Shown here in pieces: positions 1-44,286 of a DNA stretch of 44,286 nt (the first letter of the stretch is position 1; each line of letters opens with the position of its first letter). Source of the DNA: Microbacteriaceae bacterium (GTDB taxonomy: Bacteria; Actinomycetota; Actinomycetes; Actinomycetales; Microbacteriaceae); the NCBI GenBank assembly GCA_025464815.1, contig JAODMW010000127.1, forward strand, positions 1-44,286, in the 5' to 3' direction. A program made the translations under genes and the position numbers. The notes below the pieces were generated by a model. The model did not search any database, was not told the DNA's origin, and worked only from the letters and a program-made list of their open reading frames with translations.

Positions 1-2709
1 CACGACCGGCGTGCCCTCGGCGAGCGCGATCGTGGCGAGCGCGATCGCCCGCTCCCGCTGGGGCAGCTCGGTGAGGGTCGAACCGGCGCCGACGGCGACG
101 GCGTCGGATGGCGCGACGTCGGCCAGCACCGAGTTGATCCTGGCGATCCAACCGTGCGCTCGTCGGCGTCCGCGCCAGATCCGGTGCCACGGCTGCGTGA
201 GGCGGAGCCGTTCGTCGAGGAGTTCGCCGAGCGTGACCGAGGTCTCCGCTCGCTCGAGGCCGCCGACATCCGCCATCGCCACGAGACGCGCGACCCTCGC
301 TGATTCGGACGGCAGGGGATGCCCGGCAACCTGCAGGCGGCCGGCAACCGGATCGAGACGGCCGGCCAGCGTGGCGGCGGCGAGTCGGCGATCGCTGGCG
401 TCGCCGCTGGCGAGCACGAGCGCCCCGACCGGCACTGACAGCTCGATCGGTCCAACCCTGTGTGCGTCGGATCCTGCGTAGAGCCCCTCGGCGCTGATCG
501 CCTCACCGCGCTTGTCGACGGCCCAGACCACGGCTTCGCGGTGCTCACGCAGATGCTCGCCCTCGATGTCCATATCGGGCAGGAGCTTCTGCAGCCACTT
601 CGGCATCCACCAGGCGGCCCGTCCGAGCAGGGTCATGATGGCGGGCACGAGGGTCATCCGCACCAGGAACGCGTCGAAGGCGATGCCGACGGCGAGGCCG
701 AGGGCGATCGGCTTGATGGTGCCTGAGCCCTCCGGTACGAATGCGAAGAAGACGAAGAACATGATGAGTGCGGCCGCGGTTACCACCCGTGCCCCGTTCG
801 CGAAGCCCTTCGCCACGGACTGCCGTGCGTCGCCGGTCCGCACGAACTCCTCTCGCATTCCGGAGACGAGGAAGACCTCGTAATCCATTGCGAGCCCGAA
901 CAGCACGGCCATGAGGAGGATGGGCATGAAGCTCAGGATCGGGCCGGGGTTCTGGACGTTCAGGAGGTCACCGAGCCATCCCCACTGGAAGATCGCCACC
1001 ACGACGCCGAACGACGCGACCACGGAGAGCAGGAACCCGAGCGCGGCTTTGAGCGGGACGAGCACCGAGCGGAACACCATCATGAGCAGGATGATGGAGA
1101 GCCCGACGACGATCGCTCCGAACGGGACGAGTGCGCCGGTCAGCCGGTTCGAGATGTCGATGCCGACCGCGGTCGCTCCCGTCACGGAGATGGGGGTGTG
1201 ATACTGCTTCTGGATGTCCGGCCCGAGGTCGCGAATGGACTGCACGAGGGCCTTGGTCTGCGGAGCGTCTGGTGCGCTGGACGGGATCACCTGGATGATC
1301 GCGGTGTCGAGTCCGGCATCCGGAAGCCCCTGGCTCACGTAACTGACGTCGCCGAGCGTCTTGAGCTTCGTGGCGATCGCCGCGAGATCGGGCTGGATGT
1401 CGGTGGTCTGGGTGATGTCGACGGCGACGATGAGCGGTCCGTTGTATCCGGCGCCGAAGCCATCCTTGATCATCTCGTAGGCCTGGCGCTGGGTGGAGCC
1501 CTTGGGTTCCGATCCGCCGTCGGGGAGGTTCAGGTCGAGGCTCATGGCCGGAATGGCGAGCGTCCCGAGCACGGCGACGACCGCGAGGGTGGCTAACACG
1601 GGGCGCTTCATCACGCCCTTGACCCAGCGCAGGCCCATGGTCGGCTTGCTGCCTTCGTCGTGAACCATGGCGCGACGGTAGGCGCGCGATCCGGGCTTCG
1701 GGGTGAGGCGCCCCTTGGCCAGGCCGAGAAGTGCCGGTACCAGAGTGGTGGCGACACCGATGGCGATGAGCACCGCGAACGCGGCGCCGACCCCCATGAC
1801 GCTGAGGAAGGGGATGCCGACGACGAGCAGTCCGAGCAGCGCGATGATGACGGTGACGCCCGCGAACACCACGGCGCTGCCTGCCGTGCCGACCGCGATC
1901 GCCGCCGACTCCTCGGGATCCTCGCCTGCGGCGAGCTGGTTTCGATGCCGGGACAGGATGAAGAGCGAGTAGTCGATGCCGACCGCGAGACCGATCATGA
2001 GGGCGAGCAGCGGAGCAGAACTCGACACCGTGGTGAAGGCGGAAATGGCCGTGATGCCCCCCATGACGATACCGACGCCGATGAGAGCGCTCAGCAGCGG
2101 CATGCCTGCCGCGACGAGCGAACCGAAGGTCACGAGCAACACGACCGCGGCGAAGAGGAGCCCGAAGACCTCGGTGATGGTGATGCCGAAGGTGTTGTCG
2201 GAGAACACCTGTCCGCCGAAGGCGACGGTCATTCCGGCCTGCTCGCCGATGGATGCCGTGTCCTTGAGCTGTGTGATCGTCGTAGCCGTGACATCCGTCG
2301 AGGCCCCCGTGAACTGGATCTGGGTGCGCGCCATCCGCTCGTCGGTGGTGATCGAGCTCCCCGCATACTCGGAGAACGGGCTCACGACCGAGTCGACGCC
2401 GCCGATCTTCCCGATCGCGGCATCCATCTTCTCGATCGCGGCCTTGTAGGTCGGATCGTTGACGGATGCGCCGGCCGGAACCTCCACGACCGCCTGGGCA
2501 CTCGCACCCGCAACCGCGGGGAACACCGCATCGAGCCGGTCGAGCGCGTTCTGCGACTCCGTGCCGGGGATCGCGAAGGACTCCTGGGTCTGGCCGCCGA
2601 GAGCGATGCCGCCGCCGAGAATCCCGACGAGGAGGAGCAGCCAGACGCCGATGACGGTCCACGAGCGGCGGTAGGCGAAACGCCCGAGGCGGTAGAGGAG
2701 GGTGGCCAC
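1..2709 (-). CDS. MMPL/RND-family exporter with C-terminal ABC-like extension (3' end outside window)
   Basis: The true frame is not in the ORF track, because it runs off the window edge; I translated it by hand. It starts at GTG (VATLLYRLGRFAYRRSW), 8 bases after GGAGAA and 2 bases after the tetR stop, and stays open for 903 codons. Residues up to about 710 are a standard two-lobe MMPL exporter: each lobe has an extracytoplasmic loop and a block of helices, with the RND-type GLAVGIDYSLFILSRHR and GLAMDYEVFLVSGMREE motifs. Such proteins export lipids or drugs using proton motive force. After MDIEGEHL, about 190 further residues resemble an ABC ATPase that has lost its Walker A lysine (GDASDRRLAAATLAG) and has TELPQRERAIALA where LSGGQ is expected. 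It forms an operon with the upstream TetR regulator, which probably represses it. The exporter call is firm; the ABC-like reading of the tail is inference. Confidence 0.9.
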   Translation of the reverse strand, partial: MATLLYRLGRFAYRRSWTVIGVWLLLLVGILGGGIALGGQTQESFAIPGTESQNALDRLDAVFPAVAGASAQAVVEVPAGASVNDPTYKAAIEKMDAAIGKIGGVDSVVSPFSEYAGSSITTDERMARTQIQFTGASTDVTATTITQLKDTASIGEQAGMTVAFGGQVFSDNTFGITITEVFGLLFAAVVLLVTFGSLVAAGMPLLSALIGVGIVMGGITAISAFTTVSSSAPLLALMIGLAVGIDYSLFILSRHRNQLAAGEDPEESAAIAVGTAGSAVVFAGVTVIIALLGLLVVGIPFLSVMGVGAAFAVLIAIGVATTLVPALLGLAKGRLTPKPGSRAYRRAMVHDEGSKPTMGLRWVKGVMKRPVLATLAVVAVLGTLAIPAMSLDLNLPDGGSEPKGSTQRQAYEMIKDGFGAGYNGPLIVAVDITQTTDIQPDLAAIATKLKTLGDVSYVSQGLPDAGLDTAIIQVIPSSAPDAPQTKALVQSIRDLGPDIQKQYHTPISVTGATAVGIDISNRLTGALVPFGAIVVGLSIILLMMVFRSVLVPLKAALGFLLSVVASFGVVVAIFQWGWLGDLLNVQNPGPILSFMPILLMAVLFGLAMDYEVFLVSGMREEFVRTGDARQSVAKGFANGARVVTAAALIMFFVFFAFVPEGSGTIKPIALGLAVGIAFDAFLVRMTLVPAIMTLLGRAAWWMPKWLQKLLPDMDIEGEHLREHREAVVWAVDKRGEAISAEGLYAGSDAHRVGPIELSVPVGALVLASGDASDRRLAAATLAGRLDPVAGRLQVAGHPLPSESARVARLVAMADVGGLERAETSVTLGELLDERLRLTQPWHRIWRGRRRAHGWIARINSVLADVAPSDAVAVGAGSTLTELPQRERAIALATIALAEGTPVV

Positions 2710-2711
2710 GG

Positions 2712-3284
2712 CTATTCTCCGATCGCGACGGGAGCGGTCACCGGAGCCAGGAGCTCCGTGAGGATTTTCAGCAGCGCAGCCCGCGCTTCGTCGACCTGGT
2801 CGGCGTCGAAGGCCATCGATTCCGGCGAGCACAGCATGTAGGCCGCGCCGCCGAGAGCGATGCCGAAGCGCATCTTCTCTTCGATCGAGGCGGTATTGGC
2901 GGCGAAGAAATCGGCGAGGCGGTGCACGATCGCGTTCGCCTCGTCGATCACCGGAACGTCGACGAGGGACTGCCCCTGGTTGATGAACATGTTCACCTCG
3001 CGGCGGTATTGCAGGATGAAGTCCACGAACTCGCTGAGGAAGGCCGCGCGTCCTGCCGGGGTGAGCGCGCTCGCCTCGAGGGCGCCCAGGATCTCCTCCA
3101 TGCGATGGATGGCGGGAGCCACGGTGGCTTCGAGCAGGGTTTCCTTCGACGCGTAGTGGTAGAGCACGCTCGACTTGGAGAGCCCGGCGAGGTCGGCGAT
3201 GCGATGGAGGGAGGTCGCGGCATAGCCGGCCGTCGCGAATTCCGCGAGGGCGATCGCGCGAAGATCTTCAGCAGAGGTGGACAT
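2712..3284 (-). CDS. TetR/AcrR-family repressor
   Basis: This 190-residue protein has an N-terminal TetR helix-turn-helix (TSLHRIADLAGLSKSSVLYHY, about residues 25-45) followed by an all-helical ligand domain. The ORF track extends it to 3863, but the upstream part is a shadow of the next gene; the family start is MSTSAEDLRAIALAEF. No normal ribosome site precedes the ATG. Instead a TATCGT hexamer (TAnnnT) sits 6 bases before it, which fits a leaderless transcript. Two palindromes lie directly upstream and would overlap that promoter, so autoregulation is expected. Its stop is 2 bases from the start of the MMPL exporter, making that exporter its likely target. Confidence 0.93.
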   Translation of the reverse strand: MSTSAEDLRAIALAEFATAGYAATSLHRIADLAGLSKSSVLYHYASKETLLEATVAPAIHRMEEILGALEASALTPAGRAAFLSEFVDFILQYRREVNMFINQGQSLVDVPVIDEANAIVHRLADFFAANTASIEEKMRFGIALGGAAYMLCSPESMAFDADQVDEARAALLKILTELLAPVTAPVAIGE

Positions 3285-3297
3285 CCACCGACGATAA

Positions 3298-3332
3298 CTG
3301 ACCGATCGGTCAGCGGCTGTCCGATCGGTCAG
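3298..3332. promoter_or_regulatory. Tandem palindromic TetR operators
   Basis: CTGACCGATCGGTCAG at 3298-3313 is a perfect 16-bp palindrome. CTGTCCGATCGGTCAG at 3317-3332 is a second copy with one mismatch, and the centres are 19 bp apart. Both lie just upstream of the tetR start and over its likely promoter. Two same-face TetR dimers are a common arrangement in this family. That this TetR binds here is inferred from position. Confidence 0.8.
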
Positions 3333-3358
3333 TTTGCCAGTTTCTTGGCAGCTTGCGC

Positions 3359-4540
3359 TCAGGTTCCGAGGTGGACGAGTGCGAGACCCATCGTTGCCGC
3401 GACGACGGTGAGTGGAGCGGCGATGAGGCCGAGCATGGCATACCGGCCCCACGAGATCTCCACGTCGAGCGCCCTGAGCCGCTCGTGCCAGAGCAGGGTG
3501 GCGAGCGACGCCCAGGGGGTGATGAGCGGACCGGCATTGACGCCGATGAGCAGGGCGGCCAGTCGCACGGGATCGCCGGCGACCGGCTCGAGCGCGAGAT
3601 AGGCGGGAAGGTTGTCGATCGCATTGGCACCGAGCGCGCCGGTCGCCGACAGCTGGAGCAGGCTGAGCGGATCGTGCCCGCTGCCCGAGACCGCCGCGAG
3701 CACGGTGCCCAGCCCTAGCGCGTGCGCCGCCTCCACGACGAGAAACAGCCCGGAGGCGAGCAGCACGAGCTGCCACGGCAGCAGGCCGAACCGCAGCACC
3801 GACCTTCGCCTCACGATGAAGAATCCACCCAGCACGAGGGCGGCAGCCACGGCCGGAATCCACACCGGAAGTCCCGACACGAGCAGCGGGACGAGCAGCG
3901 CGATGATCACAGCACTCGCGACGAGCAGAACGCGGTCGCTCTCCGCCCTGTCGGGATTCGGCTCATACCGAGCGAGGAGGTCGCGACGATAGACGATGAA
4001 CAGGATGACCGACGGAACCACGATCGCGATGAGCGCGGGCACCGCCGTCAGTGTCGCGAACTGGAGCGGGCCGATTCCGCCGAGCTCGTGCTCGGCCAGG
4101 AGGTTCGTGAGGTTGGAGACCGGCAGCAGCAGCGATGCCGTGTTGGCCATCCACACCGTCGTCAGCGCGAACGGGAGCGGCGAAAGGCCGACGTGCCGCG
4201 CCAGCAGCACGACGACCGGAGTGAGCAGTACCGCCGTCGTGTCGAGGGAGAGGAAGATCGTTCCGGCCACGGCGAGCACGAGCACGAGCAGCCAGAGCAC
4301 CCAGGCGCGGCCGCGACCCCACCTGGCCGCCTGCTCGGCGACCACCCGGAACAGACCCGCCTCGGCGGCGAGCTCCGTCACGACGGTGATCGCGATGACG
4401 AAGAGCAGGATCGGCCAGACCCGGCTCCCGATGGCCAGCGCATCCGGGACGGGCAGGATTCCGAACGCGACGGCGAGGAATCCGACGACCAACAGGGCAG
4501 CTCCGAGGATCGCTGTGCGCACGTCATCCTTTCGCCTCAT
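3359..4540 (-). CDS. ArsB/NhaD-type (SLC13-like) membrane transporter
   Basis: This 393-residue polytopic membrane protein has about ten hydrophobic segments split by a charged cytoplasmic loop (RRDLLARYEPNPDRAESDR). Motifs such as FLSLDTTAVLLTPVVVLLAR, WMANTASLLLPVSNLTNLL and GALGANAIDNLPAYLAL are typical of the ArsB/NhaD ion transporter superfamily, which covers arsenite, Na+/H+ and dicarboxylate carriers. The ion is not readable from the sequence: no arsR or arsC gene is adjacent, so arsenite export is only one option. It lies upstream of tetR on the same strand, separated by the 74-bp operator region. The ATG follows an AAAGGATGACGTG-type context; the start is reasonably placed by the charged MRRKDD N-terminus. 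Confidence 0.8.
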   Translation of the reverse strand: MRRKDDVRTAILGAALLVVGFLAVAFGILPVPDALAIGSRVWPILLFVIAITVVTELAAEAGLFRVVAEQAARWGRGRAWVLWLLVLVLAVAGTIFLSLDTTAVLLTPVVVLLARHVGLSPLPFALTTVWMANTASLLLPVSNLTNLLAEHELGGIGPLQFATLTAVPALIAIVVPSVILFIVYRRDLLARYEPNPDRAESDRVLLVASAVIIALLVPLLVSGLPVWIPAVAAALVLGGFFIVRRRSVLRFGLLPWQLVLLASGLFLVVEAAHALGLGTVLAAVSGSGHDPLSLLQLSATGALGANAIDNLPAYLALEPVAGDPVRLAALLIGVNAGPLITPWASLATLLWHERLRALDVEISWGRYAMLGLIAAPLTVVAATMGLALVHLGT

Positions 4541-4626
4541 GGCCTCGCGGGCCGTCTCGCTTGCCCAGACTGTGAGCTTTCGCCATGACGGGGTAGCGTT
4601 GAATCTACCGATCGTGGGAGACCAAC

Positions 4627-4833
4627 GTGCGCAAATTCATATTCAGCGGCAGCCTGATCAGCGCCATTCTCGGTGGCTGGGGTACTCTCCAAACGACCCG
4701 TAATGGGCCTCGCGATTGGCGGCTGATCCTGATGTGGATCAGCTGGGCGGCGACCGTCGCCATTGCCATCGGTACCATCGTGAAGCAGTCGCAAGACGCA
4801 GACGAGTTCGACGAGCTGGAGGAGCAATCATGA
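4627..4833 (+). CDS. Small membrane protein of unknown function
   Basis: This 68-residue protein starts at GTG with GGGAG about 7 bases upstream. It has two predicted hydrophobic segments (FSGSLISAILGGWGTL and LILMWISWAATVAIAIGTIV) and ends in an acidic tail (DADEFDELEEQS). I recognise no family. Its stop overlaps the next start in an ATGA, so the two are translationally coupled and probably made together. It is divergent from the ArsB/NhaD-type gene, with 86 bp between them holding both promoters. Confidence 0.72.
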   Translation: MRKFIFSGSLISAILGGWGTLQTTRNGPRDWRLILMWISWAATVAIAIGTIVKQSQDADEFDELEEQS

Positions 4834-5333
4834 ACGGACCATTCATCCCGGGCGGAGCGCAGATCGTCGGATTCTTCGGCCTGGTCGTGTGGGGATTCTT
4901 CTCCCTGCTCGTGCTCGCCGTCGCGATCGGCCTGATTTTCCTGCTCGTGCGTTTCCTGCTGATCGGTACCCGCGCCGCTCAGCTGTACATCGCCAGGAAC
5001 GCGCCGATTCGGACGGTGCCGGCCACGCCGGCAGCTTCGGCCGCTCCAGCCGGTTCGACTGCGCCAGGCTCCACACCGCCATCGGTGGTCCCACCCACAC
5101 CCGCTGCACGGGCCGCGACCACTCCGGCCAGCACTGCCCCCGCGACCACTGCGTCCGCAGTGACCACCTCGCCAGTCACGAAGCGGGCTTCGGCTCCCGC
5201 GACGACGAAGCCTGCGACGACGACCCCGGTTACGGCGCCCAGTCCCGCGGCAACGAAACCGCTGACCACGACCACGCCGGTGGCGAAGCCCGCCACCAAA
5301 CCACGCACGCCGAAGACTCCGCCGGCAAGCTAG
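4830..5333 (+). CDS. Single-pass membrane protein with Thr/Pro/Ala-rich tail
   Basis: The ORF track begins at 4716, but the coupled start is the ATG at 4830 (MNGPFIPGGAQIVGFFG), preceded by GGAGGAGCA and overlapping the previous stop. The 167-residue product has one long hydrophobic segment (VVWGFFSLLVLAVAIGLIFLLVRFLLI) and then about 115 residues made almost wholly of Ala, Thr, Pro and Ser with Lys toward the end. Such tails usually act as flexible, sometimes O-glycosylated, spacers outside the membrane in actinobacteria; topology here is not certain. No family was recognised. It converges with lysE, 7 bases away. Confidence 0.72.
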   Translation: MNGPFIPGGAQIVGFFGLVVWGFFSLLVLAVAIGLIFLLVRFLLIGTRAAQLYIARNAPIRTVPATPAASAAPAGSTAPGSTPPSVVPPTPAARAATTPASTAPATTASAVTTSPVTKRASAPATTKPATTTPVTAPSPAATKPLTTTTPVAKPATKPRTPKTPPAS

Positions 5334-5340
5334 CCGCGGC

Positions 5341-5949
5341 TCAACCGCCGACCACCAGCAGCACGCCGAGGGTCAGCATCAGCAGTGCGATCGCTCCGTC
5401 GAGCACGCGCCAGGCCAGCGGCCTGGCGAAGACCGGCGCGAGAAATCGCGCGCCGAAGCCGAGCAGTGAGAACCAGGCCACGCTGGCCAGCGTGGCTCCG
5501 ACACCGAACAGCCATCGCCCGTCGGCGCCCTGGGTGGCCGCGAGCGAACCGAGCAGAACCAGCGTGTCGAGATAGACGTGCGGGTTGAGCCAGGTGAGCG
5601 CGAGGCAGCCGAGTACGGCGGCCACGAGCGGCATCGCGGTGACTTCCGCCGCATCCAGTCGGCTCGGTTTGAGTGCCCGGCGCGCAGCGAATACGGCATA
5701 ACCGACGAGGAATGCCGCCCCGCCCCATCGGACGATGTCGAGAGCGACGGGAGCCACCCGAACGATCGCACCGACTCCCGCGACGCCGGCGAAGATGAGC
5801 ACGGCGTCGGAGAGCGCGCAGATGACGACGACGGGGAACACGTGCTCCCGGCGCAGGCCCGTCCGCAGCACGAACGCATTCTGCGCGCCGATGACGACGA
5901 TGAGCGAGATGCCGGATGCGAAACCGGCCAACACGGGGAGGAACAGCAC
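5341..5949 (-). CDS. lysE: LysE/ArgO-family basic amino acid exporter
   Basis: This 202-residue protein has six hydrophobic segments and the LysE signature near the N-terminus (GFASGISLIVVIGAQNAFVLRTGLRREH), plus LALTWLNPHVYLDT in the middle. The family exports L-lysine and/or L-arginine, preventing toxic build-up during peptide use. The start is GTG (GTG CTG TTC CTC) with AAGG about 10 bases before it. It is divergent from a LysG/ArgP-type LysR regulator, the classical arrangement, with a 26-bp inverted repeat between them. Confidence 0.92.
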   Translation of the reverse strand: MLFLPVLAGFASGISLIVVIGAQNAFVLRTGLRREHVFPVVVICALSDAVLIFAGVAGVGAIVRVAPVALDIVRWGGAAFLVGYAVFAARRALKPSRLDAAEVTAMPLVAAVLGCLALTWLNPHVYLDTLVLLGSLAATQGADGRWLFGVGATLASVAWFSLLGFGARFLAPVFARPLAWRVLDGAIALLMLTLGVLLVVGG

Positions 5950-5984
5950 TCTCGAACCTTACGGAGATCGTCGGATGTGTTCCA

Positions 5985-6010
5985 GCTAATCTTCCTTATG
6001 ATTCATTAGC
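5985..6010. promoter_or_regulatory. Inverted repeat in the lysE/argP intergenic region
   Basis: GCTAAT (5985-5990) and ATTAGC (6005-6010) are exact inverted half-sites separated by 14 bases, in the 71-bp gap between the two divergent genes. This matches the dyad layout used by LysR-type regulators, and the AT-rich spacer could hold promoter -10 elements in both directions. Binding by the adjacent LysR protein is inferred. Confidence 0.6.
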
Positions 6011-6020
6011 ATTGCTTCAC

Positions 6021-6896
6021 ATGGATTTTCACCTCGACCAGCTCAAGACCCTCGCTTCCGTCATCGACAACGGCAGCCTCGAAGCGGCGGCGCGCGCGAT
6101 GCGCGTGACCCCCTCCGCGGTGAGCCAGCGTATCAAGGCACTGGAGCAGCAGGTGGGACGGGTGCTGCTGCAACGTTCACAACCCGCGAAGCTCACCGAC
6201 TCCGGCCTCATCGTCATGAAACTCGCCCGGCAGGTGCAGTTGCTCGAGCACGATACCGTGGCGGCGCTCGACCCGGCCGAAACGGCGTATACGAGCATTC
6301 CCCTCGTCATCAATGCGGATTCCCTCGCGACCTGGCTGCTTCCCGCGCTCGCCGACGTGCCCGATGTCTCCTTCGACCTGTACCTCGCCGACCAGGATCA
6401 TTCGACCGCGCTGTTGCGGGAGGGAACGGTCATGGCCGCTGTGACCTCGGAACCCGAGCCCGTGCAGGGCTGCACCGTCACCCGTCTGGGATCGATGCGC
6501 TATCGCGCCATGGCGAGCCCGGGGTTCACCGCCAGATGGATGCCGCACGGCCCCACCGCGGATGCGCTTTCGAAAGCACCCATGCTGGTCTTCGATCGCA
6601 AGGACAGCCTCCAGGATCGCTACCTGCGCGCCCGCAGTGACAGGGTCCTTGCGCCGCCCCGCCACTACATCCCGGCGTCGACCGAATTCGTGACCGCGGC
6701 GGTGCTGGGGCTCGGCTGGGGAATGCTCCCTGTCGCGCAGTCCGACGATCTGCTCGCCGAGGGGCGTCTGGTCGTACTCGATGCAGACAATGTCATCGAC
6801 GTGCCGCTGTACTGGCAGCAGTGGTCGCTCGACTCCCCGGCGCTCGCTTCGATCGCCGAGGCTGTCGGACGCGCGGCCGCAGGCCGGCTGCGCTAG
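6021..6896 (+). CDS. argP: LysR regulator of LysG/ArgP type
   Basis: This 291-residue protein has a winged helix at residues 5-55 (LAAARAMRVTPSAVSQRIKALEQQVG-like pattern, here SLEAAARAMRVTPSAVSQRI) and a LysR effector domain from about residue 90. The ArgP/LysG hallmark of an atypically short linker and the TLASVIDNGSLEAAA start are present. The ORF track starts at 5916, but homologues begin at MDFHLDQLKTLASV. The family activates lysE/argO expression in response to lysine or arginine. Its stop codon shares the bases CTAG with the stop codon of the convergent GntR gene. Confidence 0.9.
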   Translation: MDFHLDQLKTLASVIDNGSLEAAARAMRVTPSAVSQRIKALEQQVGRVLLQRSQPAKLTDSGLIVMKLARQVQLLEHDTVAALDPAETAYTSIPLVINADSLATWLLPALADVPDVSFDLYLADQDHSTALLREGTVMAAVTSEPEPVQGCTVTRLGSMRYRAMASPGFTARWMPHGPTADALSKAPMLVFDRKDSLQDRYLRARSDRVLAPPRHYIPASTEFVTAAVLGLGWGMLPVAQSDDLLAEGRLVVLDADNVIDVPLYWQQWSLDSPALASIAEAVGRAAAGRLR

Positions 6897-7651
6897 CCGA
6901 GGAAACCACGCAGCAGGGCCGCGGATCCCTCCAGATGCTCCTGCATCGCGGAACCCGCCCGCTCGACATCGCCGGTCAGAATCGCGAGGACCACCGCCTC
7001 GTGCTGCTCATTGGAGTGTTCGATGTTGCGCTGCAGGAGGGGAATGTCGTCGAGCAGCTCGTTGACCCGCATCCGGTTGTCGGCAAGAAGCGGAACCAGC
7101 GACGGCGCCCCGACGAGTTCGCCGATGGTGAGGTGCAGCCGCGAATCGAGGCGACGATAGTCGGCGATCGAAGCGACGGCGGTCTCGCCGAGCCGGGTCC
7201 ACAGCAGGTCGCGGTCGGCTGCCGACAGGCTCTTCGATGCGGCCATCCGCGCGGCACCGATCTCGAGGATGGCGCGCAGCGCGAGCACGTCCTCGATCTC
7301 CTCTGCGGTCGGAGGAGCGGATGCGGCCAGTCCCTCGATCGCGCCGGCGGAACCCCGCGGCGGCAGCGACTCGACCACGAAGGTGCCGCCGTAGCGGCCA
7401 CGCCTCGAGACGAGGAATCCGGCATCCGACAGTGATTTGATGGCCTCGCGCACGGTGTCACGGCTGACCGAGAACCGGGTGGCGAGGTCACGCTCGGGGG
7501 GCAGCGCCTCACCCGGAAGGACGATACCGAGCCGCACCGTCTGCAGCAGCCTGCTCACCGTCTCCTCGAAGGCGTTGCCGGCGCGCACCGGGCGGAACAG
7601 CGCCTCACCCGCGACGCTGACCCGTGGTTCCGGCTCCCCCTCGTCCGCCAT
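6893..7651 (-). CDS. FadR-subfamily GntR regulator
   Basis: This 252-residue protein has an N-terminal winged helix (ERDLATRFSVSRDTVREAIKSL, about residues 52-73) and a helical FCD ligand domain. The FCD metal-binding pattern is visible: D-x3-H in RRLDSRLHLTIGEL, then histidines in HSNEQHEAV and MQEHLEGS. It starts at ATG (MADEGEPEP), where TGATG overlaps the SDR stop, so it is co-translated as the last gene of the gamma-glutamyl operon. An alternative GTG lies one codon earlier. It is the obvious candidate to sense a pathway intermediate and control the divergent promoter between the synthetase and the permease. Confidence 0.9.
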   Translation of the reverse strand: MADEGEPEPRVSVAGEALFRPVRAGNAFEETVSRLLQTVRLGIVLPGEALPPERDLATRFSVSRDTVREAIKSLSDAGFLVSRRGRYGGTFVVESLPPRGSAGAIEGLAASAPPTAEEIEDVLALRAILEIGAARMAASKSLSAADRDLLWTRLGETAVASIADYRRLDSRLHLTIGELVGAPSLVPLLADNRMRVNELLDDIPLLQRNIEHSNEQHEAVVLAILTGDVERAGSAMQEHLEGSAALLRGFLG

Positions 7652-8439
7652 CACAGCGGCGTGACATAGGCGGCGCTGATTCCGCCATCCACCAGGAAGG
7701 TCGCCCCGGTGATGAAGGACGCGTCGTCGCTCGCGAGAAAAGCCACCGCGGCCGCGAGCTCTTCCGGCTCGGCGAAGCGTCCCTTGGGGATGTGCACGAG
7801 CCGTCGCTGCGCGCGCTCCTGGTCTTTCGCAAACAGTTCCTGCAGCAGCGGGGTGTTCACAGGACCGGGGCAGAGGGCATTCACGCGGATGCCCTGGCGA
7901 GCGAACTGCACCCCGAGCTCGCGGCTCATCGCGAGCACCCCACCCTTCGAAGCGGTATAGGAGATCTGACTCGTCGCGGAGCCGAGCACCGCAACGAAGG
8001 AGGCCGTATTGATGATCGAGCCGGACTGCTGGGCGACCATGTACCTGAGTGCAGCGCGTGAGCAGAGGTAGACGGACTTCAGGTTGACATCCTGCACCTT
8101 CTGCCAGGCCGGGAGCTCCGTCGTCTCGATCGAGTCGTCTTCCGGTGGCGAGATGCCCGCGTTGTTGAAGGCGATGTCGACCGAGCCGTATACCTCGTTG
8201 GCCATCGCGAACAGGTGGTCGACCTGCGCTTCGTCGGTGACGTCGACCTGCACGAAGAGGCCATCGACCTCTGCTGCGGCTGCCGCACCCGTCTCCGGGT
8301 TGAAATCTCCGATGACGACCTTCGCTCCCTCGGCCGCAAGGCGTTTCGCCGCCGCGAGACCGATGCCGCTCGCTCCCCCGGTGATGACGGCGACTCGGCC
8401 AGCAAGACGCTGGGTGAGATCGATCCTGGTTACTGCCAT
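7651..8439 (-). CDS. SDR-family NAD(P)-dependent alcohol dehydrogenase
   Basis: This 262-residue classical short-chain dehydrogenase has the cofactor motif TGGASGIG (about residues 20-27), NNAG (about 91-94), an active-site serine region INTASFV, the YTASK catalytic pair and the C-terminal GATFLVDGG. An Asp after beta-2 (VVIGDFN) favours NAD+. By homology alone it could be a 3-oxoacyl-ACP reductase-like enzyme of any substrate. Its place between an ALDH and a GntR gene in a gamma-glutamylation operon suggests that it oxidises the free hydroxyl of a gamma-glutamyl-aminoalcohol to the aldehyde. That role is inference. It follows the ALDH after a gap of about 150 bp filled by palindromic repeats. 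Confidence 0.88.
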   Translation of the reverse strand: MAVTRIDLTQRLAGRVAVITGGASGIGLAAAKRLAAEGAKVVIGDFNPETGAAAAAEVDGLFVQVDVTDEAQVDHLFAMANEVYGSVDIAFNNAGISPPEDDSIETTELPAWQKVQDVNLKSVYLCSRAALRYMVAQQSGSIINTASFVAVLGSATSQISYTASKGGVLAMSRELGVQFARQGIRVNALCPGPVNTPLLQELFAKDQERAQRRLVHIPKGRFAEPEELAAAVAFLASDDASFITGATFLVDGGISAAYVTPL

Positions 8440-8464
8440 ATTCGGCTCCTTAGGTTGTTCTGCA

Positions 8465-8597
8465 GGTTGAGTAGGCCGCCCAGCGTTCTTGTGGGTTGAG
8501 TAGGCCGCCAGCGTTCTTGTGGGTTGAGTAGGCCGCCAGCGGCCGTATCGAAACCCGCCGGGCTACTCTGTCGATTTCGATACGCGCGCCATTCAAC
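8465..8597. repeat. REP-like palindromic repeat cluster
   Basis: Three head-to-tail copies beginning GGTTGAGTAGGCCGCC start at 8465, 8494 and 8522. The first two are 28-29 bp units ending in GCGTTCTTGTG; the third continues into a palindrome, GGCCGCCAGCGGCC, followed by GTATCGAAACC. An inverted, diverged copy lies at 8575-8597 (TTTCGATACGCGCG...TTCAAC). Together they make facing hairpins as in REP/BIME-like elements. The ALDH stop codon (8593-8595) lies inside the inverted copy. The same sequence skeleton recurs at 10672-10832. Confidence 0.85.
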
Positions 8598-9957
8598 GGG
8601 CATCCGAAATGAAGACGTTCTTGGTCTCGGTGAAGGCGGCAGCGGCATCCGGGCCGAGTTCGCGGCCGAGGCCGCTCTGCTTGAAGCCGCCGAACGGTGT
8701 CGAGTAGCGCACCGAGGAGTGGGAGTTCACCGAGAGGTTGCCGCTCTCGATGCCACGGGAGACACGGATGGCGCGGCCGACGTCGCGCGTCCAGATCGAG
8801 CCGCTCAGCCCGTAGTCACCCGCATTCGCGAGGGCGATGGCGTCGGCCTCGTCGTCGAAGGGCAGCACGGAGACGACGGGACCGAAGATTTCCTCTGTGA
8901 CGACGCGGTCACTCCGGGAGCCGGGAAGCAGTACCGTCGGCGGGAACCAGAAGCCCGGGCCATCCGGAGCACTGCCGCGAAAAGCGACCTGCGAGTCGTC
9001 GGGAACATAGGACCGCACCTTGGCGAGGTGTACCGCGGAGACGAGCGGCCCCATCTCGGTGGCTTCGAGACCGGGCGAACCGACCCGCACCCCCTTCACC
9101 GCCGGCTCGAGAAAATGCAGGAATTTGTCGAGAACACTGCGCTCGACGAGGATTCTGGAGCGCGCGCAGCAGTCTTGTCCTGCGTTTTCGAACACTGCGT
9201 AGGGAGCGGTCGCCGCGGCCTTCTCCAGGTCGGAGTCGGCGAACACGACGTTCGCGCTCTTCCCGCCGAGCTCGAGCGTCACGGCCTTCACCTGCGCGGC
9301 ACATCCCGCCATCACCTTCTTGCCGACGGCCGTCGAGCCGGTGAAGACGATCTTGCGCACATCCGGATGCGTGACGAAACGTTCGCCGACTACATCGCCT
9401 CGGCCGGGCAGCACCTGGAACAGCCCAGGCGGGAGCCCCGACTCGAGCGCGAGCTCGCCGAGCCGGATGGCGGTGAGCGGGGTCCACTCCGCCGGCTTGA
9501 GCAGCACGGCGTTGCCGGCGGCGAGCGCGGGAGCGAAACCCCAGCTCGCGATGGTCATCGGAAAGTTCCAAGGCACGATCACTCCGACGACACCCAACGG
9601 TTCGAGGAAGGTGACGTCGAGGCCTCCGGCGACAGGGATCTGCTTGCCGATCATCCGTTCTGGCGCGGCGGCGTAGTAGTCGAGCACGTCACGAACGTGC
9701 CCGGCCTCCCACCTGGCCTGGGTGATCGGATGCCCGGAGTTGGCCATCTCGAGCTGTGCGAGGTTCTCCAGGTCTCCGTCGACCGCGCGGGCGAATCGCC
9801 GCAAGCCCGCGGCGCGGTCGGCCGGAGCGAGTGCAGCCCACTTCCGCTGCGCCAGCAGGGCCCGCGTCACGGCGTAGTCCACCTGCTCGACGGTCGAATG
9901 TTCGACTTCCTGCAGCACGGTCTCGTCCGCCGGGTTCAACAGGGTGATACCGCTCAT
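8593..9957 (-). CDS. NAD(P)-dependent aldehyde dehydrogenase of the gamma-glutamyl operon
   Basis: This 454-residue ALDH-superfamily enzyme has the substrate-pocket motif VIVPWNFP, the NAD motif FTGSTAVGK, the general base in LELGGKSANVVF, the catalytic cysteine in FENAGQDCCARSR, and the late EEIFGPVV and PFGGFKQSGLGRE motifs. Its ATG overlaps the PuuD-like stop (ATGA), so the two are translationally coupled. In the Puu pathway the equivalent enzyme (PuuC) oxidises gamma-glutamyl-aminobutyraldehyde; here the probable substrate is a gamma-glutamyl-aldehyde, in the ethanolamine case gamma-glutamylacetaldehyde. The assignment of substrate is context-based. The last codons run into a palindromic repeat. 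Confidence 0.92.
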   Translation of the reverse strand: MSGITLLNPADETVLQEVEHSTVEQVDYAVTRALLAQRKWAALAPADRAAGLRRFARAVDGDLENLAQLEMANSGHPITQARWEAGHVRDVLDYYAAAPERMIGKQIPVAGGLDVTFLEPLGVVGVIVPWNFPMTIASWGFAPALAAGNAVLLKPAEWTPLTAIRLGELALESGLPPGLFQVLPGRGDVVGERFVTHPDVRKIVFTGSTAVGKKVMAGCAAQVKAVTLELGGKSANVVFADSDLEKAAATAPYAVFENAGQDCCARSRILVERSVLDKFLHFLEPAVKGVRVGSPGLEATEMGPLVSAVHLAKVRSYVPDDSQVAFRGSAPDGPGFWFPPTVLLPGSRSDRVVTEEIFGPVVSVLPFDDEADAIALANAGDYGLSGSIWTRDVGRAIRVSRGIESGNLSVNSHSSVRYSTPFGGFKQSGLGRELGPDAAAAFTETKNVFISDAR

Positions 9958-10694
9958 CTCATCGCCTTTCGCGCCGCATCCACGAGCCCCTGGAACAGCC
10001 GGAGGTCGTCCGGCGTCTGCTCGGGATGCCACTGCACGGCCACCCCGAACGGAACGCCCTGCAATTCCACCGCCTCGACGACGCCGTCGTCGCTGCGCGC
10101 GGTTACCCGAAGCCTCTCCGCCACGCGGTCGATGGCCTGGTGGTGGTAGACCTCCACCGAGAGCTCGTCGGTGCCGATCATGGTGCCCACTGCGCTGTCG
10201 GGTTCGGCCAGAACACCGACCATGCTGAATTCGCCGCCGCCGAGCTGGTACCTGTTTGAGCCGATGACCTCCGGCAGATGCTGGTGCAGCGTTCCGCCGA
10301 GGGTCACGTTGAGTATCTGGGCGCCGCGACAGATGCCGAGGAACGGCAGCTCCCTCTCGATCGCCGCGGTGAGCAGCGCACCCTCCCACGCGTCGCGGTC
10401 GGTGCGCGGTGCATCCGTGGTCTCATGCCGCTCCTGCCCGTAGAGTGCAGGGTCGACGTCTTTGCCGCCGGTGACGATAAGCCCGTCGAGACCGTCGAGC
10501 ACCCGGGCCGCGATTCCGGCGGAAACCGGCTGTGGCGGCAGCAGCACCGCTATGCCGCCCGCGCGGATCACGGCCTCGAAGTACAGCTTCGGCAGGAACG
10601 CCGCCGGCACGTCCCATACTCCGGTCTGCGCCTGTTCGAGATAGGTGGTCAGGCCGATGATGGGTGCAACCGTGGGTCGAGTAAGGCCGTCCAC
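9954..10694 (-). CDS. puuD: PuuD-like gamma-glutamyl amide hydrolase (class I glutamine amidotransferase fold)
   Basis: Conserved sequence begins at PIIGLTTYLEQAQTGVWD and includes the catalytic nucleophile elbow LGICRGAQILNVTLGG and the His-x-Glu site VQWHPEQ. The family (Peptidase C26; PuuD) hydrolyses gamma-glutamyl amides, releasing glutamate. Length is 246 residues from the GTG at 10694, close to the usual 250. The ORF track runs to 11039, but everything upstream is repeat and shadow sequence. The start is unusual: the nearest start codons are GTGs inside a 33-bp tandem repeat that encodes an in-frame AVDGLTRPAVA unit, at 10694, 10727 and 10760. I chose the one nearest the domain. No good Shine-Dalgarno sequence is visible. 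Confidence 0.88.
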   Translation of the reverse strand: MDGLTRPTVAPIIGLTTYLEQAQTGVWDVPAAFLPKLYFEAVIRAGGIAVLLPPQPVSAGIAARVLDGLDGLIVTGGKDVDPALYGQERHETTDAPRTDRDAWEGALLTAAIERELPFLGICRGAQILNVTLGGTLHQHLPEVIGSNRYQLGGGEFSMVGVLAEPDSAVGTMIGTDELSVEVYHHQAIDRVAERLRVTARSDDGVVEAVELQGVPFGVAVQWHPEQTPDDLRLFQGLVDAARKAMR

Positions 10695-10832
10695 GGCCGC
10701 CACCGCGGGTCGAGTAAGGCCGTCCACGGCCGCAACTGCGGGTCGAGTAAGGCCGTCCACGGCCTGTATCGAGGCCTCATCTATGCCGCGAGGAGGTCTC
10801 GATACAGGCCGTGAACGACCTACTCGACCCGC
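10672..10832. repeat. Tandem 33-bp repeats plus a 38-39-bp inverted repeat
   Basis: Three copies of the unit GGGTCGAGTAAGGCCGTCC + ACGGCC run at 10672-10704, 10705-10737 and 10738-10776. The third continues into TGTATCGAGGCC and is followed, after an 18-base loop, by an inverted copy at 10795-10832 (GGTCTCGATACAGGCCGTG...CTCGACCCGC), so a long hairpin forms between the synthetase stop and the PuuD-like start. The skeleton G-T-x-GAGTA, GGCCG...CGGCC, TATCGA matches the elements at 8465-8597. The 33-bp unit is a multiple of three and reads in frame with the downstream gene. Confidence 0.9.
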
Positions 10833-10839
10833 AGGCGTT

Positions 10840-12207
10840 TCAGAACCGCTCAAAACCGCGAACCCTCTCCCAGTCGGTGATCGCGGCATCGAAAGCCGCG
10901 ACCTCGATACGAGCGTTGTTGAGGTAATGCTCGACGACATCCGCGCCGAATGCCTCGCGGGCGATCTCGGACTGGCCGAACAGTCCGGCCGCTTCGCGGA
11001 GCGTCGACGGCACGCGAGGTGCATCGCTGTTGTAGGCATTGCCTTCCAGCATCGGCTCGAGCTCGAGCTCGTGCTCGATCCCGTAGAGGCCGCCGGCGAT
11101 GAGGGCCGCGACAGCCAGGTACTGATTCACGTCGCCGCCGGGCACTCGGTTCTCGACCCGCATGCCGAGACCATGGCCGACGACCCGCAGGCTGCAGGTG
11201 CGGTTGTCGAGTCCCCAGGCGACGGCGGTCGGCGCGAAGCTGCCGTCGACGTAACGCTTGTACGAGTTGATGTTGGGGGCGAAGAACAGGGTGAGTTCGC
11301 GCATCGTTTTGAGCTGGCCGGCGAGGAAGTGGCGGAACATCTTCGACATCCCGAGTTCGTCCGAAGAGTCGGCGAAGACCGCGCTGCCGTCCGTGCCGCG
11401 GAAGGAGATGTGGATATGGCACGAGTTGCCCTCGCGCTCGTTGTACTTCGCCATGAACGTCAGCGCCTTGCCGTGCTTGTCGGCGATCTCCTTCGCGCCG
11501 TTCTTGTAGATCGAGTGGTTGTCGCAGGTGGTGAGCGCGTCTTCGTAGCGGAACGCGATCTCCTGCTGGCCGAGGTTGCACTCGCCCTTGACGCCCTCGC
11601 AGTACATGCCGGCGCCCTCCATGCTGACGCGGATGTCGCGCAGCAGCGGTTCCATGCGCGTCGAGGCGAGCAGCGCGTAATCGATGTTGTAGTCGCTGGC
11701 CGGAGTCAATCCGACATATCCCCTGCTCCAGGCATCCCGATAGCTGTTGTCGAAGACGATGAACTCGAGCTCGGTGCCCACATAGGGCACGAGACCCTTC
11801 GCGGCGAGCCTGGCGATCTGTTTCTTGAGAATTTCGCGCGGAGCCGGGGGAACCGGGGTCTCGTCGAGCCAGGTGAGATCCGCCATGACGAGTGCAGTAC
11901 CGGGAAGCCATGGTAGGAGCCTCATCGTGGAGAGGTCGGGGATCATGGCCATGTCGCCGTAGCCCTTCTCCCACGACGAGATCCGGTAGCCGTCGACCGT
12001 GTTCATCTCGACGTCGACCGCGAGCAGGTAGTTGCAGCACTCGGCACCGTGCTGGCTGATCTCCTCCTTGAACAGGCGAGCGGATGCCCGCTTGCCGACC
12101 AGGCGACCCTGCATGTCGGTGAACGCGACGATGACAGTGTCGATCTCGCCGGCGTCGATGAGGGCATTGAGCTGGTCTGTGGTGAGCATTCCCGTGCGTA
12201 CGGTCAT
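10840..12207 (-). CDS. Glutamine-synthetase-like gamma-glutamyl-amine ligase (GlnA4/PuuA type)
   Basis: This 455-residue protein carries the GS catalytic set: the metal glutamates in GTELEFIVFD and NLGQQEIAFRYEDAL, the ATP-side NSCHIHIS, NINSYKRYVDGSFAP, DNRTCSLRVVG and ENRVPGGDVNQYL. It has the short, divergent layout of GS-like enzymes that ligate glutamate to an amine (PuuA for putrescine, GlnA4 for ethanolamine in Streptomyces), rather than GlnA. The ATG is preceded by GAGGAGAACGCG. It is the first gene of the minus-strand operon and divergent from an ethanolamine-type permease, which favours ethanolamine as the amine. That choice over polyamines is inference. Confidence 0.9.
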   Translation of the reverse strand: MTVRTGMLTTDQLNALIDAGEIDTVIVAFTDMQGRLVGKRASARLFKEEISQHGAECCNYLLAVDVEMNTVDGYRISSWEKGYGDMAMIPDLSTMRLLPWLPGTALVMADLTWLDETPVPPAPREILKKQIARLAAKGLVPYVGTELEFIVFDNSYRDAWSRGYVGLTPASDYNIDYALLASTRMEPLLRDIRVSMEGAGMYCEGVKGECNLGQQEIAFRYEDALTTCDNHSIYKNGAKEIADKHGKALTFMAKYNEREGNSCHIHISFRGTDGSAVFADSSDELGMSKMFRHFLAGQLKTMRELTLFFAPNINSYKRYVDGSFAPTAVAWGLDNRTCSLRVVGHGLGMRVENRVPGGDVNQYLAVAALIAGGLYGIEHELELEPMLEGNAYNSDAPRVPSTLREAAGLFGQSEIAREAFGADVVEHYLNNARIEVAAFDAAITDWERVRGFERF

Positions 12208-12393
12208 CGCGTTCTCCTCGTCGATCGGGTCAATCTCCGACCATTACACCACGAGCCGCCCGATCGATTCGAAGATGCCGTAACAAGTTATTTACATCTA
12301 AAGGTAGACAACAGGTACCAATAAACGGCAGGCTCATGCCCAAACCGCGCAGGCCCCCGCCTGCGCTTGAGCCAATCGTTCTGGGAGGAACGC
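12208..12393. promoter_or_regulatory. Divergent promoter region and structured leader
   Basis: The 186-bp gap feeds both the synthetase (minus) and the permease (plus). An AT-rich core at about 12280-12330 (TAACAAGTTATTTACATC) is the likely promoter zone. It contains two GntR-like half-site blocks, GGTAGACAA (12303) and GGTACCAA (12314). The permease leader holds a perfect 8-bp hairpin, GCGCAGGC-CCCC-GCCTGCGC (12347-12366), enclosed by an outer GGCTCA/TGAGCC pairing (12331-12336 with 12368-12373), ending about 8 bases before its GGGAGGAA ribosome site. The operator assignment is tentative. Confidence 0.55.
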
Positions 12394-13914
12394 ATGACCG
12401 ACAGCAACAGGAGCGTCTCCGGCGTCACGTATGCCAAGGCGGAGGCCGGATACTTCGAGAAACGGACCCTCAAACGTTCGGCCGGTGTGTGGGGTCTCTG
12501 GGGTCTCGGCATCGCAGCCGTCATCTCCGGTGACTTCTCAGGCTGGAACCTCGGCCTCGCAGCGTCCGGCTGGGGCGGCATGGTCGTCGCCTTCGTCATC
12601 GTGGTGGTCATGTACTTCGGGATGTTGTTCAGCATCGGCGAGATGTCGGCGGCCATGCCCCACACCGGCGGCGCCTACTCCTTCGCCCGAGCCGCGATGG
12701 GACCGTGGGGCGGCTTCGTCACCGGGCTTGCGGAGACCATCGAGTACGTGGCGACGACGGCGGTCATCGTCTACTTCTCCGCCGGCTATGCGAACGGCAT
12801 CACCGCCACCTTCGGTCTCGAACTGCCCACCTGGGTCTGGTGGATCATCCTCTACATCGTTTTCATCGCGCTCAACACGGCCGGTGCGTCGATCTCGTTC
12901 AAGTTCGCCGTGATCGTCTCGATCATCTCGATCGGAATCCTCGCGGTGTTCGCGATCGCCGCGCTCGTCTCTGGAGCCTTCAGCTTCGACCACCTCTTCG
13001 ATGTGAAACCGGATGCGGGCCAAAGCGCGTTCCTGCCCCACGGGCTCTTCCCGATCCTGCTCGTTCTGCCGTTCGCGATGTGGTTCTTCCTCGGCATCGA
13101 GGAGCTGCCGCTCGCGGCGGAGGAGGCACACAACCCGGCCAAGGACATCCCGAAGGCCGGCATCGTCGGCATGATCACCCTCGTCGTCTGCGGCGCCGTG
13201 GTGCTCCTACTCAACCCCGGAGTCAACGGCTCGAAAGCGCTGTCGACATCCGGCGAGCCCCTGCTCGACGGGTTCCGCGCCATCCTTCCCGATGGTCTCG
13301 CCGCGGTGCTCTCCGCTTTCGCGCTCATCGGCCTGCTCGCCTCGCTGCAGGGCATCATGTTCGCCTACGGGCGCAACATGTACTCGCTCTCGCGCGCCGG
13401 CTACTACCCGAAGGCGCTCTCGCTGACGGGCAAGCGCCAGACGCCGTGGGTCGCGCTCATCGTGGGCGCCGTCATCGGCTTCATCGCGATGATCATCGTC
13501 GACCTCACCGGTGGCGCCAGCGGTTCGGGCGGCGCGATCGTCCTGAACATCGCGGTCTGGGGCGCGGTGCTCTCCTACCTCCTGCAGATGATCTCCTTCG
13601 TCGTGCTTCGAAAGAGGTTCCCGAGCGCCAAACGGCCGTACAAGAGCCCCGTCGGCATCGTCGGTGCCGTGGTCGCGGGTGTCATCGCGGCAGTGACCTT
13701 CGTCGGATTTCTGCTCAACCCGCCCTTCCTGCCCGCCATCGTGGCTATCGCGGTCGTATATATCGTGATGCTCGTGCTGTTCGCGCTCTTCGGGCGCAAG
13801 CGTCTCGTGCTCTCACCGGAGGAGGAGTATGCGCTGAGCGGCGGGCTGCACGGCGATCCGCAGGCCGAAGGCTACGACGCCATGGAGAAAGAAGTCTTCG
13901 ACACGAAACTCTGA
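12394..13914 (+). CDS. eat: Ethanolamine-type APC permease
   Basis: This 506-residue protein has about twelve membrane segments of the amino acid-polyamine-organocation superfamily. AAVISGDFSGWNLGLAASGWGG, FSIGEMSAAMPHTGGAYSF and GLAETIEYVATTAVIVYF closely resemble ethanolamine permeases (EAT group), as does MWFFLGIEELPLAAEEAHNPAKDIP. The start at ATG 12394 is fixed by GGGAGGAA 6 bases upstream; the ORF track start at 12367 is too far up. It is divergent from the gamma-glutamyl ligase operon and should import the amine used by it. A basic amino acid or other amine substrate is possible but fits less well. Confidence 0.85.
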   Translation: MTDSNRSVSGVTYAKAEAGYFEKRTLKRSAGVWGLWGLGIAAVISGDFSGWNLGLAASGWGGMVVAFVIVVVMYFGMLFSIGEMSAAMPHTGGAYSFARAAMGPWGGFVTGLAETIEYVATTAVIVYFSAGYANGITATFGLELPTWVWWIILYIVFIALNTAGASISFKFAVIVSIISIGILAVFAIAALVSGAFSFDHLFDVKPDAGQSAFLPHGLFPILLVLPFAMWFFLGIEELPLAAEEAHNPAKDIPKAGIVGMITLVVCGAVVLLLNPGVNGSKALSTSGEPLLDGFRAILPDGLAAVLSAFALIGLLASLQGIMFAYGRNMYSLSRAGYYPKALSLTGKRQTPWVALIVGAVIGFIAMIIVDLTGGASGSGGAIVLNIAVWGAVLSYLLQMISFVVLRKRFPSAKRPYKSPVGIVGAVVAGVIAAVTFVGFLLNPPFLPAIVAIAVVYIVMLVLFALFGRKRLVLSPEEEYALSGGLHGDPQAEGYDAMEKEVFDTKL

Positions 13915-13930
13915 GACGAGAATCACCGGC

Positions 13931-13961
13931 ATGGGGTCGGCGGCGTGTCCTCCGGCCCCAT
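13931..13961 (+). terminator. Stem-loop after the permease gene
   Basis: ATGGGGTCGG (13931-13940) pairs with CCGGCCCCAT (13952-13961), with one G-T wobble, leaving an 11-base loop. It begins 17 bases after the permease stop. There is no T tract, as is usual in high-GC actinobacteria. Confidence 0.55.
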
Positions 13962-14020
13962 CGATCGTCGCAATCAATAATGAGGAAACGATCGTCCCGC
14001 GTGATTGAAGGTCAGCCGAC

Positions 14021-14461
14021 ATGTCCGATGCAGGAAAACGCACCCGCGAGGTCAGCTCAGCGGAGTACGAGGAGCTTCAGGAACTCGTCTATGAGCTTGT
14101 TCGCGAGCGCCTGATCGCCGCGATCGGTGCCGGGGGCATGTGGAGCATCGACTTCCGCAAGCCCGGCAACAGCGATACGGTCTTCGGCGAGACGGTGGCC
14201 GAGCGCCTCGCCTGGGACGTGGCCGCCCATATCGCCCCGCACCAGCCCGCCGCCAACGTGCATTCGGCCCAGCCGGTCGCTGAAGTGATCGACGAACGGC
14301 CCCTCGAGACAGCCTCGAGCACCGCCACCGTGCAATCTGCGGCATACGTCGCCCCGCCGGAGTGGGCGCGCTTCGCCCCGCCGACGACCAAGGCCGTGGA
14401 AATCGACCCGCCCGCTGCCGAAGTCCTCAAAGAGCACGCCTCGCAGCAACTGGTCGCATAG
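14021..14461 (+). CDS. Hypothetical protein
   Basis: This 146-residue protein starts at ATG with GAAGG about 9 bases upstream. The first 75 residues are a compact acidic helical region (SSAEYEELQELVYELVRERLIAAIGAGG) with a short GGMWSIDFRKPGNSD segment; the remainder is Ala/Pro/Glu-rich and probably unstructured. I recognise no family and no catalytic motif. It stands alone on the plus strand, downstream of the permease terminator and convergent with the small membrane protein gene 3 bases away. Codon use and frame bias look like those of its neighbours, so I take it as a real gene. Confidence 0.7.
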   Translation: MSDAGKRTREVSSAEYEELQELVYELVRERLIAAIGAGGMWSIDFRKPGNSDTVFGETVAERLAWDVAAHIAPHQPAANVHSAQPVAEVIDERPLETASSTATVQSAAYVAPPEWARFAPPTTKAVEIDPPAAEVLKEHASQQLVA

Positions 14462-14464
14462 GCC

Positions 14465-14956
14465 CTACACGCAGTACAGCGCCATCACGGCCAGGCCGGC
14501 CGCGGTCATCGTCACGGAAGCCACCCAGGTGGGCGCCGGGATCTTCTCACCGCCGTGCACCCGAAGGCCGAGCACGAGCAGCCGCAGCACCAGCCACAGC
14601 ACGCCGACGACGATCATCCCCGCGCCACGGTCGAGGCTCAGCAGGTGCTGGTGCTCCACGTCGCTCCCGGTTCCCCCGCCGCTGTGAGCCTCGCTCCCGA
14701 CCGCGATGACGAGCAATCCCGCCATGGCCCAGAAGTCCAGCAGGTGTTCCCAGCCGACGAGGTGCTTGCGTGCCACAGGCGCATAGGCGATGGCCGCTAT
14801 CATCAGCACACCCGCGCCGCCGAGACACCGCAGCGGCGAATGCGCACCGACCATGCTGGCGGCCATCACGGCCAGCATGATGCCGTGCGCGAGCACGCCA
14901 CCGAGCGGAATGCGCAGGGTGGGGCGCACGGCACTCGCCGCACGCCCCATGGTCAT
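14465..14956 (-). CDS. Small polytopic membrane protein of unknown function
   Basis: This 163-residue protein has about five hydrophobic segments, among them GVLAHGIMLAVMAASMVGA, WAMAGLLVIAVGSEA and MIVVGVLWLVLRLLVLGL. A histidine-rich loop (EAHSGGGTGSDVEHQH) lies between segments three and four and could bind metal; this is only an observation. The ATG overlaps the TGA of the aldehyde dehydrogenase by one base (TGATG), so the two are translationally coupled. No family was recognised. Confidence 0.72.
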   Translation of the reverse strand: MTMGRAASAVRPTLRIPLGGVLAHGIMLAVMAASMVGAHSPLRCLGGAGVLMIAAIAYAPVARKHLVGWEHLLDFWAMAGLLVIAVGSEAHSGGGTGSDVEHQHLLSLDRGAGMIVVGVLWLVLRLLVLGLRVHGGEKIPAPTWVASVTMTAAGLAVMALYCV

Positions 14957-16332
14957 CAGGCCTGCCAGATGGTCTTGATGTTCACGAACTCGCGGATGCC
15001 GAATGCCGACAGCTCGCGCCCGTAGCCGGAGTCCTTCACACCGCCGAAGGGCAGCCCGAAGAAGGATGCGCTGTTGCCGTTGACGAAGACGCCGCCGGAC
15101 TCGATCTCGTTCGTCAGTTTCTGGACTTCTGAGGGCTCAGAGGTCCAGACGCTCGATGCCAGCCCGAAGTCGGAGTCGTTGGAACGCTCGATGGCCTCCT
15201 CGATGCTCGACACCCGGTAGAGGCAGGCGACGGGGCCGAAGCACTCCTCGCGGTAGATACGCATCTCGGGTGTCACGCCGGTGAGAGTAGTGGCCGGATA
15301 GAACCAGCCGGGTCCGTCCGGGATCTCTCCGCCGACCAGCACGTTGGCGCCCTTGGAGCGTGCGTCTTCGACGAAGGCGTGCGCGTCGATCCGGCCCTGC
15401 TCGGTGGCCATGGGACCGAAGGAGGTTCCCTCGGCGAACGGGTCGCCCGGCTTCTGCCTGGCCATGTTCTCGAGGAACAGCCTCTCGAACTCGTCGTAGA
15501 CGTCGTCGTGGATGTAGAAGCGCTTGGCACAGATACAGCTCTGCCCGCTGTTCTGGACGCGCGAGTTGACACCGAACTCCGCCGCCTTCACGACATCCGC
15601 CGAGGGCATGACGACGAACACGTCGGTGCCACCGAGCTCGAGTACCGACTTCTTGATGTTGCGACCCGCAGCCTCGGCGACGGCGGCACCTGCGGCGACC
15701 GACCCGGTGAGGGTCACCGCCTTGATACGGCGGTCGTCGATGAGCTTGGAAGCGGCACCACCCTCGATGAGCAGGGTCTGGAAGGCGCCGGCAGGGAAGC
15801 CGGCACGCTCGAACAGTTCGCCGAGATAGAGGGCGCACTGCGGAACGCTCGACGAGTGCTTGAGCAGGCCGGTGTTGCCCGCCATCAGTGCGGGCGCGGC
15901 GAAGCGGATGACCTGCCAGAACGGGTAGTTCCACGGCATGACGGCGAGCACGGTGCCGATCGGCTGGTAGATGATCTTCGCGTCGGAGGCTCCCACCTCT
16001 TTCGGGTCGACCGGACGTTCCTCCGCGAGGTATTCCGCGGCGTGGTCCGCGTAGTGACGCATGCCGCGGGCGGACTTCGACACCTCGTACTTCGCCGTGC
16101 CGATCGTCTTGCCCATCTCGGTGGAGGCGAGGCCCGCTGCGAAGTCGAGCTCGGCATCCATGAGGTCTGCGGCCTTCCGCATCCACTCTGCACGCTGCTC
16201 GAAGGTGGTCGCCGCCATCAGAGCGTTGGCCCTGTCGGCGCGATCGAGGATCGCCTCTACCTCTTCGGCCGTATGCACATCGAAGGTCTTCTCGACCTCA
16301 CCCGTCGTCGGATTGATGGTTGCGATTGCCAT
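14956..16332 (-). CDS. Succinate-semialdehyde-type aldehyde dehydrogenase
   Basis: This 458-residue ALDH has the pocket motif VMPWNYPFWQ, the NAD motif TLTGSVAAGAAV, the base in LELGGTDVFVVM, the nucleophile in QNSGQSCICAKRF and the late motif EECFGPVA. Short length and ELGGTDVFVV match the Sad/YneI-type NAD-dependent succinate semialdehyde dehydrogenases; these feed 4-aminobutyrate or related carbon into the TCA cycle. The start MAIATINPTTGEVEKTF is preceded by AAGGAG. It follows the BadF-type kinase by 35 bp on the same strand, so it may be co-transcribed with the sugar/amine locus or serve the gamma-glutamyl pathway nearby. Its substrate is not certain. Confidence 0.88.
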   Translation of the reverse strand: MAIATINPTTGEVEKTFDVHTAEEVEAILDRADRANALMAATTFEQRAEWMRKAADLMDAELDFAAGLASTEMGKTIGTAKYEVSKSARGMRHYADHAAEYLAEERPVDPKEVGASDAKIIYQPIGTVLAVMPWNYPFWQVIRFAAPALMAGNTGLLKHSSSVPQCALYLGELFERAGFPAGAFQTLLIEGGAASKLIDDRRIKAVTLTGSVAAGAAVAEAAGRNIKKSVLELGGTDVFVVMPSADVVKAAEFGVNSRVQNSGQSCICAKRFYIHDDVYDEFERLFLENMARQKPGDPFAEGTSFGPMATEQGRIDAHAFVEDARSKGANVLVGGEIPDGPGWFYPATTLTGVTPEMRIYREECFGPVACLYRVSSIEEAIERSNDSDFGLASSVWTSEPSEVQKLTNEIESGGVFVNGNSASFFGLPFGGVKDSGYGRELSAFGIREFVNIKTIWQA

Positions 16333-16367
16333 GTCAAAACTCCTTCGTTTCTGGTGGTTCTGTTCCT

Positions 16368-17255
16368 TTAGACAAGCCGTCGGGCGAGAGCCAGGGCACC
16401 GACGACGGGAGGCTGTTCGAGCAGGTGCGGACGATGCCGCGGATGCTCGGTCGCGAGCAGGCGCACGAAGACGCCGTAGAGCCGCGGCTGGTTCACGATC
16501 ACGCTGCCGCCGGCGACCACGTCGAGCCCGACGGAACCGCGAGCCAGCAGCTGCCCGACGAGATCGACCAGGTGCCGGGCTCCACTCTCGATGATCGACA
16601 GCGCGAGCGGCGAACCGGCGTCCGCAGCCGCGAAGAGGGCGGGGGCGCGACTCCCCCAGTTGTCCATCGTCGGCTCGTCGTTGACGGCCCTGGCGAGGGC
16701 CGCCGGCGCGTCGACCGCGAAGGCGGCCTGGAGCGCGGACAGCAGTCCGTCATCCGGAAGCCCGCGGTCGTAGGCGGAGAGGACCGCCTTCGTCGCTTCG
16801 CGCACCAGTCCGGGAGCACCGGCCTCGTCACCGAGCACCCAGCCCCAACCGCCGGTGATCAGGTAGTCGCCGGAAGCGTCCTGCCCGACGGCGATCGCGC
16901 CGGTGCCGGAGATGACTCCGATTCCCTCGTGGAAGCCGGCGGCCTCGACGAGCAGCGCTGCGTCGTTGACGACGGTCGAGCGCAGACCGAGCTCACCGAG
17001 TTCGTGAGCGAGTTCCCGGCAGTGCTCTGCGGTGTCGCAGCCCTGAGCGCCGACGCCCAGGGCGACGACATCCGACAGATCCGGCACTGCGATGCGCAGT
17101 CGCTCCGCGATCCAGGCGGCCGCGGCCACGGGCGGCGAGGCATCCCAGTCCTCGGAGGCGAGTTCGAGTTCCACGAGGCGTTCGCCATCGAGGTTCTCCA
17201 CGAAGACGGCGGTCTTCGTGCCTCCCATGTCCATGCCGGCGATGACGGCTGTCAC
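16368..17255 (-). CDS. BadF/BadG-type sugar kinase (N-acetylglucosamine-kinase-like)
   Basis: This 295-residue ASKHA-fold protein has the phosphate-1 loop MDMGGTKTAVF at the N-terminus, the phosphate-2 region VISGTGAIAVGQD near residue 115, and GGWGWVLGDEAGAPGLVREA. This is the pattern of N-acetylglucosamine kinases of the BcrAD/BadFG family. It starts with GTG inside a GTGA overlap with the SIS gene stop, so the two are strongly coupled. SIS-protein plus BadF-kinase pairs usually handle hexosamines or related amino sugars, so a sugar amine or its deaminated product is a likely substrate (inference). Confidence 0.88.
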   Translation of the reverse strand: MTAVIAGMDMGGTKTAVFVENLDGERLVELELASEDWDASPPVAAAAWIAERLRIAVPDLSDVVALGVGAQGCDTAEHCRELAHELGELGLRSTVVNDAALLVEAAGFHEGIGVISGTGAIAVGQDASGDYLITGGWGWVLGDEAGAPGLVREATKAVLSAYDRGLPDDGLLSALQAAFAVDAPAALARAVNDEPTMDNWGSRAPALFAAADAGSPLALSIIESGARHLVDLVGQLLARGSVGLDVVAGGSVIVNQPRLYGVFVRLLATEHPRHRPHLLEQPPVVGALALARRLV

Positions 17256-18265
17256 TTGGCGGTCTCCACCTTGGTGTCGGAGTTATGGAAGACGAACTCT
17301 TCGATGTTGATGTTCTGGCGACGGGCGACGGCCTCCACCAGGATCTGCATGACGACGGCCTCGAGAATCGCCCGCGGAGCGGACGGCAGCTTCGGTAGCT
17401 GGATGACCTGCAGCGTCGGAGTCTCGGGGATGTCTTCGCCCGTGATGAGGATCACCTTGTGACCGGCACCCGAGAGGGTGTGGGCGACCTCGAGCTCGCG
17501 TTTGTCGCCGAGCACGACGTGCACGCCGAGACCGGCGGACTCCATCGATCCGTGCAGGTACTGGCGAGTGCTCATGGCGGCCGTCGGAAGGCGCGCGACC
17601 TCGCGGAAGAGCAGCGCTCCCGCCTCCGCCGAGCCGACGGCGGGTCCTGCTCCGACGAAATCGGCTGTGGCCACGCCGTCGAACGTCGCCGCGAGCTCTT
17701 GCGCGCGCGCGCCGACGGTGTCCTCCGTCCAGCCGAAGAGGGCCGGGAGCTTCTCCCATGCCTCATCGATCCGGCCGTGGTCCCAGGCATCCGCGATCAT
17801 GCCGAGACCGGTGATCGTCGCGGTGTAGCCGATGGTCGATGCGTAGCTGTCGGGGATGTTCCCGAGCGACAGGGTCGCGCTCACGAGATCGGCGATCGGC
17901 GACGGCGCGCTGTTGACGACCGCATAGCGCAGCTTCTCGTCGACCGACTCGAGCACGGCGAGGGTCTCCGAACTGCGACCGCTCTGGGAGATTCCGATGA
18001 TCGGGTGCACGGATTGCGGAAACGGCAGTGGGTGGTCGCCCGCACCGAGTCGCCAGGAGTGGATACCGCGGCTGCGCAATGCCCAGGACGGCGCCGCGGC
18101 CGCAGCGAGGCTCGCTCCGATGCCGACGAAGATCGGGCCTGGACCCTGGTAACGGCCCGCTGCCTGCTGCTCGAGCACCTGTTCGCGGATGCGCGCGATG
18201 GCGCCCTCGAGGGCGTGGGCCTGCGTGGCCCTCGCTGCGGCGAAGGTGATGTACTCACCCAACAT
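17252..18265 (-). CDS. Two-SIS-domain sugar isomerase/deaminase-like protein
   Basis: This 337-residue protein has two SIS (sugar isomerase) domains. The first shows FVGIGASLAAAAAPSWALRS and the sugar-binding SQSG loop in PIIGISQSGRSSETLAVLE; the second has DFVGAGPAVGSAEAGALLFRE and MSTRQYLHGSMESAGLG, equivalent to the EFRHGP-type segment of the GlmS isomerase domain. No glutaminase domain is present. Relatives include AgaS, FrlB deglycase and glucosamine-6-phosphate deaminases, which act on C1/C2 amine-bearing phosphosugars. Together with the downstream kinase and upstream dehydrogenases it fits amino-sugar or glycated-amine catabolism. The exact reaction is unknown. Confidence 0.87.
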   Translation of the reverse strand: MLGEYITFAAARATQAHALEGAIARIREQVLEQQAAGRYQGPGPIFVGIGASLAAAAAPSWALRSRGIHSWRLGAGDHPLPFPQSVHPIIGISQSGRSSETLAVLESVDEKLRYAVVNSAPSPIADLVSATLSLGNIPDSYASTIGYTATITGLGMIADAWDHGRIDEAWEKLPALFGWTEDTVGARAQELAATFDGVATADFVGAGPAVGSAEAGALLFREVARLPTAAMSTRQYLHGSMESAGLGVHVVLGDKRELEVAHTLSGAGHKVILITGEDIPETPTLQVIQLPKLPSAPRAILEAVVMQILVEAVARRQNINIEEFVFHNSDTKVETAK

Positions 18266-18303
18266 GTGGCACCTGAATTCCTTGGTTTAGACCTGACCGG
18301 CGG

Positions 18304-19407
18304 TCAGAGAGTTCTTTCCTGCGGATCCCACTCGGCGTCGAGCGGGGCGACGCCTGTCAGGGAACTCGTGACGAGGACCGGGGAACCCGCCTCGATCGAC
18401 TCTTCGACTGCGAGCATCGCGTCGAGCACGTGGAACGCGAGCTCGCCGCTCGCCCGGGGCGACCTACCCGACCGGGTAGCCCGTGCCATTTCGAGCACGC
18501 CGACACCGCGCGATCGCTCGCGGCCCTGCGCCGGCAGGTCGACCCAGTCGCCTTCGTCTGCGGCTGCGGCAAGAAATGAACTCGGGCCGTCGAAGCCGCT
18601 CACGGGAACGGTGAGGGTACCGCCGGAGCCGGTCACCTCGAAAAGCTGGCGGCGTACCGGGGAATCGAAGCTGTAGATCGAGGTGCCGACAACCCCGGAA
18701 GCGAAACGTGTAAGCACGCTCATGTGGGTCCAGATCTCGACCGGGAAGCGGGTGCCGGCATCCGGCCCGGAACCGATCTCGCGCTCCTCATATGCACGGT
18801 GACCGAGCGCCTGAACGCTCTCGATCTCGCCGAGGAGCATCGTGAGGGTCGTGAAGTAGTAGGGACCGATGTCGAACAGCGGCCCCGCCCCACGGGCGAA
18901 GAGGAACTGCGGTCGAGGGTGCCACGAGTCCGGGCCGGGGCCCTGCATGAGCGTGAGTACGGTCTGCGGCGTGCCGATCTTGCCCTCGCCGATGAGCCGG
19001 TGGGAATTCTGGATGCCGCTGCCGAGCACCGTGTCCGGTGCGTTGCCGACAACGACACCCGCACTCGTCGCCTCGTCCAGCAGTTGCCGGGCGGACTCCC
19101 GGTCGAGCGCGATGGGTTTCTCGGCCCAGACGTGCTTGCCCGCTCGCACCGCGGCGAGCGAGACCTCCGCGTGCACGGCCGGAATCGTAAGATTCACGAT
19201 GAGTTCGACCGTCTGCAGCGCGAGCAGCTCCCCCGGGCTCCCGCTGAAGTCGAGTCCGTATTTGTCCGCCTGGGCCGCGGCACGAGCCAGATCGATGTCC
19301 GCGATGCCGATAACCGTGACGTCCGGGTAGGACGTCAGGTTTGTCAGGTACTCGTCGGAGATGTTCCCTGCGCCGATGATACCGACGCCGACCGGTCCTG
19401 TGGTCAT
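18304..19407 (-). CDS. Gfo/Idh/MocA-family oxidoreductase (first of three)
   Basis: This 367-residue NAD(P)-dependent sugar dehydrogenase has the Rossmann motif VGIIGAGNISDEYL, the hallmark AEKPIAL (about residue 93) and the second-domain segment GPLFDIGPYYFTTLTMLLG, in which the usual Asp-x-x-x-His reads D-x-x-x-Y-Y. That replacement of the catalytic-site histidine by tyrosine is notable and is also seen in some family branches. Family members oxidise sugars or polyols, often at C3. The ATG overlaps the TIM-barrel stop (ATGA). A small CTGACCGGCGGTCAG palindrome lies over its stop codon. Confidence 0.9.
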   Translation of the reverse strand: MTTGPVGVGIIGAGNISDEYLTNLTSYPDVTVIGIADIDLARAAAQADKYGLDFSGSPGELLALQTVELIVNLTIPAVHAEVSLAAVRAGKHVWAEKPIALDRESARQLLDEATSAGVVVGNAPDTVLGSGIQNSHRLIGEGKIGTPQTVLTLMQGPGPDSWHPRPQFLFARGAGPLFDIGPYYFTTLTMLLGEIESVQALGHRAYEEREIGSGPDAGTRFPVEIWTHMSVLTRFASGVVGTSIYSFDSPVRRQLFEVTGSGGTLTVPVSGFDGPSSFLAAAADEGDWVDLPAQGRERSRGVGVLEMARATRSGRSPRASGELAFHVLDAMLAVEESIEAGSPVLVTSSLTGVAPLDAEWDPQERTL

Positions 19408-20156
19408 CGTGCGAGCACCTCCGCGAAGAAACGCCGGTTCCGATCGAGCACCTCGAAGAGGTCGTGTTCCACGACCACCTCCACGACAGGCAGCTCGAGC
19501 GTTGGGCGGGCGAGCCCGATGACTTCATCCATGCGGCCGGTGATGTCTACGCGCGCCACCGGATCCTCGGCGTCCGGCGGCTCGTTCTTGACGTGCAGGT
19601 AACGGATGCGGTCCTGGTAGCGCGGGATGAGCTCGAAGACATCCCCTCCCCCGACACTCGCCCAGTATGTGTCGAGTTGCAGCACCACATCCGGACTCAG
19701 GTTCTCGACCAACAGCTCCCAGCCGACCTGGCCGTCCACGCGGGAGACGAACTCGAACTCGTGGTTGTGGTAGCCGACACGGATACCATGTCCGGCCGCA
19801 AAGGCGGCCGCGTCGTTGATCTCGTCCGCGAACGAGATGATGCCCTCACGCGTCGAGAAGCGCCGCGGTTCGACCCATGGAACGATAATCGTGCCGATGC
19901 CGAGCTCCTTCGCAGCGGCGACCACCGCATCCCGGTCGAGTTCGGTGATCTTCGCGTGTGCCGTGCTCGCTCGCAGGCCGGTGGTGTCGAGTCCGGCGCG
20001 CAGGGCGGCGGTGTCGCCGAGGATGTCGTACGGTTCGACGTGGGTGTATCCGAGCTCCGCGAGATGCTTCAGCGTGTCGCCCAGCCGTGATCCCAGGAAG
20101 TCCTTCGTGCTATAGAGCTGGACTCCGACGTTCGGCGCAGTGTGGTCAGTGGCCAT
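19404..20156 (-). CDS. TIM-barrel sugar phosphate isomerase/epimerase (paralogue A)
   Basis: This 250-residue xylose-isomerase-like TIM barrel has metal ligands in YHNHEFEFV, LQLDTYWASVGGGD and YLHVKNEP. It starts at ATG (MATDHTAPNVGVQLYSTKDF) with GGGGGA about 9 bases upstream; the track start at 20204 adds a non-homologous stretch. The family includes inosose dehydratases, 3-keto-sugar epimerases and the C- or O-glycoside beta-eliminating deglycosidases that follow a Gfo/Idh oxidation. It overlaps the amine oxidase stop by 11 bp and the Gfo/Idh start by 4, so the three genes are one translation unit. It shares active-site architecture with the protein at 24107-24871. Confidence 0.9.
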   Translation of the reverse strand: MATDHTAPNVGVQLYSTKDFLGSRLGDTLKHLAELGYTHVEPYDILGDTAALRAGLDTTGLRASTAHAKITELDRDAVVAAAKELGIGTIIVPWVEPRRFSTREGIISFADEINDAAAFAAGHGIRVGYHNHEFEFVSRVDGQVGWELLVENLSPDVVLQLDTYWASVGGGDVFELIPRYQDRIRYLHVKNEPPDAEDPVARVDITGRMDEVIGLARPTLELPVVEVVVEHDLFEVLDRNRRFFAEVLAR

Positions 20157-22140
20157 GGTGTTCGTGTCCCCCGTGAGCGTGCGTGGTGTGGTCGTGCGCG
20201 CCATCCGGACCGCAGTGGTCCCCGATGGTCTCGGGGATGTCGAGCGCTGGATTACGGCCGAAGAAGCCGTGCGGTTTGAGAACGAAGCCGGTGGTGTCGA
20301 CTGGCATCACAGGCCAGTCCTCGACGCGCGGGAAGTGAGTGAGGCCGAAGGTGTGCCAGAGTACGATGTCGGTCCCGTCAACCGGACGATTCGCCGCCGT
20401 CCAGGCCGGGAGTCCGGCGCCACCAGGGTGGAGGTTCACGAAATCGCCGGCCGGATACAACTCAGACGGCTCATAAGCCGTGACCCAGAGATGCTTTGTC
20501 GCGAACGTTGCGCGTTTGTGGATATCCGACTCGCTGTCAGCGATCAGGAGAGGCTTGCCTTCCGGGTAAAGCACCCAGCCGACATCGTTGCCGAGGCGAT
20601 TCTGCGAGTTCGGATTACCGATGAACCAGACCCGATTCTTCAGATTATCCGCGATGCGCTGCGCATTCGACTCTGTCGTGAGCCGGGTGGCCAGCTGGGT
20701 GAAACCGGAACCTGTCGGGTTGCTTTCCCCGCGTGGCACGACGGCAGCCTCGAGTTCGTCGACATAGTTGTCGACCCCGTCGACCATCATGTCCAGGCGT
20801 GCGCTGAAGAGGTGCTGGTGGTACGGCGCACCCAGCCCGGGCGCGAGCTCAGAGGCGAAGGGGTAGCCGGCCGCCGGATAGGCAGAAGTGAAGACGACAC
20901 CCGTCGCCTTGACCTCGAACTCGAGGGTGCCGTCCAAGCCGAAATACCAGTAGAAGCCATAGTCGTAGTTGCCGACGGTGACGAAGAAGGAGACCACCAG
21001 GCGGCGGTTGCGACGCGAGTCGCTCGAACCGTTCCAGTTGTCGGTGTGCTTCCAGAGAATGCCGGCATCCTCTTCGTGAATGCAGATCGCCTGTGGGATC
21101 GTACGTGCGCTTCCGTCGTTGTTCGCGACCACCGCGTCGAGATAGGTGATGTCGCCGACGCAATCGCAACCGAGTTCGAGCGAATTGGCGAAACCGCCCA
21201 GCAGATACTCACCGCAGTCGAAGAAATTCTGGAACCAGCGCTGCGGGCTCGGGTCGCCGTACGGCACCATCATCTCGGCGATGGAGGCGCGATAGACCAC
21301 CGGACGCTGTGTGCCGTCATCGTTGATCGAGATATTGTGGAAGACCAATCCTTCACGCTGATCGAAACCGAGCTGCAACTGCCAACCGGCCCAGGACAGC
21401 ACCCGGTTTTCGTCGATCGTGAAGCTCGGACCCTCCGGCTGTGTGATTTCGATCGGCTTGAGCCCCTCGCGATCCGGTCCTCGCCATTCGGCCAGATGGA
21501 AGTTGCCGTCCTCCAGGGGAACCGGCAGGTCGACATAATCGATGACGTCGAGCACCTCGCCGGTCACGACATCCACCATCACCGTGACCCCGTCGACCGG
21601 ATGAGCCCAACCGAGGTCCTCCGGCGTGTTCTGGACGAAGGTGAAGCAGCGCTGGATACGCCGGCCGTGCTCACCCTCGGCGAGAACCCCGGCCGAGAGC
21701 GGGTTCACCCGCAGCGTGGAGATATCGGTCAAGCCGCGCCGCGCCATGGCGGCGAGCCAGCGCTCGTCTGCATGAACTACTTCCTCGACGTAGCTGAACT
21801 CGCGGAGGACGACTGGTACGCCACCCTCTGTCACGGGGTCGAGCTGGTGCTGCGAGACCACGCGGTCATCCGACGGCGACACCACGACATCATGCGAGAG
21901 GCCGGTGGTCATATCGATGATGAACGCACGAAAACACCGGTCACCGGAAACGCCGGCGAGCACGGCACGCTTGTCTGGCTCGAGCAGCCCGAAGTACGAG
22001 ACGTGGGTGTCAGCGACGACCAGGCCTTCACGACGGAGAATCGCGAGGCTTCCGTCGATTTCCTCTGCGGTCACTGTCGCGAGGGTCTTCGCCACCAGCG
22101 CAGTGCGCGGTCCGGTTCCCTTGTGCTGACTGTTCACCAC
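20146..22140 (-). CDS. Copper-containing primary amine oxidase (TPQ type)
   Basis: The protein of about 664 residues aligns throughout with actinobacterial phenylethylamine/tyramine oxidases. The topaquinone tyrosine is in TVGNYDYGFYW, the catalytic base Asp in FFDCGEYLLGG, two copper histidines in GAPYHQHLFSARLDM and the third in WHTFGLTHFPRVEDWP. It converts a primary amine, O2 and water to aldehyde, NH3 and H2O2. No signal peptide is seen, as in cytoplasmic relatives. I prefer the GTG at 22140 (GGAAGG 8 bases upstream) to the track TTG at 22194, because a likely promoter and operator lie between them. The C-terminus carries an unusual His-rich tail (HTTHAHGGHEHHGH) that may help load copper. 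Confidence 0.93.
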   Translation of the reverse strand: MVNSQHKGTGPRTALVAKTLATVTAEEIDGSLAILRREGLVVADTHVSYFGLLEPDKRAVLAGVSGDRCFRAFIIDMTTGLSHDVVVSPSDDRVVSQHQLDPVTEGGVPVVLREFSYVEEVVHADERWLAAMARRGLTDISTLRVNPLSAGVLAEGEHGRRIQRCFTFVQNTPEDLGWAHPVDGVTVMVDVVTGEVLDVIDYVDLPVPLEDGNFHLAEWRGPDREGLKPIEITQPEGPSFTIDENRVLSWAGWQLQLGFDQREGLVFHNISINDDGTQRPVVYRASIAEMMVPYGDPSPQRWFQNFFDCGEYLLGGFANSLELGCDCVGDITYLDAVVANNDGSARTIPQAICIHEEDAGILWKHTDNWNGSSDSRRNRRLVVSFFVTVGNYDYGFYWYFGLDGTLEFEVKATGVVFTSAYPAAGYPFASELAPGLGAPYHQHLFSARLDMMVDGVDNYVDELEAAVVPRGESNPTGSGFTQLATRLTTESNAQRIADNLKNRVWFIGNPNSQNRLGNDVGWVLYPEGKPLLIADSESDIHKRATFATKHLWVTAYEPSELYPAGDFVNLHPGGAGLPAWTAANRPVDGTDIVLWHTFGLTHFPRVEDWPVMPVDTTGFVLKPHGFFGRNPALDIPETIGDHCGPDGAHDHTTHAHGGHEHHGH

Positions 22141-22180
22141 CGCTGCCACCTTCCATTCCGACTGCCAGGACAAAGCTAAA

Positions 22181-22194
22181 CCACTACGTACCAA
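22181..22194. promoter_or_regulatory. Operator-like site A (amine oxidase promoter)
   Basis: CCACTACGTACCAA, or TTGGTACGTAGTGG on the transcribed strand, lies 41 bases before the amine oxidase GTG, directly followed by a TAGCTT -10-like hexamer. It matches site B (32664-32677) at 12 of 14 positions. HutC-type GntR proteins bind such imperfect dyads; this assignment is inferred. Confidence 0.6.
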
Positions 22195-22347
22195 AGGTTA
22201 TCCACTAAATGACAGCGACGCCAAATCTATTCCGCGAACCGCACGGCGGATTTTGCGCGATGCCAACGACAACAGGGGAATATGGATGCTTCCTCGGCAA
22301 TCGCCCGTCTCGCACCCTAAGACCACTACTGACAATCGCGGCGGCGA

Positions 22348-23133
22348 TCATCGTGACACTCCGGGCGCGCGGACTCGCGGCGAACGAGCGAAGGACGTGC
22401 GCAGGCGATAGCGCTCGCCGCTGTACTGGATCACCGAGGAGAATAGCGGCCGGTCCGCACTGTCCAGCGCGAGCTGGTGCATGGCGAGAATAGGCCTGCC
22501 GATCTCGAGTCCGAGATTGGCTGCGACGGCGGCATCCGCCTGGCGAGCTTCGATCGTGGAGTCTGCACGTGCCAGGTCGAGGCCGGCGCGGGCCAGTGTG
22601 TCGTAGAGGGAATGGCGCGTGAAGTCCGTCCCGGCCACCTCGGGGACGAGGGCGAGCGGAATGACACTGCTGTCGATCGCGATCGGTACGCCGCTGAGGA
22701 GCCGCACCCGATCAAGGTGAAAGAGCGGGCTTCCCGGCGCGACCGCGAGCTCCTCGGCCTCGTCGAGTGTCGCCGGCAGCGTGATCGCCCGGAGTACTCT
22801 CGAGGTCGCGACCAGCCCCATCCGCGATGCAGTTTCGGTGAACGACTCCAGGTTGTTCGGCCAGTCCCCGCTCCCCGCCGACGTAACCGCCACATACCAG
22901 CCGCGGCCGTGCGAAGCGCTCAGCGCGCCGTCCTCGACCAGCCGAGTGAGCGCCTTACGAAGCGTGACCCTGCTGATATTGAATTTTTCGCAGAGCGCCC
23001 GCTCCGGCGGCAGGCGCATGCCCTCGCGAAGCGAACCGTTCGCGATCTCGCCCTTGATGAGGTTCATCGCCTGGATCCATAACGGTTCCGGGTAATCGAT
23101 CCTGATGGAGGGTGACTGCACGCCGGCACTCAT
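22348..23133 (-). CDS. HutC/GntR-family regulator (paralogue 1)
   Basis: This 261-residue protein has an N-terminal GntR winged helix (MRLPPERALCEKFNISRVTLRKALTRLVEDGALSASHGRGW) and a UTRA ligand domain from about residue 100 (SPLFHLDRVRLLSGVPIAI, ADSTIEARQADAAVA). About 60 of the first 74 aligned residues are identical to the regulator at 35099-35884, and the recognition helix NISRVTLRKAL is identical. Its ATG overlaps the epimerase stop (ATGA), so it is the last gene of the long importer/catabolic operon. It probably represses the amine oxidase operon immediately downstream and the importer operon, with a pathway sugar as inducer. Confidence 0.93.
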   Translation of the reverse strand: MSAGVQSPSIRIDYPEPLWIQAMNLIKGEIANGSLREGMRLPPERALCEKFNISRVTLRKALTRLVEDGALSASHGRGWYVAVTSAGSGDWPNNLESFTETASRMGLVATSRVLRAITLPATLDEAEELAVAPGSPLFHLDRVRLLSGVPIAIDSSVIPLALVPEVAGTDFTRHSLYDTLARAGLDLARADSTIEARQADAAVAANLGLEIGRPILAMHQLALDSADRPLFSSVIQYSGERYRLRTSFARSPRVRAPGVSR

Positions 23134-24110
23134 GGACCCTCGATGAGTCTGTCGAATGCCGCATCCAGCTCGGTATTCACTCTTCGGCGATCAGAGCTCT
23201 CCTCATGATATGCAACGATCTCACGAGCACCCTGCGAGAACGAGACGCGGGGTGCGAAGCCCGGTGACAGCGATTGCAGCTTGCTCGAGTCGAACAGCAT
23301 CGAGTGACGGAAGTCGTGCTCGAGCACTTCGCCCCAGCCCGGGTACTCCTTCGCGATCGACTCACTCGAACGGTGGACGAGCTTCGGGATGCGAACGCCG
23401 GCGGCCGCGGCCAAGGTCGTGTGGATCTGGTCCCAGCTCAGGATGTCGCCGCTCACGACGTTCACACTCTCGCCGATCGCGTGCTGGTTGCCGAGGATCG
23501 GCACCACAGCCCTCGCGAAATCGCTCGAGTGCATGAGCGTCCACAGCGACGTGCCGTCGCCGTGGACGATGACGCCGCGATCGGCGCGCATCCTCTCGAT
23601 AGCGGTCCAGCCGGACAGCACGGGGATGGTCGTGCGGTCATAGGTATGGAAAGGGCGAATGATGGTAAGCGGCAGATTCTTCTCGCGGTATGCCTCCTCA
23701 AGGAATACCTCGCATGCCACCTTGCCTGTGCCATAACCGAAGACCGCCTGCCGTCTCGGGCTGGACTCGGTGATCGGCAACTGCGGAACGGGGCGGGCGA
23801 AGACTGAGCACGTGCTGATGAAGACGTATTGGCCCGCCCGCTCGCGATAGAGATCGACGTCGTCGCGGATGTGATCTGGCTCGAAACCGACCCAATTCAC
23901 CACCACATCGAATTCCCGCGCGCCGAGCAGCTCGCGCATCTGTTCGCCCGAGCGCACGTCACCGCGCAGTGTCTCTGTTCCGAGCGGCAACACCCGCTTC
24001 GGCTCAGAACGGGTGACAACGGTGAGCGAGGCATCGGCCTGCTCGAGTTCCGCGGCGACCGCTGAACCGATCATCCCGGCGCCGCCGAGGAAGAGAACCC
24101 TGAGACTCAT
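23130..24110 (-). CDS. NAD-dependent epimerase/dehydratase (extended SDR)
   Basis: This 326-residue protein has the Rossmann motif VLFLGGAGMIGSAVAAEL at the N-terminus, a FISTCSVFA active-site strand and YGTGKVACEVF, where the catalytic Tyr-x3-Lys of the family is present. A nucleotide-sugar or simple-sugar epimerase, dehydratase or reductase activity is possible. The middle sequence LTIIRPFHTYDR is typical of sugar-related atypical SDRs. It sits between a TIM-barrel isomerase and the HutC regulator, overlapping both by 4 bases, so it is a full member of the catabolic operon. The precise reaction is not readable. Confidence 0.88.
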   Translation of the reverse strand: MSLRVLFLGGAGMIGSAVAAELEQADASLTVVTRSEPKRVLPLGTETLRGDVRSGEQMRELLGAREFDVVVNWVGFEPDHIRDDVDLYRERAGQYVFISTCSVFARPVPQLPITESSPRRQAVFGYGTGKVACEVFLEEAYREKNLPLTIIRPFHTYDRTTIPVLSGWTAIERMRADRGVIVHGDGTSLWTLMHSSDFARAVVPILGNQHAIGESVNVVSGDILSWDQIHTTLAAAAGVRIPKLVHRSSESIAKEYPGWGEVLEHDFRHSMLFDSSKLQSLSPGFAPRVSFSQGAREIVAYHEESSDRRRVNTELDAAFDRLIEGP

Positions 24111-24871
24111 CGGTTCCCCCTCGAGAGTCCGCGACCGACCAGGTAGTCATAGCTCCGCTCGACCGCCTCGAAGGTGTCGACGTTCAACCGCTCGAGTTCG
24201 AGCAGATGCCATTCGAGCGCGGGATTCGCGGTAAGCGCGGCATCCCAATCCATCGCCCCCTCGCCGATCGGTACCATCACGTCGTCCTCGTAGCTCAGGG
24301 CCGGGCCGTCTTTGATATGCACGTACTTGACGCGCCCACCGAGAGAGGCGACCACCGCAGCGGGGTCTGCCCCACCCATCCGGGTCCAGTACATGTCCAG
24401 CTCGATGACGACGCGCGGATCGAGCTGCTCGAGCAGCAGGTCGTAGGCCTGACGGCCGTCGAAGTTCTGGCTGAACTCCGCGAAATGATTGTGATAGGCG
24501 ATACGCATGCCGTACTTCGACGCGTTCTCCGCGCCGTCATTGACCCTCACCAGCCCGGCAGTGATCGCCTCAGGCGAATCGAATTCTTCGCGCTCCAAAC
24601 TCCAGACGAGAGTCGTCGCGCCGAGCTCGGCGTTATCGTCGAGGATGCGGCTGGCCTCCGGCCCACTGGGGAACGGGGCGTGTGCGCTCGTGAGCTCGAG
24701 GCCCGCAGCAGCGATAGCCTTCCTCACTCGAGACGCTGGATAATGCTCGAGAAGCCCGTAGGTCTCGACGCCGAAGAAGCCCAGTTCCGCGATACGCGCG
24801 AGTGTGCCCTCGAGGTCTGCCTTGGCCTGCTCGAGCACCGTGTACATCATGACGGCGATGCGGGGTGGCAT
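24107..24871 (-). CDS. TIM-barrel sugar phosphate isomerase/epimerase (paralogue B)
   Basis: This 254-residue protein starts at ATG (MPPRIAVMMYTVLEQA). The ORF track start at 25096 includes shadow sequence from the ThuA gene. Metal-site motifs are AYHNHFAEFS, VIELDMYWTRMGGAD and YVHIKDGPAL. The resemblance of these motifs to the protein at 19404-20156 shows that the locus carries two members of the same family, possibly acting at consecutive steps or on two epimers. Relatives include inosose dehydratases, hydroxypyruvate isomerases and 3-keto-glycoside-cleaving enzymes. It overlaps the epimerase start by 4 bases and lies 37 bp after ThuA. Confidence 0.89.
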   Translation of the reverse strand: MPPRIAVMMYTVLEQAKADLEGTLARIAELGFFGVETYGLLEHYPASRVRKAIAAAGLELTSAHAPFPSGPEASRILDDNAELGATTLVWSLEREEFDSPEAITAGLVRVNDGAENASKYGMRIAYHNHFAEFSQNFDGRQAYDLLLEQLDPRVVIELDMYWTRMGGADPAAVVASLGGRVKYVHIKDGPALSYEDDVMVPIGEGAMDWDAALTANPALEWHLLELERLNVDTFEAVERSYDYLVGRGLSRGNR

Positions 24872-24908
24872 GTGTCGTGTTCTCGTTTCTTGTCGTAGCG
24901 GTGGAAAT

Positions 24909-25589
24909 TCAGGACTCGTGCGCGATCCAGGCCATTGCCTGGCGCACAAGCCTTTGGAAAGATGGTTCGCCCCACGAACGGAAGTCGTGGCCGAGCGCGA
25001 GGTAGACGACGCGGCCTTCACCCACCTCCCGCGTGTAGAGCACGGGAATGATCTCGCCGTCCGCACGGTGACGCTGAGCGAGGACCTGAATGTCATCGTC
25101 GGCGAGCTCGAACTCGTAGTACTCGTCGAAAAGCTCGAAGTCCGTGACCCCGGCCGTGATCGGATGCTCCGCCACGATCTCGATAGTGTGACGGCCCTGG
25201 TGGTGGCCGGGACCGTGGGAAAGGTAGCGGTTGCCCAGGAGCTCGAAGAAGGTGCGAAAACTGCCAGGTGCGTCCGGACCTACGTCTCCCATGACGTTCG
25301 AGCAGTGGATGGCGAGGAGCCCACGACCCTCGTGGACCCACTTGCCCAGTTCGAGCTGCTGGGCCGGCGAGAACTCGCCGCCGGCTTTGTACAGCACGAA
25401 GATGTCCTGCGATGAAGTGGTCTTGAACGGTTCGACGAACCGCTGCATTCCTGCGGCCTGACGGGTCACGAAACCGGCTTCGCCTGCGAGCTTCGTGAAA
25501 TACGGGGCGGCCGACAGGAGGTCGTGGTCGACGTCGTCGCCCGCCACGATGATCATTGCCCTCTTGGACGTGGACTGTGCTTCGGTCAT
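24909..25589 (-). CDS. ThuA-domain protein (trehalose-utilisation type)
   Basis: This 226-residue ThuA-like protein has a class-I glutamine-amidotransferase-like fold, with the family motifs LLAIHCSN, YLSHGPGHHQGRHTIEI, HPITAGVTDFELFDEYYEF and GRVVYLALGHDFRSW. ThuA and its partner ThuB (Gfo/Idh) take part in 3-keto-disaccharide metabolism in rhizobia, so its presence supports a keto-glycoside route here. Asp, His and Glu residues suitable for metal binding are conserved in the motifs above. The start is ATG with a weak ribosome site (AGG 9 bases upstream), overlapped by TTGGTACC. It follows the binding-protein gene after a strong stem-loop. Confidence 0.87.
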   Translation of the reverse strand: MTEAQSTSKRAMIIVAGDDVDHDLLSAAPYFTKLAGEAGFVTRQAAGMQRFVEPFKTTSSQDIFVLYKAGGEFSPAQQLELGKWVHEGRGLLAIHCSNVMGDVGPDAPGSFRTFFELLGNRYLSHGPGHHQGRHTIEIVAEHPITAGVTDFELFDEYYEFELADDDIQVLAQRHRADGEIIPVLYTREVGEGRVVYLALGHDFRSWGEPSFQRLVRQAMAWIAHES

Positions 25590-25625
25590 GGTTGGTACCT
25601 GTCTCAGTGAGAATTCGCCTGGGAT

Positions 25626-25661
25626 CGGGGGTCGCCGCCGAGCGATGGCTGGCGACCCCCG
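25626..25661 (-). terminator. Stem-loop after the substrate-binding protein gene
   Basis: CGGGGGTCGCC and GGCGACCCCCG are perfect 11-bp arms around a 14-base loop, starting 16 bases after the binding-protein stop. There is no T tract. It may partly terminate transcription or protect the 3' end of the binding-protein message, which would make that protein more abundant than the downstream enzymes. Confidence 0.6.
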
Positions 25662-25676
25662 AGTGGTGTGGTTCGG

Positions 25677-27326
25677 CTACTTGCCGGTCGGCTTGAGCTG
25701 CAGAGCGACGACCGGGTTCGGGTCACCTCTCCAATACGGGTTGGCATCGGTCGGGAAACCGGTGACCTTGGTGTCGTTCCAATCCGCGTATGCCTGGTAG
25801 TAGCTCAGGATGAGCCACGGCTGGCCTTCGACGAAGCGACCCTCGAGACCCTCGATCGCAGCATTGCGCTGGTCATCGGTGGTGGCGTTCTCGTAGTCGG
25901 CGAAGAATTGTGCCGTCTGCGGGTCGTTCCAGCGCTCGATGTTCTGTTTGGTCTGGTCGACCGTGCCGACGGGCACGGAGTACTTCGGGTTCATCCAGGC
26001 GTTGTACAGGCCGTAGACGGTCGTGTACTCGTCGATCGGGTAACCGATCGTCGCGTCGTAGTCGCCCTTGCTCGTGAGCGGGTCGATCGCGTCGACGGAG
26101 ACTCCGTTGACCTCGACCTTCATGCCGACATCCTTCAGGTTGGCCTGGATGATCTGTGCGGCTGCGACCTGCTCCGTATAAGCGGATGGGATCGTGATCG
26201 TGAATCCGAGCGTCTTGCCACCCTTCGCGTAGTAGCCGTCGGAACCGAGGGTGTATCCCTCGCCTTCGATCAGCTTCTTCGCGCCAGCGACATCGTGCTT
26301 GTACGTCACATCCTTGTACTTGTCCGCGATGGCGTTCTCGAACAGCGGCATCGGCAGACCGGCCGCACTCGTCGCAGCCGGCCGATTAGCCGAATCTGCA
26401 ACCTGCTTGCGGTTGATGCCGAGGCTGGTAGCCTGCCGAATCGCCAGGTTGTCGAACGGTGCCGCGGCATTGTTGGTGATGAGGCCATCGGAACCGATAA
26501 CCGGCCAGAAATGCTTGAATTGCGGTCCCTTGGCCGTGAACGTCTGGTCGATGTTGGCTATGTATGCACTCGACCAGTCGACATCACCCTGCAGCAGTGC
26601 CGAGGCGATCGCCGAGTTGTCCTTGTACCCGATGACTCGGAGGCCGCCGATCTCCGGCTTGCCCTTCTGCCAGTAGTCGTTGTTCTTGAGGATCGTGTAG
26701 CTCTGCGGGCTGAACGACGACTTGTCGAACACGAACGGGCCTGTGCCGACCGGGTTTGGGTCGTTGTACTTGGTCAGGTCGCCCTTCGTCGAATAGATGT
26801 GCTGTGGAACGATCTCCGTGTTCGCCGTCTTAGGGAAGGACGGGCGACCGTTGCCGGCGAATGTCATGACGACGGTGAAATCCCCGTCGGCTTTGACGGA
26901 ATCGAATTCCAGGCCATTGAGGTTCAACGCCGGATTGTCCTTGAGCATCTGATAGGTGTAGACGACGTCGGCGCTCGTGAACGGCTTGCCGTCGGACCAC
27001 TTGACACCCTCACGCAAGTGGAAGGTCAGGGTCTTGGAATCCGCTGACCAGTCCCACTTGGTGGCGAGCCACGGCTTGTAGTCCTCCGACTTGATTTTGT
27101 TGACCTGGACGAGAGGTTCGTAGATCATGAACCTGTTCGCCTGGGTGCCGCTGGTCGGGAGGTAGGGGTTGAAGACATCCTGGAAGTCGCCACCGGTAAT
27201 GGCGGTGTTGAGGATCAGCCCCTTGGAGTCCGAAGACACCGAGGTCGAGCAGGCCGCCATGGTGGCAGCTAGTGCAATTGAAATCGCCGCGGCGATCGCA
27301 ACTCGCACTGTTCTCTTGCGCAACAT
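25677..27326 (-). CDS. ABC transporter substrate-binding lipoprotein, family 5 (DppA/OppA-like)
   Basis: This 549-residue protein has a lipoprotein signal: basic MLRKRTVR, a hydrophobic stretch and a lipobox ending MAAC, with Cys near residue 25. Family-5 hallmarks follow: YEPLV, LREGVKWSDGKPFTSADVVYTYQ, GTGPFVF and IRQATSLGINRKQ. Family 5 binds peptides, nickel and, in many actinobacteria and thermophiles, oligosaccharides or glycosides. The all-catabolic sugar context favours a carbohydrate ligand. The start at ATG 27326 has AAGGAA about 9 bases upstream; the track start at 27458 is not supported. It is encoded after both ATPases, in the same direction. Confidence 0.93.
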   Translation of the reverse strand: MLRKRTVRVAIAAAISIALAATMAACSTSVSSDSKGLILNTAITGGDFQDVFNPYLPTSGTQANRFMIYEPLVQVNKIKSEDYKPWLATKWDWSADSKTLTFHLREGVKWSDGKPFTSADVVYTYQMLKDNPALNLNGLEFDSVKADGDFTVVMTFAGNGRPSFPKTANTEIVPQHIYSTKGDLTKYNDPNPVGTGPFVFDKSSFSPQSYTILKNNDYWQKGKPEIGGLRVIGYKDNSAIASALLQGDVDWSSAYIANIDQTFTAKGPQFKHFWPVIGSDGLITNNAAAPFDNLAIRQATSLGINRKQVADSANRPAATSAAGLPMPLFENAIADKYKDVTYKHDVAGAKKLIEGEGYTLGSDGYYAKGGKTLGFTITIPSAYTEQVAAAQIIQANLKDVGMKVEVNGVSVDAIDPLTSKGDYDATIGYPIDEYTTVYGLYNAWMNPKYSVPVGTVDQTKQNIERWNDPQTAQFFADYENATTDDQRNAAIEGLEGRFVEGQPWLILSYYQAYADWNDTKVTGFPTDANPYWRGDPNPVVALQLKPTGK

Positions 27327-27391
27327 GAGAGAATTCCTTTCAGTACATGTGATCGAGTAATGGATTCGTAGGTAGTGCTGTGTTCGTGGTG

Positions 27392-28474
27392 CTATTCCTC
27401 CTTCGGGAACATGGGCGTTGCGGCTGCACCTGACTCGTGCAGCCAGCAGCGCGCCCAATGACCGTCACCAAGATCGAACTTGGGCGGAGCTTCTGTGTGG
27501 CACTTCTCCATTGCGAATGGGCACCGGGGATGGAAGCGGCAACCTGCGGGGGGATCGATGAGGCTCGGGGGCTGGCCGATGTCCTTGATGCGTTCAACGC
27601 TCTCGTCGCGGTCCGGGTCGGGTGCAGACGCGATGAGCAGCTGGGTGTACGGATGTCCGGCCTGCTGCGTCACTGCCTCCGCCGGTCCGCCCTCGATGAG
27701 CTCGCCCGCATACATGACTGTCGCCGTCGTAGCGAAGTACCGCGCCGACGCGATGTCGTGGGTGATATAGAGCAGCGCGAGATTGCGCTCGGTCGCGAGC
27801 TTCTCCAGCAGGTTCAGGATGCCCAGACGAATCGATACATCGAGCATCGACACCGGCTCATCCGCCAGCAGCACGGAGGGATTCGCGGCGAGCGCGCGCG
27901 CGATGGAGATACGCTGCCGCTGCCCCCCTGACAGTTCATGTGGATATTTCTCTGAGAACTGGTTCGCCGGCGCGAGGTTCACCTCTTTCAGAACCTCGGC
28001 CATACGGTCGTCGATTGCCTTGAGCCCCAGCGAGGGATTGTGGATGCGTAGAACGCGCCGCAAGTGGTACGCGATGGTGTGCACCGGGTTGAAGGAGCCG
28101 AACGGATCCTGGAGGATCAGCTGCACCTGTCCGACGTACGTGCGAAATGCCTTGCCATGTTTAACGTGCACCGGTTTGCCGTAGAGCGCGATCTCGCCGC
28201 TCGTGGGGACGTAGAGCTGCGCGAGCAGGCGGGCGACAGTCGATTTGCCGGAGCCTGATTCACCGATGATCGCCGTGACCTGGCCCGCGTAGAGCTCGAG
28301 GTCGACGTTCTCGACCGCGTGCACGACCTTCTTCGGGCCGCGACCCAAGAACCGACGGCGGACGGGAAAGTGCTTGGTGAGGCCGCGTACCTTGAGTACG
28401 GGCTCATTACTCGGCCACGCCTCGACCGTCATGTCCGCACCGACGTTCGTGATGCGACTGTTCTCGGTGGTCAT
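27392..28474 (-). CDS. Dpp/Opp-type ABC transporter ATPase (DppF-like)
   Basis: The ATPase is 360 residues from the ATG at 28474 (MTTENSRITNV). Walker A is GESGSGKST, the signature is LSGGQRQRISIARAL, Walker B is VLLADEPVSMLD, and the H-loop is YITHD. The C-terminal oligopeptide-transporter segment CRFHPRCPFAMEKCH supplies the cysteines of the Fe-S or metal-like cluster seen in this subfamily. The start overlaps the stop of the fused permease-ATPase (ATGA). It pairs with that protein's ATPase half to energise import. Confidence 0.95.
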   Translation of the reverse strand: MTTENSRITNVGADMTVEAWPSNEPVLKVRGLTKHFPVRRRFLGRGPKKVVHAVENVDLELYAGQVTAIIGESGSGKSTVARLLAQLYVPTSGEIALYGKPVHVKHGKAFRTYVGQVQLILQDPFGSFNPVHTIAYHLRRVLRIHNPSLGLKAIDDRMAEVLKEVNLAPANQFSEKYPHELSGGQRQRISIARALAANPSVLLADEPVSMLDVSIRLGILNLLEKLATERNLALLYITHDIASARYFATTATVMYAGELIEGGPAEAVTQQAGHPYTQLLIASAPDPDRDESVERIKDIGQPPSLIDPPAGCRFHPRCPFAMEKCHTEAPPKFDLGDGHWARCWLHESGAAATPMFPKEE

Positions 28475-30537
28475 TTGGCGACTCCTTCGGCGAGCGCGGG
28501 AACCCGTGTGAGCTCCGGGTCGTACAGGTGGCAGGAGACGCTGCGCAGTTCGTTCGCGCTCGGGACCTCGACAGTAGGCAGGGGCAGCAGTACCGGCTCG
28601 ATGGTCGCGCAGGCATCGAAGGCGTGCGGGCATCTGGTGCGGAACGGGCATCCGCTGGGCAGCGAGCGCAGGTCGGGCGGCGCGCCGACGATTCCGGTGA
28701 GCACTTTTTTAGGCCCCGACAGGGTCGGGAACGATCCCAGCAGTCCCTGGCTGTACGGATGCTTCGGATTGCGGTAGAACTCCTGCGCCGATCCGACCTC
28801 CACGATTCGACCCGCGTACATGATCGCGATCTCGTCGGAGAGTTCGATGAGCATCGACAGGTCGTGCGTGATGAAGATCACGGAGAAACCGAGGCGATCC
28901 TTGAGCTCCATGATCTTCTCTACGATCTGGCGCTGGATGACCACGTCGAGGGCAGTCGTCGGCTCGTCCATGACGATGATCTCCGGATCGAGTGCGAGGG
29001 CGATGGCGATCATCACACGCTGGCGCATGCCGCCGGAGAGTTCGTGCGGATAGGCCGAAACCCTATCGATGGAAATGCCGACGAGACCCATCAGTTCGCG
29101 CACCCGGTCAGATCTGCCCTGGGCATCCATGTCGGGCCTGTGCGCGGCGATCGCGTCCTCGATCTGCGCACCGACGCGCAGGATCGGGTTGAGCGCGTTC
29201 ATCGCGGACTGGAAGACGATCGACAACTCTTCCCACCGGAAGTCGGTGAGTTCCCGGTCCGTGAGCTTCAGGATGTCCACCGTCGATCCGTCGCGGTTCG
29301 TGTAGATCAGCTCGCCACCGGTGATCTCGGCGGGCGGCCGGTGCAGCCGGGTGATCGCGTAGGCAAGCGTCGACTTGCCGGAGCCCGACTCCCCCGCGAT
29401 GCCCAGCACCTGGCCGCGGCGCAGGGTGAGTGAGACGTCGTCGACGGCGTGCACCGGAGCAGAGGCGCTCGTGTAGTCGACCGTGAGGTTCTTCACCTCG
29501 AGGATGACGTCCCCTCTGGTGAACGAACCGAGGCCGCCGGTGCGCCGCGCCTGACGGCGAGGGCCCCTAATGGGCTGTTTCGGTGCCTGCAGCCGAGTGA
29601 GCGCCTTCTTGGCGCCCTTCTTCGTCGCGATGCCGGCAAGACGGAGCCGCGGGTTGATGAACTCGTCTATGCCGAAGTTGATGAGAGAAAGCGCCGTGCC
29701 GAGCAGGGCGATACAGAGTCCCGGTGGCACGAACCACCACCAGGCTCCGAAGCTGAGGGCCGAGCTGTTCTGTGCCCAGTAGAGGATGCCGCCCCACGAC
29801 CACTCCGTTACATCTGTCAATCCCAGGAAGGCCAGCGACGCCTGAGTGAGGATGGCACCGATGACCGTGGACAGGAACGTCGCGGCGACGATCGCCGTCT
29901 GGTTCGGCAGGATCTCGCGGAAGATGATCCGGAAGGTGCTCTCACCCGTCGCTCGCGCGGCTTCGACGAAGTCACGTTTTCGCAGCGAGAGCGTTTGCGC
30001 GCGGAGCACCCGTGCACCCCAAGCCCACGCGGTTATCGAGATCACTATCGTGATCGACAGCGAACCGGTCGACGGCAGCGCCCCGGCGAGGATGACGACG
30101 AGGGGCAGCGTGGGAATCACGAGGAAGATGTTCGAAACGAGCGAGAGCAGTTCGTCGGGAATCCCGCCGAGGTAGCCGGCAGCAAGGCCGATGATGAGCG
30201 ACAGGAGCGTCGCGAGCACAGCGGCGACGAAGCCGACGAGCATCGAGATGCGCGCGCCGACTACCATCTGGGCGAAGATGTCCTGCCCGGTATGCGTCGT
30301 GCCGAGCAGGTGCTTCGCCGACGGCGGCAGCAGGACGTTGAAGCTCACGGCCGATGGGTCGGTCGTGACGAGCAGCGGGCCGAAGATGGCGACCAGGGCG
30401 AAGAAGACGACGATCACTATGCCGACGATCGTCTTGGGCGAACGGAAGCCGCTGATCCAGGCGAACTTGGCACCCTTGCCGCGCGCGGCGGTTTCCGACG
30501 GGTCTACGTCAACTTCGGCGAGCGTCGTGGTCGACAT
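28471..30537 (-). CDS. Fused ABC permease (DppC-like) and ATPase (DppD-like)
   Basis: A single 688-residue reading frame joins two usually separate subunits. Residues 1 to about 310 are a DppC-type permease with an N-terminal extension, six hydrophobic segments and the coupling-helix region DFVEAARATGESTFRIIFREILPN. A basic linker (KKGAKKALTRLQAPKQPIRGPRRQARR) follows. From about 345 there is a complete ATPase: Walker A GESGSGKST, signature LSGGMRQRVMIAIAL, Walker B IIVMDEPTTALD, H-loop FITHD and C-terminal CPFRTRCPHAFDAC. No frameshift is needed, so the fusion is genuine; similar fusions are annotated in other actinobacteria. It directly abuts the DppB-like stop. Confidence 0.95.
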   Translation of the reverse strand: MSTTTLAEVDVDPSETAARGKGAKFAWISGFRSPKTIVGIVIVVFFALVAIFGPLLVTTDPSAVSFNVLLPPSAKHLLGTTHTGQDIFAQMVVGARISMLVGFVAAVLATLLSLIIGLAAGYLGGIPDELLSLVSNIFLVIPTLPLVVILAGALPSTGSLSITIVISITAWAWGARVLRAQTLSLRKRDFVEAARATGESTFRIIFREILPNQTAIVAATFLSTVIGAILTQASLAFLGLTDVTEWSWGGILYWAQNSSALSFGAWWWFVPPGLCIALLGTALSLINFGIDEFINPRLRLAGIATKKGAKKALTRLQAPKQPIRGPRRQARRTGGLGSFTRGDVILEVKNLTVDYTSASAPVHAVDDVSLTLRRGQVLGIAGESGSGKSTLAYAITRLHRPPAEITGGELIYTNRDGSTVDILKLTDRELTDFRWEELSIVFQSAMNALNPILRVGAQIEDAIAAHRPDMDAQGRSDRVRELMGLVGISIDRVSAYPHELSGGMRQRVMIAIALALDPEIIVMDEPTTALDVVIQRQIVEKIMELKDRLGFSVIFITHDLSMLIELSDEIAIMYAGRIVEVGSAQEFYRNPKHPYSQGLLGSFPTLSGPKKVLTGIVGAPPDLRSLPSGCPFRTRCPHAFDACATIEPVLLPLPTVEVPSANELRSVSCHLYDPELTRVPALAEGVAK

Positions 30538-31515
30538 CTAGGCCTCCTGCCTGGTGCGAGGATCGAGAATCACGTAGAGAAAATCCGCCACGAGATTGGC
30601 CGCGAGAACGGCGATGGTGATGATGAAGAAGATGCCCTGCATCAGCGGGTAGTCCTGCCCCTGCACCGCCTGGAACAGCGCGTACCCGATGCCGGGATAG
30701 TTGAAGACCACCTCGGTGATGATCGAACCGCCGACGATGAATCCCAGTGACAGCGCGAAGCCGGCGAGGGACGGCAGGAGGGCATTGCGACCTGCATAGG
30801 TAGTGAGTACTCGGCGTTTGGAGAGTCCCTTCGCTTGCGCGAGGAGCACGTAGTCCTCGGACAGCGTGGTGATCATCATGTTGCGCATGCCGAGCAGCCA
30901 ATAGCCAATCGAAGAAACGATGATCGCGAGAGAGGGGAGGATTGCGTGCTGCACGACACTGCCGACGAACTCGGGACTCCAGCCCGGCTGGATACCGGGG
31001 GTGTATCCACCGGAGAGCGGAAACCAGTGGAGTTGCAGCGCGAAGATGTAGACCACGATGAGGCCGAACCAGAAGTAGGGAATCGAGGTGAGGAAAGTTG
31101 TGACCGGGATGAAGCTGTCGACCCAGGTTCCGCGCTTCCAGCCGACCAGAGCTCCGAGGGCGGTGCCGATGACGAAACTCAGGACGGTGCAGACGCCGAT
31201 GAGGCCGAGGGTCCAAGGGAGTCCCTGCCCGATGATGGTCGTGACCGGCGTCGGATAGCTCGTGAAAGAGACACCGAAGTCGCCGTGGAACAGCCGGTTC
31301 CAGTAGTCGACGTACTGCACCCAGATGTTGTCGCTCGTCTGGCCGAACAGTTTGCGGAGCGCGAAGACCGCGTTCGGGCCCAGCTGGCCGTGAAACCGCG
31401 CGAGCATCCGCGAGACCGGGTCGCCCGGTATCAGGCGCGGAAGCAGGAAGTTCAACGTGATGGCGGCCCAGGCGGTGATGAGGTAGAAGAGCCCCCGTCG
31501 CAGAAAAGCCTTCAT
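30538..31515 (-). CDS. Dpp/Opp-type ABC transporter permease (DppB-like)
   Basis: This 325-residue permease has an N-terminal helix (LITAWAAITLNFLLPRLIPGDP, the typical DppB start), a periplasmic segment, and five more helices. The coupling motif is EDYVLLAQAKGLSKRRVLTTYAGRNALLPS, and the C-terminal segment QGIFFIITIAVLAANLVADFLYVILDPRTR is a DppB hallmark. The ATG is preceded by GAGGAAAGAAT. It lies 30 bp after the Gfo/Idh gene, within the same operon, and its stop codon is immediately followed by the ATG of the fused permease-ATPase. Confidence 0.95.
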   Translation of the reverse strand: MKAFLRRGLFYLITAWAAITLNFLLPRLIPGDPVSRMLARFHGQLGPNAVFALRKLFGQTSDNIWVQYVDYWNRLFHGDFGVSFTSYPTPVTTIIGQGLPWTLGLIGVCTVLSFVIGTALGALVGWKRGTWVDSFIPVTTFLTSIPYFWFGLIVVYIFALQLHWFPLSGGYTPGIQPGWSPEFVGSVVQHAILPSLAIIVSSIGYWLLGMRNMMITTLSEDYVLLAQAKGLSKRRVLTTYAGRNALLPSLAGFALSLGFIVGGSIITEVVFNYPGIGYALFQAVQGQDYPLMQGIFFIITIAVLAANLVADFLYVILDPRTRQEA

Positions 31516-31545
31516 ATTCTTTCCTCAGTCGTCATCATCCGCATT

Positions 31546-32616
31546 TCAATAGGTTCCAAAGCTCTCGCCCTGTGGCATCCAGTACCCGAATTCGAGGCCG
31601 CGGAGCAGGGCATTGTCCGTCACCTCGAGGGGTAGCCGCACCGAGCCACGGCGAGCGCTGCTCTCGTAGGTGGAGAAGATCAGCTCTGCTGCAGCCAGCC
31701 CGTGTGAGCTGTCGAGGCGCGGCGTGGCGCCGGTCTCGAGTGCCATCACCAGATCGTCGATCGCATCCGCCGTACCCTGGATGATCGTTGCATCAACGCC
31801 GCCCATCTCCACCCGAAACTTCTCGTGCACTCTCGTGCCGATGCTCTGGCTGCTGCCGTCGAAGCCCCGGACAAGCGCGTTTCCGCCGGCGATCTCCACG
31901 CGCCCCCTCGTGCCATGGAGGACGATGCCGTTGTTGCCGAGGATGGCAAGCTGGTGCGGCCCGCGGCCAGTGAAAACGGTCGCGTTGACGCCGTTCGACC
32001 AGTGCAACTGTGTGACAGAACCGGTCTCCGCGAGAGCGCCGTAGATGTGGCGCCGCTCGTCCACGTCGATCTGGCCGAACACGGTTTCTGGTTTTACGTC
32101 GTTCATAAAGAACAGCAGCAGGTCGAGGATGTGCGAACCCCAGTCGAACAGGTTGGCGCAATATCCCTCGAGCGAGACCACATCGCCGATCGCACCCGAG
32201 TCGACGGCCGCTTTCGTGTCGCGATACAGGGTCTCGAAACGTCGCTGGTGGTTGATCGTCAGCAACACGCCGTGGTCGCGGGCGTAGTCGTGCATCTCTT
32301 TCGCCTCGCCATAGCTGAGCGCCATCGGTTTCTCGCAATGGATTGCCCGGACACCGGAGTCGACAGCGTGAATCACGATTTCCCTGTGCAGCATCGGTGG
32401 AGTGCACACACTCAGGATGTCGACGCTCTCGTTGTCGAGGAGTTGGCGGTAGCCGGAGTACGCCGACGCCCCGAACTCGGTCGCTACCGTGTCCGCATGC
32501 TCGCGGTCGACATCCGCAACCGCGACGATCGCGACGTCATGCCGTTGCTTGTAGCCGTTGAGGTGAACACGCCCTTGCGCGCCCACCGCGATTACCGCTG
32601 CGGTATAGGCCGACAT
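31546..32616 (-). CDS. Gfo/Idh/MocA-family oxidoreductase (second of three)
   Basis: This 356-residue protein starts at ATG 32616, with GGAAGGAAG directly upstream; the track start at 32895 is a shadow extension. The N-terminal nucleotide site reads AVIAVGAQGRVHLNGY (GxxGR rather than the common GxGxxG), followed by HCEKPMAL and the catalytic segment FDWGSHILDLLLFFM, which keeps the Asp and His. It is the first gene of the importer operon, divergent from the MDR dehydrogenase, with operator-like site B in its promoter. Probably it oxidises the imported glycoside or a derivative (inference). Confidence 0.9.
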   Translation of the reverse strand: MSAYTAAVIAVGAQGRVHLNGYKQRHDVAIVAVADVDREHADTVATEFGASAYSGYRQLLDNESVDILSVCTPPMLHREIVIHAVDSGVRAIHCEKPMALSYGEAKEMHDYARDHGVLLTINHQRRFETLYRDTKAAVDSGAIGDVVSLEGYCANLFDWGSHILDLLLFFMNDVKPETVFGQIDVDERRHIYGALAETGSVTQLHWSNGVNATVFTGRGPHQLAILGNNGIVLHGTRGRVEIAGGNALVRGFDGSSQSIGTRVHEKFRVEMGGVDATIIQGTADAIDDLVMALETGATPRLDSSHGLAAAELIFSTYESSARRGSVRLPLEVTDNALLRGLEFGYWMPQGESFGTY

Positions 32617-32663
32617 CGCTTCCTTCCGATAGTCCAGGCGGGAAACCCTAGACCTTAGTAACT

Positions 32664-32677
32664 CCACTGTGTACCAA
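32664..32677. promoter_or_regulatory. Operator-like site B (divergent Gfo/Idh - MDR promoter)
   Basis: CCACTGTGTACCAA, or TTGGTACACAGTGG on the minus strand, is 48 bases before the Gfo/Idh start and within the 154-bp divergent gap that also feeds the MDR gene. It matches site A at 12 of 14 positions and site C (35916-35929) at 11 of 14. A TACTAAGG -10-like sequence follows it on the minus strand; TTGACT at 32719 could be the -35 for the plus-strand gene. Confidence 0.6.
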
Positions 32678-32770
32678 TGCTTGCCAAGACAGTACGCTTT
32701 GTGTCTGAAGAAGACAAGTTGACTGACCAAAGTAAACTTACAGAGACCGAACAAAACCGCAAGGGACACC

Positions 32771-33715
32771 GTGAAAATCAGCCAGGTAGTCGCACCACGC
32801 CGATCGGAAATCGTCGAGATCGCAGAGCCGGTCGCCGGGAAGGGCCAGGTGCTCATCGATGTTCTCGCCTGCGGAGTGTGTGCCTCAGACCGCACGCCGT
32901 GGCGCGAACTCGGAACCGCGGAGAAGCCCGTAAGGCTCGGTCATGAGATGGTCGGGCGCATCGTCGCTCTCGGCTCGCCGGACTCTGGCTGGCGTCTCGG
33001 CGACGTCGTCACAGGACTCGGCAGCCCCGGCTTCGCTGAACGCGCCGTGCTCGAAGAGAACACCATCCTGCGCGTGCCAGAGGGCATCGACCCCGCCCTC
33101 GCTCTCGGTGAGCCGCTGGCCTGCCTCGAAGAGGCTCTGGGACGGTGCAACCTGCAAGCCGATGATCGGGTTGCCATCGTCGGCCTCGGCTTCATGGGCC
33201 TCGGCCTGGTGCAACTCGTACGTCGTCTCGCTCCCGCAATCCTGGTCGGAGTCGACCCGAGTCCTCATGCCCGTGCCCACGGACTGCGCAACGGCGCAGA
33301 CGAGGTCTACCACCCCGACGAGCTGCCGGCCGCGTACAACACCGACATCGGACGCCCCGGCGACCTGCGTATGGATCTCGTCCTGGAGGTGACAGGGGTG
33401 ACTCCAGGGCTCGAGGTCGCGGGTAGCCTCGTGCGCCCCTACGGCACTATGTGCATCGTCGGATACCACCACGCCGGCACCGCGAAGATCGATATGAATC
33501 TCTGGTACAAGGCGGTGACGATCGTCAACGGCTTCTCCCCGGATCGCCGTCGCACGATGCTCGCGATGGGCCGTGGGCTCGACCTCGTGGCCTCGCGGGC
33601 CTTTGACTACGGCACCCTCGTCACCCATCGGTTCGGACTCCACGAGGTCGACGCGGCATATGAGCTCATGGAGCACCCCAGCGCCGACTTCGTCAAGTCG
33701 GTCATCGTGCCATAA
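32771..33715 (+). CDS. Medium-chain (zinc) alcohol dehydrogenase
   Basis: This 314-residue MDR-superfamily enzyme has catalytic-zinc ligands in ACGVCASD, GHEMVG and LGEPLACLEEAL, and the Rossmann motif VAIVGLGFMGLGLVQL. The four-cysteine structural-zinc lobe of classical ADHs is missing, which explains the short length. It starts at GTG (VKISQVVAPRRSEIVEI) after AAGGGA. Members of this branch oxidise sugars, polyols or their keto derivatives. It is divergent from the importer operon, shares its operator region, and converges with the third Gfo/Idh gene 8 bases away. Confidence 0.88.
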   Translation: MKISQVVAPRRSEIVEIAEPVAGKGQVLIDVLACGVCASDRTPWRELGTAEKPVRLGHEMVGRIVALGSPDSGWRLGDVVTGLGSPGFAERAVLEENTILRVPEGIDPALALGEPLACLEEALGRCNLQADDRVAIVGLGFMGLGLVQLVRRLAPAILVGVDPSPHARAHGLRNGADEVYHPDELPAAYNTDIGRPGDLRMDLVLEVTGVTPGLEVAGSLVRPYGTMCIVGYHHAGTAKIDMNLWYKAVTIVNGFSPDRRRTMLAMGRGLDLVASRAFDYGTLVTHRFGLHEVDAAYELMEHPSADFVKSVIVP

Positions 33716-33723
33716 GGAAGCCT

Positions 33724-34764
33724 TCACCTCTCCAGGCGGACGGGTTCCCAGGAGCCGGACTTCATCGAGCGATAGCAGGCATCGAGGATGCAGTTGACAT
33801 GCCATCCGTCCTCGAAAGTCTCGAGGGGCGGCTCGTTCGCCGCGAATCGGTCGACGAAGTGGCGCATCTCCTGGGAGAAGCCGTATGCGCGCGCCTCTTC
33901 GGGCACCGGATACACCCAGCCGGTGTCGGCGTCGGCCTTCTCGACGAGGTAGCCGACGGAATTCTCGATGAACCCCCAGAGCGGTGTCGAGGAGGTATCG
34001 GTCACGATACGACCGGCGGTGCCGACGATCTCGTGGCGCAATTGCATACCGCCTTTCTCGATCCAGGACGACTCGATAGTCGCGAGTTGGCCGCCGGCGA
34101 ACTTGAGCAACGCGATGGCCGAGTCCTCGCCGGTCGTCTTGTCGGTGTGCACAAGCGTGGAACCCCAGGCGAACACCTCGGTGATCTCGTTGTCCTTGCC
34201 GAAGAAGTGCCTCGCGGACTCCACGGTGTGGCAGCCCATGTCGAGCAGCGCCCCGCCGCCGGCGGTTTCCGCATCCCAGAAGTGCGCCGCGTGCGGACCA
34301 GAATGCGCTTCTCTCGCCCGCATCCACTTGATGTCGCCGATGCCGCCCGCAGCGACCATCTCGTATGCCTTTTGGATGTTGGGCGAGAAGACCGAACTCT
34401 CCGCGTAGCCGTGCCAGACACCGGCGTCAGTGACGAGCTCGAGGATCTTTGCCGCTTCTGCCCCGGTACGCCCCAGCGGTTTAGTACAGACGATTCCCTT
34501 GCCCGCTGCGGCGGCGATGCGCACCGCTTCGACATGCATCTCGTTGGGAAGGGCGATCACGACGAGGTCGACTTCCGGATCAGCGCACAGCTTCTCGATC
34601 GAGTCGTATTGACGGGATTCTGGTGCCCACTTTTCCGCGAGCCGCCGAGCACGCGCGGGGTCTCGCGAATAATTGGCGACGATCTCCGCTCCACGCACAT
34701 CCTGTAGCGCGTCCGCGTAGGTGTCGCTGATGAATCCGGACCCGATAAGTCCTACACGAATCAC
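33724..34764 (-). CDS. Gfo/Idh/MocA-family oxidoreductase (third of three)
   Basis: This 346-residue protein starts at GTG 34764 with GGAGG 5 bases upstream (the track start at 34794 has none). Motifs: VGLIGSGFISDTYADAL, then CTKPLGRTG where the usual EKP is TKP, and GGALLDMGCHTVESARHFFG with the catalytic Asp and His. The C-terminal SQEMRHFVDRFAANEPPLETFEDG is typical of the family. It is transcribed alone on the minus strand from the 334-bp region upstream. It belongs by content to the same catabolic locus; the three Gfo/Idh copies are diverged from one another, so they are probably not redundant. Confidence 0.9.
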   Translation of the reverse strand: MIRVGLIGSGFISDTYADALQDVRGAEIVANYSRDPARARRLAEKWAPESRQYDSIEKLCADPEVDLVVIALPNEMHVEAVRIAAAAGKGIVCTKPLGRTGAEAAKILELVTDAGVWHGYAESSVFSPNIQKAYEMVAAGGIGDIKWMRAREAHSGPHAAHFWDAETAGGGALLDMGCHTVESARHFFGKDNEITEVFAWGSTLVHTDKTTGEDSAIALLKFAGGQLATIESSWIEKGGMQLRHEIVGTAGRIVTDTSSTPLWGFIENSVGYLVEKADADTGWVYPVPEEARAYGFSQEMRHFVDRFAANEPPLETFEDGWHVNCILDACYRSMKSGSWEPVRLER

Positions 34765-35098
34765 TGTGTCCTCCAAAGCTTCTGCCACTGACAACGGTTA
34801 CGGTCACTGGTCCATGGTGGTCTACGTGGAGCATGACCATAGAGATCATATGACGGACCTCTTACTACCTCATAGATCCATCCGAGCAACGATTGCGCAT
34901 GGACCGTTTTTGCCGGCGCGATTTCGAATGCCGGCGCGAGTTCGGTCAATCGACCATCCTGTCCGGCCGAGGCGAGTTGCAGCAGTCCCCAAAACGCAGG
35001 AGAACCCGTCACATTCGTCGAACGACGCGCGATTTGGCCGCCGGAAACGCATTCTTCCTGCGTTTTCGTTCGGTCGAATGTCGCGGCTCGCGGGCCGA
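34765..35098. other. Intergenic region with promoter and inverted repeats
   Basis: This 334-bp stretch separates the third Gfo/Idh gene from regulator 2. Near the Gfo/Idh start it holds dyad-rich sequence (CACTGGTCCATGGTGG, TGGTCTACGTGG, TCATATGA) suited to a promoter with an operator. Near the regulator end, AAACGCA (35045-35051) and TGCGTTT (35059-35065) make a 7-bp stem that may end the regulator transcript; the right arm extended (TCCTGCGTTTT) is also an exact inverse of AAAACGCAGGA at 34991-35001. An 83-codon minus-strand frame (34761-35012) contains a weakly HTH-like stretch but no convincing gene. Confidence 0.5.
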
Positions 35099-35884
35099 CT
35101 AGTGGCCGCGCCTCGTGCGCGACAGCGCGTTCGACCGTGAGAAGAACGTGCGCAGGCGATAGCGATCACCGCTGTACTGGATGGTCGACGTGAAGAGCGG
35201 CTTGTCGGTGTTGTCGACGACGAGCTGCTTCATCACGAGCACCGGCTTGCCGACCTCGAGCACGAGGTGCTTCGCCACATACTCGTCCGCCTCACGTGCT
35301 TCGATGGTGGAATCCGCCCGCAACAGCTCGAGGCCGGCCTCCGCGAGCTTCTCGTAGAGCGAATCCGTTGCGAAGTTGACCTCGGTGAACCCCGGCACGA
35401 GTTCGGCGGGAATCCGCGTGAGGTCGATGGCGATGGGTACGTTGTTGAGCAGGCGAACGCGCTCGAGGTGGAAGAGCGGGGTACCCGGGGCGATCGAGAG
35501 CTCTTCGGCTTCGTCGAGGCTTGCAGGCGCGACCTCAGAACGCAGGACTTCGGATGACGCCGTCAGCCCCATGCGCTCCGCGGTTTCGCTGAACGACTCG
35601 AGGCTGTTCGGCCATTCCTTGTTCGCGGCTCCCGTGGCGACATACCATCCGCGTCCGTGAGACGCGCTGAGCACGCCATCCTCGACGAGTTTGGTGAGCG
35701 CCTTGCGCAGGGTCACCCGGCTGATGTTGAGCTGCTGGCAGAGTTCCCGTTCCGGGGGGAGGCGCATGCCCGGCTTGAGCACGCCGCTCGCTATCTCGCT
35801 ATTGATGAGATTGACTGCCTGGATCCACAGCGGCTCCGGGTAATCCGATCGGATCGACATTGTTGACTCACGAAGATCAGTCAT
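35099..35884 (-). CDS. HutC/GntR-family regulator (paralogue 2)
   Basis: This 261-residue protein, from the ATG at 35884 (MTDLRESTMSIRSDYPEPLW) with AGAGG about 10 bases upstream, has exactly the length of paralogue 1. It has a GntR winged helix with recognition helix NISRVTLRKAL and a UTRA domain (TPLFHLERVRLLNNVPIAI, ADSTIEAREADEYVA). The ligand domain differs more from paralogue 1 than the DNA-binding domain does, so the two probably sense different inducers at the same operators. A matching operator-like site lies 32 bases upstream of its own start, suggesting autoregulation. Confidence 0.93.
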   Translation of the reverse strand: MTDLRESTMSIRSDYPEPLWIQAVNLINSEIASGVLKPGMRLPPERELCQQLNISRVTLRKALTKLVEDGVLSASHGRGWYVATGAANKEWPNSLESFSETAERMGLTASSEVLRSEVAPASLDEAEELSIAPGTPLFHLERVRLLNNVPIAIDLTRIPAELVPGFTEVNFATDSLYEKLAEAGLELLRADSTIEAREADEYVAKHLVLEVGKPVLVMKQLVVDNTDKPLFTSTIQYSGDRYRLRTFFSRSNALSRTRRGH

Positions 35885-35915
35885 CGACGGGGCCTCTCGA
35901 CTTGGATTGCCTGTA

Positions 35916-35929
35916 CCCCTGTATACCAC
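35916..35929. promoter_or_regulatory. Operator-like site C (regulator 2 promoter)
   Basis: CCCCTGTATACCAC, inside the near-palindrome CCTGTATACC, lies between regulator 2 and the divergent PLP-enzyme gene. It matches site B at 11 of 14 positions. By position it would control regulator 2 itself. Confidence 0.5.
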
Positions 35930-36048
35930 CTGTTCTAGTCCGCACAACTCAGGAACCCTGTTCGGTCTGCCCACGCGACCCAGCGGTTTTGCTGCGCACT
36001 GTTACGACAATGGTGGCGAGCCGCGTCGGTGCTGGCTACCCTCGGTGG

Positions 36049-37404
36049 ATGTCAGCCATTCCTTTCCTGCCGGTCACGGGCGCTGGCGTGCGAGTACCGC
36101 TCGTGTCGGGCGGCGAGGTCGTGTACGCCAACCTCGACTATGCCGCGAGCGCCCCGGCGCTCCTCGCCGTTCGGGCGCACATCGACGAGGTGCTGCCCTA
36201 CTACGCCAGCGTGCACCGGGGTGCCGGGTACCTCTCCCAGGTGAGCACCTCCCTCTACGAGTCAGCCAGGAACACCGTGCGCCATCGCCTCGGCGCACGC
36301 GACGACGACCTCGTGATCTTCACCCGCAACAGCACGGACGCGCTGAACCTCCTCGCCCGGTCGATCCGCGGCGCGGTGCTCGTTCTCGACATCGAGCACC
36401 ACGCCAACCTGTTGCCGTGGCAGGGTGGGGAACACCGCGTGCTGCTCGCGAGTTCCAGCCTCGCCGCGACCGTGGCATCCGTATCCGCCGCACTCGAACA
36501 GCGATCGTTCGCGCTGCTCGCGGTCACGGGGGCGTCCAATGTCACCGGCGAGGTGCTGCCGCTCGCCGAACTCGCGGTGCTCGCCCATCGCAACGGCGCC
36601 CGTCTCGCGGTCGATGGCGCGCAACTGGTTCCGCACCGCCCGGTGGATATGGCGGCGACAGGGGTCGACTACCTCGCGTTCTCCGGGCACAAGGTCTACG
36701 CACCCTTCGGTTCCGGTGCCCTCGTCGGCCGTCGGGACTGGCTGGATGCCGCCGAGCCCTACCTTCTCGGCGGCGGAGCCGTGCGCAACGTCACCATCGA
36801 GCACGCCGAGTTCACCGACGGCGAGGCCAGGCACGAGGCCGGCAGCCCGAACGTCATCGGTGCGGCGGCGATCGCGTGCGCGCTCGACGTGCTCGGCAGC
36901 ACGGATGAAGCTGCGCGGCTCGATCACGAACGTCACCTGGTCGACCGGCTGCGCAGCGGGCTCGAGGCAGTGACCGGGGTTCGCACGCTGCGCATCTGGC
37001 CGGACTCGGGTGAGACGGTCGGCGTGGTGAGTTTCACGGTCGCCGGCCACGATCCGGGGCTCGTCGCGGCCTACCTGTCCGCCGAGCACGGTGTCGGCGT
37101 TCGAGATGGCCGCTTTTGCGCACACCCGCTTCTCGCGTCCCTCGGCGCACCCGAGGGCGCTCTCCGCGCCAGCATCGGCGTCGGCTCGACCGAGGGTGAC
37201 GTCGATCGGCTTGTCACGGGTCTCCGCACGTTGCTGGAGAGCGGACCACAGTCGACCTACGACATCGAAGAGGGGCGCTGGGTGCCGCACGACGATCCAC
37301 GCGCTTTCCCCACCTGGGCGCCGAAGCTGCCAGGCACTGCGGGAGCCGCGCCCTGCGCGATTCCGGTCCCCGAGCTGAAGGCCCTCAACTTGGAGGCCCC
37401 TTGA
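36049..37404 (+). CDS. Class V aminotransferase, SufS/Csd-type cysteine desulfurase-like
   Basis: This 451-residue PLP enzyme has YANLDYAASAPAL near the N-terminus, VHRGAGYLSQVSTSLYESAR, the cofactor region HHANLLPW, AVDGAQLVPHRPVD, the Schiff-base lysine in FSGHKVYAPFGSGAL and a cysteine loop GRFCAHPLL at the position of the SufS catalytic Cys. A sulfur-transfer or C-S lyase role is therefore likely. The ORF track starts at 35860; ATG 36049 is preferred. There is no ribosome site; TACCCT lies 7 bases before the ATG, suggesting a leaderless transcript. The final 50 residues (WVPHDDPRAFPTWAPKLPG) extend past the normal domain. Confidence 0.88.
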   Translation: MSAIPFLPVTGAGVRVPLVSGGEVVYANLDYAASAPALLAVRAHIDEVLPYYASVHRGAGYLSQVSTSLYESARNTVRHRLGARDDDLVIFTRNSTDALNLLARSIRGAVLVLDIEHHANLLPWQGGEHRVLLASSSLAATVASVSAALEQRSFALLAVTGASNVTGEVLPLAELAVLAHRNGARLAVDGAQLVPHRPVDMAATGVDYLAFSGHKVYAPFGSGALVGRRDWLDAAEPYLLGGGAVRNVTIEHAEFTDGEARHEAGSPNVIGAAAIACALDVLGSTDEAARLDHERHLVDRLRSGLEAVTGVRTLRIWPDSGETVGVVSFTVAGHDPGLVAAYLSAEHGVGVRDGRFCAHPLLASLGAPEGALRASIGVGSTEGDVDRLVTGLRTLLESGPQSTYDIEEGRWVPHDDPRAFPTWAPKLPGTAGAAPCAIPVPELKALNLEAP

Positions 37405-37410
37405 TTAACT

Positions 37411-37445
37411 GATCGCCGCCGCTCCTGGACGGAGCGGCGGCGATC
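37411..37445 (+). terminator. Strong stem-loop terminator
   Basis: GATCGCCGCCGCTCC (37411-37425) and GGAGCGGCGGCGATC (37431-37445) are perfect 15-bp arms around TGGAC, beginning 7 bases after the PLP-enzyme stop. No T tract follows, which is normal for actinobacterial terminators. Confidence 0.85.
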
Positions 37446-37782
37446 GTGGTTATGTCCCTAATTTCCCGATTAGAAGACAAACCTGGTGCGTCGCGTCCTG
37501 CGCCCCCGCGCTGAACAGACGACCATCAGGAGACCCAGATGAAGACGAAGTCCCCCTGTATCTGGGTAAACCCTAACAGCGCGGCATAAGAATGTCTCTG
37601 CGTGGTATTACCCCAATACGGGGGCTAAGACGAGAGGCACGTGCGACGCCAATCGAGCGAAACGTTGCGTCATGAAGGGTCACACTTCGGAACACAGTTT
37701 GTCGCTCCGTGACGCTGGCCGGATGCTGAAGAGACGCAGATAGTGCTGCGTCCTGACACCACAGCAGTTCGAAAGAGGCGCC
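37446..37782 (+). other. Long leader/promoter region of the MetQ-N-I operon
   Basis: The 337 bp between the terminator and metQ contain no standard gene. It holds a short ORF with a good ribosome site (37539-37589), overlapping hairpins ACCCAGAT/ATCTGGGT (37533-37540 with 37560-37567) and GGGT-AA-ACCC (37564-37573), a small CCCC/GGGG hairpin near 37610, and GACGCAG-ATAGTG-CTGCGTC (37733-37752). I see no match to a known SAM riboswitch. metQ itself has GAAAGAGG before its ATG. Confidence 0.5.
37539..37589 (+). CDS. Putative 16-residue leader peptide
   Basis: ATG is preceded by AGGAG with 7-base spacing and opens MKTKSPCIWVNPNSAA followed by TAA. It is too short for the ORF track. The start codon lies in the left arm of an 8-bp hairpin (ACCCAGAT/ATCTGGGT) whose right arm can instead pair with the following ACCC. 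It is about 190 bases before a sulfur-amino-acid-type importer operon and has one Cys and one Trp codon. A regulatory leader is plausible but unproven; a chance ORF remains possible. Confidence 0.35.
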   Translation: MKTKSPCIWVNPNSAA

Positions 37783-38745
37783 ATGTCCGACACCGCAAGC
37801 CCGAGTGGAGCCGCGCCGCAGCTACCGCAGCGCAAGAAGAGCAAGACCGGCTGGATCGTCGGCGGCATCGTCGCAGTGGTGGCGATCATCGTCGCGGCGA
37901 CTCTCATCATCGTCAACGTCTCGGCGCCCAAAACCGCCCAGGCGGACACCGCGAAGACGGTCACGATCAAGATCGGCGCCTCCGATGCGAGCCAGCCGTA
38001 CTGGGACATCCTGAAGAAGAAGGCTGCTAAGAAGAACATCATCGTCGAGACGGTCAACTTCACCGACTACCAGCAGCCCAATCCCTCCCTGCAGCAGAAG
38101 CAGACCGACCTCAACTCCTTCCAGCACCTGCGCTTCCTCGCCCAGTACAACGTCGACACCGGCAATGATCTCGAGCCGATCGCCTCCACGCTCATCGTGC
38201 CGCTCGGACTCTATTCGCAGAAGTGGAAGTCCGTCAGCGACATCCCCAAGGGCGGAACGATCGCCATTCCGAACGACCCGTCCAACCAGGCTCGCGCGCT
38301 GTTCGTTCTCCAGGCCGCCAAGCTCATCGTCCTCAAGGGCAACAAGTTCGCGCCGACCCCCGCAGACATCGACGCATCCAAGTCACGCGTGACCGTGGCG
38401 ACCGTCGACGCCGCACAGACCGCGCTGTCGCTGCCTTCGGTCGACGGCTCGGTGATCAACAACAACTTCGTACGCGACGCGAAGATCGACCCGAAGTCGG
38501 CGATCTTCGCCGACGACCCGAAGTCGCCCGGCGCGCAGCCCTACATCAACCTGATCGTGGCTCGCGCTGCGGACATCAACAACCCCGCCTACCTCGAGTT
38601 CGCCAAGCTCTATCACGATCCCGAAGTGCTCAAATCGGTGGTCGCATCCTCGAACGGCACGGCGGTCATCGTCGAGGGGTACTCCGGCACGCAGCTGCGA
38701 GCGCTCCTGAAAAAGATCGAATTGCAGGTCAAGGCAGCCGGATAG
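37783..38745 (+). CDS. metQ: MetQ/NlpA-family substrate-binding protein, membrane-anchored
   Basis: This 320-residue protein has a Pro/Lys-rich cytoplasmic start, one membrane helix (WIVGGIVAVVAIIVAATLIIVNV, residues 25-47) and an NlpA-type binding domain (VTIKIGASDASQPYW, QHLRFLAQYNVDTGNDLEPIA, SLPSVDGSVINNNF). Most MetQ proteins are lipoproteins; here the lipobox is replaced by an uncleaved anchor. The family binds methionine (L or D), or related sulfur amino acids and dipeptides. It is the first gene of a three-gene importer and is followed by a long intercistronic hairpin, which would favour excess binding protein. Confidence 0.9.
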   Translation: MSDTASPSGAAPQLPQRKKSKTGWIVGGIVAVVAIIVAATLIIVNVSAPKTAQADTAKTVTIKIGASDASQPYWDILKKKAAKKNIIVETVNFTDYQQPNPSLQQKQTDLNSFQHLRFLAQYNVDTGNDLEPIASTLIVPLGLYSQKWKSVSDIPKGGTIAIPNDPSNQARALFVLQAAKLIVLKGNKFAPTPADIDASKSRVTVATVDAAQTALSLPSVDGSVINNNFVRDAKIDPKSAIFADDPKSPGAQPYINLIVARAADINNPAYLEFAKLYHDPEVLKSVVASSNGTAVIVEGYSGTQLRALLKKIELQVKAAG

Positions 38746-38761
38746 GCCACCTACCATCAAT

Positions 38762-38799
38762 CGATGCGCTGTCGGACCACCTGGTCCGGCAGCGCATCG
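38762..38799 (+). terminator. 18-bp intercistronic hairpin between metQ and metN
   Basis: CGATGCGCTGTCGGACCA and TGGTCCGGCAGCGCATCG are inverse arms of 18 bp (one T-G wobble) with a 2-base CC turn, 17 bases after the metQ stop and 34 before metN. It probably acts as a partial terminator or 3'-end stabiliser of the metQ message. Confidence 0.7.
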
Positions 38800-38832
38800 C
38801 GCACTACGCCACGTGTCAGAAGGAAAATACCA

Positions 38833-39858
38833 GTGCCAACGATTGTGCAATTCGAAGCCGTCTCGAAGACCTTCGAAACCAAGCAACAGACGGTGACGGC
38901 GATCGACGGCATCGACCTGTCGGTCGAAGAGGGCGAGATCTTCGGGGTCATCGGCTATTCCGGCGCGGGCAAGAGCACACTCGTCAGGCTGGTCAACGGC
39001 CTCGAGCGCATCAGCGCGGGTCGCCTGCTCGTCGACGGCCAGGATGTCGGCAGGATGCGCGAATCGGAACTGCGCAAGGTGCGCCTCGGCATCGGCATGA
39101 TCTTCCAACAGTTCAACCTTTTCCAGTCGCGGACGGTCGCGGGCAACGTCGCCTATCCGCTCAGGGTCGCAGGCTGGAAGAAGCCCGACCGCGACCGGCG
39201 GGTAGCCGAACTCCTCGATTTCGTCGGCCTGCTGAACCGGGCACACGACTACCCCGATCAACTCTCCGGCGGACAGAAGCAACGGGTCGGCATCGCCCGA
39301 GCACTCGCCACCTCACCCAAACTGCTGCTCGCAGACGAGTCGACGAGCGCCCTCGACCCGGAGACCACCCAGGAAGTGCTGCGGCTGCTGCAGAAAGTCA
39401 ACCGCGAACTCGGCGTGACGATCATCGTCATCACCCACGAAATGGATGTGGTGCGCTCGATCGCAGACCGGGTCGCGGTGCTCGAACACGGCAAGATCGT
39501 CGAGCAGGGTGCCGTATTCGACGTGTTCTCGAACCCGCAGACGGACACCGCGCGCCGTTTCATCAGCACCGTCATCCGCAACCAGCCGAGCGACAACGAT
39601 CTCGACCGGCTGCAGAAGGCTCACACCGGCCGGATCGTCAACGTCGAGATCCACGAGTCGCTGCGCATCGGATCCATCCTGTCTCACGCGTTCTCCGACC
39701 ACGGCGTGCAATTCGAGGTCGTGTACGGCGGCATCGGCGCTATCCAGGAACGGTCCTTCGGCAGTCTCACGCTCGAGCTCGACGGCCCGGAGACTTCGGT
39801 CGACGCACTCATCGCCCAATTGGGATCGGTGACCACGGTGGAGGAGGTGCGCGCATGA
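38833..39858 (+). CDS. metN: Methionine-type ABC transporter ATPase with NIL domain
   Basis: The ATPase is 341 residues from the GTG at 38833 (VPTIVQFEAVSKTFE), with AAGGAA about 9 bases upstream; the track start at 38764 lies inside the hairpin. Walker A is GYSGAGKST, the Q-loop FQQFNLFQSRTV, the signature LSGGQKQRVGIARAL, Walker B LLLADESTSALD, and the H-loop ITHEMDVV. Residues from about 265 form an ACT-like NIL domain (GRIVNVEIHESLRIGSILSH), which in MetN binds the amino acid and inhibits transport. Feedback control by substrate is therefore expected. Its stop overlaps the metI start. Confidence 0.94.
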   Translation: MPTIVQFEAVSKTFETKQQTVTAIDGIDLSVEEGEIFGVIGYSGAGKSTLVRLVNGLERISAGRLLVDGQDVGRMRESELRKVRLGIGMIFQQFNLFQSRTVAGNVAYPLRVAGWKKPDRDRRVAELLDFVGLLNRAHDYPDQLSGGQKQRVGIARALATSPKLLLADESTSALDPETTQEVLRLLQKVNRELGVTIIVITHEMDVVRSIADRVAVLEHGKIVEQGAVFDVFSNPQTDTARRFISTVIRNQPSDNDLDRLQKAHTGRIVNVEIHESLRIGSILSHAFSDHGVQFEVVYGGIGAIQERSFGSLTLELDGPETSVDALIAQLGSVTTVEEVRA

Positions 39859-40538
39859 GCGGCATCGTCCATACCGTGACGACCGACTGGGGACAGATGT
39901 TCCCCCTGCTCGTCGAGAACCTGGGGCTCACCCTCTACATGGTCGTCGTCACCCTGATCATCGGCGGCCTGCTCGGGCTGGTGCTCGGTATCCTGCTCTA
40001 CACGACGCGCAGGGGCAACATCCTGCAGAACGTCGTGGTCTTCAATGTGCTCAATGTGGTCGTGAACATCGTGCGGCCCATTCCGTTCATCATCCTCATC
40101 GCCACGCTCGGCCCGCTGACCCTCGCCGTGGTCGGGACGACGATCGGCTCCAACGCCGCCATCTTCGCGATGATCGTCGGTGCCACCTTCGGCATCGCAC
40201 GCATCGTCGAGCAGAATCTGGTGACCATCGACCCCGGCACGATCGAGGCCGCGCGGGCCGCCGGCGCCGGACCGTGGCGCATCATCTTCACGCTGCTCGT
40301 TCCGGAGGCGCTCGGCCCGCTCATCCTCGGCTACACATTCGTGTTCATCGCCATCGTGGACATGTCAGCCATCGCGGGGGTCATCGGTGGTCGTGGACTC
40401 GGCGACTTCGCGATCCAGTACGGCTACGCGCGCTTCAACTGGGAGATCACCTTCGCGGTCGTCGTGGTGATCGTCGTGCTCGTGCAGCTCGTGCAGTTCC
40501 TCGGCAACTGGCTGGCGCGCAAGGCGCTGCGCCGCTAG
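39855..40538 (+). CDS. metI: Methionine-type ABC transporter permease
   Basis: This 227-residue permease has five to six hydrophobic segments. The family start (LLVENLGLTLYMVVVTLIIGGLLGLVLGILLY) is recognisable, as are NVVVNIVRPIPFIILI and the ATPase-coupling loop EAARAAGAGPWRIIFTLLVPEALGP. It begins in an ATGA overlap with metN and completes the MetQ-MetN-MetI importer. It converges with the flavin monooxygenase gene, 30 bp away. Confidence 0.95.
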   Translation: MSGIVHTVTTDWGQMFPLLVENLGLTLYMVVVTLIIGGLLGLVLGILLYTTRRGNILQNVVVFNVLNVVVNIVRPIPFIILIATLGPLTLAVVGTTIGSNAAIFAMIVGATFGIARIVEQNLVTIDPGTIEAARAAGAGPWRIIFTLLVPEALGPLILGYTFVFIAIVDMSAIAGVIGGRGLGDFAIQYGYARFNWEITFAVVVVIVVLVQLVQFLGNWLARKALRR

Positions 40539-40568
40539 GTCCCGCCTACTCGACGGATGCGGCGGCGC

Positions 40569-41987
40569 TCATCCCGCCTGCGCCTCCGGCGCGGCATCCA
40601 CTCCGTCGTCGAGGTGCGCCCCACCCCGGTAACGGGCACCCGGGTGCTCGGCGGGCAGCCGGGTGTTGCCCGCGCCGAACAGCCGTTCGCGCAACGTGGA
40701 CTCCTCGTACTTCGTGCGGTAAAGACCACGGCGCTGCAGCTCGGGGATCACGTAGGCGATGAAGTCCTCGGCTGTACCCGGCGTGAGGAACTGGCGCAGG
40801 TTGAAGCCGTCGAGGTCGGTGTCGCGCACCCAGCCTTCGATCGCGTCCGCGACATCGGTCGGGGACCCGGCGACGAAGAAGGCGCTCCGATCGAACCGGG
40901 TCAACGTCTCGAGCGCGTCACCAACGGTCACGCCCGGCGCGTAGCGGCGGTTCTCCGGCGAATTGTCCCGACCCTGCCTGTTCTCGGCGGCCAGAATGTC
41001 GGAGATCAACGCGTCTTTGGGATATGCGGCGAGATCGATGCCGCCACCACCGGCGTGGGCCAGGTAGCCCTCGGCACTTGAGAGCTTCTTGTACTCCTCG
41101 GCCTTCACCAGGGCGCTCTCGCGGTCCTTGTCGACGATGATCACCGCGCTCGCCAACGTCTTGACGCTGTCACGACCACGGCCGTTCTCTTCTGCCAGGC
41201 GCCGGATGTCCGCGACATTCGTGCGATAGGACTCGATGGTCGTGCCGCCAACGAAAACGCCCTCGGCGTGCCGTGCGGCGAAGGCCTTGCCGCGCGCGCT
41301 GCTGCCTGCCTGGAAGAGCACGGGCGTGCGCTGAAGCGACGGCTCGCTCAGATGCGGGCCCGCCACCTTGTAGTTGGGACCGACGTGGTTGATGTAGCGC
41401 ACCTTCGATGGATCCGTGTAGATCCGGTGCTCACGGTCGCGGACGACCGCGTCATCGTCCCAGGAGCCCTCCCACAGCTTGTAGAGCACCTCGAGGTACT
41501 CCTCGGCGATGCCGTAGCGGTCGTCATGGGCCACCTCGTCGGCGAGGCCGAAGTTCCGCGCGGCATTGGGCAGGTAGGAGGTGACGATGTTCCAGCCGAA
41601 TCGCCCCTTGGTGAGGTGATCGAGGGTGCTCGCGCGTCGCGCGAAGGCGAAGGGCGGCTCGTACGTGGTGGAGAACGTGGCGGCGAATCCGAGGTTCTTG
41701 GTCACCGCAGCCATCGCGGGGATCACGAGCAGCGGGTCATTGCTCGGAATCTGCACGCCCTCCCGCAACGCCGTCTCCGGACCGCCGCGGTATCCGTCGT
41801 AGGTTCCGATGACATCCGCGAGAAACACCGCGTCGAAGAGACCTTCTTCGAGGAGCTTCGCCTCCTCGACCCAGAAGTCGAGGTCGTTGAACCGGTGCCG
41901 CGTATTGGAAGGATGCACCCACAATCCGTGTGAGATGTGTCCGACCGTGTTCATCTCAAAGAGGTTGAACGATATCTGTTTCGTCAT
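40569..41987 (-). CDS. NtaA/SnaA/DszA-family flavin-dependent monooxygenase
   Basis: This 472-residue luciferase-like TIM barrel starts at ATG 41987 (MTKQISFNLFEMNTVGHISHGLW), with GGAG upstream. Diagnostic segments are FDAVFLADVIGTYDGYRGG, FAFARRASTLDHLTKGRFGWNIVTSYLPNAARNFG, the FMN-phosphate region VLFQAGSSARGKAFAARHAEGVF, and FNLRQFLTPGTAEDFI. The family includes nitrilotriacetate, dibenzothiophene-sulfone and dimethylsulfide-type monooxygenases, which use FMNH2 from a separate reductase. None is adjacent. Next to a methionine-type importer, oxidative cleavage of an organosulfur compound is the best guess (inference). Confidence 0.9.
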   Translation of the reverse strand: MTKQISFNLFEMNTVGHISHGLWVHPSNTRHRFNDLDFWVEEAKLLEEGLFDAVFLADVIGTYDGYRGGPETALREGVQIPSNDPLLVIPAMAAVTKNLGFAATFSTTYEPPFAFARRASTLDHLTKGRFGWNIVTSYLPNAARNFGLADEVAHDDRYGIAEEYLEVLYKLWEGSWDDDAVVRDREHRIYTDPSKVRYINHVGPNYKVAGPHLSEPSLQRTPVLFQAGSSARGKAFAARHAEGVFVGGTTIESYRTNVADIRRLAEENGRGRDSVKTLASAVIIVDKDRESALVKAEEYKKLSSAEGYLAHAGGGGIDLAAYPKDALISDILAAENRQGRDNSPENRRYAPGVTVGDALETLTRFDRSAFFVAGSPTDVADAIEGWVRDTDLDGFNLRQFLTPGTAEDFIAYVIPELQRRGLYRTKYEESTLRERLFGAGNTRLPAEHPGARYRGGAHLDDGVDAAPEAQAG

Positions 41988-42108
41988 GTGCGCTCCGTAT
42001 CGGCGGCTGGCGCAACTCCGTCGCAACCGCTGTATTCGATCCTTCCCCCAGCGCGGCGGTCAGGCGAATCTGCTCGTCACAATGCGCAACGAGCGGCCGG
42101 CGCATCCG

Positions 42109-42876
42109 CTACTCGCCGTCGAGCCCGCCCATTCGCAGCAGGGCGGCATGGATCAGCGCGCTCTCGGGATCGGGGGTGATGTGATTGTTCAGGTAGGTGC
42201 CTTCCAACCAGACGAGAACCTCGTCGGCGGGCAGGCCGACGGCATCCCAGTCCACACCGGGCTCGGCTGCGGTCGCCGGCTCCCCGGTAGCGGGGTCGAG
42301 CCACGCGGTCGCTATCGCGTGGTCCGGATTCTCCTGCACCGGGTTCCAGAGAAGCGCGACAGGATGATTGTCTCCCTCGAGATGCTCCTGGCCGACCTGT
42401 CCGGACCCGAGCCAGGGGAGGGTGAGGATCTCCCCCTCGATCTCGACTTCGAGCAGGTCGAGAACCGCGGGATCCGTTTCGCAGACATAAAGCGGGTAGC
42501 CGGCTTCCTGCCATGCGGCTGCTTCCTCGATGTCCTCCATGAGGTTCGGCATCCGCGCAAAGAACTCTGATGCCAGCATCGATGCCCACTCGACGAGCAC
42601 CTCGGTTTCCGCCGCGCGCCACGGGCTGGTTTCGCTGCTTTCGCCGGCACCGTCGTGGAAGTGGTACTCGATCCCGGAGGCGGAGCAGTCGACGTGCAGC
42701 TGACCATGCTCGAACTCGACGTAGAGGGCAACCGCCCGCTCGTCTTCCAGCCATTCGGCAAAGAGCTCGGGGTTCGCCAGGTCGGTCGGAAGCGCGATTT
42801 TCGCTGCACGCTTATCGCCCAGGTTGAACACGGCGCGAAAGATCGTGTTCGGCAGGCGGAGAGTTTCGTCGGCCAC
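42109..42876 (-). CDS. Hypothetical acidic protein
   Basis: This 255-residue protein starts at GTG (VADETLRLPNTIFRAVF), with GGGAG about 10 bases upstream. It is strongly acidic, rich in Asp, Glu and Trp, and has no signal peptide or membrane helix. The pattern (ALYVEFEHGQLHVDCSASGIEYHF, then LLWNPVQENPDHAIATAWLDP) suggests a beta-rich cytoplasmic fold, but I recognise no family or catalytic motif. It is 121 bp from the divergently unrelated monooxygenase and 66 bp from the F420/NADP-reductase-like gene on the same strand. I describe it as an uncharacterised, probably genuine gene. Confidence 0.72.
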   Translation of the reverse strand: MADETLRLPNTIFRAVFNLGDKRAAKIALPTDLANPELFAEWLEDERAVALYVEFEHGQLHVDCSASGIEYHFHDGAGESSETSPWRAAETEVLVEWASMLASEFFARMPNLMEDIEEAAAWQEAGYPLYVCETDPAVLDLLEVEIEGEILTLPWLGSGQVGQEHLEGDNHPVALLWNPVQENPDHAIATAWLDPATGEPATAAEPGVDWDAVGLPADEVLVWLEGTYLNNHITPDPESALIHAALLRMGGLDGE

Positions 42877-42942
42877 GTCGTCAAACTCCCATCGATTGGT
42901 CCTCTACCGAGGATAGATGGCTACGGGTCGGTCATCGCGTGG

Positions 42943-43626
42943 TCAGGCGGCCGCGTCAGCGCGTTGAGCTGGTTCGGCGGCAGAACCCGGGCGAACGAGC
43001 ATCCGCTCGAATTGCGCTCTGCTCAGTTCGCGCCCGAAGATCTCTGTTCCGGTCTGCAAGTGGATGCCGTCAGCGAGCGACCCCGCATCGACGGGATCGA
43101 ACCCGACGGAATCGATGAACGCGGAGACGAATCGCTTCGCGTCGGAGTCGTCGCTCGCCACGGCGATCGCCCTGCGCGTTGGATCGCTCGAGGGCCGCGC
43201 ATGTTCGTCCATGTCGTGGTAGCCGAGGTGGTTGAGGGATTTGACCCAGCGCGCGGCAGGATTTCGCGCGGCGACGACCTCGGATGTCCCCTGGGAGATG
43301 CCGTCGAGTTCGGCGACGACGCCGTCGATGGCCGGCCAGTAGTTCAGGGCATCGATGATGATACGACCGCTGAACGACGAGTACGGCAGATCGAGGGACC
43401 GGTTGAACGGAACAGCGAGGATGGTGAGGTCGGAGCGGGCAGCGAGGGTTTCGGCCGAGTGGGTCTGCATCGCCCCAGGGGCGAGCACATCGAGCAGTAG
43501 TTGAAGCGATTGCTGTCTGTGCGAACCGGCGATCTCCACTCGATGACCGGCCGCGACCGCGAGCCGCGCGATGGCCGTACCCACCTTGCCAGGCCCGAAG
43601 ATCCCGATCCTCGAGGTCTCGCTCAT
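42943..43626 (-). CDS. F420:NADP reductase-like NAD(P)-binding protein
   Basis: This 227-residue protein has a Rossmann fold with the nucleotide loop IGIFGPGKVGTAIARLAVAAGH and a following GSHR that would favour NADPH. DLTILAVPFNRSLDLPY and ALNYWPAIDG correspond to the second half of the F420-dependent NADP reductase (Fno-like) domain. True F420 use is not proven; many actinobacterial relatives are generic NADP-dependent enzymes. It is translationally coupled (ATGA) to the downstream luciferase-like gene, suggesting that it supplies reduced cofactor to it, or acts on the same substrate. Confidence 0.8.
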   Translation of the reverse strand: MSETSRIGIFGPGKVGTAIARLAVAAGHRVEIAGSHRQQSLQLLLDVLAPGAMQTHSAETLAARSDLTILAVPFNRSLDLPYSSFSGRIIIDALNYWPAIDGVVAELDGISQGTSEVVAARNPAARWVKSLNHLGYHDMDEHARPSSDPTRRAIAVASDDSDAKRFVSAFIDSVGFDPVDAGSLADGIHLQTGTEIFGRELSRAQFERMLVRPGSAAEPAQRADAAA

Positions 43627-44286
43627 GCCGGTACCACCGCGGGCTCAGCTCCCAGTTCCGCCTCGACGAGTGGCTTGACCTCGGTGCCGAGCAATTCGAT
43701 CGATCTCAGGAAATCGCGTTGCGGAAGCGTGCCGAAGTCCATCTGCAGAAAATGACGCATATGCCCCAGGTGCGAGTGGAGTTCGATGATCCGATCCGCG
43801 ATCTCCTCCGGACTTCCCACAAACAGCGCTCCCCCGGGGGAGGCGTCCCTGTCGAAGCTGCTCCGGGACGGCGGCGCGAATCCGCGGACCTGTCCCACCG
43901 AAGCCATGGTGTCGAACCATTCCTGCCACCATGCGTCTCGTGTCGCGGGACCGTCGTCACCGACGAAACCGGGGGTTCCAACCGACACGCGCGTTTGCTC
44001 GTTCGAGAAGCCCGAGGCGTTGGCGCTGCGACGGTAGAGGTCGGTGAGAGCCGCGAATCTCGCGGGAACGCCGCCGATGATGCCGTAAGCGACCGGTAGC
44101 CCGAGCCGGCCGGCGCGCATCGACGATTGCGGGCTTCCGCCGGTGCCGAGCCAGATGGCGAGATGTCCTGAGTCGGGCCGCGGCACGATGACCGCTTCAT
44201 CGAGTCCGGCTCGGACCGTGCCCATCCACGTCACCGGGTCTTCCCTGTCGATCGTCAGAAGGAGATCGAGTTTCTCCTCGTACAGG
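43623..44286 (-). CDS. Luciferase-like (LLM) flavin/F420 monooxygenase, N-terminus outside window
   Basis: The frame stays open to the last base: LYEEKLDLLLTIDREDPVTWMGTV precedes the track's start at 44234 and matches the family, so the gene begins beyond the window. The visible 220 C-terminal residues contain IWLGTGGSPQSSMRAGRLGLPVAYGIIGG (the FMN/F420-phosphate loop), YRRSANASGF, and GALFVGSPEEIADRIIELH, all typical of the LLM class. It runs directly after, and overlaps, the F420/NADP reductase-like start. The substrate is unknown. The missing part is about 100-120 residues by comparison with the family. Confidence 0.87.
   Translation of the reverse strand, partial: LYEEKLDLLLTIDREDPVTWMGTVRAGLDEAVIVPRPDSGHLAIWLGTGGSPQSSMRAGRLGLPVAYGIIGGVPARFAALTDLYRRSANASGFSNEQTRVSVGTPGFVGDDGPATRDAWWQEWFDTMASVGQVRGFAPPSRSSFDRDASPGGALFVGSPEEIADRIIELHSHLGHMRHFLQMDFGTLPQRDFLRSIELLGTEVKPLVEAELGAEPAVVPA

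Follow-up and report, generated by a model that had tools for sequence, protein, structure and literature searches.

The MMPL gene and its C-terminal tail

The window analysed here, a stretch of 44,286 nucleotides from a Microbacteriaceae bacterium, is an entire contig (C193) of an assembly that comprises 294 contigs and is 81% complete. A gene encoding an MMPL-type exporter with a C-terminal extension runs off its left edge. The features of interest are:

2709 to 1, minus strand: MMPL-fusion gene, initiated by GTG at 2709 and cut off by the contig start, with 903 residues visible
598 to 2709, minus strand: MMPL/RND exporter part, residues 1–704, with a PF03176 match (269 bits) and proton-relay Asp-Tyr pairs
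1 to 597, minus strand: C-terminal tail, residues 705–903 (199 visible), beginning WLQKLLPDMDIEGE; linker helix and degenerate ABC nucleotide-binding domain
523 to 597, minus strand: linker, WLQKLLPDMDIEGEHLREHREAVVW, the first part of which is the ordinary MMPL C-terminal end
385 to 405, minus strand: Walker A place, GDASDRR where GxxGxGKT is expected, from the alignment and the model of relative L040
34 to 72, minus strand: ABC signature place, TELPQRERAIALA where LSGGQ is expected, from the alignment
1 to 15, minus strand: GTPVV, with which the Walker B strand begins; the motif residues themselves fall past the contig end
2712 to 3287, minus strand: TetR-family regulator (PF00440, 41.5 bits), just upstream of the MMPL start with 2 bases between

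The exporter part passes the PF03176 (MMPL) gathering score of 20.5 bits. Like MMPL/RND exporters such as MmpL3, it matches this family in both halves, carries Asp-Tyr proton-relay pairs and has a cytoplasmic C-terminus, but it falls far under the cut-off of the MmpL3 model itself (206 versus 1400 bits). The relay pairs, GIDY and AMDY, lie in the membrane helices and are invariant among 28 aligned sequences, the window's included, so the pump should be active. MMPL proteins use the proton gradient to drive the movement of lipids or other molecules. What distinguishes the window protein from these exporters is the presence of an ABC-type domain beyond the normal MMPL end; unfused MMPLs from Streptomyces, Dactylosporangium and Rhodococcus terminate about 30 residues past the start of the shared linker.

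The contig end truncates the tail, which is about 65 residues short relative to complete copies. A second copy of the gene is present in the same assembly, on contig C43 (L008, 1–1611), and is either a paralogue or derived from a second strain within the assembly. Its DNA matches the window's at 92% identity where the MMPL parts overlap and at 85% in the tail. Given that the window's gene sits at a contig end in a fragmented assembly, the fusion might in principle be an artefact of assembly or of reading frame. The chance of this is negligible: the same open reading frame occurs in dozens of other assemblies, single-contig genomes among them, and we rejected an assembly artefact because the same fusion is found in so many other genomes.

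The tail as a degenerate ABC domain

Pfam returned no match to the tail even at E 10, the gathering score of ABC_tran (PF00005) not being reached, and an NCBIfam scan gave nothing significant. Fold and profile methods were therefore needed. A profile built from 19 tails, searched against all PDB sequences, had hits that were nearly all ABC ATPases (best E 2e-5), co-linear over positions 50–236. When hhalign compared the tail profile with a free-standing relative whose Walker A is intact, the probability was 99.4% and E 3.6e-21. We also modelled the complete tail of L040, a close relative whose tail is 83% identical to the window's, with AlphaFold2 using an input alignment of 35 tails (mean pLDDT 90, pTM 0.88). 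A Foldseek search of this model against the PDB yielded 982 matches at E ≤ 0.001, and the best 50 were all ABC proteins (best E 2e-10, probability 1.00). A full-length model, of modest confidence (pLDDT 80, pTM 0.69), was used solely to place the tail behind the last membrane helix. Together, the PDB profile search, the hhalign comparison and the fold search place the degenerate strings at the motif positions beyond chance.

The relatives that score best, both Walker-A-bearing and free-standing, have among their nearest named ABC ATPases the ABC-2 exporter ATPases DrrA and NodI. These have the same fold and the same order of motifs as the tail; the window tail differs in lacking the Walker A and signature, and in being fused to a proton-driven exporter, whereas ABC-2 ATPases serve an ABC permease alone. 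Nine MMPL fusions from other actinobacterial families keep GxxGxGKT, and all five of those tested score above the Pfam cut-offs of MMPL and of ABC_tran alike within a single reading frame. On this combined evidence the window tail is, in both fold and ancestry, an ABC nucleotide-binding domain without catalytic residues. The original prediction, made from the DNA letters, had described an MMPL exporter with a degenerate ABC-like domain past its normal end, a Walker A-like string without lysine and a further string in place of the ABC signature. Both strings lie where it had put them, and the predicted structure of the relative, proposed there as a check, is ABC-like and not of an unrelated fold.

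Within the window's group (n = 42), the Walker A lysine has been exchanged for arginine in 41 members and the next residue is arginine in 35, a pattern that indicates conserved replacement and not random decay. The L040 model has a strand at residues 60–64, a two-residue turn at the place of the P-loop and then, beginning at residue 67, a helix; on this model the phosphate-binding loop is nearly gone. LSGGQ is missing in the window and in free-standing relatives, and one member of the window's group (L075) retains LSSGQ. No histidine was seen at the H-loop place across the group; the C43 copy reads LVIGTPI there (the window's own lies past the contig end), and L101, a fusion with an intact Walker A, has the histidine. 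The Walker B aspartate is retained in 35 of the 42 and the glutamate that follows it is replaced. The original prediction had looked to the gene outside the window for a Walker B. This was partly answered: both L040 and the C43 copy have VVVLNQLD at that place, with asparagine for aspartate, and the contig stops short of the window's own motif.

In a second group of MMPL fusions (L029–L038, L109, L112, L113, L119 and L120), the Walker A is lost and the helical subdomain that bears the signature has also been deleted, so that what remains is an ABC core of reduced length. Catalysis has been lost outside the fusions too, as free-standing versions are frequently degenerate. Two candidates were set aside: L089, an ordinary ABC ATPase with SSGQRR and no adjoining YhgE/Pip gene, and the first ABC match in L083.

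Association with YhgE/Pip and history of the fusion

Downstream of the MMPL gene in the C43 copy, and overlapping it by 4 bases, lies a gene of the YhgE/Pip family; the window contig ends before any such gene, and the operon is thus seen in the C43 copy and in relatives. The downstream gene passes both YhgE/Pip models (TIGR03061 and TIGR03062), matches ABC-2 permease families and is the only YhgE/Pip gene assembled in the window's assembly. Among 36 named loci, mostly from Microbacteriaceae, YhgE/Pip lies downstream in 35, the exception (L074) being at a contig edge. The TetR gene lies upstream in 33; L050 is cut, and L073 and L075 gave no match. The tail is present in all 36, cut by the contig end in L074 and frameshifted in L064. 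The latter and L054, in which the reading frame of the MMPL part is interrupted, may reflect sequencing errors or pseudogenes.

In further loci (L083–L121), YhgE/Pip follows every family member with 3′ sequence, MMPL-fused or free-standing, and no MMPL match was found around the free-standing members within the 9–12 kb stretches examined. We also surveyed the association in reverse, from 43 actinobacterial YhgE/Pip loci sampled across class and family. An ABC-like reading frame lies directly upstream in 41 of these, with a Walker A that is intact in three, has arginine for lysine in ten and is unrecognisable in 28; the weakest of these upstream matches (E 1e-4 to 1e-9) need caution, and several degenerate ones have no Pfam match. 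The adjacency of YhgE/Pip to fused and free-standing members alike, together with this survey, indicates that the tail is no stray ABC domain: it is the pseudo-ATPase that partners YhgE/Pip, joined to the MMPL gene ahead of it. Across the sampled loci (L123–L135, L144–L173), an ABC-like protein with a lost or altered Walker A precedes most YhgE/Pip genes. This points to pseudo-ATPases as the partners of YhgE/Pip at many actinobacterial loci; they seemingly form an undescribed family.

A tree of the MMPL part places all 40 fused proteins on one side of a branch with 100/99 support and the six unfused ones, five of them found via the shared linker motif, on the other. The window's group forms one clade, and the fusions with an intact Walker A fall outside it, beside the short group without Walker A. 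A tree of the ABC domain alone has an uncertain root and several long branches and leaves the number of fusions unsettled. Judged from these sequences, an intact domain was probably fused to an MMPL once, and on the simplest reading the Walker A was lost at least twice afterwards.

For nine pairs, dN/dS was 0.13–0.45 in the tail versus 0.06–0.24 in the MMPL part, and in most pairs the rate in the tail is roughly double, as would be expected of a relaxing domain. All nine tail values are far below 1, which points to purifying selection on the tail, though in most pairs the pump is the more strongly constrained. A domain that has lost catalysis and yet is kept on a proton-driven exporter, as originally proposed, fits the missing motifs, the invariant relay pairs and this selection. 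Its faster evolution and the deletion of the helical subdomain in one group could also mean that the tail is a functionless, decaying remnant of a past fusion. With low dN/dS throughout, a confidently predicted fold and a tail at every named locus, we regard this as improbable.

Proposed role of the tail

ABC domains beside ABC-2-like permeases normally dock to them from the cytoplasmic side. We propose, with a probability of about 0.55, that the pseudo-ATPase tail docks on YhgE/Pip and ties the proton-driven MMPL to the permease in one export complex. Docking appears the most likely role because the dead tail is still folded and conserved, sits on the MMPL C-terminus and is translated together with the permease. 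The ABC partner of the YhgE/Pip ABC-2-like permease joined the C-terminus of the MMPL encoded just ahead. The tail has shed its ATP-binding and hydrolysis residues while retaining its fold, and by docking on the cytoplasmic face of YhgE/Pip it could hold pump and permease in a single complex energised through the pump by the proton motive force and not by ATP. A lipid or another envelope molecule would be a candidate substrate that suits an MMPL. As a bolder and more tentative extension, the complex may be a hybrid exporter in which YhgE/Pip has swapped ATP for the proton motive force and the dead ATPase on the MMPL serves as a mechanical coupler.

Of the regulatory and docking roles that the original prediction had left side by side, we infer that the evidence favours docking on YhgE/Pip. 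An autoregulatory domain would sense a ligand or partner and open or close the pump without being fixed to YhgE/Pip. The covalent connection through a conserved linker helix would suit such a domain, and the conserved lysine-to-arginine exchange could mean that the altered site binds something. Free-standing domains, however, adjoin YhgE/Pip with no MMPL match in the 9–12 kb examined, so the link to YhgE/Pip is likely to be the older one, and we consider a purely autoregulatory tail unlikely. A still lower probability attaches to a tail that remains nucleotide-dependent, whether through a rewired site or by pairing in trans with an active nucleotide-binding domain. Degenerate sites in heterodimeric ABC exporters are well documented (for example in PMC12038006), and the Walker B aspartate is widely kept in the window's group. 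Against this stand the lost Walker A, the near absence of the P-loop and the missing signature in the window's copy, and the 81%-complete assembly yielded no family member beyond the two fused copies. Heterodimeric exporters such as BmrCD, TAP and MsRv1273c/72c resemble the present case in that an ABC domain with an impaired site is kept; they differ in that an active partner site remains, whereas none was found for the window tail, and the host protein of the tail is not an ABC transporter.

Export machines driven by ATP (ABC) and by the proton gradient (RND/MMPL) are normally separate. Here, a catalytically dead, conserved ABC engine domain sits on a proton-driven exporter, and one operon encodes both systems. 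To our knowledge, YhgE/Pip proteins have no agreed transport function, and a conserved MMPL and pseudo-ATPase partner offers a testable route to their function. Searches of the open-access literature brought up neither an account of an MMPL that carries an ABC domain nor one of an ABC-like partner for YhgE/Pip; earlier descriptions of either in subscription journals may exist. Of the members described so far, the phage infection protein Pip and EsaA come from Firmicutes, where they act in phage adsorption and type VII secretion; no function is reported to be known for the YhgE/Pip domain (PMC4999554). The gene downstream of the C43 copy resembles them in its matches to the YhgE/Pip models and differs in having an ABC-like upstream partner, which the papers found do not describe.

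In two loci (L014 and L015), the extreme C-terminus of the tail has FDATAFDATTFDSTVFDSTAFDS-type repeats, the number of which differs.
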